Shown here one piece after another: positions 1-40,609 of a stretch of DNA of 40,609 nt. Both the position numbers and the translations under genes were made by a program. Origin of the DNA: a virus; IMG/VR virus record IMGVR_UViG_3300047496_000051, positions 1-40,609 of that record. One strand, 5' to 3'. The notes beneath the pieces are model-generated. The model saw only the letters and a program-made list of their open reading frames with translations, was not told the origin of the DNA and did no database searches. The first letter of the stretch is position 1. Each line of letters starts with the position of its first letter.

Positions 1-127
1 GGGACCCGGCGCTTCCCGATGTATTGCCACCAGCGCCCCCGCCGGTTCCACCGACACCATTGCCACCGGTCGCGCCAGCTAGGCTACTGGCATTTGCACC
101 CGCCGTTCCATTATTTGCACCGCCCCC
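1..127. repeat. Terminal direct repeat, left copy (identical to 40483-40609)
   Basis: The first 127 bases are identical to the last 127. The length equals a common maximum assembly k-mer, which points to a circular assembly graph rather than a physical terminal repeat. Merging the copies keeps the glycine-rich tail gene in frame across the junction. Confidence 0.95.
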
Positions 128-592
128 GCCCGCCCCACCATTAACCCCGGATATTCCAGCACCGCCGGCAGCACCGACACCAGTTGGACCACCTGAACCA
201 CCACCACCGCCGCCTGGTGTCTGACCACCACCGCTGTTACCACCACCACCGCCAGCCTTACCTGTTCCTCCGGTCCCCCCGGTCCCGCCTACACCGCCAG
301 TGACAAGGGTGCCGCTTGCACCATATATCGCGATAAGGGCTGTCGTATTGAAGAGGGTGGAGGTTGCCGAGCCGCCCGCTCCAATTTGAATTGGAATACT
401 GGCGCCTGGCGTCAGCGTAACATTCGTTAGAATGCGGTATTCACCACCGCCGCCCCCGCCGCCAGAACCTACGCCAGATGAACCGTTCGAGCCCTTGCCA
501 CCCTCGCCTAGGGCTTCAATCGTGTTGGCAGAATTGTTCCAGTCGCTCGGAACAGTCCAGGAAGTACCGCTGGTGAGAAATATCTTTGTCAT
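1..592 (-). CDS. Glycine-rich tail/adhesin-like protein, N-terminal part (continues at 40482)
   Basis: Starts at the ATG ending at base 592, in a 4-nt ATGA overlap with the upstream gene. It begins MTKIFLTSGTSWTVPSDW, the opening of the glycine-rich-domain proteins common in phage tails. A beta-type segment (about residues 50-100) follows, then a long Gly/Asn/Ser/Thr stretch with runs of 5-7 Gly. The reading frame runs off the left edge. In the circular genome it continues at 40482 and ends at 39542, giving about 510 residues. A tail adhesin or surface protein is the likely role, by analogy with poly-Gly-rich adhesin tips. The exact structure it belongs to is unknown. Confidence 0.85.
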   Translation of the reverse strand, partial: MTKIFLTSGTSWTVPSDWNNSANTIEALGEGGKGSNGSSGVGSGGGGGGGEYRILTNVTLTPGASIPIQIGAGGSATSTLFNTTALIAIYGASGTLVTGGVGGTGGTGGTGKAGGGGGNSGGGQTPGGGGGGSGGPTGVGAAGGAGISGVNGGAGGGGANNGTAGANASSLAGATGGNGVGGTGGGAGGNTSGSAGS

Positions 593-966
593 AAGGAGAG
601 CGAGGCCGCTTTTTGTGTAGCGGCTTGCAACGTAAGCGTCGCCCATGGCTCGCCTAGAGCGGCTAATTGCTGAGGCGTCCAGACATTTATGACCGGCGCA
701 GGCGGCACCGCGTTCATGACCGTGATGGCGGCATTCATCCGAAGCCCGACAATCGCATTCGCGGCCACTATCACAGGCTGGATAGCCGTCATCACGGCTG
801 ATGGCGAAACGGCAGGCGTGTATGATAACAGCAGCATATTGGCGCTGGTACAACCTGCCGGACTAAAGGAAGCGTCGCTTAGTTGCCCGTCATTATCCGG
901 TATGACAATCATGTGCAGATTGCCGGTGGCAGTTTCTATGCTAACGCGCGCTTTTGTAGCCGCCAT
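589..966 (-). CDS. Putative tail/virion protein, 125 aa
   Basis: No family recognised. The N-terminus (residues 1-45) is beta-like with an IVIPDNDGQLSD segment. The middle is Ala/Val-rich. The C-terminus holds WTPQQLAALGEPWATL, which resembles short helical tails of phage virion proteins. The stop overlaps the start of the glycine-rich tail gene by 4 nt (ATGA), so the two are translationally coupled. A tail accessory role is inferred from position only. Confidence 0.75.
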   Translation of the reverse strand: MAATKARVSIETATGNLHMIVIPDNDGQLSDASFSPAGCTSANMLLLSYTPAVSPSAVMTAIQPVIVAANAIVGLRMNAAITVMNAVPPAPVINVWTPQQLAALGEPWATLTLQAATQKAASLSL

Positions 967-997
967 GTCTATTGCACCGCCGGCCGGGAGATTACGG

Positions 998-1408
998 TCA
1001 GTTCGCCGTTGTTGCGGTCAGGCTCGTAATCGAGACGGTCTGGCCGCTGGTGATTGATGTGCTGTTGAGGATGAGATCGGCGCTGGAAGTACCTACAGAA
1101 CCGTCCACACCAGCCGTCCCGCCACTAGATGCGATCCGAAACCATGTCGCCGTGCTTGTGTTACCAGCCGTAGCACTTCCGATGGAATTCGCCGTCAAGA
1201 CGCTGGGATGCGCTGACGATGAAGCCGGTGCAAACGGGCTACCGCAAGTATGGGTGGATAGAAGAACCTGCGCACCGACCGCAGTATCGGGACTCGCAGG
1301 CTGCGTACCATCATAGATTTTCAGGGTGCCTGCACTGCCGATGGCGGTGACGATAGCAGCCAATCGCGCCTGGTTAAGGACGATGCTGTACTTGATGTTC
1401 GCGGCCAT
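998..1408 (-). CDS. Putative virion structural protein, 136 aa
   Basis: Begins MAANIKYSIVLNQARLAAIV and is rich in Ser, Thr, Ala and Gly with alternating hydrophobic residues, as in small beta-sandwich head or tail proteins. The LKIYDGTQPASPDTAVG stretch is typical of phage minor structural proteins of about 130-150 residues encoded near portals or fibres. It sits between the portal cluster and the glycine-rich tail gene, 31 nt before the next start. Function is inferred from composition and place. Confidence 0.75.
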   Translation of the reverse strand: MAANIKYSIVLNQARLAAIVTAIGSAGTLKIYDGTQPASPDTAVGAQVLLSTHTCGSPFAPASSSAHPSVLTANSIGSATAGNTSTATWFRIASSGGTAGVDGSVGTSSADLILNSTSITSGQTVSITSLTATTAN

Positions 1409-1411
1409 ATC

Positions 1412-1573
1412 CTAATTCCCCATTCTTCCGATGATTGGCGGCAAATCTCGCCCAGGCGCTGCGCTTGGATGATTACGCGCTTCCTCGCGAAGCTTTTGGG
1501 CCTCTGGAGACTCGATGCCATATTTCTGCTCCGCCGCAGTAACGTCTTCCAGAATATCAGCTAGCGTTCTCAT
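1412..1573 (-). CDS. Small acidic helical protein, 53 aa
   Basis: Starts MRTLADILEDVTAAEQKYG at the ATG that overlaps the preceding stop by 4 nt (ATGA), preferred over an upstream in-frame start inside the previous gene. An amphipathic helix covers residues 1-35, followed by a Pro/Gly-rich tail (PGRDLPPIIGRMGN). No family recognised. Its place just after the portal gene suggests a small virion or assembly factor. Confidence 0.65.
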   Translation of the reverse strand: MRTLADILEDVTAAEQKYGIESPEAQKLREEARNHPSAAPGRDLPPIIGRMGN

Positions 1574-1776
1574 TTGTGCCTCACGCGGGCCGACCACGAC
1601 GGTCCCGAATACAAAATCGTGCCGTCGCCTAGATCAGTCTCAGTAACGTCTATGCCGTGACTATCGAGCAAGGTGGCATGGCCGTTCTTGATGTTCTCCC
1701 CTGCCTTCCCAATAGCGATCATATGATCCACCGGGCCTTGGGCTTCGGAGGTCTTTGGAATGTGATTTTTGGTCAT
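1570..1776 (-). CDS. Hypothetical protein downstream of portal, 68 aa
   Basis: Small soluble protein with no recognised domain. It is coupled to the next gene by an ATGA overlap and lies 11 nt after the portal stop. The C-terminal half (DLGDGTILYSGPSWSARVR) looks like two beta strands. Confidence 0.65.
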   Translation of the reverse strand: MTKNHIPKTSEAQGPVDHMIAIGKAGENIKNGHATLLDSHGIDVTETDLGDGTILYSGPSWSARVRHK

Positions 1777-1787
1777 AGCAAATATCC

Positions 1788-4382
1788 TCAGTGCATGGTT
1801 GGTTTTTTGATACGGACGCCGGTGGGCTTGTTCGTCTTCGGATCGCGCACAATCTCTTTCTCAGCCGTGACAGCCTTGTGAAGGTTGCCAAGATGCTGAG
1901 AATGGATGTTGCTGGCCTGGGCGAGATTATTCAAAGCCTGCGTATGCGCGTTAGCCGCCTGGGCATGCGCCTGTGCTCCCTGAGCATGAGCATGGGCCAG
2001 ATTATTAAGGGCGCCAGCTATATCGGGCTTAGGCTGTGAGGCTTGCTGGCCAAGATGGCCGATCAAAGCGTCTAGCTTGCCGTGCAGTTCATTGTCTCTG
2101 AATGCGCTCATGGGGTCATTTATCCCTTGGTCTGCTTCTTGTTCCTCGGCCGATCCATCTGTTCCACCGGCTGTAATACGAGCGGTAACGATAGCCGTCT
2201 TCTGCTGAATATACGCCTTCTTGAGTTCCAGCATGGCCTCGGTCGAAACCTTCTCATGCTGTAACTGCATCTCAGCCTGTAGTTTTGCCTGTTCACGCTG
2301 GGCTTCCAAATCGTTTTCTTGCTTGGCCTGGGCGGCCTGCGCTTGCTGCTCGGCCTGCGCCACTTGGGCATCCAACTGGGCCTTTTGCTGTGCTAGCTGC
2401 ATTTCCTGCTGAAGCTTTTGCTGGCCTAGTTGGGCATCCGCCTGCACCTTCATCATTTCAGGGTTGGGCTTGGGTTGAGGATTGGCAGCCTGCTTCTCAA
2501 GCTTTTGCATCGTGGAATTAAACGCGCTCTCCAGTTCCTTACCAACCGAGAAAGCTCTAACTCCAAACATGAGCATTTGGGCCAGGAGGGGAATGAGTTC
2601 GGGTTGCTGTTGTCCGGCCTCCACAGCCTGTTGCAGAAACTGACCAGAGGCTTTGAGGAATTCGACGCGGGAGGACTTCTCAGCCTCTTCATCAGCCTTG
2701 ATGATCGAATCCGTCTCGATATCGATCCGGAAGCACCGCATGGCCTGGTTGTGTATAAGTTGTTCCACATCCTCCCAGGTCGGGTCCTGGAGCATTTGCT
2801 CCATCTGATCGGGGGTAACACCGGGAGGCAAAGGAGGGGGCGGCGCCGTAGTTTCCGGTCCGGCAGCCGCTAATGGTGGAGCGGGCTGTTGCATCGGCGG
2901 TCCACCATTATGACCCATCATGGGGTTTTGATAAGCCTGTTTCTCCGCTGCGGTTAAAAGTCGCACCCCGGAGATTTGTTTGATGGTATCTATCTGGAAA
3001 TGGTTCGCGATCACATCCGTCATGATGCGGATTTCTTCGCGGATAAAGCGCTGAACGTCTCTTTGGAGGTCAGATATGCGCTGGTTGGCATATCCTGACT
3101 TTAGAGTCTGGGCAGACGCCGTCTCGTTGGGATCGGTTGTGCCCCGCACGATGTCCGACATGCCGGTGATTTCATCGAGGTCCGATTTTACCTTGTCGCG
3201 GGCTTCGTAAGCAGAGAGCAGCGTCTCGGCTATCTGTTTGATGTCGATTAACGAATAGACATTATCCAAGCCGCCTTTTTCCTGCATGCCGGCCCAATTA
3301 TCGACAGGTATCAGTTCATTCTCTGTCCCCTCATTGAACATGCGATTGAGGCCTTCGGCCGAGGCATCATAGATACCCACAACCTTCAGGCATTTGGTCA
3401 TTTGGGCAATTCTGGCCGTCAGCATATCAAGCTCGGAAGCTTGATCCTGGTATTCCACATACATCGGTGTGGGAATTAACGAATCGTTCGCCAGGTTCGC
3501 GAAAAGGGGCTTGGGACACGGAAAGAAGCCGTCCAGACGAAGCGGATCGGGCCGAAGGTCCAAAGCGTCAGGTAGGCTCTTATGAAACCAAACCGCGATC
3601 TTGCGGGTCTTATCCCAAGCCTCATAGATCACCGCCTTGCTTACACCGTCATCGATGACTTTGCCGGAGTTGTCCTGCTGTTTGTAGTCGAGCGGGATAT
3701 TGTTAATCTTGGCTTCATCAAGGTTTTTGAAGCGTTCGGCCAGCTCTTTACGAGTCAGATAGACCTTGCGCCAGACTAGCCAGACTTCATCCCATGTTCG
3801 GCAGATGTTGTGACCATAATCAGCCCTGTGGACATAATCCTTGACCACTTCCTCATAGTCTATGACTTCGGGGGCTTCGGCTTGGTCTTCTTCATCATCG
3901 CCCGGCCCTTGATCGTCTGTGATCTCTTCCGCAGGTTTGAAGTGGGGGACATAGCGTATCCAGCTAGTTGCCCGGCCCGGTAGGATATAATCGAGGACGC
4001 ACTGGCGGGATACAGCAGCGAAATGATCTGTGTCGCAGAAATAGGTGACTGATCTTTCAAGAATATCGCTCGTAACTCTACCCACGGGGTCGGCGTCTTT
4101 GAATCGGCGCTGAATGTCGGGTTTGGGGTTTCTGGCATAGAGGGCTGGGAGCAGGTTCTGGGTGTTGGAATAGAGGATATTGTATCTGCGTTCCTGGCTC
4201 TCGATCGTGCCATCACCACCCCTATCATCCTTGTAACGCTTCAGGATGCGCTTGGATTGACGATCCCAACGCTGCGTTTCCTTGTCGTATAATTCGATCT
4301 CCTGAACATACCGGCTGATCTTGCGCAGGCTGTCATCATCGGATGGGGCTGAGATTGAACGTTCCGAATCCTGCTCAGCCAC
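1788..4382 (-). CDS. Portal protein (P22-like), 864 aa
   Basis: Forms the dodecameric ring through which DNA enters and leaves the head. The N-terminal 500 residues read as a P22-type portal (RYVQEIELYDKETQRWDRQ near the start; a YEVRDKV-like stem region and an EITGMSDIVRG segment near residue 400). A Pro-rich linker (about 510-540) follows. Then comes a Gln/Ala/Glu-rich coiled coil (about 640-720) and a His/Ala/Gln repeat tail (HAHAQGAQAHAQ). It is longer than the roughly 725-residue P22 portal because of this C-terminal extension. The start is GTG with GAGG 6 nt upstream, 8 nt after the terminase stop. Confidence 0.9.
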   Translation of the reverse strand: MAEQDSERSISAPSDDDSLRKISRYVQEIELYDKETQRWDRQSKRILKRYKDDRGGDGTIESQERRYNILYSNTQNLLPALYARNPKPDIQRRFKDADPVGRVTSDILERSVTYFCDTDHFAAVSRQCVLDYILPGRATSWIRYVPHFKPAEEITDDQGPGDDEEDQAEAPEVIDYEEVVKDYVHRADYGHNICRTWDEVWLVWRKVYLTRKELAERFKNLDEAKINNIPLDYKQQDNSGKVIDDGVSKAVIYEAWDKTRKIAVWFHKSLPDALDLRPDPLRLDGFFPCPKPLFANLANDSLIPTPMYVEYQDQASELDMLTARIAQMTKCLKVVGIYDASAEGLNRMFNEGTENELIPVDNWAGMQEKGGLDNVYSLIDIKQIAETLLSAYEARDKVKSDLDEITGMSDIVRGTTDPNETASAQTLKSGYANQRISDLQRDVQRFIREEIRIMTDVIANHFQIDTIKQISGVRLLTAAEKQAYQNPMMGHNGGPPMQQPAPPLAAAGPETTAPPPPLPPGVTPDQMEQMLQDPTWEDVEQLIHNQAMRCFRIDIETDSIIKADEEAEKSSRVEFLKASGQFLQQAVEAGQQQPELIPLLAQMLMFGVRAFSVGKELESAFNSTMQKLEKQAANPQPKPNPEMMKVQADAQLGQQKLQQEMQLAQQKAQLDAQVAQAEQQAQAAQAKQENDLEAQREQAKLQAEMQLQHEKVSTEAMLELKKAYIQQKTAIVTARITAGGTDGSAEEQEADQGINDPMSAFRDNELHGKLDALIGHLGQQASQPKPDIAGALNNLAHAHAQGAQAHAQAANAHTQALNNLAQASNIHSQHLGNLHKAVTAEKEIVRDPKTNKPTGVRIKKPTMH

Positions 4383-4390
4383 GATGGGCC

Positions 4391-5848
4391 TCAGATGCGC
4401 TCAACCTTGCGTTTTTGAGTGAGGAATAGCTCATGCGCGTTGGGCATGAAGCGCGGCGCCGTTTCTTCAGGTGGCTTGGCCCGAACATAGGGTCTTGACA
4501 TACACGCATACCGCCATTCGTCCGCAGCGTGATCTTCCATATCGGAATTGACGTCCTCAACACGGTTCTCGTCGTGCTGGAGCATCGGTATTGTACGGAT
4601 ACTGTCTGTGCAATTCGAGAAGCAGTAAAGTAGCGGCCTCCCGTCCTCCCCAAGCATACGGGCACGCATTTGGTCCCAGCCACCCATAGCCCCCTTGGAT
4701 GCCACACGGCTGTTGTCAGCCTTGCGGAACATCAGTTTATTACCTGATCCGGTGTAAAGCCTCTCAGCTATGGACGGTCCACCATCGCTTGAGAAGGCCG
4801 CAGGATCGAGCACACCATACGCGACAGTTTCTCCACTCTCAAGGTGTAGAATGTGCTGAGCCACATCCTCCGCCGGCATCTTGAGCCCAGTGTTTGGGTT
4901 CTTAACAGGATCAGCGCATCCGTAGTATTCGCGGTAGCGGAGTAAAGAGCCTTTGGGGATGATGTGACCGTCAGGATGCACCCAGGTCTCACCCACAATC
5001 ACCCACCAGCCAAAGCTGAAGGGACGGGCCGATCCCCAGTCACCCGATCTGAATCGCGTCCACCACGCGGGGAGTTCGACAGGTCGCAGGATTAGCTGGT
5101 TAGACCAGCAATCGAAGAATGCGCCGGCGACTATGTTCCAATCACCCTCAGTCCAGGCTTTGCGGAGGGCCTCGTTGCCATAGGTGGCGGCCAGGATACG
5201 ATTGCGATAACCAGGGTCGTTCTCTAACAACAGACGGTTGTCCGTCATTTTGGAGGGGATGAACATCCTCGTAAAACCAGTCTCAGGATCCGTGTAAGGC
5301 GTTCTGGGAGGGCAGACATCGATGTACCTAGATTTGACCCAGGAATGACCCACGCCACCCGGATTGCCTGTGAGCCGAACGGTACACGGAACGCCAGCAG
5401 CCGACCGAAGTGTGGAGAGCATTCGTAGAAGACCAGAGGGTGTAGCGTATTCCGTGACTTCATCAAAGCTGATACCCGTGTATTGATGCCCGTGGTATCG
5501 TCCATAGTCTTTCTCATTCTCGATATAGCGCATCTTAACACTAGCGCCTGAAGGCCAGTACCAGCAATTGCTGAAGGGAAAGTCTTTGGAGGGTTGGGTT
5601 CGAAACACCCCGCCAGTCTGGGGGAAAACCTCCATCGCCCTGGATTGTAGTTCCTCAAGCTCTGGATAGCTCTTGCGGAACATGATGCCGCGCCAGCCTG
5701 AGCCGTAACGGATAGCGCCGTCCTCTTGATAGCCAAGTTGAAAGTCAGACTTGCCGCCACCGCGCTCACCGCCATAAAACAGTTCATCGCAGAAATCGGC
5801 TTCAAGGGCTGCGAGCTGTGGGCCAGGCTGGGGAAACCATTGGGTCAC
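4391..5848 (-). CDS. terL: Terminase large subunit, 485 aa
   Basis: ATP-driven DNA-packaging motor and headful nuclease. Walker A is GGERGGGKS (residues 27-34) and Walker B ends FDE (128-130). A TGNPGG coupling motif lies at 160-165. The C-terminal RNase H-like nuclease carries Asp270 (SGDWGSA), Asp348 (GVLDPAAF) and the late acidic site in DHAADEWRY (439-447). Length is normal for the family. The start is GTG, overlapping the previous stop as GTGA. The portal follows 8 nt downstream, the usual packaging order. Confidence 0.95.
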   Translation of the reverse strand: MTQWFPQPGPQLAALEADFCDELFYGGERGGGKSDFQLGYQEDGAIRYGSGWRGIMFRKSYPELEELQSRAMEVFPQTGGVFRTQPSKDFPFSNCWYWPSGASVKMRYIENEKDYGRYHGHQYTGISFDEVTEYATPSGLLRMLSTLRSAAGVPCTVRLTGNPGGVGHSWVKSRYIDVCPPRTPYTDPETGFTRMFIPSKMTDNRLLLENDPGYRNRILAATYGNEALRKAWTEGDWNIVAGAFFDCWSNQLILRPVELPAWWTRFRSGDWGSARPFSFGWWVIVGETWVHPDGHIIPKGSLLRYREYYGCADPVKNPNTGLKMPAEDVAQHILHLESGETVAYGVLDPAAFSSDGGPSIAERLYTGSGNKLMFRKADNSRVASKGAMGGWDQMRARMLGEDGRPLLYCFSNCTDSIRTIPMLQHDENRVEDVNSDMEDHAADEWRYACMSRPYVRAKPPEETAPRFMPNAHELFLTQKRKVERI

Positions 5849-6153
5849 CAGCCTTCGTCAGCGGCATATACCGGCACGCCTCGCCAGATGAAATTGGCAT
5901 GATCGAATGTCCCATCAGCGATAGACGAGCCGCCGTTAAAATAAGCATTCTCCTGCAATAGTTTTTCCCAACGCTTCGTGGATACTGGGAACGGCTCATA
6001 TTTGCCTCCGTTATCTCTCGCGGCATGGTCTATGCGAACGGCCAACTCAAAGAGGTCTTTATGCGTTAACCTGCCATAGGGATCGGGATGATATTCATTC
6101 TCAGGCGATGGCCGATTCATTTCCTGGCGTTGCCCGTCAATTCCCTCAACCAT
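5845..6153 (-). CDS. Hypothetical protein before terminase, 102 aa
   Basis: The C-terminal part is convincing: LTHKDLFELAVRIDHAARDNGGKYEPFPVSTKRWEKLL, then an aromatic tail WRGVPVYAADEGW. Its stop overlaps the terminase start (GTGA). The start is uncertain. An upstream in-frame codon lies inside the tRNA and can be excluded. ATG at 6153 (MVEGIDGQ) or 6120 (MNRPSPENEY) are the options. No family recognised. Confidence 0.65.
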   Translation of the reverse strand: MVEGIDGQRQEMNRPSPENEYHPDPYGRLTHKDLFELAVRIDHAARDNGGKYEPFPVSTKRWEKLLQENAYFNGGSSIADGTFDHANFIWRGVPVYAADEGW

Positions 6154-6240
6154 TGGGTCATTTGGCCTTGAGTTTAGCGCGAAACCTGCGCTGCGATGCT
6201 GCCTTTTTGGCTCGCCGGTCCGCAAGTATTTCTTCTGCCG

Positions 6241-6314
6241 TGGCTCCTGCCCCAAGATTCGAACTTGGCTTCTCAGATCCAAAATCTGATGTCCTACCGC
6301 TAGACGAGGCAGGA
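6241..6314 (-). tRNA. tRNA-Gln (anticodon UUG)
   Basis: The minus strand folds as a full cloverleaf. The acceptor stem is TCCTGCC/GGCAGGA, the anticodon stem TCAGA/TCTGA with loop TTTTGGA (anticodon TTG), and the T-arm CCAAG-TTCGAAT-CTTGG. Discriminator G and an encoded CCA end at 6241. It reads CAA (and CAG by wobble). It lies in the late block between a small gene and the pre-terminase gene, so it should be transcribed with Gln-rich virion genes. Confidence 0.95.
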
Positions 6315-6342
6315 CGAGGTTGTCGGTATTCGATGGGAGGTT

Positions 6343-6732
6343 TCATTTTCCGGTCAGTTCTCGAATAGCGGCACCAACATCGACTTGGGCGTCTATTCCA
6401 TATTTATCCATAAGATGGCGCAGGGTTGCAGCCTCATCAGCTATCCGGCGCGCTGCAGCATTAACTGTTGCCTGTCGCTGGGCATCATCGCGGGCTTTAA
6501 CCTCTGCCGGTGTCTCAATGTGAGTGTAGTATGCCTCTAATGTCGCCGTGTCAGACTCATCGTAAGATCCGCGCTCACGCTCGAAGAAAATAGCGGCCGT
6601 CGCACGCTCCTCCTTCGGCACGGTTTTGAGAGCATCGCGCAGATCGCCTATAAAATCCTCAAGGTTCTGGTGCAAACCCGAATAGGATTCAGCCTTCCAA
6701 ATCACAATCTTGATTTTGCGTGGCTCGCTCAT
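6343..6732 (-). CDS. Hypothetical protein, 129 aa
   Basis: Soluble protein with a beta-strand opening (KIKIVIWKAESY), then charged helices (residues 20-50) and a long Ala/Arg-rich helix (about 80-115). The pattern resembles phage DNA-packaging accessory proteins, but no family is recognised. The start overlaps the preceding stop by 4 nt. The stop lies 28 nt before the 5' end of tRNA-Gln. Confidence 0.75.
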   Translation of the reverse strand: MSEPRKIKIVIWKAESYSGLHQNLEDFIGDLRDALKTVPKEERATAAIFFERERGSYDESDTATLEAYYTHIETPAEVKARDDAQRQATVNAAARRIADEAATLRHLMDKYGIDAQVDVGAAIRELTGK

Positions 6733-6923
6733 TTCTGGCGCGCCTTGCGCTTTACCTTGGATTTCTTGAGCTTCTCAGGCTTGACGCAAGGTGCCAGATA
6801 CCAACTCACCATCGGTGAAGGATATGGGAGAGAGGTTTGATGCTTGACGGCCTGATCTGCTGTCTTGAACGGACCAATGATCGACATTTGCCCATTTGAG
6901 CGAAGCATGACTAGAACAAGCAT
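6729..6923 (-). CDS. Small basic protein, 64 aa
   Basis: The ATG at 6923 (MLVLVMLRSNGQ) is chosen because AGGT lies about 6 nt upstream. Longer starts have no ribosome site. The middle (GPFKTADQAVKHQ) resembles small single-domain sheet proteins. The C-terminus is strongly basic (KPEKLKKSKVKRKARQK), suggesting nucleic-acid contact. Translationally coupled to the next gene. Confidence 0.6.
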   Translation of the reverse strand: MLVLVMLRSNGQMSIIGPFKTADQAVKHQTSLPYPSPMVSWYLAPCVKPEKLKKSKVKRKARQK

Positions 6924-6963
6924 GTAGCACCTACAAGGTTGAGCGTAGATACTACTGTAGATG

Positions 6964-7278
6964 CTACGCCTTATGCAAGGCCAGCCACTGTTCACGCGTA
7001 AGAACCGGGCGAATATCCGCCTGCAATGGCTGTAAATCCTCAGCCTGGCCTATGCCAATGCTTTGAGATGCCTTGCCTTCTACGCGGTCGAATATCTCTT
7101 TGATGGCATCGATTTTACCGTCCAGTCCTAGCGCAACAATCTTGCGCACTAACCGCTGGACCTTCTTAACCTTTTTACCGTCTTCGAGGTCTTCGCGGTT
7201 GAGTTCTAGGAGGAGCGCGTCGCGCAGGATTTTGTCAGGCTTTGAGCCTTTGCCCAAGTCGGCAGTATGCTTTGCCAT
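6964..7278 (-). CDS. Candidate terminase small subunit (DUF5681-like), 104 aa
   Basis: Gly/Lys-rich N-terminus (GKGSKPDKILRDALLLEL) followed by two helices (KKVQRLVRKIVALGLDGK, DAIKEIFDRVEGKA), a layout shared with DUF5681-type phage and prophage proteins. The size and place upstream of the large terminase suit the DNA-recognition subunit. This is inferred from position and helical pattern only. The C-terminus ends in a VLTREQWLALH helix. Confidence 0.55.
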   Translation of the reverse strand: MAKHTADLGKGSKPDKILRDALLLELNREDLEDGKKVKKVQRLVRKIVALGLDGKIDAIKEIFDRVEGKASQSIGIGQAEDLQPLQADIRPVLTREQWLALHKA

Positions 7279-7288
7279 GGGATTAGGA

Positions 7289-7438
7289 TTACTTGGATTT
7301 CAGGAGTTTGCCAAGCTTCTTCGCTTTGTCAGCAGCCGCGAAATCCTTACCGACCTTCTGGGGCACGCCACCATAGCCACCTGGGGTATGGGCTGCAGCT
7401 TCCATGAGGCGGTGTTGGGCCGGTGATGTGCTGGGCAT
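7289..7438 (-). CDS. Conserved small phage protein (MPSTSPAQHRLM type), 49 aa
   Basis: A short gene of a type widespread in tailed phages and prophages: it opens MPSTSPAQHRLMEAAAH, continues PGGYGGVPQKVGKDF and ends with a Lys-rich helix (AADKAKKLGKLLKSK). The biochemical role of the type is not known to me. The start overlaps the upstream stop by one nt (TAATG). It lies 11 nt before the candidate small terminase start. Confidence 0.8.
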   Translation of the reverse strand: MPSTSPAQHRLMEAAAHTPGGYGGVPQKVGKDFAAADKAKKLGKLLKSK

Positions 7439-7605
7439 TAGCGTTTCCGTATTTTGCCGTGGCGACGGGTGTAGAGCTTATCTACCAGCTTTTTAGCTTG
7501 TGCGTAAGTAATAGGCTTGGAACGGGGCTTAAGGCCTAGAGCTTCTGCGTAATCGGCTAGGATGCATTTAGCGTCTGGATAGCTTGTCCATCGCTGCTCA
7601 ACCAT
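7438..7605 (-). CDS. Small basic protein, 55 aa
   Basis: Translation from the ATG at 7605 gives MVEQRWTSYPDAKCILADY and a basic end (YTRRHGKIRKR). Overlaps on both sides (8 nt with the previous gene, 1 nt with the next) show tight coupling. No family recognised; the basic tail suggests nucleic-acid binding. Confidence 0.65.
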   Translation of the reverse strand: MVEQRWTSYPDAKCILADYAEALGLKPRSKPITYAQAKKLVDKLYTRRHGKIRKR

Positions 7606-7783
7606 GCCGTCTCACCAACTGCGGAATATCCGGCGGGCTTGCTACCATTACCTGGGTCAGGATATCCACAGATAAATCCCAGGCTTTCCCTGAGCTTTCG
7701 TCCTTAACCAAGTCTTGCATCTGGATCAGAAGGTCTTGGACCCGCTGAGCTGTGGGTGAAAGCCATTGGCTGGGAAGGATCAT
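7598..7783 (-). CDS. Hypothetical protein, 61 aa
   Basis: Mostly helical (residues 10-45) with no recognised domain. It sits between the putative membrane protein at the start of the leftward operon and the coupled small basic gene. Confidence 0.55.
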   Translation of the reverse strand: MILPSQWLSPTAQRVQDLLIQMQDLVKDESSGKAWDLSVDILTQVMVASPPDIPQLVRRHG

Positions 7784-7806
7784 AGCCAGATCGCCGCCAA
7801 ATCGAT

Positions 7807-8094
7807 TTAGGCGGTCGCTGGCGCCGTTGTCGGAGCCGGCGTGGCCAACTTGATCTTGCCATCCAAAGCGGTCAGGGCGTCAGCCACAGGCTGCAGATCA
7901 ACCGGAGGGGTTGGGACAGGCTGGGCAGCGACATAGGCATCGAAGTCGGCGGAAACCGTGGCGACCTGGGTAACGAGGTCAGAAACCTGAATAGCCATTT
8001 TGGTGAGAGTCCTTTCCATGAGGAACAAGAGGGCAATGATTACGACGAGCGCGACCGTCATCAAGCCAAACAGGATGCCGATTGCGAATAGCAT
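7807..8094 (-). CDS. Putative membrane-anchored protein, first gene of late block, 95 aa
   Basis: Residues 1-26 form one clear transmembrane segment (MLFAIGILFGLMTVALVVII). A helical segment and a Pro/Ala/Thr-rich C-terminus follow. A second start at 7998 (MAIQVSDLVTQV) has a better ribosome site (AAGGA) and would give a soluble protein of about 63 residues. Dual starts are possible. No family is recognised. Confidence 0.6.
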   Translation of the reverse strand: MLFAIGILFGLMTVALVVIIALLFLMERTLTKMAIQVSDLVTQVATVSADFDAYVAAQPVPTPPVDLQPVADALTALDGKIKLATPAPTTAPATA

Positions 8095-8216
8095 TGGTTA
8101 AGATTGAACCTTGGCCGGCGTAAAATCAAGCCAATGGGTGAGACAACCGGTATTAGGTAGCAACGTTCCAAGACCTTTTTCTTGTACTTCGGGGGTCCGG
8201 GGGTAATTTTATCGGA
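8095..8216. promoter_or_regulatory. Divergent intergenic region between late and accessory blocks
   Basis: This 122-bp gap separates the leftward late block from the rightward accessory block and must hold promoters for both. A weak rightward candidate is TTGTAC (8182-8187) with TAATTT (8204-8209). No leftward hexamers stand out, so the late promoter may need a phage or host activator. No GANTC site is present. Confidence 0.5.
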
Positions 8217-8456
8217 ATGGCTGATCCCATCCGGTTACTCACCCTTTTCTTAGGCGCATTTGGCACGGTCATGATGCTGTGCCTGACCTTTTTGATACTG
8301 AGAAAGGGCGAACTTGAGCGGCGGGTGCCGCTACACCCCTTCACTAGGGCCGAAAACCCCAAGATTTTTTGGGCTTTCGTGCTGGCTATGTTGATGGGCA
8401 CGGCCATGTGCGGCTGGGGAACCGTCGTGATGTTTCTCAGGCTTATCCGTCCATGA
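8217..8456 (+). CDS. Small inner-membrane protein with two transmembrane segments, 79 aa
   Basis: Transmembrane segments at about residues 7-27 (LLTLFLGAFGTVMMLCLTFL) and 50-74 (IFWAFVLAMLMGTAMCGW) flank a basic loop (RKGELERRVP). Both termini are predicted on the same side. No family recognised. It overlaps the next gene by 4 nt (ATGA). Location outside the core blocks suggests an accessory gene acting at the host membrane, for example superinfection exclusion. Confidence 0.65.
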   Translation: MADPIRLLTLFLGAFGTVMMLCLTFLILRKGELERRVPLHPFTRAENPKIFWAFVLAMLMGTAMCGWGTVVMFLRLIRP

Positions 8457-8890
8457 CCGACACGCACGTTGTCAGCGCCCTCAAAGAGAAGCGCATACAG
8501 GTTGCCAGCCATATCGAGGCCCTACAAGGCCAGCTTCGGCAGGCGGTCATAGACCTGGACCATGTTGAGGCGGCGTTGCTGCTGTTCGACCCCAACGCCG
8601 ATATGGCGGCGCTACCGCCCCGCAAGATCGCCCCCGTCTCCTATGACACCAAGGGCGACACCGGCAGGATCATTCTGGAGACTCTACGGAACGCCACCAA
8701 GCCGCTTTCCACCGAACAGGTCTGTCAGGCCGTCATGGCCGCAAGGCGGCTGGATACCAATGACAGGGCCCTATGCCGGACCATGATGCGGCGGACGAAT
8801 GCCAACCTGAAGCATTGGGCCAAGAAGCGCGGGCTTATCCGGTCTATGCCGGGGGTCGGGCAGCAGTTGCTTTGGGAAATTGTGCGGTAA
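8453..8890 (+). CDS. HTH-like protein common in alphaproteobacterial chromosomes, 145 aa
   Basis: An N-terminal coiled coil (residues 1-45; SALKEKRIQVASHIEALQG) precedes a linker with the LFDPNADM and LPPRK motifs. The C-terminal winged-helix-like region (about 70-145) has ILETLRNATKPLSTEQVCQ and LKHWAKKRGLI. From memory, this layout is common in alphaproteobacterial chromosomes, often near mobile islands. A role as a small DNA-binding regulator is inferred. It is probably host-derived cargo, coupled to the membrane protein before it. Confidence 0.75.
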   Translation: MTDTHVVSALKEKRIQVASHIEALQGQLRQAVIDLDHVEAALLLFDPNADMAALPPRKIAPVSYDTKGDTGRIILETLRNATKPLSTEQVCQAVMAARRLDTNDRALCRTMMRRTNANLKHWAKKRGLIRSMPGVGQQLLWEIVR

Positions 8891-9132
8891 CGTTAAAAGC
8901 TTGCGGGCACCTCGCAAACCTTTTTGCTAAGAAGTTGAATTTAAAGGAGAATGTAAAGAATCGGAAAGCGGCGCGCTATATATTGGAACACGGCGTTCCT
9001 GTCAAGAGTCACTGGTTGACGTCTTTCGAATCAGTATATATCTAACTGCCCTTCCGAGGTCTTTGGTCCCCCAGGACCCGAGACGCTTTGTGCTTGGCCA
9101 CCGCCAAGCATGCTCGGAACCAGGCGAGAATA
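8891..9132 (+). promoter_or_regulatory. Non-coding leader with promoter and three GANTC sites
   Basis: This 242-bp stretch holds no convincing gene. A sigma70-like -35 (TTGACG, 9016-9021) pairs with an AT-rich TATATATCTA -10 region (9035-9044). GANTC sites (the CcrM methylation target) lie at 8958-8962, 9006-9010 and 9028-9032; the last falls between -35 and -10. Downstream are two hairpins. The next gene starts at 9133. Confidence 0.5.
9065..9117 (+). promoter_or_regulatory. Hairpin-forming leader RNA
   Basis: Two elements follow the predicted start. GGTCC-CCCA-GGACC spans 9065-9078. TGCTTGGC-CACC-GCCAAGCA spans 9091-9110 and can extend by CCGAG (9078-9082) pairing with CTCGG (9113-9117). 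The outer helix and the first hairpin both use base 9078, so they partly exclude each other. No T-run follows, which argues against a simple terminator. Confidence 0.4.
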
Positions 9133-9336
9133 ATGTCCATATTCACCATTCCCAATCGTTATGACGCTGCGTCTGAATGGTCGCGACTAATCAAGCGAAT
9201 TGTTGCGCGTTTCGCGCGGGGAAATATTTCAGCGCAAAACGCGAGGCTTCAAACTGCCGACGAACGCGCCGCCGAACATGTGCGGGCAAAAAGCGTTGCA
9301 GCACGGATGAGGGCAAGATTCCAAAAGGCCGTATAG
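9133..9336 (+). CDS. Small strongly basic protein, 67 aa
   Basis: The ATG at 9133 (MSIFTIPNRYDAASEW) follows AGGCGAG. The rest is one long basic helix (LIKRIVARFARG, RAKSVAARMRARFQ). Predicted to bind nucleic acid or membrane. No family recognised. It is the first gene behind the GANTC promoter-like leader. Confidence 0.6.
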   Translation: MSIFTIPNRYDAASEWSRLIKRIVARFARGNISAQNARLQTADERAAEHVRAKSVAARMRARFQKAV

Positions 9337-9374
9337 GCGTCATTCGATACAAATTATAAAACTGGGGCGGGGCA

Positions 9375-9680
9375 ATGCTCGATAATGAGCTGGACCAAGC
9401 CATTGCCGAATACATACGGCAATGGAACATAGCTGAGCGACGAATCAAGAAAGCTGAGCAGGTTCGGGCAAACGAGGTTGTCGCATCAGCTATTTTTGAG
9501 TTGCGCTACGCAGGTCGAAAGATCGTGGATGCGCTCGATCTAATTTTAAAAACGGACATCAGCACCGACAAAGATTCTCGTACTAAGGTCCATTCCTATA
9601 TCGCGGACGCGACCGAACGCCTCCCCGCCATTGTCGGCAAACCGGATGGCCTTGAAGGCGTCGTAAGCCTCCTGGTCTGA
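9375..9680 (+). CDS. Truncated helical protein with transposase-derived C-terminus, 101 aa
   Basis: Residues 1-80 form a plausible helical protein (LDQAIAEYIRQWNIAERR; FELRYAGRKIVDALDL). The last 21 residues (ERLPAIVGKPDGLEGVVSLL) are translated antisense from an IS1595-family transposase fragment, so the original 3' end has been replaced. The start has GGGGCGGGGCA upstream. The truncated product may be non-functional or altered. The original family is not recognised. Confidence 0.6.
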   Translation: MLDNELDQAIAEYIRQWNIAERRIKKAEQVRANEVVASAIFELRYAGRKIVDALDLILKTDISTDKDSRTKVHSYIADATERLPAIVGKPDGLEGVVSLLV

Positions 9681-9746
9681 CAGGCGCAGCACCTTGGCCA
9701 GACTGAGCGTCCGGGCCTTTGTCGAAAGAAGGAAATGTTGGGCCAT
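9615..9746 (-). pseudogene. 5' fragment of an IS1595-family transposase
   Basis: The minus strand encodes MAQHFLLSTKARTLSLAKVL and continues to FADNGGEAF, matching the start of IS1595-family transposases as I know them. Homology stops at about residue 44, where such proteins continue with a Cys-rich zinc ribbon. The frame then enters phage sequence. A perfect TATAAT lies upstream (9772-9767). No catalytic domain remains, so it is inert. Confidence 0.75.
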
Positions 9747-9754
9747 TTGTCATC

Positions 9755-9804
9755 GCATCCAGTGATATTATACACTGGATATAGCGATAGACTGCACTGG
9801 ATGC
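9755..9804. promoter_or_regulatory. Inverted-repeat cluster (ATCCAGTG/CACTGGAT) around a TATAAT box
   Basis: GCATCCAGTG (9755-9764) and CACTGGATGC (9795-9804) are perfect 10-nt inverted arms. A third half-site, CACTGGAT, lies at 9773-9780. A leftward TATAAT (9772-9767) sits between the first two. The arrangement suits an operator, or a remnant of the transposon promoter. Confidence 0.5.
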
Positions 9805-9813
9805 AATGGTTAT

Positions 9814-9833
9814 TATCATCGGATATGATGATA
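9814..9833. promoter_or_regulatory. Palindrome upstream of DUF6471 gene, candidate operator
   Basis: TATCATC-GGATAT-GATGATA is a perfect 7-bp inverted repeat with a 6-bp spacer, ending 16 nt before the DUF6471 start. A small helix-turn-helix-type protein directly downstream suggests an autoregulatory site. Confidence 0.5.
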
Positions 9834-9849
9834 TTAATGGACCGGACAG

Positions 9850-10101
9850 ATGCCGCCAAATCCTTATAAAAACAATGCCTTAACTCAAGAATACGAGGAA
9901 AAAGCCAAAAACCTGCTCAAGGGCGAGCTCAAGCGTCGGGGCGTGACCTATGCCCAACTGGTCGAAAAGCTGGGGGCGTTGGGCCTTCAGGAGACAGAGC
10001 GGAACCTTGCCAATAAGATCAGCCGGGGTGGGTTTACGGGGGCATTTCTAATCCAATGTCTAGACGCTATTGGCTGCCGATCCTTGCAGTTGTCGGATTA
10101 G
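9850..10101 (+). CDS. DUF6471 family protein, 83 aa
   Basis: The core LLKGELKRRGVTYAQLVEKLGALG ... ETERNLANKISRGGF ... FLIQCLDAIGC matches the DUF6471 family as I know it: a four-helix HTH-like domain frequent in alphaproteobacteria. It is likely DNA-binding, but the target is unknown. The gene follows a palindrome and overlaps the next gene by 46 nt in another frame. Its position beside a transposase fragment suggests acquisition. It could be a regulator of the neighbouring membrane protein. Confidence 0.8.
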   Translation: MPPNPYKNNALTQEYEEKAKNLLKGELKRRGVTYAQLVEKLGALGLQETERNLANKISRGGFTGAFLIQCLDAIGCRSLQLSD

Positions 10102-11000
10102 TTCTAGCTGCCGGTGCCGATGCCCAGCAGGCTTCCAAGACACACGGAAGCCAGCCAAGCGCCGCCAAGTCCCAGCCCGCACCACAGCAACAGCCGCAAC
10201 CATCCGTACCGCCATCCCTCCAACACAGCCTGGATCGCATAGGCACCGCGTTGGAGTCCGCCAACAATAAGCAAACACCCCAAGACGAAACCGACCGCGC
10301 GAAACAAGACTTGGCCGCTCAACTGCGGATGGCCGATGACGCGGACGCCATGTTTCATGTCGGCCTCGCTGAAACCGTCATAACGTTCATTGGCGTTCTG
10401 TTGGTCTTGGGGACTCTTATTTACACCAGGGACGCTGCTCGCGATGCCAAGTGTTCCGCCAATGCGGCGGAAAACTCTCTGGAGGAGGCCCGACGCGCCG
10501 CTAACGCAACAGTGGGTGCGGAAAGAGATAGGATTAGACCGCACCAGATTTTCTTGAATGATGGCGGGGTGCCCGACCAAACCCCTAACCAAATGCTGCA
10601 ACTCGACAATATTACTTTGCGATTCCGAAACGGTGGCAGGTCTGCCGCCAATATCGTCGCTATCAGCGTTAATCGCACTCTCACGGAATTTCTGCCGGAC
10701 GAACCTGTTTATGGGCGCGCCCGACCGATAGCCCCTGCCGAACAGCACATTGGGGCAAACGAACCGTGGGAATTTACTAGTTGGGGCATCAATAGAACAG
10801 AAAGTCTGATTGAGCCAGAAATGGCTCAAAAAGTCTTGGAAGGCTTTGGCTTGGACTATTGGGTGTATGGGTATATCGACTACGACAATTTCGTGGGAGA
10901 CCGCGAGCGTAGGAAGTTCTGCGCTTGGCTGGACGGAAATCGTCTGGCCGTCGAAGGCGAGAGCAATCTCGTACTCACCGGAGACAAAAACTACACCTAG
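10056..11000 (+). CDS. Membrane protein with signal peptide, one transmembrane helix and C-terminal soluble domain, 314 aa
   Basis: Residues 1-23 look like a cleavable signal peptide (WLPILAVVGLVLAAGADA). A Gln/Pro/Ala-rich linker (24-56) and a short helical stretch follow. The transmembrane helix is at 103-123 (AETVITFIGVLLVLGTLIY) with a basic flank. A coiled-coil stretch (about 130-160) leads to a beta-rich domain (RFRNGGRSAANIVAI). The layout is like membrane proteins widespread in alphaproteobacteria whose function is unknown to me. The C-terminus is predicted cytoplasmic. Overlap with the DUF6471 gene suggests joint expression. A role in host takeover or exclusion is only an idea. Confidence 0.75.
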   Translation: MSRRYWLPILAVVGLVLAAGADAQQASKTHGSQPSAAKSQPAPQQQPQPSVPPSLQHSLDRIGTALESANNKQTPQDETDRAKQDLAAQLRMADDADAMFHVGLAETVITFIGVLLVLGTLIYTRDAARDAKCSANAAENSLEEARRAANATVGAERDRIRPHQIFLNDGGVPDQTPNQMLQLDNITLRFRNGGRSAANIVAISVNRTLTEFLPDEPVYGRARPIAPAEQHIGANEPWEFTSWGINRTESLIEPEMAQKVLEGFGLDYWVYGYIDYDNFVGDRERRKFCAWLDGNRLAVEGESNLVLTGDKNYT

Positions 11001-11037
11001 AACTAATCTGATCAAAAAAGACCAGAGAATTCCCATT

Positions 11038-11091
11038 CGCTTCCCTTTCTAGGAAGCGGTACCGGGAGCTAGTCTCAAACCCGGAGGTTTG
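11038..11091. terminator. Two hairpins between convergent genes, candidate bidirectional terminator
   Basis: CGCTTCC-CTTTCTA-GGAAGCG (11038-11058) and CAAACC-CGGA-GGTTTG (11076-11091) lie in the 103-bp gap between a rightward stop and a leftward stop. Neither is followed by a strong T-run on either strand, so efficiency is uncertain. Position is the main support. Confidence 0.45.
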
Positions 11092-11103
11092 GAACGTTGC
11101 TAC

Positions 11104-11238
11104 CTAATACCGAAGAAATGCGGCCACATCCATATAGCCAATATTCCAAAAATAGTGGCCAAGCGCTTTTTTCACATCATCAAAATATTCCGCATTTCTC
11201 AAATTGAGCATCACGTTCGCTTCGGAAATCTTATCCAT
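11104..11238 (-). CDS. Small protein, 44 aa
   Basis: Starts MDKISEANVMLNLRNAEYF at an ATG with GGAGG exactly 7 nt upstream, a very strong site. The rest (VKKALGHYFWNIGYMDVAAF) is one helix plus an aromatic end. No family recognised. It is the last gene of the leftward regulatory/replication operon. Confidence 0.7.
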   Translation of the reverse strand: MDKISEANVMLNLRNAEYFDDVKKALGHYFWNIGYMDVAAFLRY

Positions 11239-11257
11239 CTCACAACCTCCATAAGTT

Positions 11258-11878
11258 TCACTTCGGCCATGCGTGCGGCCAACCCTTACCGTGCTCGCGA
11301 GCAATAGACTTGCAGCGGTCAAGGGATGTTCGATAATTTGGACTAGCGGGATCTGCGGCCTCGCCGATGGTCACCCAGCCATCTGGCCCCATTTTCTTGG
11401 AAAGCCAGACTTGAAACCTGCTGATCCGCTCGTGTTGATCTTGGATGGTTATGGAGCCATTCCCAACCCGTCCCCGAGAAAAATCTAAAATTTTTCCCTT
11501 CTTACTTTCTTCTTCTTTTGTGGGTGTGGGTGTGGGTAGGTAGGATTTCGCTAACCCGCCCGCCCTACCGTTCGCCCTAGCGGAACTCAAGCGTTCGCTA
11601 GACCTAAGTAGTTCATATTCCACGCGGACATGGTACCAGAGCCCGTCAACCAACACGAACATGTCGGAGAGCTTATCCCTTACCGAATTGAACCGCCTTA
11701 CGGTCATTTTGGTCAAAGATGCTAGGAACGATTTGTCGTCTGGAAGGGGGGAATTGCGGCGCCAATAAGCGCCGATCAAGAGCAAATATGCTCCGTGTTC
11801 CTCGGTCGTAAGGTGCGTCGTATCGGCGAAATAATCCGCCCAATATAGGGGCATCCATTGCCCAGTATCAGATTTCAT
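11258..11878 (-). CDS. DUF1376-domain replication-type protein, 206 aa
   Basis: Residues 5-60 (WMPLYWADYFADTTHLTTEEHGAYLLLIGAYW) are a clear DUF1376 domain, found in phage and prophage replication-initiation-type proteins. The middle holds a Ser/Arg/Gly-rich linker (SSARANGRAGGLAKS). The C-terminal 60 residues form a second small domain (RISRFQVWLSKKMG). It is the only replication candidate recognised in the genome. Origin binding is inferred from the family. It reads leftward, opposite to the recombination operon. Confidence 0.8.
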   Translation of the reverse strand: MKSDTGQWMPLYWADYFADTTHLTTEEHGAYLLLIGAYWRRNSPLPDDKSFLASLTKMTVRRFNSVRDKLSDMFVLVDGLWYHVRVEYELLRSSERLSSARANGRAGGLAKSYLPTPTPTKEEESKKGKILDFSRGRVGNGSITIQDQHERISRFQVWLSKKMGPDGWVTIGEAADPASPNYRTSLDRCKSIAREHGKGWPHAWPK

Positions 11879-11957
11879 TGCCCCTATGCCCGTTCAAAAA
11901 GCCAACTGGCCGGGCCAGGAACGGGCAGTTGCACCGGTCCCGGCCAAGTCGCTTATG

Positions 11958-11979
11958 CTGTCGGAGATCAACCCGACAG
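11958..11979. other. Hairpin between DUF1376 gene and its upstream neighbour
   Basis: CTGTCGG-AGATCAAC-CCGACAG is a perfect 7-bp stem in the 116-bp gap between two leftward genes. It may be an attenuator or a processing site. No T-run follows on the minus strand. Confidence 0.35.
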
Positions 11980-11994
11980 TTAATCATAACAAAT

Positions 11995-12312
11995 TCAGCG
12001 CGCCCGTCCAGCCATTTTCTGAGCCTCTGTGACCTGTTTTAGCTCTGACGGCGGTAATGGACAGGCTATCCTCTGATCCCTGTCAGCGACCATTATTTCA
12101 CGCCTGGGAGCCGTCCAGGTAGCCATGTACTCGGCATGGAGGGAATAGGCTTTGGCGCGGATGGAGCTAAACTCTCGGCCGGTCATCTCGGCTATGTCTT
12201 GGAAGGCTTCGATTCGCTCTTGGCGGGGAAGTTCCATAGCTGCTCTTATCCACAGGCATTCGTGGGCTGAGAACGCAATGCGAATTGGCTGTCCCCACCG
12301 ATAAACCGTCAT
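11995..12312 (-). CDS. Hypothetical phage/alphaproteobacterial protein, 105 aa
   Basis: The core AFSAHECLWIRAAMELPRQERIEAFQDIAEMTGREFSSIRAKA (read in pieces at residues 12-55) looks like a helical HTH-type region. It recalls short proteins found beside GcrA-like genes in alphaproteobacterial prophages. The ATG at 12312 (MTVYRWGQP) is preferred over a TTG three codons before. Start choice matters because the upstream reading frame overlaps it. Confidence 0.7.
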   Translation of the reverse strand: MTVYRWGQPIRIAFSAHECLWIRAAMELPRQERIEAFQDIAEMTGREFSSIRAKAYSLHAEYMATWTAPRREIMVADRDQRIACPLPPSELKQVTEAQKMAGRAR

Positions 12313-12478
12313 GTGGATCAAACCAGGCTGGATCGTATTTTACCCGCCAGATGCCGGCTGGGATGTTCTCTGGGTCAACCGGGACACAGAGGGTCCAACT
12401 GGATAGGTCGTTTTGTCGCAGTAGGAGCCAGCAGGGCAATATCCACGGTTTTTGGATGTTGCGCCCCACCGCGATCAC
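12167..12478 (-). CDS. Possible protein overlapping both neighbours, up to 103 aa
   Basis: A GTG codon forms a 4-nt GTGA overlap with the GcrA-like stop. The first 45 residues read like a real protein (NIQKPWILPCWLLLRQNDL; ENIPAGIWRVKYDPAWF). After about residue 55 the frame runs inside the next gene and looks like a shadow. It may be a real gene with a long overlap, or one cut short or extended by a frameshift. Without it, 12313-12474 would be an unexplained gap. Confidence 0.4.
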   Translation of the reverse strand: MIAVGRNIQKPWILPCWLLLRQNDLSSWTLCVPVDPENIPAGIWRVKYDPAWFDPHDGLSVGTANSHCVLSPRMPVDKSSYGTSPPRANRSLPRHSRDDRPRV

Positions 12479-12864
12479 CGTGTCCGAGCCAATGGTTTCT
12501 GGAAAGCTATAGCCGCGTGTCCAAGGCAGTAAGGGCCCTTCCCCACAGGAAGGCCACAGAAGCGCACTGAGGCCCCATGTCCCGTAGGCCACCGGCACAT
12601 ACCCGTCAGCAAATCCTCTAGCCCTAGCGTGCCCGGGGCTGGCTCAGGAGGGGTAGGAGGTAGGGGCTTAGGAACAGACATTGGCTTGGGGAGAGATATC
12701 TGTGTCGGACGCCGGGCTAATCCCATCCTGCTAACCATTCCTGCGACCGAGGAACGGGTGACACCCAACTGGCGCCCTATCTCACCCATAGACCAGCCTA
12801 GAGGCCAGACTTCGCGGATGTAAGCGCGGCGGGATTCGAGGTCGGGGGTTTCGCGGGCAGGCAT
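12475..12864 (-). CDS. GcrA-family transcription regulator, 129 aa
   Basis: GcrA proteins bind sigma70-RNA polymerase and act at promoters carrying methylated GANTC sites in alphaproteobacteria. The N-terminal HTH is visible (residues 10-50: IREVWPLGWSMGEIGRQLGV, then TRSSVAGMVSRMGLARRP). A Pro-rich linker (58-80) is followed by the C-terminal sigma-interacting motif, CRWP-TGHGASVRFCG-LPV-GKGPYC-LGHA (90-117). The ATG at 12864 overlaps the upstream stop by one nt (TAATG). A short linker makes it smaller than chromosomal GcrA. It likely redirects host transcription. Confidence 0.85.
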   Translation of the reverse strand: MPARETPDLESRRAYIREVWPLGWSMGEIGRQLGVTRSSVAGMVSRMGLARRPTQISLPKPMSVPKPLPPTPPEPAPGTLGLEDLLTGMCRWPTGHGASVRFCGLPVGKGPYCLGHAAIAFQKPLARTR

Positions 12865-13013
12865 TACCTCTCCATCCAATAGCGCCGTATGGGGTCGGGC
12901 TTTGGTTCGGGTTTAATCACTTTCCGAGCCTCAAGGTCGCGTTTCAAATCCTCAATGACAGCGAGGTATTTCTTGGAGCGCCGCTGCTTGGCGTCGGAGC
13001 TGGACCTGCTCAT
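12864..13013 (-). CDS. Small basic protein, 49 aa
   Basis: Translation gives MSRSSSDAKQRRSKKYLAVI followed by a helix and a KPEPKPDP linker. It overlaps its neighbours as ATGA and TAATG, so it is coupled to the repressor and the GcrA gene. No family recognised. The Lys/Arg-rich start suggests nucleic-acid contact. Confidence 0.65.
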   Translation of the reverse strand: MSRSSSDAKQRRSKKYLAVIEDLKRDLEARKVIKPEPKPDPIRRYWMER

Positions 13014-13180
13014 TGCTCGCTCGCAATCTGTTCCAGGAGCTTTAGGACGGGCTTGGAAGGGGGGCGAATCCCGGCCTCAATCCTGGCAATCGTGCTTTGA
13101 TTTACCCCTAGGAGGGCGGCGAAAGCTGTCTGGGTCAGTTCCAGCCGCTTCCTGAGTTTTTCGACGTTTATCTTGGCCAT
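13010..13180 (-). CDS. XRE/Cro-type HTH regulator, 56 aa
   Basis: A minimal helix-turn-helix protein: LRKRLELTQTAFAALLGVNQ then STIARIEAGIRPPSKPVLKL (residues 9-48), the Cro/CI-type fold without a C-terminal dimer domain. It opens the leftward operon, divergent from the early operon. The intervening gap holds inverted repeats that are candidate binding sites. It could be the Cro-like partner of a genetic switch, or the only repressor. Confidence 0.85.
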   Translation of the reverse strand: MAKINVEKLRKRLELTQTAFAALLGVNQSTIARIEAGIRPPSKPVLKLLEQIASEQ

Positions 13181-13291
13181 GGCGGTCTAAATAGCACGAA
13201 AAATAATTTATGCAAAGGGCATTTTTATGCTCGAATGGCGCTTGACGGGGCTAATGCCGTATGCATAATGGCATCAACAACGGAGATAAAC
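13181..13291. promoter_or_regulatory. Divergent early promoter and repressor operators
   Basis: Rightward promoter: TTGACG (13242-13247), 16-bp spacer, CATAAT (13264-13269), one mismatch from consensus in each box. Operator-like repeats: ATGCC-N11-GGCAT (13254-13274) covers the -10 and is centred near the palindrome TATGCATA. ATGC-AAAGG-GCAT (13210-13222) lies towards the leftward XRE start. The layout suits repression by the XRE protein. Confidence 0.65.
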
Positions 13292-13531
13292 ATGAGCTAC
13301 GGCAACGCCCCCCGCAAGAACTACAACCCCGCCGCTTCCAAGCAGGATTGGTCGGTTGGCCAGCAAGTGAAGGTTGGCTTCATGACCCTCAAGGTTCTGG
13401 CCAAGGTCGCAACTCCTGGCGATTGGTTGCCGGATGCATATGCCCTCGAAAGCAATGGCAAGTTCTACCGCTTCGTTCCCCATAATGGTCTGGCCCGCTG
13501 CGCCAACCTCGAAGAAGCGATGGCGGCTTAA
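13292..13531 (+). CDS. First gene of the early operon, 79 aa
   Basis: ATG at 13292 has GGAG 7 nt upstream, preferred over in-frame codons in the promoter. The N-terminus is flexible (MSYGNAPRKNYNPAA) and the rest reads as a small beta-barrel (SVGQQVKVGFMTLKVLAKV; SNGKFYRFVP). No family recognised. As the first gene behind a strong early promoter it may act on the host. Confidence 0.7.
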   Translation: MSYGNAPRKNYNPAASKQDWSVGQQVKVGFMTLKVLAKVATPGDWLPDAYALESNGKFYRFVPHNGLARCANLEEAMAA

Positions 13532-13532
13532 G

Positions 13533-13727
13533 ATGAACTTCAAACTGCATCAAGCGATGATCTCGGCGCACAGGGCGGCAGAACAGATATTGAACACGGA
13601 TTTCAACGCACAGCACGGCATGGACCAATTGATCCCGCTAAAAGATGCGCGCGACAAGCTGATGGATGCTCTCGATGCGCTTTCAGCCTATCAAGCCACA
13701 CTTAAGTCAAAGCAGGTTGCGGCATGA
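13533..13727 (+). CDS. Helical hypothetical protein, 64 aa
   Basis: Begins MNFKLHQAMISAHRAAEQIL one nt after the previous stop and is mostly helical. Stop overlaps the next start (ATGA). No family recognised. Confidence 0.6.
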   Translation: MNFKLHQAMISAHRAAEQILNTDFNAQHGMDQLIPLKDARDKLMDALDALSAYQATLKSKQVAA

Positions 13728-13915
13728 ACAGCTACTCAACAAACTCCGATCAATGGGAAGGCACTGAATTGGAGACCTCTCCCATTCTAAGCCCCTCCTG
13801 CTTCGCCAACATGCAAGCCAATCATCTTTTATCCCGCGATCCTTCCGTGCCCCGCAAAAGCTGGAAACAGATATTCGCTGAGAATGGAGTGAAAGAAACA
13901 TGGTGGATCAAGTGA
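13724..13915 (+). CDS. Hypothetical protein, 63 aa
   Basis: Starts in an ATGA overlap. It is Ser/Asn-rich, with an RKSWKQIFAENGVKETWW end. No domain recognised. Confidence 0.55.
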   Translation: MNSYSTNSDQWEGTELETSPILSPSCFANMQANHLLSRDPSVPRKSWKQIFAENGVKETWWIK

Positions 13916-14136
13916 CACAACCGAGCAGGGAGTTCTTTCTACAAAGGGCGATACTTGCCTCTGTCTCGCTATATCTTCCATATCATCTGTATACCGATGG
14001 CGCGCCTCAGACATTGCGCCATCTTCTGGACCTCGTAACCCTCACGGATGATAGCTGGTTCGTTGAACTTGTGACTGAGAAGTTCAATGAAGAAATTGCG
14101 CATTTCAACAAGTATTCGTCGGAGCTTCGGATATGA
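13900..14136 (+). CDS. Hypothetical protein, 78 aa
   Basis: Overlaps its neighbours by 16 and 4 nt. All-helical: RAILASVSLYLPYHLY, LRHLLDLVTL, FVELVTEKFNEE. No family recognised. Confidence 0.55.
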   Translation: MVDQVTQPSREFFLQRAILASVSLYLPYHLYTDGAPQTLRHLLDLVTLTDDSWFVELVTEKFNEEIAHFNKYSSELRI

Positions 14137-14306
14137 GCGATCAAGAACCAATCCAATGGACATTCCACAGAGTTCGCCAGGACATGCTGTGGCGCGATCT
14201 GGAAAAGACAAGGCCGATTGAGAGCGCGGGGGAGATTATTGCGGGTAGGTTGCTGGTGATCGTTTCGGTGTGCGGGTTGCTATATGCCATTAGCCGTTTC
14301 TTTTAA
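14133..14306 (+). CDS. Single-pass membrane protein, 57 aa
   Basis: Cytoplasmic charged N-terminus (MSDQEPIQWTFHRVRQDM) followed by a C-terminal transmembrane helix (residues 38-56, GRLLVIVSVCGLLYAI). ATGA overlap with the preceding gene. No family recognised. Confidence 0.55.
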   Translation: MSDQEPIQWTFHRVRQDMLWRDLEKTRPIESAGEIIAGRLLVIVSVCGLLYAISRFF

Positions 14307-14316
14307 GGTGTAGGTC

Positions 14317-14493
14317 ATGAGCATTGCCAGTAGAATACTGTGGATAGCGTTGACGGCATTCAACGGTATCACGTTTACCGCCGTTGCTCTGTTTGGCTTC
14401 GTGCCGTCGCCAAACGCTGTCGCCTGTGCTGCGTTCTTTGCTGCTGGTGTCGCCTGCCTTCTAATGCTGAGGACGGAATGGGGTGGGGCATAA
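14317..14493 (+). CDS. Small membrane protein with two transmembrane segments, 58 aa
   Basis: Two hydrophobic segments (residues 6-27, LWIALTAFNGITFTAVALF; 33-50, NAVACAAFFAAGVACLL) separated by a Pro turn. Preceded by AAGGTGTAGGTC. Function unknown; could be a holin-like or host-membrane protein. Confidence 0.5.
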   Translation: MSIASRILWIALTAFNGITFTAVALFGFVPSPNAVACAAFFAAGVACLLMLRTEWGGA

Positions 14494-14494
14494 T

Positions 14495-14731
14495 ATGGGC
14501 CGCGTCAAAGACCATTTTCACGAGGAAATCTGCGCCATGAGCGAGCAGGGCGATCAAGAGCCAGATTACGTCCCGACCAAAAAAGAGGCTTATGATAGCC
14601 TGCACATGATCCTAGGCGCCAAGCCTGCCTCCCATCGAAACGCGGATGATTGGCTTGCCATAGCCAGGGCTGAGGATATGTGCGGCGTGGCGGAGACGGT
14701 GGAATATTTGCAGAGGGTGCGGAAAAAATGA
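14495..14731 (+). CDS. Hypothetical protein, 78 aa
   Basis: ATG two nt after the previous stop. It is helical with KKEAYDSLHMILGAKPAS and DDWLAIARAEDMCGV segments. The stop overlaps the Rad52-type gene by 4 nt, so it may be expressed as an accessory to recombination. Confidence 0.6.
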   Translation: MGRVKDHFHEEICAMSEQGDQEPDYVPTKKEAYDSLHMILGAKPASHRNADDWLAIARAEDMCGVAETVEYLQRVRKK

Positions 14732-15402
14732 AGTTCGATGATAAACAGATTGTGGCTCTCTCTGCCCCGCTTTTGCGCGAGAACGTCAAGGTTCGCGAGC
14801 AGGCTGGCAGAGAGCTTTCATACATCGAAAGCTGGATGGCTATCAAAGAGGCCAATAACATCTTTGGCTTTGATGGCTGGAGCCGGGAAACTGTCGAGCT
14901 TCGCATGGTTTCGGAACGTGCGCGGAAGATCGGAAAGGCCCAAGACGATGGCTGGAGTGTGTCCTATGTTGGCCGCGTGCGTATCACCGTGGGCGATATC
15001 GTGCGCGAGGGTGTCGGCGCTGGGCACGGCATAGACCGCGATCTTGGCCTAGCCCACGAAAGCGCTATCAAGGAATGCGAGAGTGATTCTGCAAAGCGCG
15101 CTCTCATGACCTTTGGCAATCCGTTTGGACTGGCGCTCTATGACAAGGAACAGAATGAGGTTGAGGATGCGCCGAAGCCACAGCCTGCACCACCGTCTAA
15201 GCCCACTTCTACTGAAACCCCAGACCCAAACAAATGGGCTCAGAAAGCTATAACCAATATCCTGGGGGCTAAGACAAGAGGCGAGCTGGACGCTTTCCTG
15301 AAGAAACACGATGACACTATCGTCAAATATCGAGTGCCGTTCCCAGCGATCCATGGCGAAATTATCAAGGCCATACAGCACAGGACGGCGGAACTAGGAT
15401 GA
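14728..15402 (+). CDS. Rad52-type single-strand annealing protein, 224 aa
   Basis: Phage annealases of this class pair complementary single strands for recombination and repair. The core matches Rad52/Rad22: RELSYIESWMAIKEANNIFG and FDGWSRETVEL (residues 28-58), VSYVGRVRITV (78-88), then GVGAGHGIDRDLGLAHESAI (95-114) with SAKRALMTFGNPFGLALYDK. The last 90 residues hold a Pro-rich linker (PKPQPAPPSKPTSTETPDPN) and a small helical end domain. It heads an ATGA-coupled group with an HNH nuclease and a serine recombinase. Confidence 0.9.
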   Translation: MKFDDKQIVALSAPLLRENVKVREQAGRELSYIESWMAIKEANNIFGFDGWSRETVELRMVSERARKIGKAQDDGWSVSYVGRVRITVGDIVREGVGAGHGIDRDLGLAHESAIKECESDSAKRALMTFGNPFGLALYDKEQNEVEDAPKPQPAPPSKPTSTETPDPNKWAQKAITNILGAKTRGELDAFLKKHDDTIVKYRVPFPAIHGEIIKAIQHRTAELG

Positions 15403-15941
15403 GTGAGGGCAACTTCGAGGCCAAACTTACTGCCAAGCGCGAGACGGCGGCTGGGATATACCTGACCGTGCAAGTGCAGCCTGATGACTATAAGGCTGAT
15501 CTGGCTACGCTGCGTGTTGGCGCCGTTCTCATGGTAGGGTGGGCCGAAGTTGTGAACGCTCAAGTTGAGGCCATAGGGCTCTCTCCGCAAGCCGCTGGAG
15601 GCCACGCTCGCGCTGCTGCTCTGAGCCCAGACGAACGAAGTTCTATCGCCAGTAAGGCCGCTAATGCCAGATGGGAAGAAAAGAAAGACCGTCGCCCATT
15701 CTCCAGCCTTCCGCTTTCACAGCAGGCGGCTATTAGGTGCAATGATAACGATTTCAAGCTGTTTCTGAATGTAAGCAATGGCGTGGAGGCGGTTAATAAG
15801 GTTAGGGAGCATTGTGGCATTATTTCCAGAGCCACGCTTGACGACAAGTCCGCTTCGTCGGCGCGCTTCCAATGGACGGAGTTGGAAAGTAAATACCAAT
15901 CTTGGCTTACAGACGCCAGATATGCTGGATCAAAGAGATGA
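15399..15941 (+). CDS. Hypothetical two-part protein next to annealase, 180 aa
   Basis: The N-terminal part (residues 1-60, FEAKLTAKRETAAGIYLTVQ, LRVGAVLMVGWAEV) is a small beta domain seen in other phage early proteins near recombinases. The middle has a LSPDERSSIASKAANARW motif. The C-terminal part (about 115-180) is helical. Both ends are coupled by ATGA. Recombination accessory is inferred by place. Confidence 0.65.
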   Translation: MSEGNFEAKLTAKRETAAGIYLTVQVQPDDYKADLATLRVGAVLMVGWAEVVNAQVEAIGLSPQAAGGHARAAALSPDERSSIASKAANARWEEKKDRRPFSSLPLSQQAAIRCNDNDFKLFLNVSNGVEAVNKVREHCGIISRATLDDKSASSARFQWTELESKYQSWLTDARYAGSKR

Positions 15942-16285
15942 CTAAACCAATCTCCAGAGCTATGGCCGTGAATGCTATACTTCACAGGTTTCTGCACTCG
16001 GCTCACTACGAAGTCACCACAGGAACATGCTTTATCGTCTGCAAGGAATGTGGACTTCCGATTGAGCCGGAGCAGCCCATCCAGTTCGATCATGCCCATG
16101 CGATAATCCACAATGGTCCGCATGAGTATCAGAACCTAGTCCCACTGCATGTGAATTGCCATAAGAAAAAGTCGCGCAGAGATGTTGCAGCTAATTTTAA
16201 GATCAAGAGGATTTTGGGAGAGACGTGTCATGGGCCGAAGAGGAAAATACCGTCTAGGCCGTTTCAGAAGCGAGTGGCAGTATGA
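15938..16285 (+). CDS. HNH endonuclease, 115 aa
   Basis: A compact HNH nuclease with zinc-ligand cysteines (CKECG, residues 35-39). Catalytic elements: FDHAHAIIHNG (50-60), Asn66 in EYQNLVPLHVNCH, and His71/75 of the second part. The C-terminus is basic (KRKIPSRPFQKR). Co-transcribed with the annealase, so it may process recombination or packaging intermediates rather than be a homing enzyme. Confidence 0.8.
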   Translation: MTKPISRAMAVNAILHRFLHSAHYEVTTGTCFIVCKECGLPIEPEQPIQFDHAHAIIHNGPHEYQNLVPLHVNCHKKKSRRDVAANFKIKRILGETCHGPKRKIPSRPFQKRVAV

Positions 16286-16932
16286 GCCGCAAACATTCCA
16301 AAAAGCCAGTTCGACCACGCCCATTCCAAAAAGTCGGGCAACATTGCATTGAGATGCCTGATTTCTCAAAAGTCCCGCCGGTTCCATATATTTTCGGCTA
16401 TGCCCGTGTCTCCACGGTTCAGCAGCGGCTTGACCTTCAGATGACGGTTTTGAAGGAAGCCGGCTGCAAACGTATCTTCACGGACAAGCTTTCTGGCAAG
16501 ACCGCTCAGAGGCATCAGTTTAAGCTTATGCTTAAACATCTGCAGCGCGGCGACACAATCCTGGTCTATTCGCTCTCCAGGCTTTTCCGCAATACTAAGC
16601 AATTGCTAGAACTATTCGACAAGTTCAAGGCCGACGGCATCACCTTACGCAGTCTGACTGAGCCTCTGGATCTGAAGACCTCTTATGGCCGGATGGCTGC
16701 GACTATGCTTGCGGCAGTCGATGAAGCAGAGGTTGGCCGAACTCGCGAACGCACTATTGCCGGGATGGACGAGAGTGAGCGCCAGGGCGTGAAGTTTGGT
16801 GCGCCGCCGAAGGTAACGCCGGCCATTGCGGCAAAGATGAAGACCATGCGGTTCAAGACTGGGATTCCAGTTCCGGCAATCGCGCGGCAGTTCAGTGTAT
16901 CGGCTGCTGCCGTCTATCAACATACGAAGTGA
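16282..16932 (+). CDS. Serine recombinase (resolvase/invertase type), 216 aa
   Basis: Catalytic N-terminal domain: YARVSTVQQRLDLQ with nucleophile Ser44, LSRLFRN, and an RTRERT helix. A C-terminal HTH follows (IPVPAIARQFSVSAAAVYQH). The 216 residues fit small resolvases and invertases, plus an extra 35-residue basic N-terminus. It is too small for a large serine integrase. It might resolve genome multimers, invert a segment, or integrate. No crossover site was found by eye. Confidence 0.85.
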   Translation: MSRKHSKKPVRPRPFQKVGQHCIEMPDFSKVPPVPYIFGYARVSTVQQRLDLQMTVLKEAGCKRIFTDKLSGKTAQRHQFKLMLKHLQRGDTILVYSLSRLFRNTKQLLELFDKFKADGITLRSLTEPLDLKTSYGRMAATMLAAVDEAEVGRTRERTIAGMDESERQGVKFGAPPKVTPAIAAKMKTMRFKTGIPVPAIARQFSVSAAAVYQHTK

Positions 16933-16945
16933 AGGAGCGCAGCCT

Positions 16946-17152
16946 GTGAAATTCGATTGCGGCGCAAACTATGACGAATGGGAAGCCAAGATGTTGGACT
17001 GGCATCCGCATTTCTGCTGGTGGCCGGTAATGATCGCCAGTCACGATTGCCGATGGCTTGAACCGATAGAGCGAAAGTTTCGCTTTATAGGACAGTACAC
17101 CGGAAAGCCGCGCCGTCCTTCTTATCGTCTTCCTGCAACCCCCAACACATAG
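16946..17152 (+). CDS. Small Trp-rich phage protein, 68 aa
   Basis: GTG start with GAAGGAG 8 nt upstream. Conspicuous aromatic motif WEAKMLDWHPHFCWWPVM, then a beta-rich end (FRFIGQYTGKPRRPSYRL). It resembles small phage early proteins with a WHPHF/WWPV motif. Function unknown. Confidence 0.65.
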   Translation: MKFDCGANYDEWEAKMLDWHPHFCWWPVMIASHDCRWLEPIERKFRFIGQYTGKPRRPSYRLPATPNT

Positions 17153-17162
17153 CGAGCGAAAA

Positions 17163-17483
17163 ATGAGAACGCAAGATTACCTGATCCCGTGGCAGGACAT
17201 GCGCCGACTTCGGGCCGACGCCTTGACCGCTCACGTCATGCGCGTCATCGCCCCTTACATCACGGATTTTGAAAACAATCTCCATGCCAAGGCGCACCGG
17301 GAACTCTATAAGGTTTTCCACGACGCCGGGGTGGAGATCATTACGGACATGGACCGCGCCTCTGCCGGTCTAATGCCGCGCAACGATCAGGGCTACACGC
17401 GCGAGGAATTGCAAATTCTGGAGCATCGCCGCCGCGAAGCGATGTTGCGTCCGTTGCCCATAACCGTCCTGCAAACCCCGTAA
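17163..17483 (+). CDS. Helical hypothetical protein, 106 aa
   Basis: All-helical with charged surface (MRRLRADALTAHVMRVIAP; AHRELYKVFHDAGVEI). No family recognised. It lies 10 nt after the previous gene in the linker-joined array. Confidence 0.65.
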   Translation: MRTQDYLIPWQDMRRLRADALTAHVMRVIAPYITDFENNLHAKAHRELYKVFHDAGVEIITDMDRASAGLMPRNDQGYTREELQILEHRRREAMLRPLPITVLQTP

Positions 17484-17500
17484 CCGAGGAGCCCAAGAAC

Positions 17501-17722
17501 ATGAGATTTTTGACAGTCAAGGAATGCGAGGCGTTCGATGGTCCGGGCGGCCAGAACGAGGTCACGCCTGTTCAAGATAAAGAGGGCAAGGTCATCGCCG
17601 TCTATGTCTACACCCGGCACGCCAGCGGATCGCGGACAGAGCATTTGCGTCCGCACGGTCACAAGACGTACGGCAATCTTGTAGCGGCAGCGGATGCGCG
17701 CGCCACTGCATCAGCGTCTTAG
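17501..17722 (+). CDS. Hypothetical protein, 73 aa
   Basis: Starts after a TAACCGAGGAGCCC linker. A small alpha/beta protein (VKECEAFDGPGGQNEVTPVQ; VIAVYVYTRHASG). No domain recognised. Confidence 0.6.
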   Translation: MRFLTVKECEAFDGPGGQNEVTPVQDKEGKVIAVYVYTRHASGSRTEHLRPHGHKTYGNLVAAADARATASAS

Positions 17723-17734
17723 CGGGGAGCCGAA

Positions 17735-17968
17735 ATGACGAAGATAGTGAATCTTGTGCAGGCTGCTCCGAACGCGAAGCTGATTGATGGTCTGCGGGAA
17801 ATGTTGGCGCAGGCAGAGCGCGGGGAGATTGAAGGTATTGCTGGTGTGAAGCTTCGGCCTGATAATGGGTTCGCGTCCTACCGGATAGGCGCCTGTTCCG
17901 ATCTGGAGTTAGCTGGCGCACTGGCATTTGCCACCCATGACCTCATCGCTGGAAACGAGAAAAAATAG
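17735..17968 (+). CDS. Hypothetical protein, 77 aa
   Basis: Linker GGGGAGCCGAA precedes the ATG. Helix-rich; a Leu/Ala pattern (LIDGLREMLAQAERGEIEGI) and an ELAGALAFATHDLIAG end. Resembles small proteins of unknown role found in alphaproteobacterial prophages. Confidence 0.6.
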   Translation: MTKIVNLVQAAPNAKLIDGLREMLAQAERGEIEGIAGVKLRPDNGFASYRIGACSDLELAGALAFATHDLIAGNEKK

Positions 17969-17976
17969 GAGCCCCG

Positions 17977-18180
17977 ATGCGAACGCCACGCGCCTACGCA
18001 ATTCAGCCGGAAGATGACCTTGCCGATAAGATCATTTTGTCGGTGCGAACCAAAGGCTTTGAAAGCCAAGTCGAAGTTCCCGTGCCGCTCGGCCAGGCCG
18101 GCATGGATGCCTTTGTCTGCTCGTGGCTCAACATGATGGCGGAGGCGTTGAAGATGCCTCACGCTGTGCAAACGAAATAG
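17977..18180 (+). CDS. Hypothetical protein, 67 aa
   Basis: The stop of the previous gene forms part of its ribosome site (TAGGAGCCCCG). A beta-then-helix protein (DKIILSVRTKGFESQVEVPV; MDAFVCSWLNMMAEAL). No family recognised. Confidence 0.6.
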   Translation: MRTPRAYAIQPEDDLADKIILSVRTKGFESQVEVPVPLGQAGMDAFVCSWLNMMAEALKMPHAVQTK

Positions 18181-18194
18181 GATCGGAGCGTCTT

Positions 18195-18434
18195 GTGGAC
18201 CTACACAACCCGATAGATTGGGCCGTCAGATGCCGCGAGGTGATGGACGAACGAGACAAATATCGCAATGCCCTGCTGTGGGCGTTCGACCGTCTCAGCG
18301 TTGACGATATGACAAAGCGCGAACGGCAGCAAACTATGCTGGGGATTGGCAATGTCATAACGGGCAAACCTTCGCCAGCCGCTACATATGTCCCGAACGA
18401 GTGGGACGATTCAGCAGCATTGGAGATATCATGA
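18195..18434 (+). CDS. Hypothetical protein, 79 aa
   Basis: GTG start with CGGAGCGTCTT upstream. Helical first half (WAVRCREVMDERDKYRNALL), charged. ATGA overlap with the next gene. No family recognised. Confidence 0.55.
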   Translation: MDLHNPIDWAVRCREVMDERDKYRNALLWAFDRLSVDDMTKRERQQTMLGIGNVITGKPSPAATYVPNEWDDSAALEIS

Positions 18435-18652
18435 AAACGAAAGGCCCAATCAAAGACGCAGTGGAGATTCTCGACGAAGAGGTCGCGCGGCTCGATAAGG
18501 AAAACGCCAGATTGCGGGGAATGCTCATGGCCCTCTTGAAGGTGGCTGAATATAGCGAACACAACGGCAGCGACGCAGATGGCTGCGCCGCCTGTGCAAC
18601 CGTGAATCGTGTTCGGGAAGGCCTTAAGCTCTGCTGGGAAACGGTCCGATGA
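18431..18652 (+). CDS. Coiled-coil protein with Cys-rich end, 73 aa
   Basis: A strong heptad pattern (AVEILDEEVARLDKENARLR) then a C-terminal HNGSDADGCAACATVNRV segment with a CxxC. Coupled on both sides by ATGA. Function unknown. Confidence 0.6.
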   Translation: MKTKGPIKDAVEILDEEVARLDKENARLRGMLMALLKVAEYSEHNGSDADGCAACATVNRVREGLKLCWETVR

Positions 18653-18837
18653 AAGAATACGTCCTTGGCTGCATCAACAAACGCATTGATGCCAATGCAC
18701 ATATTGCCAGCGAAGCTCGCCGGCTTTGTTATCAAGAGGAAGAAATGGTGCGAAGTCACGTCATTCGAGAACTTCAAGACCTGAAGCGCGAGATCGAGGA
18801 CGGATATCTCAATCCCCTTTCTACAACCAGTTTTTAA
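18649..18837 (+). CDS. Helical hypothetical protein, 62 aa
   Basis: Starts in an ATGA overlap. A charged helix (IRELQDLKREIEDGYL) forms the second half, with three Cys overall. No family recognised. Confidence 0.5.
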   Translation: MKEYVLGCINKRIDANAHIASEARRLCYQEEEMVRSHVIRELQDLKREIEDGYLNPLSTTSF

Positions 18838-18849
18838 TCGGAGCCACGG

Positions 18850-19122
18850 ATGAAACCTTGCACCATGGGCACAGGCTGCGATGAAGCGGGCAAGTGCTAT
18901 GCCGCCGAACAGGGCAAGCCGGAAATGTGCGGCCGCCCAATTTCGGAACAAATCCCAACCGGGCTACGCGAAGAATTTATGGAAGAGGTTCTCGCCTACA
19001 TTCTCCGCGAATCCATGATCGACGCGGATGGCAACCAAGCTGCCGGTGTCGGCAACGCATTAAAACGGGCATGGCTCGCCGGGTTCAAAACCGGGCAATC
19101 CATCCGTGCAATCACCCACTAA
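18850..19122 (+). CDS. Cys-containing hypothetical protein, 90 aa
   Basis: Linker TCGGAGCCACGG before ATG. The N-terminus has four Cys (CTMGTGCDEAGKCYA ... MCGRP), a possible zinc site. The C-terminus is helical (EEVLAYILRESMIDADG). No family recognised. Confidence 0.6.
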   Translation: MKPCTMGTGCDEAGKCYAAEQGKPEMCGRPISEQIPTGLREEFMEEVLAYILRESMIDADGNQAAGVGNALKRAWLAGFKTGQSIRAITH

Positions 19123-19137
19123 TTCGGAGCGGTCGAA

Positions 19138-19377
19138 ATGACAGATTTTCATGCGCGCGCCGCCGTCCTCCGGGGCATGGCGCTCCGATTGGAGGACCGG
19201 GCCGCTGGACTGCAAAGTGAAGCACTTCATCTGAAGGCTATCGCGGATCAATGCACCGCAGAAGGCGATCGTGACCAGAAGCTATGCCCGCACTGGGGTC
19301 GCACTCACAATACCGGCGGTTGGAATTGCCCGACTTGTGGCGCGAGCGGTCCTGCCGATGCAACAACCCGAACCTGA
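19138..19377 (+). CDS. Helix plus zinc-ribbon-like protein, 79 aa
   Basis: Helical residues 1-45 (HARAAVLRGMALRLEDRAAG), then CPHW ... GGWNCPTCGASG, where only three Cys are visible, so the ribbon is partial. No family recognised. Confidence 0.55.
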   Translation: MTDFHARAAVLRGMALRLEDRAAGLQSEALHLKAIADQCTAEGDRDQKLCPHWGRTHNTGGWNCPTCGASGPADATTRT

Positions 19378-19387
19378 GGAGCGTCGC

Positions 19388-19579
19388 GTGGAACATGTCT
19401 TCATTCACATCGGTCACCGCCGCTGGTGTATGTGCTGCGATCTATTTCAGTCGCACAAGGCTGGTGGATTTTTCGGCAAGCCCGGCGATTGTCCGAACAA
19501 TGTCCCGGCGGCCGCAAAAAATCGGTCATCTCAGGTAGTGATGATGCACGAAATTGAAACTGAAAAATCTTCTCGATAG
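19388..19579 (+). CDS. Small Cys/His-rich protein, 63 aa
   Basis: GTG start with AGGAGCGTCGC upstream. The N-terminal FIHIGHRRWCMCCDLFQSH suggests a metal site (Cys, His). A basic tail follows. No family recognised. Confidence 0.5.
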   Translation: MEHVFIHIGHRRWCMCCDLFQSHKAGGFFGKPGDCPNNVPAAAKNRSSQVVMMHEIETEKSSR

Positions 19580-19589
19580 GGAGCGTCTG

Positions 19590-19901
19590 GTGTTTTCAAT
19601 TCGGTACATCGGTAATCGGTTGGTGGTTCGGGGATGCACCCCGCACTATCGCCGCCCGCTGCCAGAGATTGTGCAGTTCCGTCGCGAGATGGCCGCACAA
19701 TTGCGCGAGGCCGGGGTGCCGCTTCCGATTTCAAAGAGGGTCGCCGTCACGCTGATGGCGAAGAAGCATTCGGAAGGAGGCGATCTGCCAAATCTTCTCC
19801 AGGGTCTCGTTCAAGCCTTGGATGGTGGAACGCTGGGGCGCGACGATGCGATTTTGGATGATGACAAACAGATCGGCGTCCTGCACGCCCAATGGATATA
19901 G
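19590..19901 (+). CDS. rusA: RusA-type Holliday junction resolvase, 103 aa
   Basis: RusA enzymes cut four-way DNA junctions formed during phage recombination and replication. The fold is recognisable: a basic N-terminal half, then the family core GGDLPNLLQGLVQALDGG (residues 63-80) and AILDDDKQIGVLHAQW (87-102), with Asp65, Asp90, Asp91 and Asp92 as candidate metal ligands. GTG start follows a GGGAGCGTCTG linker; an ATG 12 codons upstream is an alternative. It complements the annealase in a recombination set. Confidence 0.75.
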   Translation: MFSIRYIGNRLVVRGCTPHYRRPLPEIVQFRREMAAQLREAGVPLPISKRVAVTLMAKKHSEGGDLPNLLQGLVQALDGGTLGRDDAILDDDKQIGVLHAQWI

Positions 19902-19912
19902 GAGCGTAATAA

Positions 19913-20152
19913 ATGAATCTTTCGGACGAGGACCGTGCCGCACTGAGGGCAACCGACCCAGTTCTTGTGGAAGCGGTCGCGCGGAAAATGGCTGAGATTG
20001 ACCAGCGCAATCCCGATGCGCACCCAACTAGCGAATATACTGGCAACGGACCGTTCCCGGATATTGCTTGGCCGGATGACCATAAAATCTGGATGACTTA
20101 TGCCTGGAAGGCTAGACACATCGTCTTACTCATTTCACGCCACGCGAATTAG
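19913..20152 (+). CDS. Hypothetical protein, 79 aa
   Basis: Linker TAGGAGCGTAATAA before ATG. A helical N-terminus (EDRAALRATDPVLVEAVARK) and an aromatic C-terminus (WMTYAWKARHIVLL). No family recognised. Confidence 0.55.
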   Translation: MNLSDEDRAALRATDPVLVEAVARKMAEIDQRNPDAHPTSEYTGNGPFPDIAWPDDHKIWMTYAWKARHIVLLISRHAN

Positions 20153-20160
20153 GAGCCGTG

Positions 20161-20370
20161 ATGCAAAACAGTCTTCCTGATCCGAACACAGTAGGTTGGT
20201 GGGCCATGAAGGACGGCGAGCACATCGAGTTTGCCGCGAGTGAGCGTTTCGATAACACCACCGTAGCTGGCAACCACTTCTTTGACCGCCACGGCTTCGG
20301 CGTCGTTTTCCACCACGGCAATCGCTCAGGGCTGCGGCCGACCATAGCCGGGGGAAATCATGCCAACTGA
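20161..20370 (+). CDS. Hypothetical protein, 69 aa
   Basis: ATG 5 nt after GGAG; a GTG one codon before is too close to the site. Reads as a small mixed alpha/beta protein (GWWAMKDGEHIEFAASERF). The stop overlaps the zinc-finger gene by 11 nt. Confidence 0.5.
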   Translation: MQNSLPDPNTVGWWAMKDGEHIEFAASERFDNTTVAGNHFFDRHGFGVVFHHGNRSGLRPTIAGGNHAN

Positions 20371-20515
20371 TGTCCCAGATACCGCAGATTATTGGTGGCC
20401 GCGCGAGCGCCAGCAACAGTCCCAAAAGCGCGATACCAAATGCCCGCTCTGCCACAAGATGTTCTGTGGCGAAGATGGATTGCGTACCCACATTAAGTTC
20501 AAACACAAAAACTAA
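20360..20515 (+). CDS. C2H2 zinc-finger protein, 51 aa
   Basis: The C-terminal half is CPLC-HKMFCGEDGLRT-H-IKFK-H, an exact Cys-x2-Cys-x12-His-x4-His finger. The N-terminus is polar with aromatic residues (DVPDTADYWWPRERQQQS). The start has a GGGGGAAATC ribosome site. A single classical finger is uncommon in phages. It may bind DNA or a host protein. Ros/MucR-type proteins are a related possibility, though those have shorter finger spacing. Confidence 0.7.
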   Translation: MPTDVPDTADYWWPRERQQQSQKRDTKCPLCHKMFCGEDGLRTHIKFKHKN

Positions 20516-20528
20516 CGGAGCCGAGATT

Positions 20529-20792
20529 ATGACGGAAAAGTTGATCGACATGCCACTGTCCCGGTTCAAGTTCGCCCCGCTTGAGAATGCGGCGATACCT
20601 CCCGCTGGCATGATAGAGCACATCAAAGATCACTGGTGGATTGTCCATCCGGAAATGGGGTTGGCGCTATTCGAGGGAAAATACAAGCAATGCAATCGCG
20701 ATGAGGCGATGACGCGGCGCTTGGCTCGGAACTATCCGTGGGCAGAAGTGCGGCAAGTTCCGTCCGCCTTTTTCCCTGCAAGTGAAATGTAA
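20529..20792 (+). CDS. Hypothetical protein, 87 aa
   Basis: Linker TAACGGAGCCGAGATT before ATG. Compact alpha/beta protein with DHWWIVHPEMGLALFEG and RNYPWAEVRQV segments. No family recognised. Confidence 0.6.
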   Translation: MTEKLIDMPLSRFKFAPLENAAIPPAGMIEHIKDHWWIVHPEMGLALFEGKYKQCNRDEAMTRRLARNYPWAEVRQVPSAFFPASEM

Positions 20793-20802
20793 GGAGGCAG
20801 GA

Positions 20803-21018
20803 ATGCCAGGAGATCACAGCAAGAGTTTTGACGGCCCCGGCGACAACACGCCGTTCGTCCCGTCATGGGTGCTTGAGCAGGACCGGGACCGCCGTGACGC
20901 CGCGCGATACCGCTGGCTGCGCGATAACGGGCATATCAAGTTCCTGTGCTACGGGCAGGAAGTGGATGACTTGGTGGATGCCGAAATGGCCAAGCCGCCT
21001 GTGCAACTGGAAATTTGA
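20803..21018 (+). CDS. Phage protein with DAARYRWLRDN motif, 71 aa
   Basis: Perfect AAGGAGG 5 nt before ATG, unlike its GGAGC neighbours. The motif DRRDAARYRWLRDNGHI is frequent in short phage proteins as I know them. Function unknown. Confidence 0.65.
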   Translation: MPGDHSKSFDGPGDNTPFVPSWVLEQDRDRRDAARYRWLRDNGHIKFLCYGQEVDDLVDAEMAKPPVQLEI

Positions 21019-21030
21019 GGGAGCGATAGC

Positions 21031-21324
21031 TTGGAACATCCAGCCGACACCATCAAACGAATTGCAGATATTGCGGAAGCGGTCGGCGCTCAGTCTGGAA
21101 CTGGCGGCTGCGAAATGGCCGGCGCTATCATTTCCTATTTCGCAGCCCATCCTGACAAGGTTTGCGACCTGTTCGAGAACGGATTGGTTGACACCCTCGG
21201 CAGGGACGACCTGTGGGCCAATGGCAGATTGACATTCCATCGACAACTGGATGGCGCTGTTACAACGCCACAAGACCTTCGCATCGCCAAAACGGTGCGC
21301 GCAATTTCAAAGCCAATTCCGTAA
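21031..21324 (+). CDS. Helical hypothetical protein, 97 aa
   Basis: TTG start with GGGAGCGATAGC upstream. An all-helical protein (DTIKRIADIAEAVGAQSG; MAGAIISYFAAHPDKVCDLF). No family recognised. Confidence 0.55.
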   Translation: MEHPADTIKRIADIAEAVGAQSGTGGCEMAGAIISYFAAHPDKVCDLFENGLVDTLGRDDLWANGRLTFHRQLDGAVTTPQDLRIAKTVRAISKPIP

Positions 21325-21337
21325 CCGTGGAGCCGAA

Positions 21338-21541
21338 ATGCTGATCTTGACCAATGCAGAGCAAGGCGAAGAGGGAAAGCAGCTCGCGCTCAATCCGAAA
21401 TTCGTTGAGGCGATCTATGTCTCCTTCAGCGGCGATGCTGGGCAGGGAGAAAATTGCCGCGTGAAGTGCGGTGGCAAAGAGTGGATCGTGCAAGAAACAT
21501 TCGACCAGATAGGCAAGATGCCTGCTTGGTCCAAAATCTGA
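21338..21541 (+). CDS. Hypothetical protein, 67 aa
   Basis: Linker GTGGAGCCGAA before ATG. A small beta-type protein (VEAIYVSFSGDAGQG; NCRVKCGGKEWIVQ). No family recognised. Confidence 0.55.
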   Translation: MLILTNAEQGEEGKQLALNPKFVEAIYVSFSGDAGQGENCRVKCGGKEWIVQETFDQIGKMPAWSKI

Positions 21542-21553
21542 GGAGCGAAAACT

Positions 21554-21826
21554 ATGGCCGCAATAGCTGATAATCCAAGTCCGGTTTCCGGCGACATGGT
21601 GAAGGTGAACACTGTCCCGCTTTCTGTCTACGAAAGCGCCGTGAAGGGCCGCGCAGATTTCCGGGATGCCTTGGTCGCTGAACGTCAGAAGTCTGCCACC
21701 CTGATCAAGGTGGTGGCGAACTTCGCGAACCCGGATTACTGGATTGATGAACCGGGACGCCTGCAATGGACTGGCAAGCGCCATGCCATCGAGTTCGCGC
21801 AATCTGTTCTAGATGACCTCAAGTAA
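21554..21826 (+). CDS. Hypothetical protein, 90 aa
   Basis: Linker TGAGGAGCGAAAACT before ATG. Residues 25-70 are helical (YESAVKGRADFRDALVAERQ). The end has a WIDEPGRLQWTGKRHAIEF segment. No family recognised. Confidence 0.6.
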   Translation: MAAIADNPSPVSGDMVKVNTVPLSVYESAVKGRADFRDALVAERQKSATLIKVVANFANPDYWIDEPGRLQWTGKRHAIEFAQSVLDDLK

Positions 21827-21841
21827 CGGAGCGCCGAAACA

Positions 21842-21955
21842 ATGAACCCGCACGACATTTTTATCTGGACCGCCGACCTTTGCGGCAGCGTCGCAATAGT
21901 AGCTGCCACGGGTGGGTTCGTCTGGTGCATCTATAATATGTTTCGTGGGAGTTGA
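21842..21955 (+). CDS. Short membrane peptide, 37 aa
   Basis: Linker TAACGGAGCGCCGAAACA before ATG. Almost the whole peptide is one transmembrane helix (FIWTADLCGSVAIVAATGGF). Last gene of the rightward operon; ends 3 nt from the convergent leftward stop. Confidence 0.55.
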   Translation: MNPHDIFIWTADLCGSVAIVAATGGFVWCIYNMFRGS

Positions 21956-21958
21956 GCG

Positions 21959-22243
21959 TTAGCTCTGCTTCGCCGCAATATCCGCCATCAGTTTCGCATA
22001 TGCGCTATCTTCCGCAGCGGCATAAGCATCAAGATTGGCTTGGGAAGGAATCGTTCCGCTTTCGAATTGATCCCATAGAGCCTGCGCTTGCGGGATCTCA
22101 GCAATAACACCCTGAGCCACTTTAACCCCGGTCGATATGGCTCCGACTATGGGAAGACCAGAAGCAGCCAGGAGGTTGGCAACAGTCTCCACAATAGAAA
22201 GGGCTTGGGAAACATCCGCTGTAATTGCCGATACATTGGCCAT
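21959..22243 (-). CDS. Hydrophobic helical protein at end of lysis cassette, 94 aa
   Basis: Ala/Val/Ile-rich helices (VSQALSIVETVANLLAASGL; GAISTGVKVAQGVIAEI) with a soluble tail. It resembles small accessory proteins beside phage holins. It overlaps the lipoprotein stop by one nt. No family recognised. Confidence 0.6.
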   Translation of the reverse strand: MANVSAITADVSQALSIVETVANLLAASGLPIVGAISTGVKVAQGVIAEIPQAQALWDQFESGTIPSQANLDAYAAAEDSAYAKLMADIAAKQS

Positions 22244-22608
22244 TATGAAACTCCCTGCAAGGTCTTGTAGCCGTTTAGGGCGGAAAGAGCAGCGTTGAAA
22301 GCATCGACTTCAGCTTGGACCGCAACGCTATTCCCAGCACTATTCGCGGCCTCGAATTTCTTGAGTTCGGTATGCACGTCCGTAACAAGCTTCTTAATCT
22401 CCGCCAATGTGGCTTGGTTAACCACTCCACTATTTACGATGACATCTAGCGAATTTTCTGCCGTAGTCGTCGCTTGGATCGCCTCAGCAAGCGTCTTGAC
22501 CTGGGTTGGGCTTGGGCTGGTGAGAGATACGGCTAGACCGGAAAGGGTTGTACCGCATCCGCCTAGGGCCGTGAGGGCAAGGAATGCAATGGTGTGTCTA
22601 AGTTTCAT
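22243..22608 (-). CDS. Predicted lipoprotein, 121 aa (possible outer-membrane spanin)
   Basis: The signal peptide LRHTIAFLALTALGGCG ends in a lipobox (LGGC) with Cys18 as the lipid-modified residue. The mature part is helical (AEAIQATTTAENSLDVIV; IKKLVTDVHTELKKF). Placement in the lysis cassette suggests an outer-membrane spanin, but it is longer than most and no inner-membrane partner is obvious. Confidence 0.65.
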   Translation of the reverse strand: MKLRHTIAFLALTALGGCGTTLSGLAVSLTSPSPTQVKTLAEAIQATTTAENSLDVIVNSGVVNQATLAEIKKLVTDVHTELKKFEAANSAGNSVAVQAEVDAFNAALSALNGYKTLQGVS

Positions 22609-22940
22609 GTGGCGGCTCCTTGGGATGGGGCGTAAGCAGCGACGATTGATTTTGCTTCCATAGGCCCCACAGAGGCTGGCGGAGGAGTAGCAACGCTATC
22701 ATCATTTGCCATGGCAATGCCGGCACGAACACCATTCGTGCGTTCTGTTTCTTTGGCAAGTTTGCTCATATAATTCTGATACCAACTATAGAGCATGGGA
22801 ATCGCAGCAACGGCTAGGATCATGAAGTTGGAGGCTGCATCGCTGGTAATCCAGCCCTTGCCGGCCGCGTAGCTGATGCCCCCTGTCAACAAAGTCTTCA
22901 CCGCGCTCGTGAAGTTAGCTAACGTTAGCGATTGATCCAT
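22605..22940 (-). CDS. Holin-like membrane protein, 111 aa
   Basis: Hydrophobic segments at residues 10-30 (TSAVKTLLTGGISYAAGK) and 37-56 (SNFMILAVAAIPMLYSWYQ), then a charged coil (KLAKETERTNG) and Ala/Pro-rich tail. The pattern matches small class II-type phage holins. It overlaps the endolysin end by 26 nt. The role is to release the lysin or depolarise the membrane. Confidence 0.7.
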   Translation of the reverse strand: MDQSLTLANFTSAVKTLLTGGISYAAGKGWITSDAASNFMILAVAAIPMLYSWYQNYMSKLAKETERTNGVRAGIAMANDDSVATPPPASVGPMEAKSIVAAYAPSQGAAT

Positions 22941-23316
22941 TTTGTCCCCCAGGTGTTACCGTCAAATCCATATCGCCGGTTGCGCGCATGGCAGTTCTTA
23001 GAACATGATCCGCAACAATACATCCATCTGACGAATCAAAATGATCGTTTGCATGCGGGCCATGACATAAAAAACCAACTCTTCCATGGGCATCATGGCC
23101 TACGGGGGACAGTTGCGCAACGCAGGGGCCTTTTTTCTCGTAGTGATCCCACCATTTGATGATCTTCCAAAGACCTGCTGGGATAGGACCGATGTTCTCG
23201 AGCATCTCAAGAGACGGCATGTTAAGACCTGGCCCGCGACCACTGTATAAAACCGTACTGGGCATGAGAACGCCGTTGTGTGTCATCGTGGGCTTGGACT
23301 GAGTGTAGACGAACAT
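22915..23316 (-). CDS. Endolysin-like protein (Tlde1/DUF2778-type), 133 aa
   Basis: The ATG at 23316 overlaps the tail-fibre stop (TGATG) and starts MFVYTQSKPTMTHNG. Family hallmarks are LYSGRGPGLN, ENIGPIPAGLWKI and a C-terminal GFLCHGPHAND-HFDSSDGCIV, whose His and the Cys of SxGC are the likely catalytic pair. This fold is known in type VI secretion effectors and some L,D-transpeptidase-like enzymes that act on peptidoglycan peptides. No signal peptide is seen, consistent with holin-dependent release. Confidence 0.75.
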   Translation of the reverse strand: MFVYTQSKPTMTHNGVLMPSTVLYSGRGPGLNMPSLEMLENIGPIPAGLWKIIKWWDHYEKKGPCVAQLSPVGHDAHGRVGFLCHGPHANDHFDSSDGCIVADHVLRTAMRATGDMDLTVTPGGQNGSIANVS

Positions 23317-24332
23317 CAGCCTTGGCCTCGTGTATCGACCCAACCGATCGTTTGAAGACGATATCCGCTGGTAGGATTTCCGGGGGCCTGAGATGCGCGC
23401 AATCTGATTTGGCTTGATGTATTTGTGCGGATATTGAGCGGCAACCAAATGCTCGATGTAGTCGAGACGACAAAGACGGTAAAAATTCCTGTTCCGCTCG
23501 TTGGCGTCGGCGCAGTATCTGTCTGATCTGGAGACGTGATAAGCCAATAATCAACAGTGCTGTTGTAGCCGGTATTAAATATAAACAATGCATTCACTTG
23601 TATGCCACTAGGAACCGTGAGAGACGCCAAAACTGCGTTTGAATTAGCTGGGACAACATTAGCTGCGTCCTGCGTCTGCACGCCCCACAAAAATTCGTTG
23701 CCGCGTTGCGTGAACAGGATCCAATGAGCCGACGGACTATCCGTCTTCATGGATCCGATGCGACGGAAAAGCGTAAACCCTCCTGGTAAAGTAGGAGATG
23801 TGGGAGACAGAGAGATCAATATGTCTGTGCTGACGCCAGGCGCCCCAATCAAAAACACATGATACCAAGTCGAATTGGCGATCGTGCTGGCATCCAAGGC
23901 CCCATTGCCAGTACCCGACGAAAACGAGCCCGTGGTTTTGGTGAAGGCAGAAGGCAGGTTCATGAATAGCGCGGATGTAGAATCTACTGCGCTACCGGCT
24001 GCAATACCGAATGTACTGGATGATCCAGCGGTTGAAAGCGTCAGGCCGCTTAGGAATCCTGTCAGACCAGCCGTCGCGCTCGTAAGCTGGGAATAGTTAA
24101 CACTGTCATTAGACGCGCTTCCGGCTCCCAGCCCTGTAAACTTGAACGTGTTCATGGGCAGATTAGCTGTAGCAGAACCTTGCCCATCGCGGGTTAGGCA
24201 ATTGTCAAAGCCACTTACGGCATTGGCGAATTGCGTATCCATACGCCCTGCATTAATATCAATATTGTTGGCAGCGTCATTCGTCCAGTTATACGTGAAC
24301 GAAAAACCACCCATCCCATCCCAGCCGGCCAT
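23316..24332 (-). CDS. Tail fibre / receptor-binding protein, 338 aa
   Basis: The N-terminal part (FTYNWTNDAANNIDINAGRM; NLPMNTFKFTGLGAGSASND) has the LPMxxFxxTGL pattern found in phage fibre proteins. The rest is Ser/Thr/Gly-rich and beta-like, ending WVDTRGQG. It precedes the lysis genes, the usual place. The C-terminal half is expected to contact the receptor. Confidence 0.75.
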   Translation of the reverse strand: MAGWDGMGGFSFTYNWTNDAANNIDINAGRMDTQFANAVSGFDNCLTRDGQGSATANLPMNTFKFTGLGAGSASNDSVNYSQLTSATAGLTGFLSGLTLSTAGSSSTFGIAAGSAVDSTSALFMNLPSAFTKTTGSFSSGTGNGALDASTIANSTWYHVFLIGAPGVSTDILISLSPTSPTLPGGFTLFRRIGSMKTDSPSAHWILFTQRGNEFLWGVQTQDAANVVPANSNAVLASLTVPSGIQVNALFIFNTGYNSTVDYWLITSPDQTDTAPTPTSGTGIFTVFVVSTTSSIWLPLNIRTNTSSQIRLRASQAPGNPTSGYRLQTIGWVDTRGQG

Positions 24333-24380
24333 CTTATGGGGTCTCCATGTCTAATATCTGGTTCACAACTATCGGCCCAC

Positions 24381-26132
24381 TCATTGGCTGTTCCCTTGCT
24401 GCCCTGTACCGGGCTTGGCGGGAGTACGCGAACCAAGCGCGGCTGCCAAAGCCCCAGGCAAAAGAGCTTGGGGAACCTTCGAAATGGCCGCACGTGTTGC
24501 GGGTGCCCCATAAAGAAGCGCGCGCGCTAACGATTGTCCGGGATTAGAATAAAGGGCAGCGCCCCCTCCTAACCCTCCAGCAATGCCTGCCGCGACGGGG
24601 GGGCTTTTCATGGCAGCAGCCCCAATCCAAGGTGCTGCTTGGATAAGACCCCGCAATGGGGTTCCAGAATTTGGAACCGTCGATGGAAGAACCTTTTGAC
24701 CAGCCACGGCCAAATCTTGCATAGGCGCAGTCCCGGTAGCGAAATCAATTCTACCAATTGAATTATCATTACCTCGAATGGCGGCGCCTAACTGGCTTGG
24801 CGTGAAGATGCCGCCCCGAGCACTTGCCGCGTTAGGGCTTGTAGCATCTCGCACGCGAACAAATCGCATATAAGCTGTATCTGCAGCGTCTAGGAGATCG
24901 CCGCGAGACGGATCAACCTGTCGGATACCCTCCTTCAGAGCATCCAAGACATTCCCATAGGCTTTGGCAGTCGCTTGGTCCGCTTGGGAAGCAGTAGGAC
25001 CGGCCGCTCTTGATTGTTCTGCAAAAAAGTTTTTTGCGACTTTTAGATCATTGGCATTCAATTCGCCGTTTTCATCAAATTTGCCGGTCACAAGGCGATT
25101 TATGTTGGCTTGTATCTGTGCCACTTTTGAGGGCTCAAGAACATGCGAAGCTTGGGACGTGGCACTATCAATCCCATTTAAAACTTCGGGAGTTTTTGAA
25201 ATGGTCGCCCCCTTCCAAGCAGTATCATAAGCTTCATCAATCGGGGCCTTCAGAACGGATATTCCATCATGGCCAACAGGGCCGGCTGGATCATATGTTA
25301 GCCCAAGAGGCTCTAGAACGCGGTTATATCCGGCGCGATTGAATCCTTCGAGAGAATCTCCTTGGCGCGCCTCAATGCTGCCGCCGACGATTGGAATATG
25401 AGTGCTGCCATCTTCTAGGCTTTTGGCGGTCCCGCCAAGGCTTTGTCCAATCGTGAGAGGAACGCCTTCATCACTAAGCAATTGCTGATCTGGCCCCATG
25501 GTTGCACCCTTGAGCAATCCAGCCAAGCCATGCGTCGCAGCACCCATAGTGCCACCCAATGCAGCGCCCTCAGCGGTTTGGGTAACCGCATCCGGGATAT
25601 CTTTAGCTGTGCCTATTGATCCGCCGGCACCATATGCCCCACCAATCCCAGCACCTTGAAGGATCGCGCCGCCAAGAGTTTTAGCGACAGGAAGCGCGCG
25701 AGTGACGGGGTTTAGAAATCCTCCCGCTACTGACGATCCCAGCGAAACCACCGGATGGGCCTGTTGGCCTTGGGCAGTATCACCGCGCGACATTTTTAGG
25801 AGGGTGGCAAATCTCTTACCATAACTGTCCGATTCCGCGCCTGGGTTTTTGGGTTCTGTCCATCCTGGAATTGGAATCGCCGCTCCAGTAGCAGCGACAA
25901 TCGGATCGGCTAGATTGAATGTGGCAGCATTCGCAGCATTACGGATAGCCGACGAAACATATCCGGTAGGGCTGAAAAACCCATTGTTTGACGCAGGCGC
26001 AGATTGGCTTGGAGGAGGAATGATAGGATGCCCCATAGCTAACGCTTGGACTGGATCCATTGGAGCCTGTGGCTGCTGCTGTTGCTGCATAGCCAAAGCT
26101 TGGACGGGATCAATCTGCCCCGGAGAACTCAC
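24381..26132 (-). CDS. Internal virion/ejection protein, 583 aa
   Basis: N-terminal Gln/Pro-rich repeats (QIDPVQALAMQQQQQP and PMDPVQALAMG repeat DPVQALAM). Ala/Gly-rich membrane-like stretches follow (about residues 130-200). A helical domain spans about 300-430 (SKVAQIQANINRLVTGKF). The C-terminus is Ala/Gly-rich and hydrophobic. The composition is typical of podovirus proteins ejected with the DNA to form a transenvelope channel. Coupled to the upstream gene by ATGA. Confidence 0.7.
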   Translation of the reverse strand: MSSPGQIDPVQALAMQQQQQPQAPMDPVQALAMGHPIIPPPSQSAPASNNGFFSPTGYVSSAIRNAANAATFNLADPIVAATGAAIPIPGWTEPKNPGAESDSYGKRFATLLKMSRGDTAQGQQAHPVVSLGSSVAGGFLNPVTRALPVAKTLGGAILQGAGIGGAYGAGGSIGTAKDIPDAVTQTAEGAALGGTMGAATHGLAGLLKGATMGPDQQLLSDEGVPLTIGQSLGGTAKSLEDGSTHIPIVGGSIEARQGDSLEGFNRAGYNRVLEPLGLTYDPAGPVGHDGISVLKAPIDEAYDTAWKGATISKTPEVLNGIDSATSQASHVLEPSKVAQIQANINRLVTGKFDENGELNANDLKVAKNFFAEQSRAAGPTASQADQATAKAYGNVLDALKEGIRQVDPSRGDLLDAADTAYMRFVRVRDATSPNAASARGGIFTPSQLGAAIRGNDNSIGRIDFATGTAPMQDLAVAGQKVLPSTVPNSGTPLRGLIQAAPWIGAAAMKSPPVAAGIAGGLGGGAALYSNPGQSLARALLYGAPATRAAISKVPQALLPGALAAALGSRTPAKPGTGQQGNSQ

Positions 26133-28102
26133 TGGATAGCCCCGAGCTGCTGAAGCTGCTGTTGCTTGGCAATAAATGCTTTGGCAGCCTGCGGCGTCTT
26201 AAGTTGCTGGGCAGCGAAGGTTTGCTTTTCCTGCGGTGACATCAATTGATACTGGAACACCTTGGGATCGAAAGCATTGCGCCATGCGCTTTCGAATTGA
26301 ATTTGCTTCGTAGGATCATTCCCGTTCTGGGCAAGGAAACGATCCTGAGCGTTCGCCTTGCCTTGAACGGCTAATTCCGATGCTTTGCCCCATTTCGCAA
26401 TGGTCTGCAAAGCCTGCGGGAATAGATGATCGTTCGGGTTCGCCTTGGCAGCGCTTTCGAGCTGGGAATCTGTGCCCGTACCTCCTGCCGCCTGCCAATT
26501 TCGCAGGGCGTTTTGATACATGAACTTCTGAAGCTCTTGAAAATTCCCAACATTCTGTTGAGTCGAGCCCAGAAGTTTTCCAAGCCCTGGCGTGTTCGCC
26601 AGATAGCCCTTGACGCTATTCTGCCATTCCGAACCGGGGCCAGTTTGCACGCCTGCTTCCGAAAGCTTTATGATGTTATCAAGCACGTTAATCCGCATTG
26701 GAGATTCTGCGGCAGCGGCAACGGTCGCATCGTGCCTATCAGACGCATCGCCGCCTTGCTTATCCAAATACGGTTTTACGCCTGCCGGAAGCTCGGGACG
26801 CATAGGACCGGCAGGAGGTGAAGTTGGCGCCGGGGCTGGCTGGCCGGGTGCGTATCTGTTACCCGTTTCATTCGGACGCATGGCATCGATCAAGGCCCCT
26901 TTGACGTTCGGATCCGACAGATTGAGGGGTTGATTGGGATCGACCTTGAGAGCCTGGGCAACGCTCTGGACATATTGGGGAGGAGCGGTCGGCGCCCAAG
27001 TCTTAACGATAGCGGCAACGGTATTAATCCCCTTCTGGCCATAATGACCCAAGGTTTCCCAAGCTTGGCCCAGGCCAGCGGTAGGCGTCGAATATCGGAT
27101 ATCCCTTCCGCCGCTCTGCACGTTGAGGGGGTTATTGGCTGTGATGTTCGGAGGTTGGGCCTGCGAAGGCTGCTGAGGCCCGATTCCGAGTTGTGGGGCT
27201 GATGCCGCATTCCCGGACATGGCGAGTTGATTGGACGCCACGGGCATATTATCGGCTCCATAGCCCGTAGCAGGCGTCAGGAGGGCCTTGGGAACTTGGC
27301 CTGCATAAGCGGACCCGGCGACGGCTTGCTCACCCCCCGGCGTCGGAATGAGCATCATTTGCCCGTTTCCGCCGGTCACATATTGGAAACCAGCCGGGGC
27401 AGGAGGTGGGGGGTAGAGCGTCTTACCGTCAGGTGTAAGGGCCATCCCACGGGTGACGTTGATAGTGCCTGATTTGTTCAGAATGCCAGCCACGGCTTGT
27501 CTCTGAGCGTTAGGATCGCCCGGATTGGCAAACATGGCGTTCTTCATGTCTGGACTTTGTTCATAGATCTTTGCCCATTCCGCCTGGTAGCCAGTCGGGT
27601 TCGACATGAAGAAATTCAGCGCCTGCTGTGCCGGCATCCCTGGAATATGCGGGATCCGGTCATAGATCGCCTTGGCCTGGGGAGGCAGGTTTCCATAATC
27701 CGGCGGATTGTCGGTTTGTGGGGCTTGCTGGGGCTGCTGAGGTTGAGCCACAGGGCCTTGAGGCGTTGGCGCCGGTCCGTTGGGTACGCCGCTAGGAACA
27801 GGCGCAGGAGACGATCCCTGGCCCTGTGTTGGCATATTGGTAATTTGGCCCGTATCGACCCCGCCCTGCTGAGGCTGTGGGTTATACAGATTGCCCAATT
27901 GCTGATCGGCTCTTTTGGCCAGGAACGCCCCTAGGACTTCCTTGCCTGCGTTGGCCAGACCGCCATAAGGGGATGCACCCGCACTTCCCGACCCCTGCTC
28001 CAAAAGACCTTGTGCCAAGGCTTGGCGCCGCTGGATAGCGAGCTGTTTGGCGTAGGTCTCAGGATCATAGATCGCAAGGGGGCTTATGCCCATTCCGCTC
28101 AT
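26129..28102 (-). CDS. Ejection protein with lysozyme-like domain, 657 aa
   Basis: Gln/Pro-rich residues 75-130 separate an N-terminal helix from the rest. At about 319-415 lies ITANNPLNVQ ... YGQKGINTVAAIVKTWAPTA, resembling virion peptidoglycan-degrading domains with an NNPxNL start and a GINTVxxIxxxWAP core. The C-terminal 240 residues are helical (LDNIIKLSEAGVQTGPG). The likely role is local cell-wall opening during DNA delivery. Encoded beside two other ejection-type proteins. Confidence 0.75.
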   Translation of the reverse strand: MSGMGISPLAIYDPETYAKQLAIQRRQALAQGLLEQGSGSAGASPYGGLANAGKEVLGAFLAKRADQQLGNLYNPQPQQGGVDTGQITNMPTQGQGSSPAPVPSGVPNGPAPTPQGPVAQPQQPQQAPQTDNPPDYGNLPPQAKAIYDRIPHIPGMPAQQALNFFMSNPTGYQAEWAKIYEQSPDMKNAMFANPGDPNAQRQAVAGILNKSGTINVTRGMALTPDGKTLYPPPPAPAGFQYVTGGNGQMMLIPTPGGEQAVAGSAYAGQVPKALLTPATGYGADNMPVASNQLAMSGNAASAPQLGIGPQQPSQAQPPNITANNPLNVQSGGRDIRYSTPTAGLGQAWETLGHYGQKGINTVAAIVKTWAPTAPPQYVQSVAQALKVDPNQPLNLSDPNVKGALIDAMRPNETGNRYAPGQPAPAPTSPPAGPMRPELPAGVKPYLDKQGGDASDRHDATVAAAAESPMRINVLDNIIKLSEAGVQTGPGSEWQNSVKGYLANTPGLGKLLGSTQQNVGNFQELQKFMYQNALRNWQAAGGTGTDSQLESAAKANPNDHLFPQALQTIAKWGKASELAVQGKANAQDRFLAQNGNDPTKQIQFESAWRNAFDPKVFQYQLMSPQEKQTFAAQQLKTPQAAKAFIAKQQQLQQLGAIQ

Positions 28103-28389
28103 GAACCGCCCCCAAGGTTAAAGAGGCGAGATAGCATTCCGGGCTGTTGGGACATTCCCGCCGTGGCCGAACTTCCCAAGGCATTTGGCATCTGGCGGTT
28201 TTGCAGATTGCGCGCTGTGATAGCACCCAGGATATCGCTTCCTGCATTTGCGATCCCAGAATTTTGTGTCTGCGGGTTAGCGCTGTTCTGCATGAAAGAT
28301 TGAGCCATTTGCTGTCGGCGCTGCTGATCCTGATATTGCTGGATCGCCTGCATCATTTCTGGGGTCATCTGGCTTCCGGGATTACTCAT
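28099..28389 (-). CDS. Small Gln/Met-rich virion protein, 96 aa
   Basis: Low-complexity helical protein (EMMQAIQQYQDQQRRQQMAQ) with a Gly-rich end (SRLFNLGGGS). Coupled by ATGA to both neighbours in the ejection-protein cluster, so it is probably a minor internal or tail protein. Confidence 0.65.
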   Translation of the reverse strand: MSNPGSQMTPEMMQAIQQYQDQQRRQQMAQSFMQNSANPQTQNSGIANAGSDILGAITARNLQNRQMPNALGSSATAGMSQQPGMLSRLFNLGGGS

Positions 28390-29630
28390 GCCAATATAGC
28401 CGCTGCGCCGAGCGACCCTCCCAGACCGAAGAGATTATTGATCCCGGCCATTTGCTGTTGGTACGCGGAAAGCTGATTTTGATAGGCCGAGTTTGTGATC
28501 CCTGCCACATCCGTATTGGCTTGATTGGAAGTAGGAACGCTACCAAACGTCGGATTCTGAACCTGCGCGCCCGTGGCCAAAGCATTATAGCTGTTCAAGG
28601 GCTGGTTATAGAGCCCGAGGGCTTGATTCAGAGCCTGAGCCGATGCCGAGTTCTGCAGGTTCGCGCTCGATAGGTTCTGGCCATATTGTTGCTGTTGCGC
28701 GGTATTGCCAAACTGCGCCGTACCGAGGTTTTCGCCATAGAGTTGGGATTGGGCTGTGTTGCCAAATCCAGCCTGTTGAAGCGCCTGATTAAAGCCCTGG
28801 CTGTTGACGGAATTGGCCAACTGGGCGTTGGAAAGACCTTGATTATAGCCTTGTTGATTGGCCGCATTCTGAAGATTGGCTGAGGAAAGCCCTTGGCCAT
28901 AGAGCGTGTTTTGTTCCTGGTTTCCTGCCTGCACGGCAGCATCCTGGGCGCCCTGGTAAGCCTGTTGCTTTTGATTGGCGAAGTTGGTCTGGGCGTTGTT
29001 ATACGCAACATCTCCCGTCGAAAGCCCCTGGTTTGCCAGTTGAGAATCCAACTGTTCTTTGCCTTGGGAAAACTGAGGGTCGAGATATTGGGTCTGGGCT
29101 CCATACGCAGCATTTTGAGCTTGCTGGACTGCATCCTGCCAAGATTGCCCACCATTCACCTGGCCTGTAATTCCAGGCCCGGAATTGCTGACGCTGGATT
29201 GAAGCGACGGCAATCCATTTGTGTTCACGGAATTTTGGATGGAGCCAGAGTTGGCTAATGCATTCTGGATATTTCCCGCACTCGGAACCGACCCTGTGAC
29301 CTGGGGTAAACCCGAAGCATTAAACGGCTGAGAATAGGTGTTCTGGACATTCCCGAGCTGACCCAAAGCGGTCTGGCCAAGCGTCTGCTCGCCCTGCTGG
29401 GTCATGTCTAATAGCTGCTGTTGCTGAGGCGAAAGACTTACGGTCTGGGAATAGTTTGGAGTGCCGTCAGGATTGTTGCCGGTCACCTGATAGGTTGAAC
29501 TGCCATACGGCGTATACTGGTTAACCCGGTTAAGTTCCGCGTTCGCAGTCGCCGTCGATTGGTTCGACGCCGTTTGTGCCGCGATAGTCTGCGTAGGGTC
29601 TGGCGCGGCCGGTGCTTGCGGTTTTGACAC
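28386..29630 (-). CDS. Gln/Asn-rich virion protein with internal repeats, 414 aa
   Basis: GTG start with GGGGAG upstream. After a Pro/Thr-rich N-terminus come imperfect helical repeats over about residues 150-330: GLSxxxLxN, GxxQGYNQGLSNAQLANSVN, QxxFGNTAQxQxYGxNL. Gln and Asn are exceptionally frequent. Such proteins occur beside podovirus ejection genes and may be a tail appendage or internal protein. Function not established. Confidence 0.7.
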   Translation of the reverse strand: MSKPQAPAAPDPTQTIAAQTASNQSTATANAELNRVNQYTPYGSSTYQVTGNNPDGTPNYSQTVSLSPQQQQLLDMTQQGEQTLGQTALGQLGNVQNTYSQPFNASGLPQVTGSVPSAGNIQNALANSGSIQNSVNTNGLPSLQSSVSNSGPGITGQVNGGQSWQDAVQQAQNAAYGAQTQYLDPQFSQGKEQLDSQLANQGLSTGDVAYNNAQTNFANQKQQAYQGAQDAAVQAGNQEQNTLYGQGLSSANLQNAANQQGYNQGLSNAQLANSVNSQGFNQALQQAGFGNTAQSQLYGENLGTAQFGNTAQQQQYGQNLSSANLQNSASAQALNQALGLYNQPLNSYNALATGAQVQNPTFGSVPTSNQANTDVAGITNSAYQNQLSAYQQQMAGINNLFGLGGSLGAAAILA

Positions 29631-30060
29631 TCAACTCCCCCAAAAAGCGACATTCGCTTTTCAACATGCCGTAGATCAAAAGATCGCTTCTGTCCGGCGC
29701 TCCCTGCCGAATACATCCCTCACGCACAAAGCCGAGATGTTCGCAGAATCGAATGGACTTTAAATTCGTTGCGGCAATGGAGGATCCGACCCGTCGCATG
29801 TTCCATTCAAGGAATGGCGTGCGAAACACTGCGGACAGGAACGGCCTTGTCAGCCATTGCCTTCCGGGAAGTGAAGCGATGCTAATCTCAACGCTAGTTC
29901 CGGGATACCAGTGATTGTACACAGCCACGGCTGTGATGTCACCGTCTTTTTCCAAGATAAGACAGCTCGCCCCATCCCAGTGGCCAACGCCTGCATTCAG
30001 GCGAGGAATGGCCCATTCCAAGCCTCTTTGACGCTGGTTTCCTATGATCCTGATTACCAA
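29530..30060 (-). CDS. GNAT-type N-acetyltransferase, 176 aa
   Basis: The acetyl-CoA-binding fold is visible: GDITAVAVYNHWYPGTSVEI (beta strands, residues 40-60), then AATNLKSIRFCEHLGFVREG (112-131), the RimJ/RimL-like signature ending in a GF turn. The last 35 residues overlap the next gene by 101 nt. The start is TTG or a nearby codon. The target is unknown; its place suggests modification of a virion or host protein. Confidence 0.8.
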   Translation of the reverse strand: MVIRIIGNQRQRGLEWAIPRLNAGVGHWDGASCLILEKDGDITAVAVYNHWYPGTSVEISIASLPGRQWLTRPFLSAVFRTPFLEWNMRRVGSSIAATNLKSIRFCEHLGFVREGCIRQGAPDRSDLLIYGMLKSECRFLGELSVKTASTGRARPYADYRGTNGVEPIDGDCERGT

Positions 30061-31619
30061 ATACCGCCCGTCTGATAGACATAATCCAGGCTCAGAAGAT
30101 TCACGGTAGCCGCGTTACTAGCGATCGTCAGGTAGCAAGTAGCTGAGAAGCCTATCCCACCGATCGTCTGCCAATCCTTTTGGACGCTTGCGGCGGAGGC
30201 CCAAGGTGACGTGTTCCAGGGCGACGTGTTCCACGGTGATCCCACACTTCCGGAAAAGCTAGGTGTCGTGGTGGGTAGTACCGTCTGAAAATCCACATTA
30301 AGAGCCAACGCCGGATAGATCGTTCCATTGGACTGAAGCAATGGGCGCATCTGGGTAAAGAACTTTTGGCGATCCGTTCCAACATAACTATACGCCGGCT
30401 GCATCGTGCCAACGATCTGAGCCCCACCATCGCTTTGTCCCGTATCGGCCAATTGAACAACGGCATTACCACCCCAATAGAGATTATCTCCCAGAACACA
30501 GAATGTTGCTGCATTCCATGGTGAGCTGATGAGACCATATGAACACCATGAGCTATTGATTGTGTTCATCACATATTGATGCTGGGATGAATTGGTGTTC
30601 TGCGGAACGTTCAGGATGACTTTGTTTCCCAAAGGATAAACCACGGCCTGCCAGCCAAAGTTCTGGGAATAGTTCTGTATATCCTCATTAATCAGGCGTT
30701 GGATATTATAGGAAACGGCATTCTCAGGTTGCTGAATCCCCACCGAAATTAGCTTGGTCACAGAGACCAGACCATCAGTACAGATGATTACCGCATCAGC
30801 CCCATACTTAAACCAGCACCTGCGCCCTACGGGTCTACCGCAAAAATACCTGCCGATCATCGCAATATTGGAGCTTGGATCTGTGCCTTGGTATACGATC
30901 AATTCGCCTTCAGAGCTTAGAAAGCCAATGAAGTCATCGAACGAATTTGCCGATGCCAGCGAAAACGTCATAATGACCGCGAGATAACCGCCCTTGGTGA
31001 ATTGGGTAGCCAACTCAAAGGATGCGGCTGCTCCACCATCAGACTGGGTTGGAAGATACCAAGCGAGCGTGCTGTTGTTCTGGACAAACCAGACCCGATT
31101 TTTCCAGACGGCAGGATTGCGTAAGAGAGTAGTGGTTACGCCTGTAATGGCCGGGGTAGATGATCCATCAACCTTGACCCATGCGCTTCCGTTGTAGAGC
31201 AGAGGTTTATCGACTGCGTTTGCCGCGTATAGAAACGCGCCGCCCGGAATGCTGAAATTCACATATTCCCACCTGGCATTCGTCAGGCTTGTAACGACTG
31301 CACCACCGACTGCCCCGATGGATGTACAATCGTATACTGCCGTGCCAGATATCCCGAACAGCTTCTCGGTTCCTGTCAGGCCCGTATAGCCCATGAGGGT
31401 TTCGACCCAGGCAGGAAGGCCGGTGGATTGGGAGACGTAGCCGTTTCTAAGCTGGCAATAGGTGGTTTGCGGAAACCAATTGTCGAGGATTAGCGCATTC
31501 TGCGGCGGCATTGCCGCGATGTTGGAGACGGCGTCCAAACCACCCACGGGAGAGGGGACGGATTCAGTTTTGGAAATGGCTTGGCCGAGGCTACTTCTGC
31601 GACTTGCTCCCCTTGCCAT
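30054..31619 (-). CDS. Large tail/stabilisation protein (beta-propeller-like), 521 aa
   Basis: After a Ser-rich start, PSPVGGLDAVSNIAAMPPQN and NALILDNWFPQTTYCQLRNG (about 20-60) open a protein of repeated aromatic strand pairs (NSSTLAWYLP; LISSPWNAATFCVLGDNLYW). The length and content fit P22 gp10-like tail accessory or hub proteins that close the portal. It has a unique SPWNTSPWNTSPW repeat near the end. Confidence 0.65.
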   Translation of the reverse strand: MARGASRRSSLGQAISKTESVPSPVGGLDAVSNIAAMPPQNALILDNWFPQTTYCQLRNGYVSQSTGLPAWVETLMGYTGLTGTEKLFGISGTAVYDCTSIGAVGGAVVTSLTNARWEYVNFSIPGGAFLYAANAVDKPLLYNGSAWVKVDGSSTPAITGVTTTLLRNPAVWKNRVWFVQNNSTLAWYLPTQSDGGAAASFELATQFTKGGYLAVIMTFSLASANSFDDFIGFLSSEGELIVYQGTDPSSNIAMIGRYFCGRPVGRRCWFKYGADAVIICTDGLVSVTKLISVGIQQPENAVSYNIQRLINEDIQNYSQNFGWQAVVYPLGNKVILNVPQNTNSSQHQYVMNTINSSWCSYGLISSPWNAATFCVLGDNLYWGGNAVVQLADTGQSDGGAQIVGTMQPAYSYVGTDRQKFFTQMRPLLQSNGTIYPALALNVDFQTVLPTTTPSFSGSVGSPWNTSPWNTSPWASAASVQKDWQTIGGIGFSATCYLTIASNAATVNLLSLDYVYQTGGIW

Positions 31620-32178
31620 GTCCGTCAGCCCACCTTTGCTTTCCGGCTTTACTATACCGGGCCCTTTTGGTTTCGGCCATGATGGCCTTTAGCTCTGGGC
31701 TCTGTTCGCGCGCCCTGTAAATCGTCTGCCACCCGATGCCGAGAATTTTCATGGTTTGAGCGGCTGTAAGACCGGAGTTAAAACATTCCTTGAGTTTGGC
31801 GATTAGTTCGTCAGAGCGTTTGAAATTATATCTTTTATCCCATTTAGACGTTCTACCAGTCTCATCCCGATCCCTCATATTGGAAGCCATATCACCGACA
31901 TAAAGATGATCTGGATTTACGCAGGGAGGATTATTGCACTTATGGCAAATCTGAGAGCCGGGCAGCAGAACCACGCTCGCATGGTGCAAGAGCACGGATG
32001 AACGATGCGCCGTAATCATCTTTTCTTTGCCGTCCACAATTCCCCAATAGAAAAGGCCATAAGGTAATTTAGGGGGCTTGAACCTCGGCCCCGTCCATTC
32101 CCAGCACCCAGTTTCGGGAATTTTTATAACCTTCTCTAAAAACCTCTCTTTGCGATCCCGTTTGTTGCGCTCTTTCAT
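31591..32178 (-). CDS. Free-standing HNH endonuclease, 195 aa
   Basis: WEWTGPRF ... YGLFYWGIVDGKEKMITAHR then SQICHKCNNPPCVNPDHLYVG, an HNH_3-type site (CHKC-x4-C-x3-HL). The C-terminal HTH (GLTAAQTMKILGIGWQTIY) likely binds DNA. Strong AGGAGG 5-6 nt before ATG and a possible own -10 (TATGAT, 32213-32208). The 3' end overlaps the tail gene by 29 nt. It looks like a homing-type insertion between structural genes. Confidence 0.85.
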   Translation of the reverse strand: MKERNKRDRKERFLEKVIKIPETGCWEWTGPRFKPPKLPYGLFYWGIVDGKEKMITAHRSSVLLHHASVVLLPGSQICHKCNNPPCVNPDHLYVGDMASNMRDRDETGRTSKWDKRYNFKRSDELIAKLKECFNSGLTAAQTMKILGIGWQTIYRAREQSPELKAIMAETKRARYSKAGKQRWADGHGKGSKSQK

Positions 32179-32226
32179 TCTTACCTCCTAATTTGAGATA
32201 AGAATGTATCATAACCTTTTCAAAAC

Positions 32227-33183
32227 TCAACCACTTTGCTGCCCATACGACGAGTCCGGCACATTGTCGTACGACAAAAAATGAAGCCCGTTAGCTGTAG
32301 CATTCATGCGCAAAGACCGGCTAGAACCTGACGTTGAAAGTTGGAAGTCTCTCGCGTCCTGCCACGTCTTGAGCTCTTGGCTATAGTCTAGCCCCTTCGC
32401 CCTGCGGAATCTCCATTTGACCCCGTATCGAAGCGTATCTTCCGGCCAAAGATATAGATCAGTATCGGCTGCAAAGCGGCATATCCCACCAGAAGCGACA
32501 TTTGGAACTCCTGCTGAAGACGTACACCAGGCATTCGAGACATATTCGTAGGCAATCTGATCTGTTTGGGATGCGCCGGGAAGAGGTTGTATTTCCATCT
32601 GGTTATCGACAATGCGATATCGAATGCGTGGGCCTACAGGGCTAATTCCCGATACGATCACTTGCCATTCGACAGGGCTTAGAGGGCCTAACATCGGCCA
32701 GCGGAAATTTCGATCCCATGATGTCGCATTGACGAAAGACCGAATATCGCTGGGAAGCTGATAAAGGATCTGCCCGAAATTATAACTTCCGTTTGTGGTC
32801 GAACCTGAAGCAACAGCGCTCATCGTCACAGTCGTCGTGGTCTTGGAAATTACCGTCGCGCTTTGATAAACGTTTGGCCCCGCTACCCCATATCCAACGC
32901 TGATCAGCGCAGTCTGGGCGCCAGTCAATCCTGTGATGACAGGTGAGTTGAATGTCGTGGTAGCTGTGAAAGGACCGGCCGGAACCAAGTTAAAGGTATA
33001 GACCTTATTCAGTTCCGGCCATCCGCCCCACGGACCTTGTAGTTTGCAGAACTCTTGCCCCTCTTGGTTGGCTAATCCAAGCATCTGCACCACTTGAGGG
33101 TCTCTGTTTCCAATCACCGTTTGCGGGATTGGTGTCAGCCCAAGTTCTGTGTAGGCATCCTGGATAACCGTGAGGAGGGACAT
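32227..33183 (-). CDS. Head-tail adaptor protein, 318 aa
   Basis: The opening MSLLTVIQDAYTELGLTPIP is that of phage adaptor/tail-terminator proteins. It continues QMLGLANQEGQEFCKLQGPW, a helical adaptor core, and then beta-rich segments (ALISVGYGVAGPN; QILYQLPSDIRSFVNATSWD). Such proteins bind below the portal in podoviruses. The stop lies 48 nt from the HNH gene. Confidence 0.75.
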   Translation of the reverse strand: MSLLTVIQDAYTELGLTPIPQTVIGNRDPQVVQMLGLANQEGQEFCKLQGPWGGWPELNKVYTFNLVPAGPFTATTTFNSPVITGLTGAQTALISVGYGVAGPNVYQSATVISKTTTTVTMSAVASGSTTNGSYNFGQILYQLPSDIRSFVNATSWDRNFRWPMLGPLSPVEWQVIVSGISPVGPRIRYRIVDNQMEIQPLPGASQTDQIAYEYVSNAWCTSSAGVPNVASGGICRFAADTDLYLWPEDTLRYGVKWRFRRAKGLDYSQELKTWQDARDFQLSTSGSSRSLRMNATANGLHFLSYDNVPDSSYGQQSG

Positions 33184-33189
33184 TCCACG

Positions 33190-33582
33190 TTAAGCCGTCA
33201 GATTGTATATGAAATTCGTTCCATCGATGGAACGGAAATACGCAGTCTTTCCGTTTGTCAAAGACAGGCCGGAGTTGGCAGAACCGTTATTCAATTTTCC
33301 ACCAGCCGGCGGATAAACAATAATGGTCGCACCGGTATAGTTTGCGACTGTTAGGGAATCGCCCGGCTGCATACCATCCGCTGTTCCATTGCCGGGAGGA
33401 AGAATAACGCCCTGGTTGCTTGTGCCAGTGGTAACAACCGTTAGCGAGGAAAACGGGAGTAACGTCGCGTTGGTGCTGGTTGTGCCAGCCGCAGCTGTAA
33501 CGCCATTGGAAACACCGCCAATAACGGCACCGGACGCGCCAGCCGAAATACCACTACCCATGCAATGTTGTCTAAACGTCAT
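33190..33582 (-). CDS. Small beta-rich virion protein, 130 aa
   Basis: Starts MTFRQHCMGSGISAGASGAV; a later ATG (MGSG) is possible. Beta-rich and Gly/Ser/Thr-rich, with GVILPPGNGTADGMQPGDSL and FRSIDGTNFIYNLTA. I know this pattern from minor structural proteins of related phages. Overlaps the previous gene by 11 nt. Confidence 0.7.
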   Translation of the reverse strand: MTFRQHCMGSGISAGASGAVIGGVSNGVTAAAGTTSTNATLLPFSSLTVVTTGTSNQGVILPPGNGTADGMQPGDSLTVANYTGATIIVYPPAGGKLNNGSANSGLSLTNGKTAYFRSIDGTNFIYNLTA

Positions 33583-34264
33583 TGGATTGTTCCCTTTTCG
33601 GGCGGCCTGGGCCGCGTTTAACAGGTTCAACAGAGACGGTTTCAGCATGGGGAATACCAACCGAATCGCGGCGATTTTCCATCAAGCTATTGAGCTGTGC
33701 CATCTGGGCCTTGAGGGCTTCCATGTCAGCCTTCATCGCAGCTTCGCGAGCAAGGGATGCGCTCAGTTCCGAGACCTTCGCATCCTCATTGATATAGGCA
33801 CGGGCCAGATCGCGTTCCCGCATTGCCCCCATTCCCATCGTCTGGAGGATGTTATCGGGCATCGAAGCGAGTTGTTCCGCCGTATGGACGTTCTGCGCCT
33901 TAAGCTCTTTGACCCGGTGGCCGGCGATGAACTTGCACATTTCCAGAGGCGTACCATCAGGCACCTGGGCTTGCTGGGCCTGGAATGCCGCCCATTGGCG
34001 CGGAAACCTGTTCGGATGAGAAGGTGAGTTCGGCTCATCATTCATCTGGACATGCTTGATGATGTCGCTTTTGGCGCCTGGGAAAGCAATCCTTACCTTG
34101 TTTACAGGCTTATAGATCGCGCGGCCTTTTTTCTCGCTGAGGAAGGTCTGATATTCGTCATCAACAAAGAACTCAACATGCAGGTTTGCGTCTGAACCAT
34201 GCGAGGCCATGGCGATGACGTTGTTACCCTGGAAATTCGGGATGATCGGGGGGGCGAAGCTCAT
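33572..34264 (-). CDS. Virion-associated protein with C-terminal AT-hook, 230 aa
   Basis: An N-terminal beta domain (NLHVEFFVDDEYQTFL; AIYKPVNKVRIAFPG) is followed by helices (about 90-140) with an HTH-like TAEQLASMPDNILQTMGMGA segment. A coiled coil (KVSELSASLAREAAMKADME) comes next, and the end is VKRGPGRPKREQ, a classical AT-hook (GRP flanked by basic residues). Encoded in the structural block, so it may join DNA to head proteins. No family name is certain. Confidence 0.65.
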   Translation of the reverse strand: MSFAPPIIPNFQGNNVIAMASHGSDANLHVEFFVDDEYQTFLSEKKGRAIYKPVNKVRIAFPGAKSDIIKHVQMNDEPNSPSHPNRFPRQWAAFQAQQAQVPDGTPLEMCKFIAGHRVKELKAQNVHTAEQLASMPDNILQTMGMGAMRERDLARAYINEDAKVSELSASLAREAAMKADMEALKAQMAQLNSLMENRRDSVGIPHAETVSVEPVKRGPGRPKREQSNDV

Positions 34265-35478
34265 GCAGTCTCCTTAATGGGTTCTGGGTCCGGTAGCATA
34301 CTCTGCGCCACATCTGGCAACAATCCATCACCATGAATCGTTAACTCGCATCTGTTGGCTAGGAGTTCTGGCAACAACTCTCTGAACTCTTCAACCTGGG
34401 CCAGGAATTGTGGCGGGGTCTTGTAGGACTTTCCGTTGAATACGACGTCTAACACCGATGGAAACTCGATCTGGGAATAGGCATGACCCTCCCCGTCTTC
34501 GATAGAGCTATCCAGCCCGAAAACATGAACCTTGCGGTATCCCAGCATATAGCAAAGGCCGATTGCTCGGGTCCCTACTGTAGTTCCTCCACCAACAAAG
34601 GGGCCGGGAGCATCGGGGACTACATCCAAAATCCCCTGCATGAATGAATCCCAGAGGATCAATTCATCCCCTGCAGCATCCAAAACGGCAGGATCGCACT
34701 GGGAAGCATAATATCTCTGGCAAGGATAGGATTTATCCACAAAGGTAACACATTCGTCGGGGTGAGCATCCAAAACCACCTGTGCGTCTGGCGTGATCCC
34801 ATTAGCTCTTAGAAACGCCGCGACCCGATTGAGAGCAAATACTTTGGCGCCAGCCACTTGCATACGCTTGATGGTGTGGACTGTTCTTTTGAGAGAGGGA
34901 CCGCCGGCTACGATAATAGCCCGCCCTTCATGGATATCTTCGGCCTTGATCCACGTGGCGTTTGGCCTTTGATGTGCCAGGCGGATGTTCTTGATGATCA
35001 TCTCAGGACCTACGTTAGAGATGAACTCTAATTCGGCCACCGTACCCCCACCAATCTTATAGACTTCCTTGACCCAATCGGTGCAGTGCCAAGGCATCAT
35101 TCCCCGGAAGATCACGATCTTCGCGCCTTTGGGAAACACACCCTCTTGGTAATTGACAATCTGGCCGGGAAACAGCGCGCTCAATTCCCAGATAGACGGG
35201 ATTTTCTCATCGAAGATCGGATGCGCCATGATCTTGTCGAGAGGCCCAACGATTACACACCCAAGAGGGAGAACAAGGGTCTTTTCGCCCTTGAAGTGTG
35301 AGGGGTCGTAGTTCGACCGGATATGCGTAATCCGAGGGTCAAGATCATCGCCCTTCCAGGAAAAGCAGACGAACTTGCCTTCCATCCCTTCGGGCAAATT
35401 GCGAGCCACCATGTCCCTCAGAACGCTTATGCGATCCGAGGGACAATTTTGTGGCCGCTCGCAAACGACGTTGAGCAT
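34261..35478 (-). CDS. Two-domain glycosyltransferase-like / DUF115 protein, 405 aa
   Basis: Residues 1-140 resemble phage-encoded glycosyltransferase-like proteins (FPGQIVNYQEGVFPKGAKIV, then IFRGMMPWHCTDWV). Residues 180-340 carry a DUF115-like (MAF/flagellin-glycosylation type) core: AIIVAGGPSLKRTVHTI, ANGITPDAQVVLDAHPDE, GLCYMLGYRKVHVFGLDSS. The start overlaps the upstream stop (TAATG). It is set among head genes, so glycosylation of a virion protein is suggested. The donor sugar is unknown. Confidence 0.7.
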   Translation of the reverse strand: MLNVVCERPQNCPSDRISVLRDMVARNLPEGMEGKFVCFSWKGDDLDPRITHIRSNYDPSHFKGEKTLVLPLGCVIVGPLDKIMAHPIFDEKIPSIWELSALFPGQIVNYQEGVFPKGAKIVIFRGMMPWHCTDWVKEVYKIGGGTVAELEFISNVGPEMIIKNIRLAHQRPNATWIKAEDIHEGRAIIVAGGPSLKRTVHTIKRMQVAGAKVFALNRVAAFLRANGITPDAQVVLDAHPDECVTFVDKSYPCQRYYASQCDPAVLDAAGDELILWDSFMQGILDVVPDAPGPFVGGGTTVGTRAIGLCYMLGYRKVHVFGLDSSIEDGEGHAYSQIEFPSVLDVVFNGKSYKTPPQFLAQVEEFRELLPELLANRCELTIHGDGLLPDVAQSMLPDPEPIKETA

Positions 35479-36098
35479 TACTTCCCAGGACCGATATTGG
35501 GCCGGTTGAGATAGACAATGATCGCGGACGTATTGGAAACGACAGTACCGGAGTTGGCGGTACGCGCTCCAATGATCGTGCGCAGGGTCGATGCGGTAGT
35601 CTGGATCTTGCCGGCGGTGGTACCACTGACAAAGATGGGTTGCGCCAGCGAACCAACGCTCTTGGCAGTAGGAGCGCGGAACGTGGAAGCACGCCCTGTC
35701 ACCTGGAACCAAGTATACTGGATCGAATTGGCATTGGATGCCACCGCGTTATAAGCAACGCAAACGGGGATGCCGCTCACGGCTCCATTGGCGATGGAGG
35801 TCGGTACAACAGAGATGCTAAAGGTCGAAGCATCGTAGCTATACCAGAAACCAGCCGTAACCGTGGTGGAGACCGGAATCGCCAGGAAGATGAACTCAGC
35901 CCAACCGCTCTGGAATGAAGTGGTGAGAGAGTTCGACGCCCAGGCACCCACGATCTGGCCCAACTGCTGCTCAATCGTAACAGAGGGAAGGGTTGTGGTG
36001 GCAAATGGTGCGCCCAGGTTACCAGCCGTGACCACGCTAGTGAGATCAACAGACCCCAGCAGCCAGGAATTGGGGATATATACAGAAGGAGTAGCCAT
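35478..36098 (-). CDS. Beta-rich virion protein, possible decoration protein, 206 aa
   Basis: Opens MATPSVYIPNSWLLGSVDL and is Thr/Ser/Ala-rich with beta patterning (AGFWYSYDASTFSISVVP). The size and place next to the capsid suggest head decoration or a head-tail joining protein. No family recognised. TAATG overlap with the next gene; the HNH gene upstream may have been inserted before it. Confidence 0.65.
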   Translation of the reverse strand: MATPSVYIPNSWLLGSVDLTSVVTAGNLGAPFATTTLPSVTIEQQLGQIVGAWASNSLTTSFQSGWAEFIFLAIPVSTTVTAGFWYSYDASTFSISVVPTSIANGAVSGIPVCVAYNAVASNANSIQYTWFQVTGRASTFRAPTAKSVGSLAQPIFVSGTTAGKIQTTASTLRTIIGARTANSGTVVSNTSAIIVYLNRPNIGPGK

Positions 36099-36116
36099 GA
36101 ATTAAGTCCTTTTCGT

Positions 36117-36734
36117 CTAACTTGCCTGTTGAGGCGTTGAGAGTGCGGTTTCTAAGTCCCATCCGTTACTGAGGCGATATCTCAAAGTCCGGTTTGTAAG
36201 CCCGTGCATTTCAGCTAGATCAACGATGTTCACCATCTGGCCTTTATATTCGACCTTCGGGTTATTCCGCCTGTTTCTTTGCTGAGTTCGGCGCGAGGCC
36301 CATCTGCAATTGCTTGGTTCATAATTCCCATCAACGTCGATCCGATCAAGTGTCAGGCCCTTAGGCGCATAACCCATATCGGCTACGAAATTTTCAAGGC
36401 TTTCGAGCCACCGTTCGCAAACTTTGATGCCGCGTCCTCCATAAGACGGATAATTTTTGTCGTTTGGATTTCCGCACCGCTGTCTCATGCCGTACCAAGC
36501 GCGACCAGTTGGAGTGAAGGATTGCCCGTGTCTAATCCACGAAACGCAGCCGCACCCTGTTGATTTGCCACCACGCAATGAACCAGCTTGAACTGATTTT
36601 TCAGTTCCGCATTTGCATCGGCAAATCCAATAAATCGCACCATTTAGGCCTATGTCCCCCTTTTTTAAGACGGTCCAATTGGAAAATGTTTGGCCGGTGA
36701 GGTCTAACCTCCGCTGCTTTCCCTTCCGTGGCAT
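36117..36734 (-). CDS. Free-standing HNH/AP2-like endonuclease, 205 aa
   Basis: Starts MPRKGKQRRLDLTGQTF with AGAGGAG at a good distance; a longer start lacks support. Cys pairs (CRCKCG; GCGC) form a zinc ribbon. YGGRGIKVCERWLESLENF, DMGYAPKGLTLDRIDVDGNY and EPSNCRWASRRTQQRNRR are typical of phage homing-type HNH enzymes. The C-terminal HTH is about 165-205. It lies between major capsid and a decoration-like gene. Confidence 0.85.
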   Translation of the reverse strand: MPRKGKQRRLDLTGQTFSNWTVLKKGDIGLNGAIYWICRCKCGTEKSVQAGSLRGGKSTGCGCVSWIRHGQSFTPTGRAWYGMRQRCGNPNDKNYPSYGGRGIKVCERWLESLENFVADMGYAPKGLTLDRIDVDGNYEPSNCRWASRRTQQRNRRNNPKVEYKGQMVNIVDLAEMHGLTNRTLRYRLSNGWDLETALSTPQQAS

Positions 36735-36794
36735 CTTTCTCTCCTCTGTTTGGAAGAGAGATAATGCCATCAGTTAGTTGAAAGCACCAGCAAA

Positions 36795-37775
36795 TCAGTT
36801 TCCGTTTAACACCCCCTGTAACCTGCGGTTAGATACTGTCATATTGCCTGCGAATCCAATCAATTTTACCATCGCGTCCTGATTAACCGCAAAGCGATCA
36901 TCGCCCAGAGGGACGAAGTTGCGCTGAGCAGCCGGACGGAAGAAAATGTAATCGGTGTTCAGGAAGTACATGGTATTCGTGGGAGCCCCACCACCATAAC
37001 CACCATCCAGGACCACATCGGCGCCCATGTATTTTAGGGACATGAAGCCTGCTTCCGCCATTTCATCCGAGGCAATGCGCTGGATGGCCTGGAGGGATTC
37101 CAGATACAGACGATAGTAGTTGTTATCGCCCACGATCAGGTCGGTCTGGTCTGCATTGCGAACCAACTGGACCCAGAGCCGGTTCATGTAGCTCTGGATA
37201 TTGGCCGAGGAAGCAGTCGCGCCACCATCCGTCACGGACCTAAACTGGATATTCTGCCAGAAGGTATAGGTCGAGGCGTTGATACCGCCCACAGTATTGG
37301 TCGGGGTATTGGAGACCAAAAGCTGAAGACCACCGATCTGGCGCCCACCATCCGCCGTCCCGTCCGAGTAGATATCGAGCGAGACGTTGTTCTGCATGGT
37401 GCGTTCGGCGTTTTTGATGCGGCCGGCCAGGAGAGCGATGGATTGTGCTTCTCCCGAGTTCTGGATCATTTCCAGACCGGACATGGAGATTGCTACAGCC
37501 GTCTGCGCATAATTGTATTCCGCGAAGGTGAACACATCCGAGGGGGAGATGTTCAGGGCTTCATAGCCGGAATAGCGCTTGTAGGTGCCGTTCTCCGCAT
37601 ATTCGAGTTCCTGCATGATGGTACGACCGCCATCGACAGGTTTGACATTGCCCTTCTTGCGCAAACGCATGAGGAGGGCGGTGTTTTTGGTGACGTTATC
37701 GGCCGCTTTACCCGTACGGTTTCGCAGGGTGGTGGCTACGATTTCGCCGGCTGTTACCGGGTTAGCCAGAGACAT
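36795..37775 (-). CDS. Major capsid protein, 326 aa
   Basis: HK97-fold-type coat protein by size, position and content: MSLANPVTAGEIVATTLRNR, TIMQELEYAENGTYKRYSGY, NYAQTAVAISMSGLEMIQNS, then QAIQRIASDEMAEAGFMSL and QRNFVPLGDDRFAVNQDAMV. AAGGA lies 8 nt before the ATG. Preceded by the scaffold gene. No delta domain or protease is seen, so it probably assembles around the separate scaffold, as in P22-type heads. Confidence 0.9.
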   Translation of the reverse strand: MSLANPVTAGEIVATTLRNRTGKAADNVTKNTALLMRLRKKGNVKPVDGGRTIMQELEYAENGTYKRYSGYEALNISPSDVFTFAEYNYAQTAVAISMSGLEMIQNSGEAQSIALLAGRIKNAERTMQNNVSLDIYSDGTADGGRQIGGLQLLVSNTPTNTVGGINASTYTFWQNIQFRSVTDGGATASSANIQSYMNRLWVQLVRNADQTDLIVGDNNYYRLYLESLQAIQRIASDEMAEAGFMSLKYMGADVVLDGGYGGGAPTNTMYFLNTDYIFFRPAAQRNFVPLGDDRFAVNQDAMVKLIGFAGNMTVSNRRLQGVLNGN

Positions 37776-37802
37776 GGTTCAAGTCCTTCGCCGTTGAAGG
37801 GC

Positions 37803-38906
37803 TTAGACGCGGCCACTGTGCTCCGCTATCGCAGCCCTGAGATCATCCTCGATGCTGCCGAGCGATTTGGAGCCGTTTAGTGGCCTGGATGATCCAGGGG
37901 CGCCGGTAATCGAAACGGAAGCGTTCTTTGCGCGTGCAGTCCGAGAGGCTTGCTCGGTGAGGCGCTGGCCCGATGGTGCCTGTGAGGCTATCAGGGTGGA
38001 GCGAATTTCAGGATCAGAATATGCGGCACGCTGATAAGCGTCTTCCAGTGCCGCTTCAAGGGTGTCCCCTTTGGCTATGTCATTTTCCAAAAGATACCCA
38101 ATCATGGGCTTCAATCGGTCGAAATGTTCATGGCCTGGCGTGGATGAGAACTTATTAGCAATGTCGAGTAGGCTATGCTGTTCCTGTAACTGACGCTGTT
38201 GGATCTCAGTCTGGCGGTCTTGTTCGATCTGGGCGAGACGCTGTTCTAGCGTATTGACCCTAGGATCGTATGCCCCCGGTGCAGCCTGCTGTCCGGTATT
38301 TACATTACCGCCCTGTAGAACAGAAAACAAGGCCTGAGGATCGACCTTGAACATCTGCATGACACTGGCAACGCTTTGGGCCTTTTGGAGTGGTGAGCCA
38401 GAGCGTAAGACATGGGCGGTCTGGAGATAATCGGAGAAAGCCTTTTCGACACTGGCGCCCTCCGACCGAATAGTAGGGAGATATGGCATCGCCATTTCAT
38501 TGATGCGCTTGCCCATAAGACGTTCTTCGTCTTGAGCAGCCAGGACTTTGGCAGCATCAGCTTCGCGCCGGGTAATCTCAGCCTGCCAATCGGGAGGAAG
38601 CTGGGCAAACTTTTCCTTGAACTCTGGCTTCAGACCCTTCGGGGCTTGGACAGGAGCCTGAACCATTTGGGCCGGATCAGGAATAACGCCTGCATTGGCC
38701 GGTGCTGCCTTAGGAATAACCGGCTTGGCATCCTTGGTTTCGGTGAACTTGCCGGTTTCATCTCTGGGGCGTGTATCGGGCTTATCGATCTCGACCCGGA
38801 TTTGGGGTGTTTCCAGATTGAGTTCGCCAACGGCGCCGCGAACATCGGCCTCGAAATCATCAAATTCCGGCTTGTCTTGGATTTCCTGATCCTGATTATC
38901 TGCCAC
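37803..38906 (-). CDS. Scaffolding protein, about 367 aa
   Basis: An acidic, helical, Gln/Ala-rich protein directly before the capsid gene. The segments KFAQLPPDWQAEITRREADA and NTLEQRLAQIEQDRQTEIQQ form coiled coils. The C-terminus has basic patches (RTARAKNASVS) and ends AAIAEHSGRV. It guides procapsid assembly and leaves before DNA packaging. GTG at 38906 has good spacing to AAGGA; GTG at 38912 is the alternative. Confidence 0.85.
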   Translation of the reverse strand: MADNQDQEIQDKPEFDDFEADVRGAVGELNLETPQIRVEIDKPDTRPRDETGKFTETKDAKPVIPKAAPANAGVIPDPAQMVQAPVQAPKGLKPEFKEKFAQLPPDWQAEITRREADAAKVLAAQDEERLMGKRINEMAMPYLPTIRSEGASVEKAFSDYLQTAHVLRSGSPLQKAQSVASVMQMFKVDPQALFSVLQGGNVNTGQQAAPGAYDPRVNTLEQRLAQIEQDRQTEIQQRQLQEQHSLLDIANKFSSTPGHEHFDRLKPMIGYLLENDIAKGDTLEAALEDAYQRAAYSDPEIRSTLIASQAPSGQRLTEQASRTARAKNASVSITGAPGSSRPLNGSKSLGSIEDDLRAAIAEHSGRV

Positions 38907-39228
38907 GGTCACTCCTTAGCTTTTCGATGGTCTGGGCGATTTCGCGGGGGTGAATGTCCCCATAATCCACAGGACGCTGTTTAATCGGATCATTACCAAC
39001 TTCATGGTAGCCATTGCGCTTTAGAAACTCGCGGTGCTGGCGCCTTCCACCGATCACAGGAGGCTTGCCAGTGGTTTTATCAACAGCTACAGCCTTGTAA
39101 GGCTCGATATCCTTGATGATCTGCAAGGACGAACTGTTCCTGGCCCGTAAGTGCCCATAACAGGCTTGCGGCCAGTCCTGATTCAGATCGTGCCAGTCCC
39201 CGCATATTTTGCAGGAGCGACTAGGCAT
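38896..39228 (-). CDS. Zinc-ribbon-type phage protein, 110 aa
   Basis: The start MPSRSCKICGDWHDLNQDW has a CxxC that pairs with a later Cys (QACYGH), a likely metal site. The tail is basic (GGRRQHREFLKRNGYHEVGN). Proteins of this type are frequent upstream of scaffold genes in podoviruses; the function is unknown. Overlaps its neighbours by 8 and up to 17 nt. Confidence 0.7.
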   Translation of the reverse strand: MPSRSCKICGDWHDLNQDWPQACYGHLRARNSSSLQIIKDIEPYKAVAVDKTTGKPPVIGGRRQHREFLKRNGYHEVGNDPIKQRPVDYGDIHPREIAQTIEKLRSDRGR

Positions 39229-39508
39229 ACACCGCCGCGCAACTGATAGTGCCCCCGATAGTCAGAAACAGACCTGTGGCAAATGCCATGTTGACTGGAA
39301 CATAAAGAGGCGCCGTAAGCGTTAGGGCCGCAGTGGTATCGAATAGAACAGTTCCAGACCCGGCCGTTGGATTATCCCATGCTTTGATCGTTCCGGATGT
39401 TGCAGAAGATATCAGGATGCCGATTAGAACGCCTTGATCGGCCTTGACGGCTTTGGAGGAAGTAATCGGGCCGGAGCTTGTGCCAGCTTGGATATTGCCA
39501 ATTCCCAT
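39221..39508 (-). CDS. Small beta-rich virion protein, 95 aa
   Basis: Gly/Ala/Thr-rich beta protein (IGILISSATSGTIKAWDNPT; LYVPVNMAFATGLFLTIGG), the type seen in head decoration or stabilising proteins. Separated from the glycine-rich tail stop by 33 nt. No specific family recognised. Confidence 0.65.
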   Translation of the reverse strand: MGIGNIQAGTSSGPITSSKAVKADQGVLIGILISSATSGTIKAWDNPTAGSGTVLFDTTAALTLTAPLYVPVNMAFATGLFLTIGGTISCAAVYA

Positions 39509-39541
39509 GGTAAATTCCCTTCTACAGTTGAGATTTGTATA

Positions 39542-40609
39542 TTAGCTATTGAGTAACAGCAATTCGATTTCGGCATCTTCGTCATTGTCTTGAACAATAG
39601 ACATCGGCTTAAGCGGTTTGGCCGGAAGTGTTAAGATTGCCCGCTTAGGCTTTGGATTTGCCAGTTCAGACATTTCTTCGGTGATTGCATCGATTTCTTT
39701 GGCGCGCTCAGCCCACAGGCTTTCCTTGGCCTTTTGGGCTTTGCGGGCATCTTTCCGAGCCTTTTCAATCTGCGCTTTGGTGAGAGGAAGGAAGTGGCCA
39801 CCAATCTGGCCACTACTCCCTTGCCCATTCCAACTATCCGGTGTCTCAATCCAAGATGCAGACCCGGTAATGGCCGGGAGGGTGACTGATCCGGCTCCGG
39901 CCCAACTGTCCTGCGCTTCTATCCATGCAGCGCTTCCAGAGACTAAGACTCCGCCAGCGCCAGCCCATGTGTCCTGTGCTTCAGTCCATGCTGCTGTGCC
40001 AGAAATCCCCGCAGTAACGGACCCGGCGCCAGCCCAAGTATCTTGCGCCTCAGTCCAAGCAGCAGTTCCTGAAGTTACGGAAGTCCCAGCACCAGCCCAT
40101 ATATCTTTGGCTTCTGTCCAGGCTGCAGTTCCTGAAACGAGGACGCCACCGGCACCGGCCCAAATATCTTGCGCTTCAGTCCAGGCGGCAGAGCCAGTAA
40201 TTCCACTAGCGGGGGTGTAAGTAATAATGATGAGGCCAGCGCCACCTGCGCCGCCGATGGCAGTTGTTCCACCCCATGTGCCGCCGCCGCCGCCACCACC
40301 ACCATAAGTGCCACCAGCACCACCATTACTGACGTTGTTATTGATCGATGTGCCGCCGCCGCCGCCACCACCGCAACCATGCGAACCGTCGAAGGCTGTG
40401 TCTGAGCCACCAGCGCCACCGTTTCCGGGAATAGAACTGGCATCATTACCGCCGCCACCACCGCCGCCGCCAGCCGTGCCTGGGGACCCGGCGCTTCCCG
40501 ATGTATTGCCACCAGCGCCCCCGCCGGTTCCACCGACACCATTGCCACCGGTCGCGCCAGCTAGGCTACTGGCATTTGCACCCGCCGTTCCATTATTTGC
40601 ACCGCCCCC
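39542..40609 (-). CDS. Glycine-rich tail/adhesin-like protein, C-terminal part (continues from 592)
   Basis: Same gene as the piece at 1-592; bases above 40482 duplicate its 1-127 part. Here the poly-Gly region ends with a hydrophobic GLIIITYTP segment, the usual end of such domains. Six Trp-rich repeats follow (core SGTAAWTEAQDTWAGAG). The protein then changes to a Lys/Ala/Glu-rich helical segment and an acidic tail (DNDEDAEIELLLLNS). Repeats between a Gly-rich domain and a charged helix suggest an exposed, recombination-prone adhesin. The plus-strand reading frame over it is a shadow. Confidence 0.85.
   Translation of the reverse strand, partial: GGGANNGTAGANASSLAGATGGNGVGGTGGGAGGNTSGSAGSPGTAGGGGGGGGNDASSIPGNGGAGGSDTAFDGSHGCGGGGGGGTSINNNVSNGGAGGTYGGGGGGGGTWGGTTAIGGAGGAGLIIITYTPASGITGSAAWTEAQDIWAGAGGVLVSGTAAWTEAKDIWAGAGTSVTSGTAAWTEAQDTWAGAGSVTAGISGTAAWTEAQDTWAGAGGVLVSGSAAWIEAQDSWAGAGSVTLPAITGSASWIETPDSWNGQGSSGQIGGHFLPLTKAQIEKARKDARKAQKAKESLWAERAKEIDAITEEMSELANPKPKRAILTLPAKPLKPMSIVQDNDEDAEIELLLLNS
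39818..40204 (-). repeat. Six degenerate tandem repeats encoding a Trp-rich motif
   Basis: The minus strand encodes six copies of (S/T)G(T/S)A(A/S)W(T/I)E(A/T)xD(x)W(A/N)G. The second Trp codons lie at 40160, 40097, 40034, 39965, 39902 and 39830, so periods are 63, 63, 69, 63 and 72 bp. All are multiples of three. Copies have diverged at synonymous sites, so this is an old protein repeat rather than an assembly artefact. Confidence 0.9.
40483..40609. repeat. Terminal direct repeat, right copy (identical to 1-127)
   Basis: Exact copy of the first 127 bases. With one copy removed the genome is 40482 bp. Both copies lie inside the glycine-rich tail gene, so the repeat is coding. Confidence 0.95.

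Follow-up and report, generated by a model that had tools for sequence, protein, structure and literature searches.

A six-base sequence, GGAGC followed by C or G, precedes most of the small genes that form a row in the early region of a phage genome, and appears to be a start signal peculiar to the row, not favoured by the structural genes of the same phage or by its probable hosts. Its position before the starts, its restriction to the array and its independence from the identity of the gene that follows were all observed. On balance, it is probable that GGAGC[C/G] is a genome-specific start-associated element of this lineage's early small-gene array, comparable, in a shorter form, to the Start-Associated Sequence (SAS) of Cluster K mycobacteriophages; this reading is favoured over one in which the linkers are microhomologies for the shuffling of genes.

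Genome organization and the row of small genes

The DNA analysed (the window) is the whole IMG/VR virus record IMGVR_UViG_3300047496_000051, 40,609 bp in length. Because its first 127 bases are identical to its last 127 (1-127 and 40483-40609), it probably represents a full genome, 40,482 bp long. The - strand carries the structural genes (portal, a weakly terminase-like gene and a homologue of a capsid protein), while the early region extends on the + strand from 13292 to 21955, with small genes, an annealase, an HNH protein, a serine recombinase and an array of 21 ORFs. The features relevant here are as follows:

13010-13180, - strand: HTH repressor-like gene, divergent from the early region
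13242..13269, + strand: top sigma-70-like promoter match of the early region (consensus match only), beside the divergent HTH gene
14728..15402, + strand: Rad52/Rad22-family annealase (Pfam PF04098, 9e-34)
15938-16285, + strand: HNH protein of the early region
16282..16932, + strand: small serine recombinase (Resolvase domain; Pfam PF00239, 5e-36; phrog_125), directly upstream of linker 1
16946..21955, + strand: array of 21 small, mutually unrelated ORFs of 37-106 aa (from ORF geometry and protein comparison)

The total of sigma-70-like promoter matches was not above chance, and the same was true of promoters and terminators within the array. No close relatives of the serine recombinase turned up when they were scanned for. 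Six direct repeats of 52 nt, 63-72 nt apart, were noted at 39818-40199, probably inside a structural gene. A GcrA-like cell-cycle regulator domain is encoded on the - strand at 12475-12879, and this gene points to an alphaproteobacterial host; the named relatives of the phage include Bradyrhizobium and Rhizobium phages. The hosts are probably Alphaproteobacteria, and it is probable that the virus infects soil-type bacteria.

The junction gaps in the array measure 8-17 nt, except for three overlaps of 4, 4 and 11 nt. Comparison of the 21 array proteins with each other gave no clear similarity (best E 0.005), a Pfam scan left most of them without matches, searches for their phage homologues were nearly all empty, and sequence collections yielded no close relative of the array. 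The original prediction, which spoke of about 20 tiny genes with near-uniform linkers and held that conservation lies in the linker and not in the genes, agrees well with these 21 dissimilar ORFs and with the presence of GGAGC[C/G] at 16 of the 18 non-overlapping junctions.

The uniformity of the linkers and of the junction geometry would be compatible with tandem duplication of a gene together with its linker, the genes having then diverged beyond recognition. However, the 21 proteins show no clear similarity, and the DNA flanking the linkers is not more similar than expected by chance. Paralogy among the array proteins was rejected, since no clear case was seen, and an origin by duplication is considered extremely improbable.

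Conservation of the linker at array starts

All of the 16 starts named in the original prediction proved correct, each being preceded by GGAGC and then by C (7) or G (9). The linkers, including two near misses, are all on the + strand:

16934..16939, +: linker 1, GGAGCG, directly past the serine recombinase stop, before the GTG at 16946
17153..17162, +: near-miss linker containing cGAGCG, before 17163
17488..17493, +: GGAGCC before 17501
17726..17731, +: GGAGCC before 17735
17968..17973, +: GGAGCC before 17977
18185..18190, +: GGAGCG before 18195
18840..18845, +: GGAGCC before 18850
19126..19131, +: GGAGCG before 19138
19378..19383, +: GGAGCG before 19388
19580..19585, +: GGAGCG before 19590
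19901..19906, +: GGAGCG before 19913
20152..20157, +: GGAGCC before 20161
20517..20522, +: GGAGCC before 20529
20793..20798, +: near-miss linker GGAGGC, before 20803
21020..21025, +: GGAGCG before the TTG at 21031
21329..21334, +: GGAGCC before 21338
21542..21547, +: GGAGCG before 21554
21828..21833, +: GGAGCG before 21842

The three overlapping genes are without GGAGC[C/G], the one at 18431 having GGAGA and those at 18649 and 20360 having no GGAG. If GGAG sites are counted instead of junctions, GGAGC again accounts for 16 of the 18 in the array; over the whole array, 17 occurrences lie on the + strand and two on the - strand. In the alignment of the 18 GGAG sites, position +4 is C in 16 cases, A in one and G in one, and position +5 is G in nine, C in eight and T in one. 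Only GGAG and these two positions are informative, and the bases just outside are near background; the conserved stretch therefore consists of six bases with sharp edges.

The excess of C was evaluated against several backgrounds, a home-made caller supplying the gene starts for other loci and for the rest of the phage genome. Relative to the window's own GGAG background, 16/18 corresponds to P = 7e-8, and at GGAG sites elsewhere in the same phage C is found in only 2 of 12 cases (Fisher P 1.2e-4), one of the two being the - strand gene at 22608. The early-region genes upstream of the array have GGAGC at one of three GGAG sites, which are too few to place the boundary of the class at the array. 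The phage background comprised 1,628 stop-GGAG-start linkers before small genes, from 289 other phage loci (3.8 Mb). There the base after GGAG is A in 28%, C in 25%, G in 32% and T in 15%, and GGAGC[CG] makes up 15.5%; compared with these linkers, P for the 16/18 of the array is 2e-8 when C is counted and 1.3e-11 for GGAGCS, and the window is the outlier among the locus strands examined (3.5e-7, the next being 1e-3). The host-like sample consisted of the genes called on 35 genome pieces from an order-wide set of relatives of one Bradyrhizobium genome, which carries a related annealase. C follows GGAG at 27 of 170 sites (16%) in these order-wide relatives and at 18 of 81 (22%) in that Bradyrhizobium, both samples representing plausible hosts.

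These figures bear on the simplest explanation, namely that the linkers are ordinary Shine-Dalgarno (SD) sites and that the C results from drift or from a shared host preference. GGAG is indeed the SD core, and its spacing of 5-10 nt from the start is normal. The anti-SD is CCUCC, so that the bases C[C/G] after GGAG do not pair with 16S rRNA. Moreover, no preference for C is seen in genes of the same genome, in relatives or in host-like genomes (P about 1e-8 to 1e-11), that is, the context is not common to host genes and other phage genes. A host SD preference as the source of the C was rejected on the 16% and 22% found in plausible hosts, and we regard the ordinary-site explanation as quite unlikely. 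The original prediction had argued that the SD core leaves the C unexplained, and had proposed to look for the same context in host genes; the contrast between 16/18 in the array and 16-22% in host-like genes sustains the argument, and the comparison with the hosts brought no refutation.

A hairpin at, or occlusion of, the SD was also considered and rejected, the unpaired probability in the array being about the same as in other genes and in shuffled flanks. Matches to a complementary sRNA ([CG]GCTCC) in non-coding DNA were few, scattered in intergenic positions and in no case compelling, Rfam yielded only a tRNA, and no reader protein or sRNA for the extra C was identified in this analysis.

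It is conceivable that the linkers are targets of a sequence-specific shut-off of early mRNA, like that exerted by RegB or RegA of T4. T4 RegB cuts GGAG/U between early genes, with GGAG in their SD regions among its targets, and the sequence 3' of the motif has an influence (PMC3014915). The likeness to RegB targets lies in GGAG at intergenic early-gene starts with a possibly relevant 3' context, and the present element is likewise confined to small genes of the early region. However, the fixed base here is C, and a Pfam scan of the array and flanking proteins, which are part of the proteins of the window, gave no match to RegB or RegA; a role in shut-off appears very unlikely.

Likeness to the SAS of Cluster K and possible role of the linker

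The SAS of Cluster K mycobacteriophages, GGGATAGGAGCCC, occupies the ribosome-binding site (RBS) position of non-structural genes and occurs only in the non-structural half of the genome; its positions 10-13 are conserved, though unable to pair with rRNA (Pope et al. 2011, PMC3203893). Genes with an SAS mostly have intergenic gaps of more than 50 bp, and about half of them have 17-bp inverted repeats (ESAS) (PMC3203893). It has been reported from 2011 onwards, and its function is unproven (PMC3203893, PMC12699233), as is that of the linker described here.

The two elements have in common GGAGC as their core, placed at the RBS within a few bases of the start (GGAG lies 5-10 nt upstream in the array), as well as a single orientation and the association with non-structural genes, shown here by the 16/18 in the array against 2/12 elsewhere and by the 17 + strand against two - strand occurrences. 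Both precede non-homologous genes, both have conserved non-pairing bases after GGAG (in the array C at 16/18, then C or G at 17/18), and in both the upstream stop can fall inside the element. In phage Anaya, used as a control, GGAGC was found at 15 of 22 GGAG sites.

In contrast, six bases are conserved here and 13 in the SAS, GGAGC is followed by C or G rather than by CC, and there is no GGGAT upstream. The gaps are of 8-17 nt and not of more than 50, no inverted repeats of the 17-bp ESAS kind are present at the linkers, and the hosts are probably Alphaproteobacteria instead of mycobacteria. Membership was judged by a match to GGGATAGGAGCCC with at most two mismatches; the window contains no match with 0-2 mismatches, and its 12 matches with three mismatches compare with a shuffle mean of 13. 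Because the 13-mer, the long gaps and the inverted-repeat extension all fail, the linker is said to resemble the SAS and is not filed as one. It may nevertheless be a second example of an SAS-type element. Such a counterpart in a phage of probable alphaproteobacterial hosts, seen again in relatives whose genes differ, would point to something more widespread, and would give a second, simpler system for asking what reads the bases after GGAG.

As to how a start-associated element might work, GGAG is the SD core, which pairs with 16S rRNA. Because GGAG lies -1 to +4 nt from the upstream stop (as read off the linker coordinates), a ribosome that has just terminated could move on to the start located 5-10 nt further along. 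The C[C/G] after GGAG, not pairing with the anti-SD, would mark the array starts as a class apart from the other genes of the phage, and a factor of the phage or of its host may read this mark during translation or mRNA turnover. Alternatively, the linker could be a fixed SD of medium strength that equalises the output of many small early proteins. In a more specific version, which we put forward tentatively and consider doubtful, a phage-specific reader (protein or RNA) would recognise GGAGC[C/G] as a tag of early accessory genes and switch the array on or off at the level of translation or decay, unrelated lineages having converged on the core; if this were true, Cluster K mycobacteriophages and alphaproteobacterial phages would have arrived separately at the same core.

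Related phages and the exchange of genes

One relative is G005, whose portal is 67% identical and whose sequence starts within a counterpart of the array, next to the - strand block of structural genes that it shares with the window. GGAGC[C/G] is present at 5/6 of its array junctions (one of them read by eye), and its structural genes do not generally carry it; the array proteins of the window had no match in G005 at E 0.01, in a search that preceded the two-way comparison of all G005 pieces. L144/G451 is related to the window through the annealase (55%) and the serine recombinase (34%), and L144 has in addition homologues of two genes just past the window's array; in the array behind its recombinase, GGAGC is found at 6 of 10 GGAG junctions. 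G004 has mixed linkers. A further annealase relative (57%) is on L057, a 'Flavobacteriales' MAG contig, possibly through a binning error.

The original prediction suggested that the linkers may be microhomologies at which an annealase shuffles small, presumably anti-host genes. More broadly, genes might be exchanged at the linkers by an annealase or by illegitimate joining, with exchanges that preserve GGAGC. Related phages have almost entirely different genes but retain the linker, genes for an annealase and a serine recombinase lie beside the array, and phage mosaicism has been proposed to arise at short conserved sequences that bound genes, according to work cited in PMC3029335. Those boundary sequences, as cited there, are similar in being short conserved DNA at junctions with changing genes between; here, the stretch measures just 6 bp and in every case coincides with the SD, and exchange at the junctions was not observed.

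Several results speak against such exchange. To pair efficiently, Red-beta needs a minimum of 23-27 bp and RecA one of 31-34 bp (PMC3945230), whereas six bases are conserved in the linkers and the longest run common to two of them is 12 bp. Identity in the flanks equals the column-permuted expectation, with no excess over chance, and crossover-like repeats were not found at the junctions; site-specific recombination by the serine recombinase was likewise rejected, no suitable repeats being present at the linkers. Finally, in the pairs compared, homologous genes do not keep the linker from one phage to another. For six pairs of homologous genes with GGAGC in one member, the partner keeps GGAGC in none (0/6): L144_6/G004 (71% protein identity; GGAGG in G004), G005 gene 3/L312 (58%; GGAGG in L312), A1/L054, A16/Rhizobium phage RHph_X3_15, L144_a/Bradyrhizobium phage ppBjS10J-1 and L144_c/G004. 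Since homologous genes elsewhere have other linkers, the linker follows the genome and not the gene, and the 0/6, although a small sample, argues against genes arriving with GGAGC ends. The conserved linker and the C beyond the SD core stand as originally described; the part assigned to annealase microhomology is unsupported, and exchange at the linkers is judged unlikely, although illegitimate joining at short microhomologies is conceivable.

If GGAGC[C/G] is instead a start-associated element, the non-overlapping, self-contained stop-SD-start junctions could make each gene a module to be gained or lost with its neighbours undisturbed, and selection would pull newcomer genes to the resident signal. 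The linker thereby suggests how rows of small accessory genes may turn over while newcomers adopt the resident start signal.

More distant phages carry other arrays. In L312 (G426), a thirteen-gene array on the - strand has a mostly uniform linker of its own, with GGAGG in 7/9, often as GGAGGC, and different phages may each have a house-style linker. In the array of the window, the 51-aa ORF at 20360-20515 has a C2H2 zinc-finger signature below the Pfam cut-offs, and the L144 array contains a small protein that resembles it by eye. Unlike this similar-looking L144 gene, which lies behind a GGAGCC linker, the ORF of the window overlaps its neighbour and is without the GGAGC linker.
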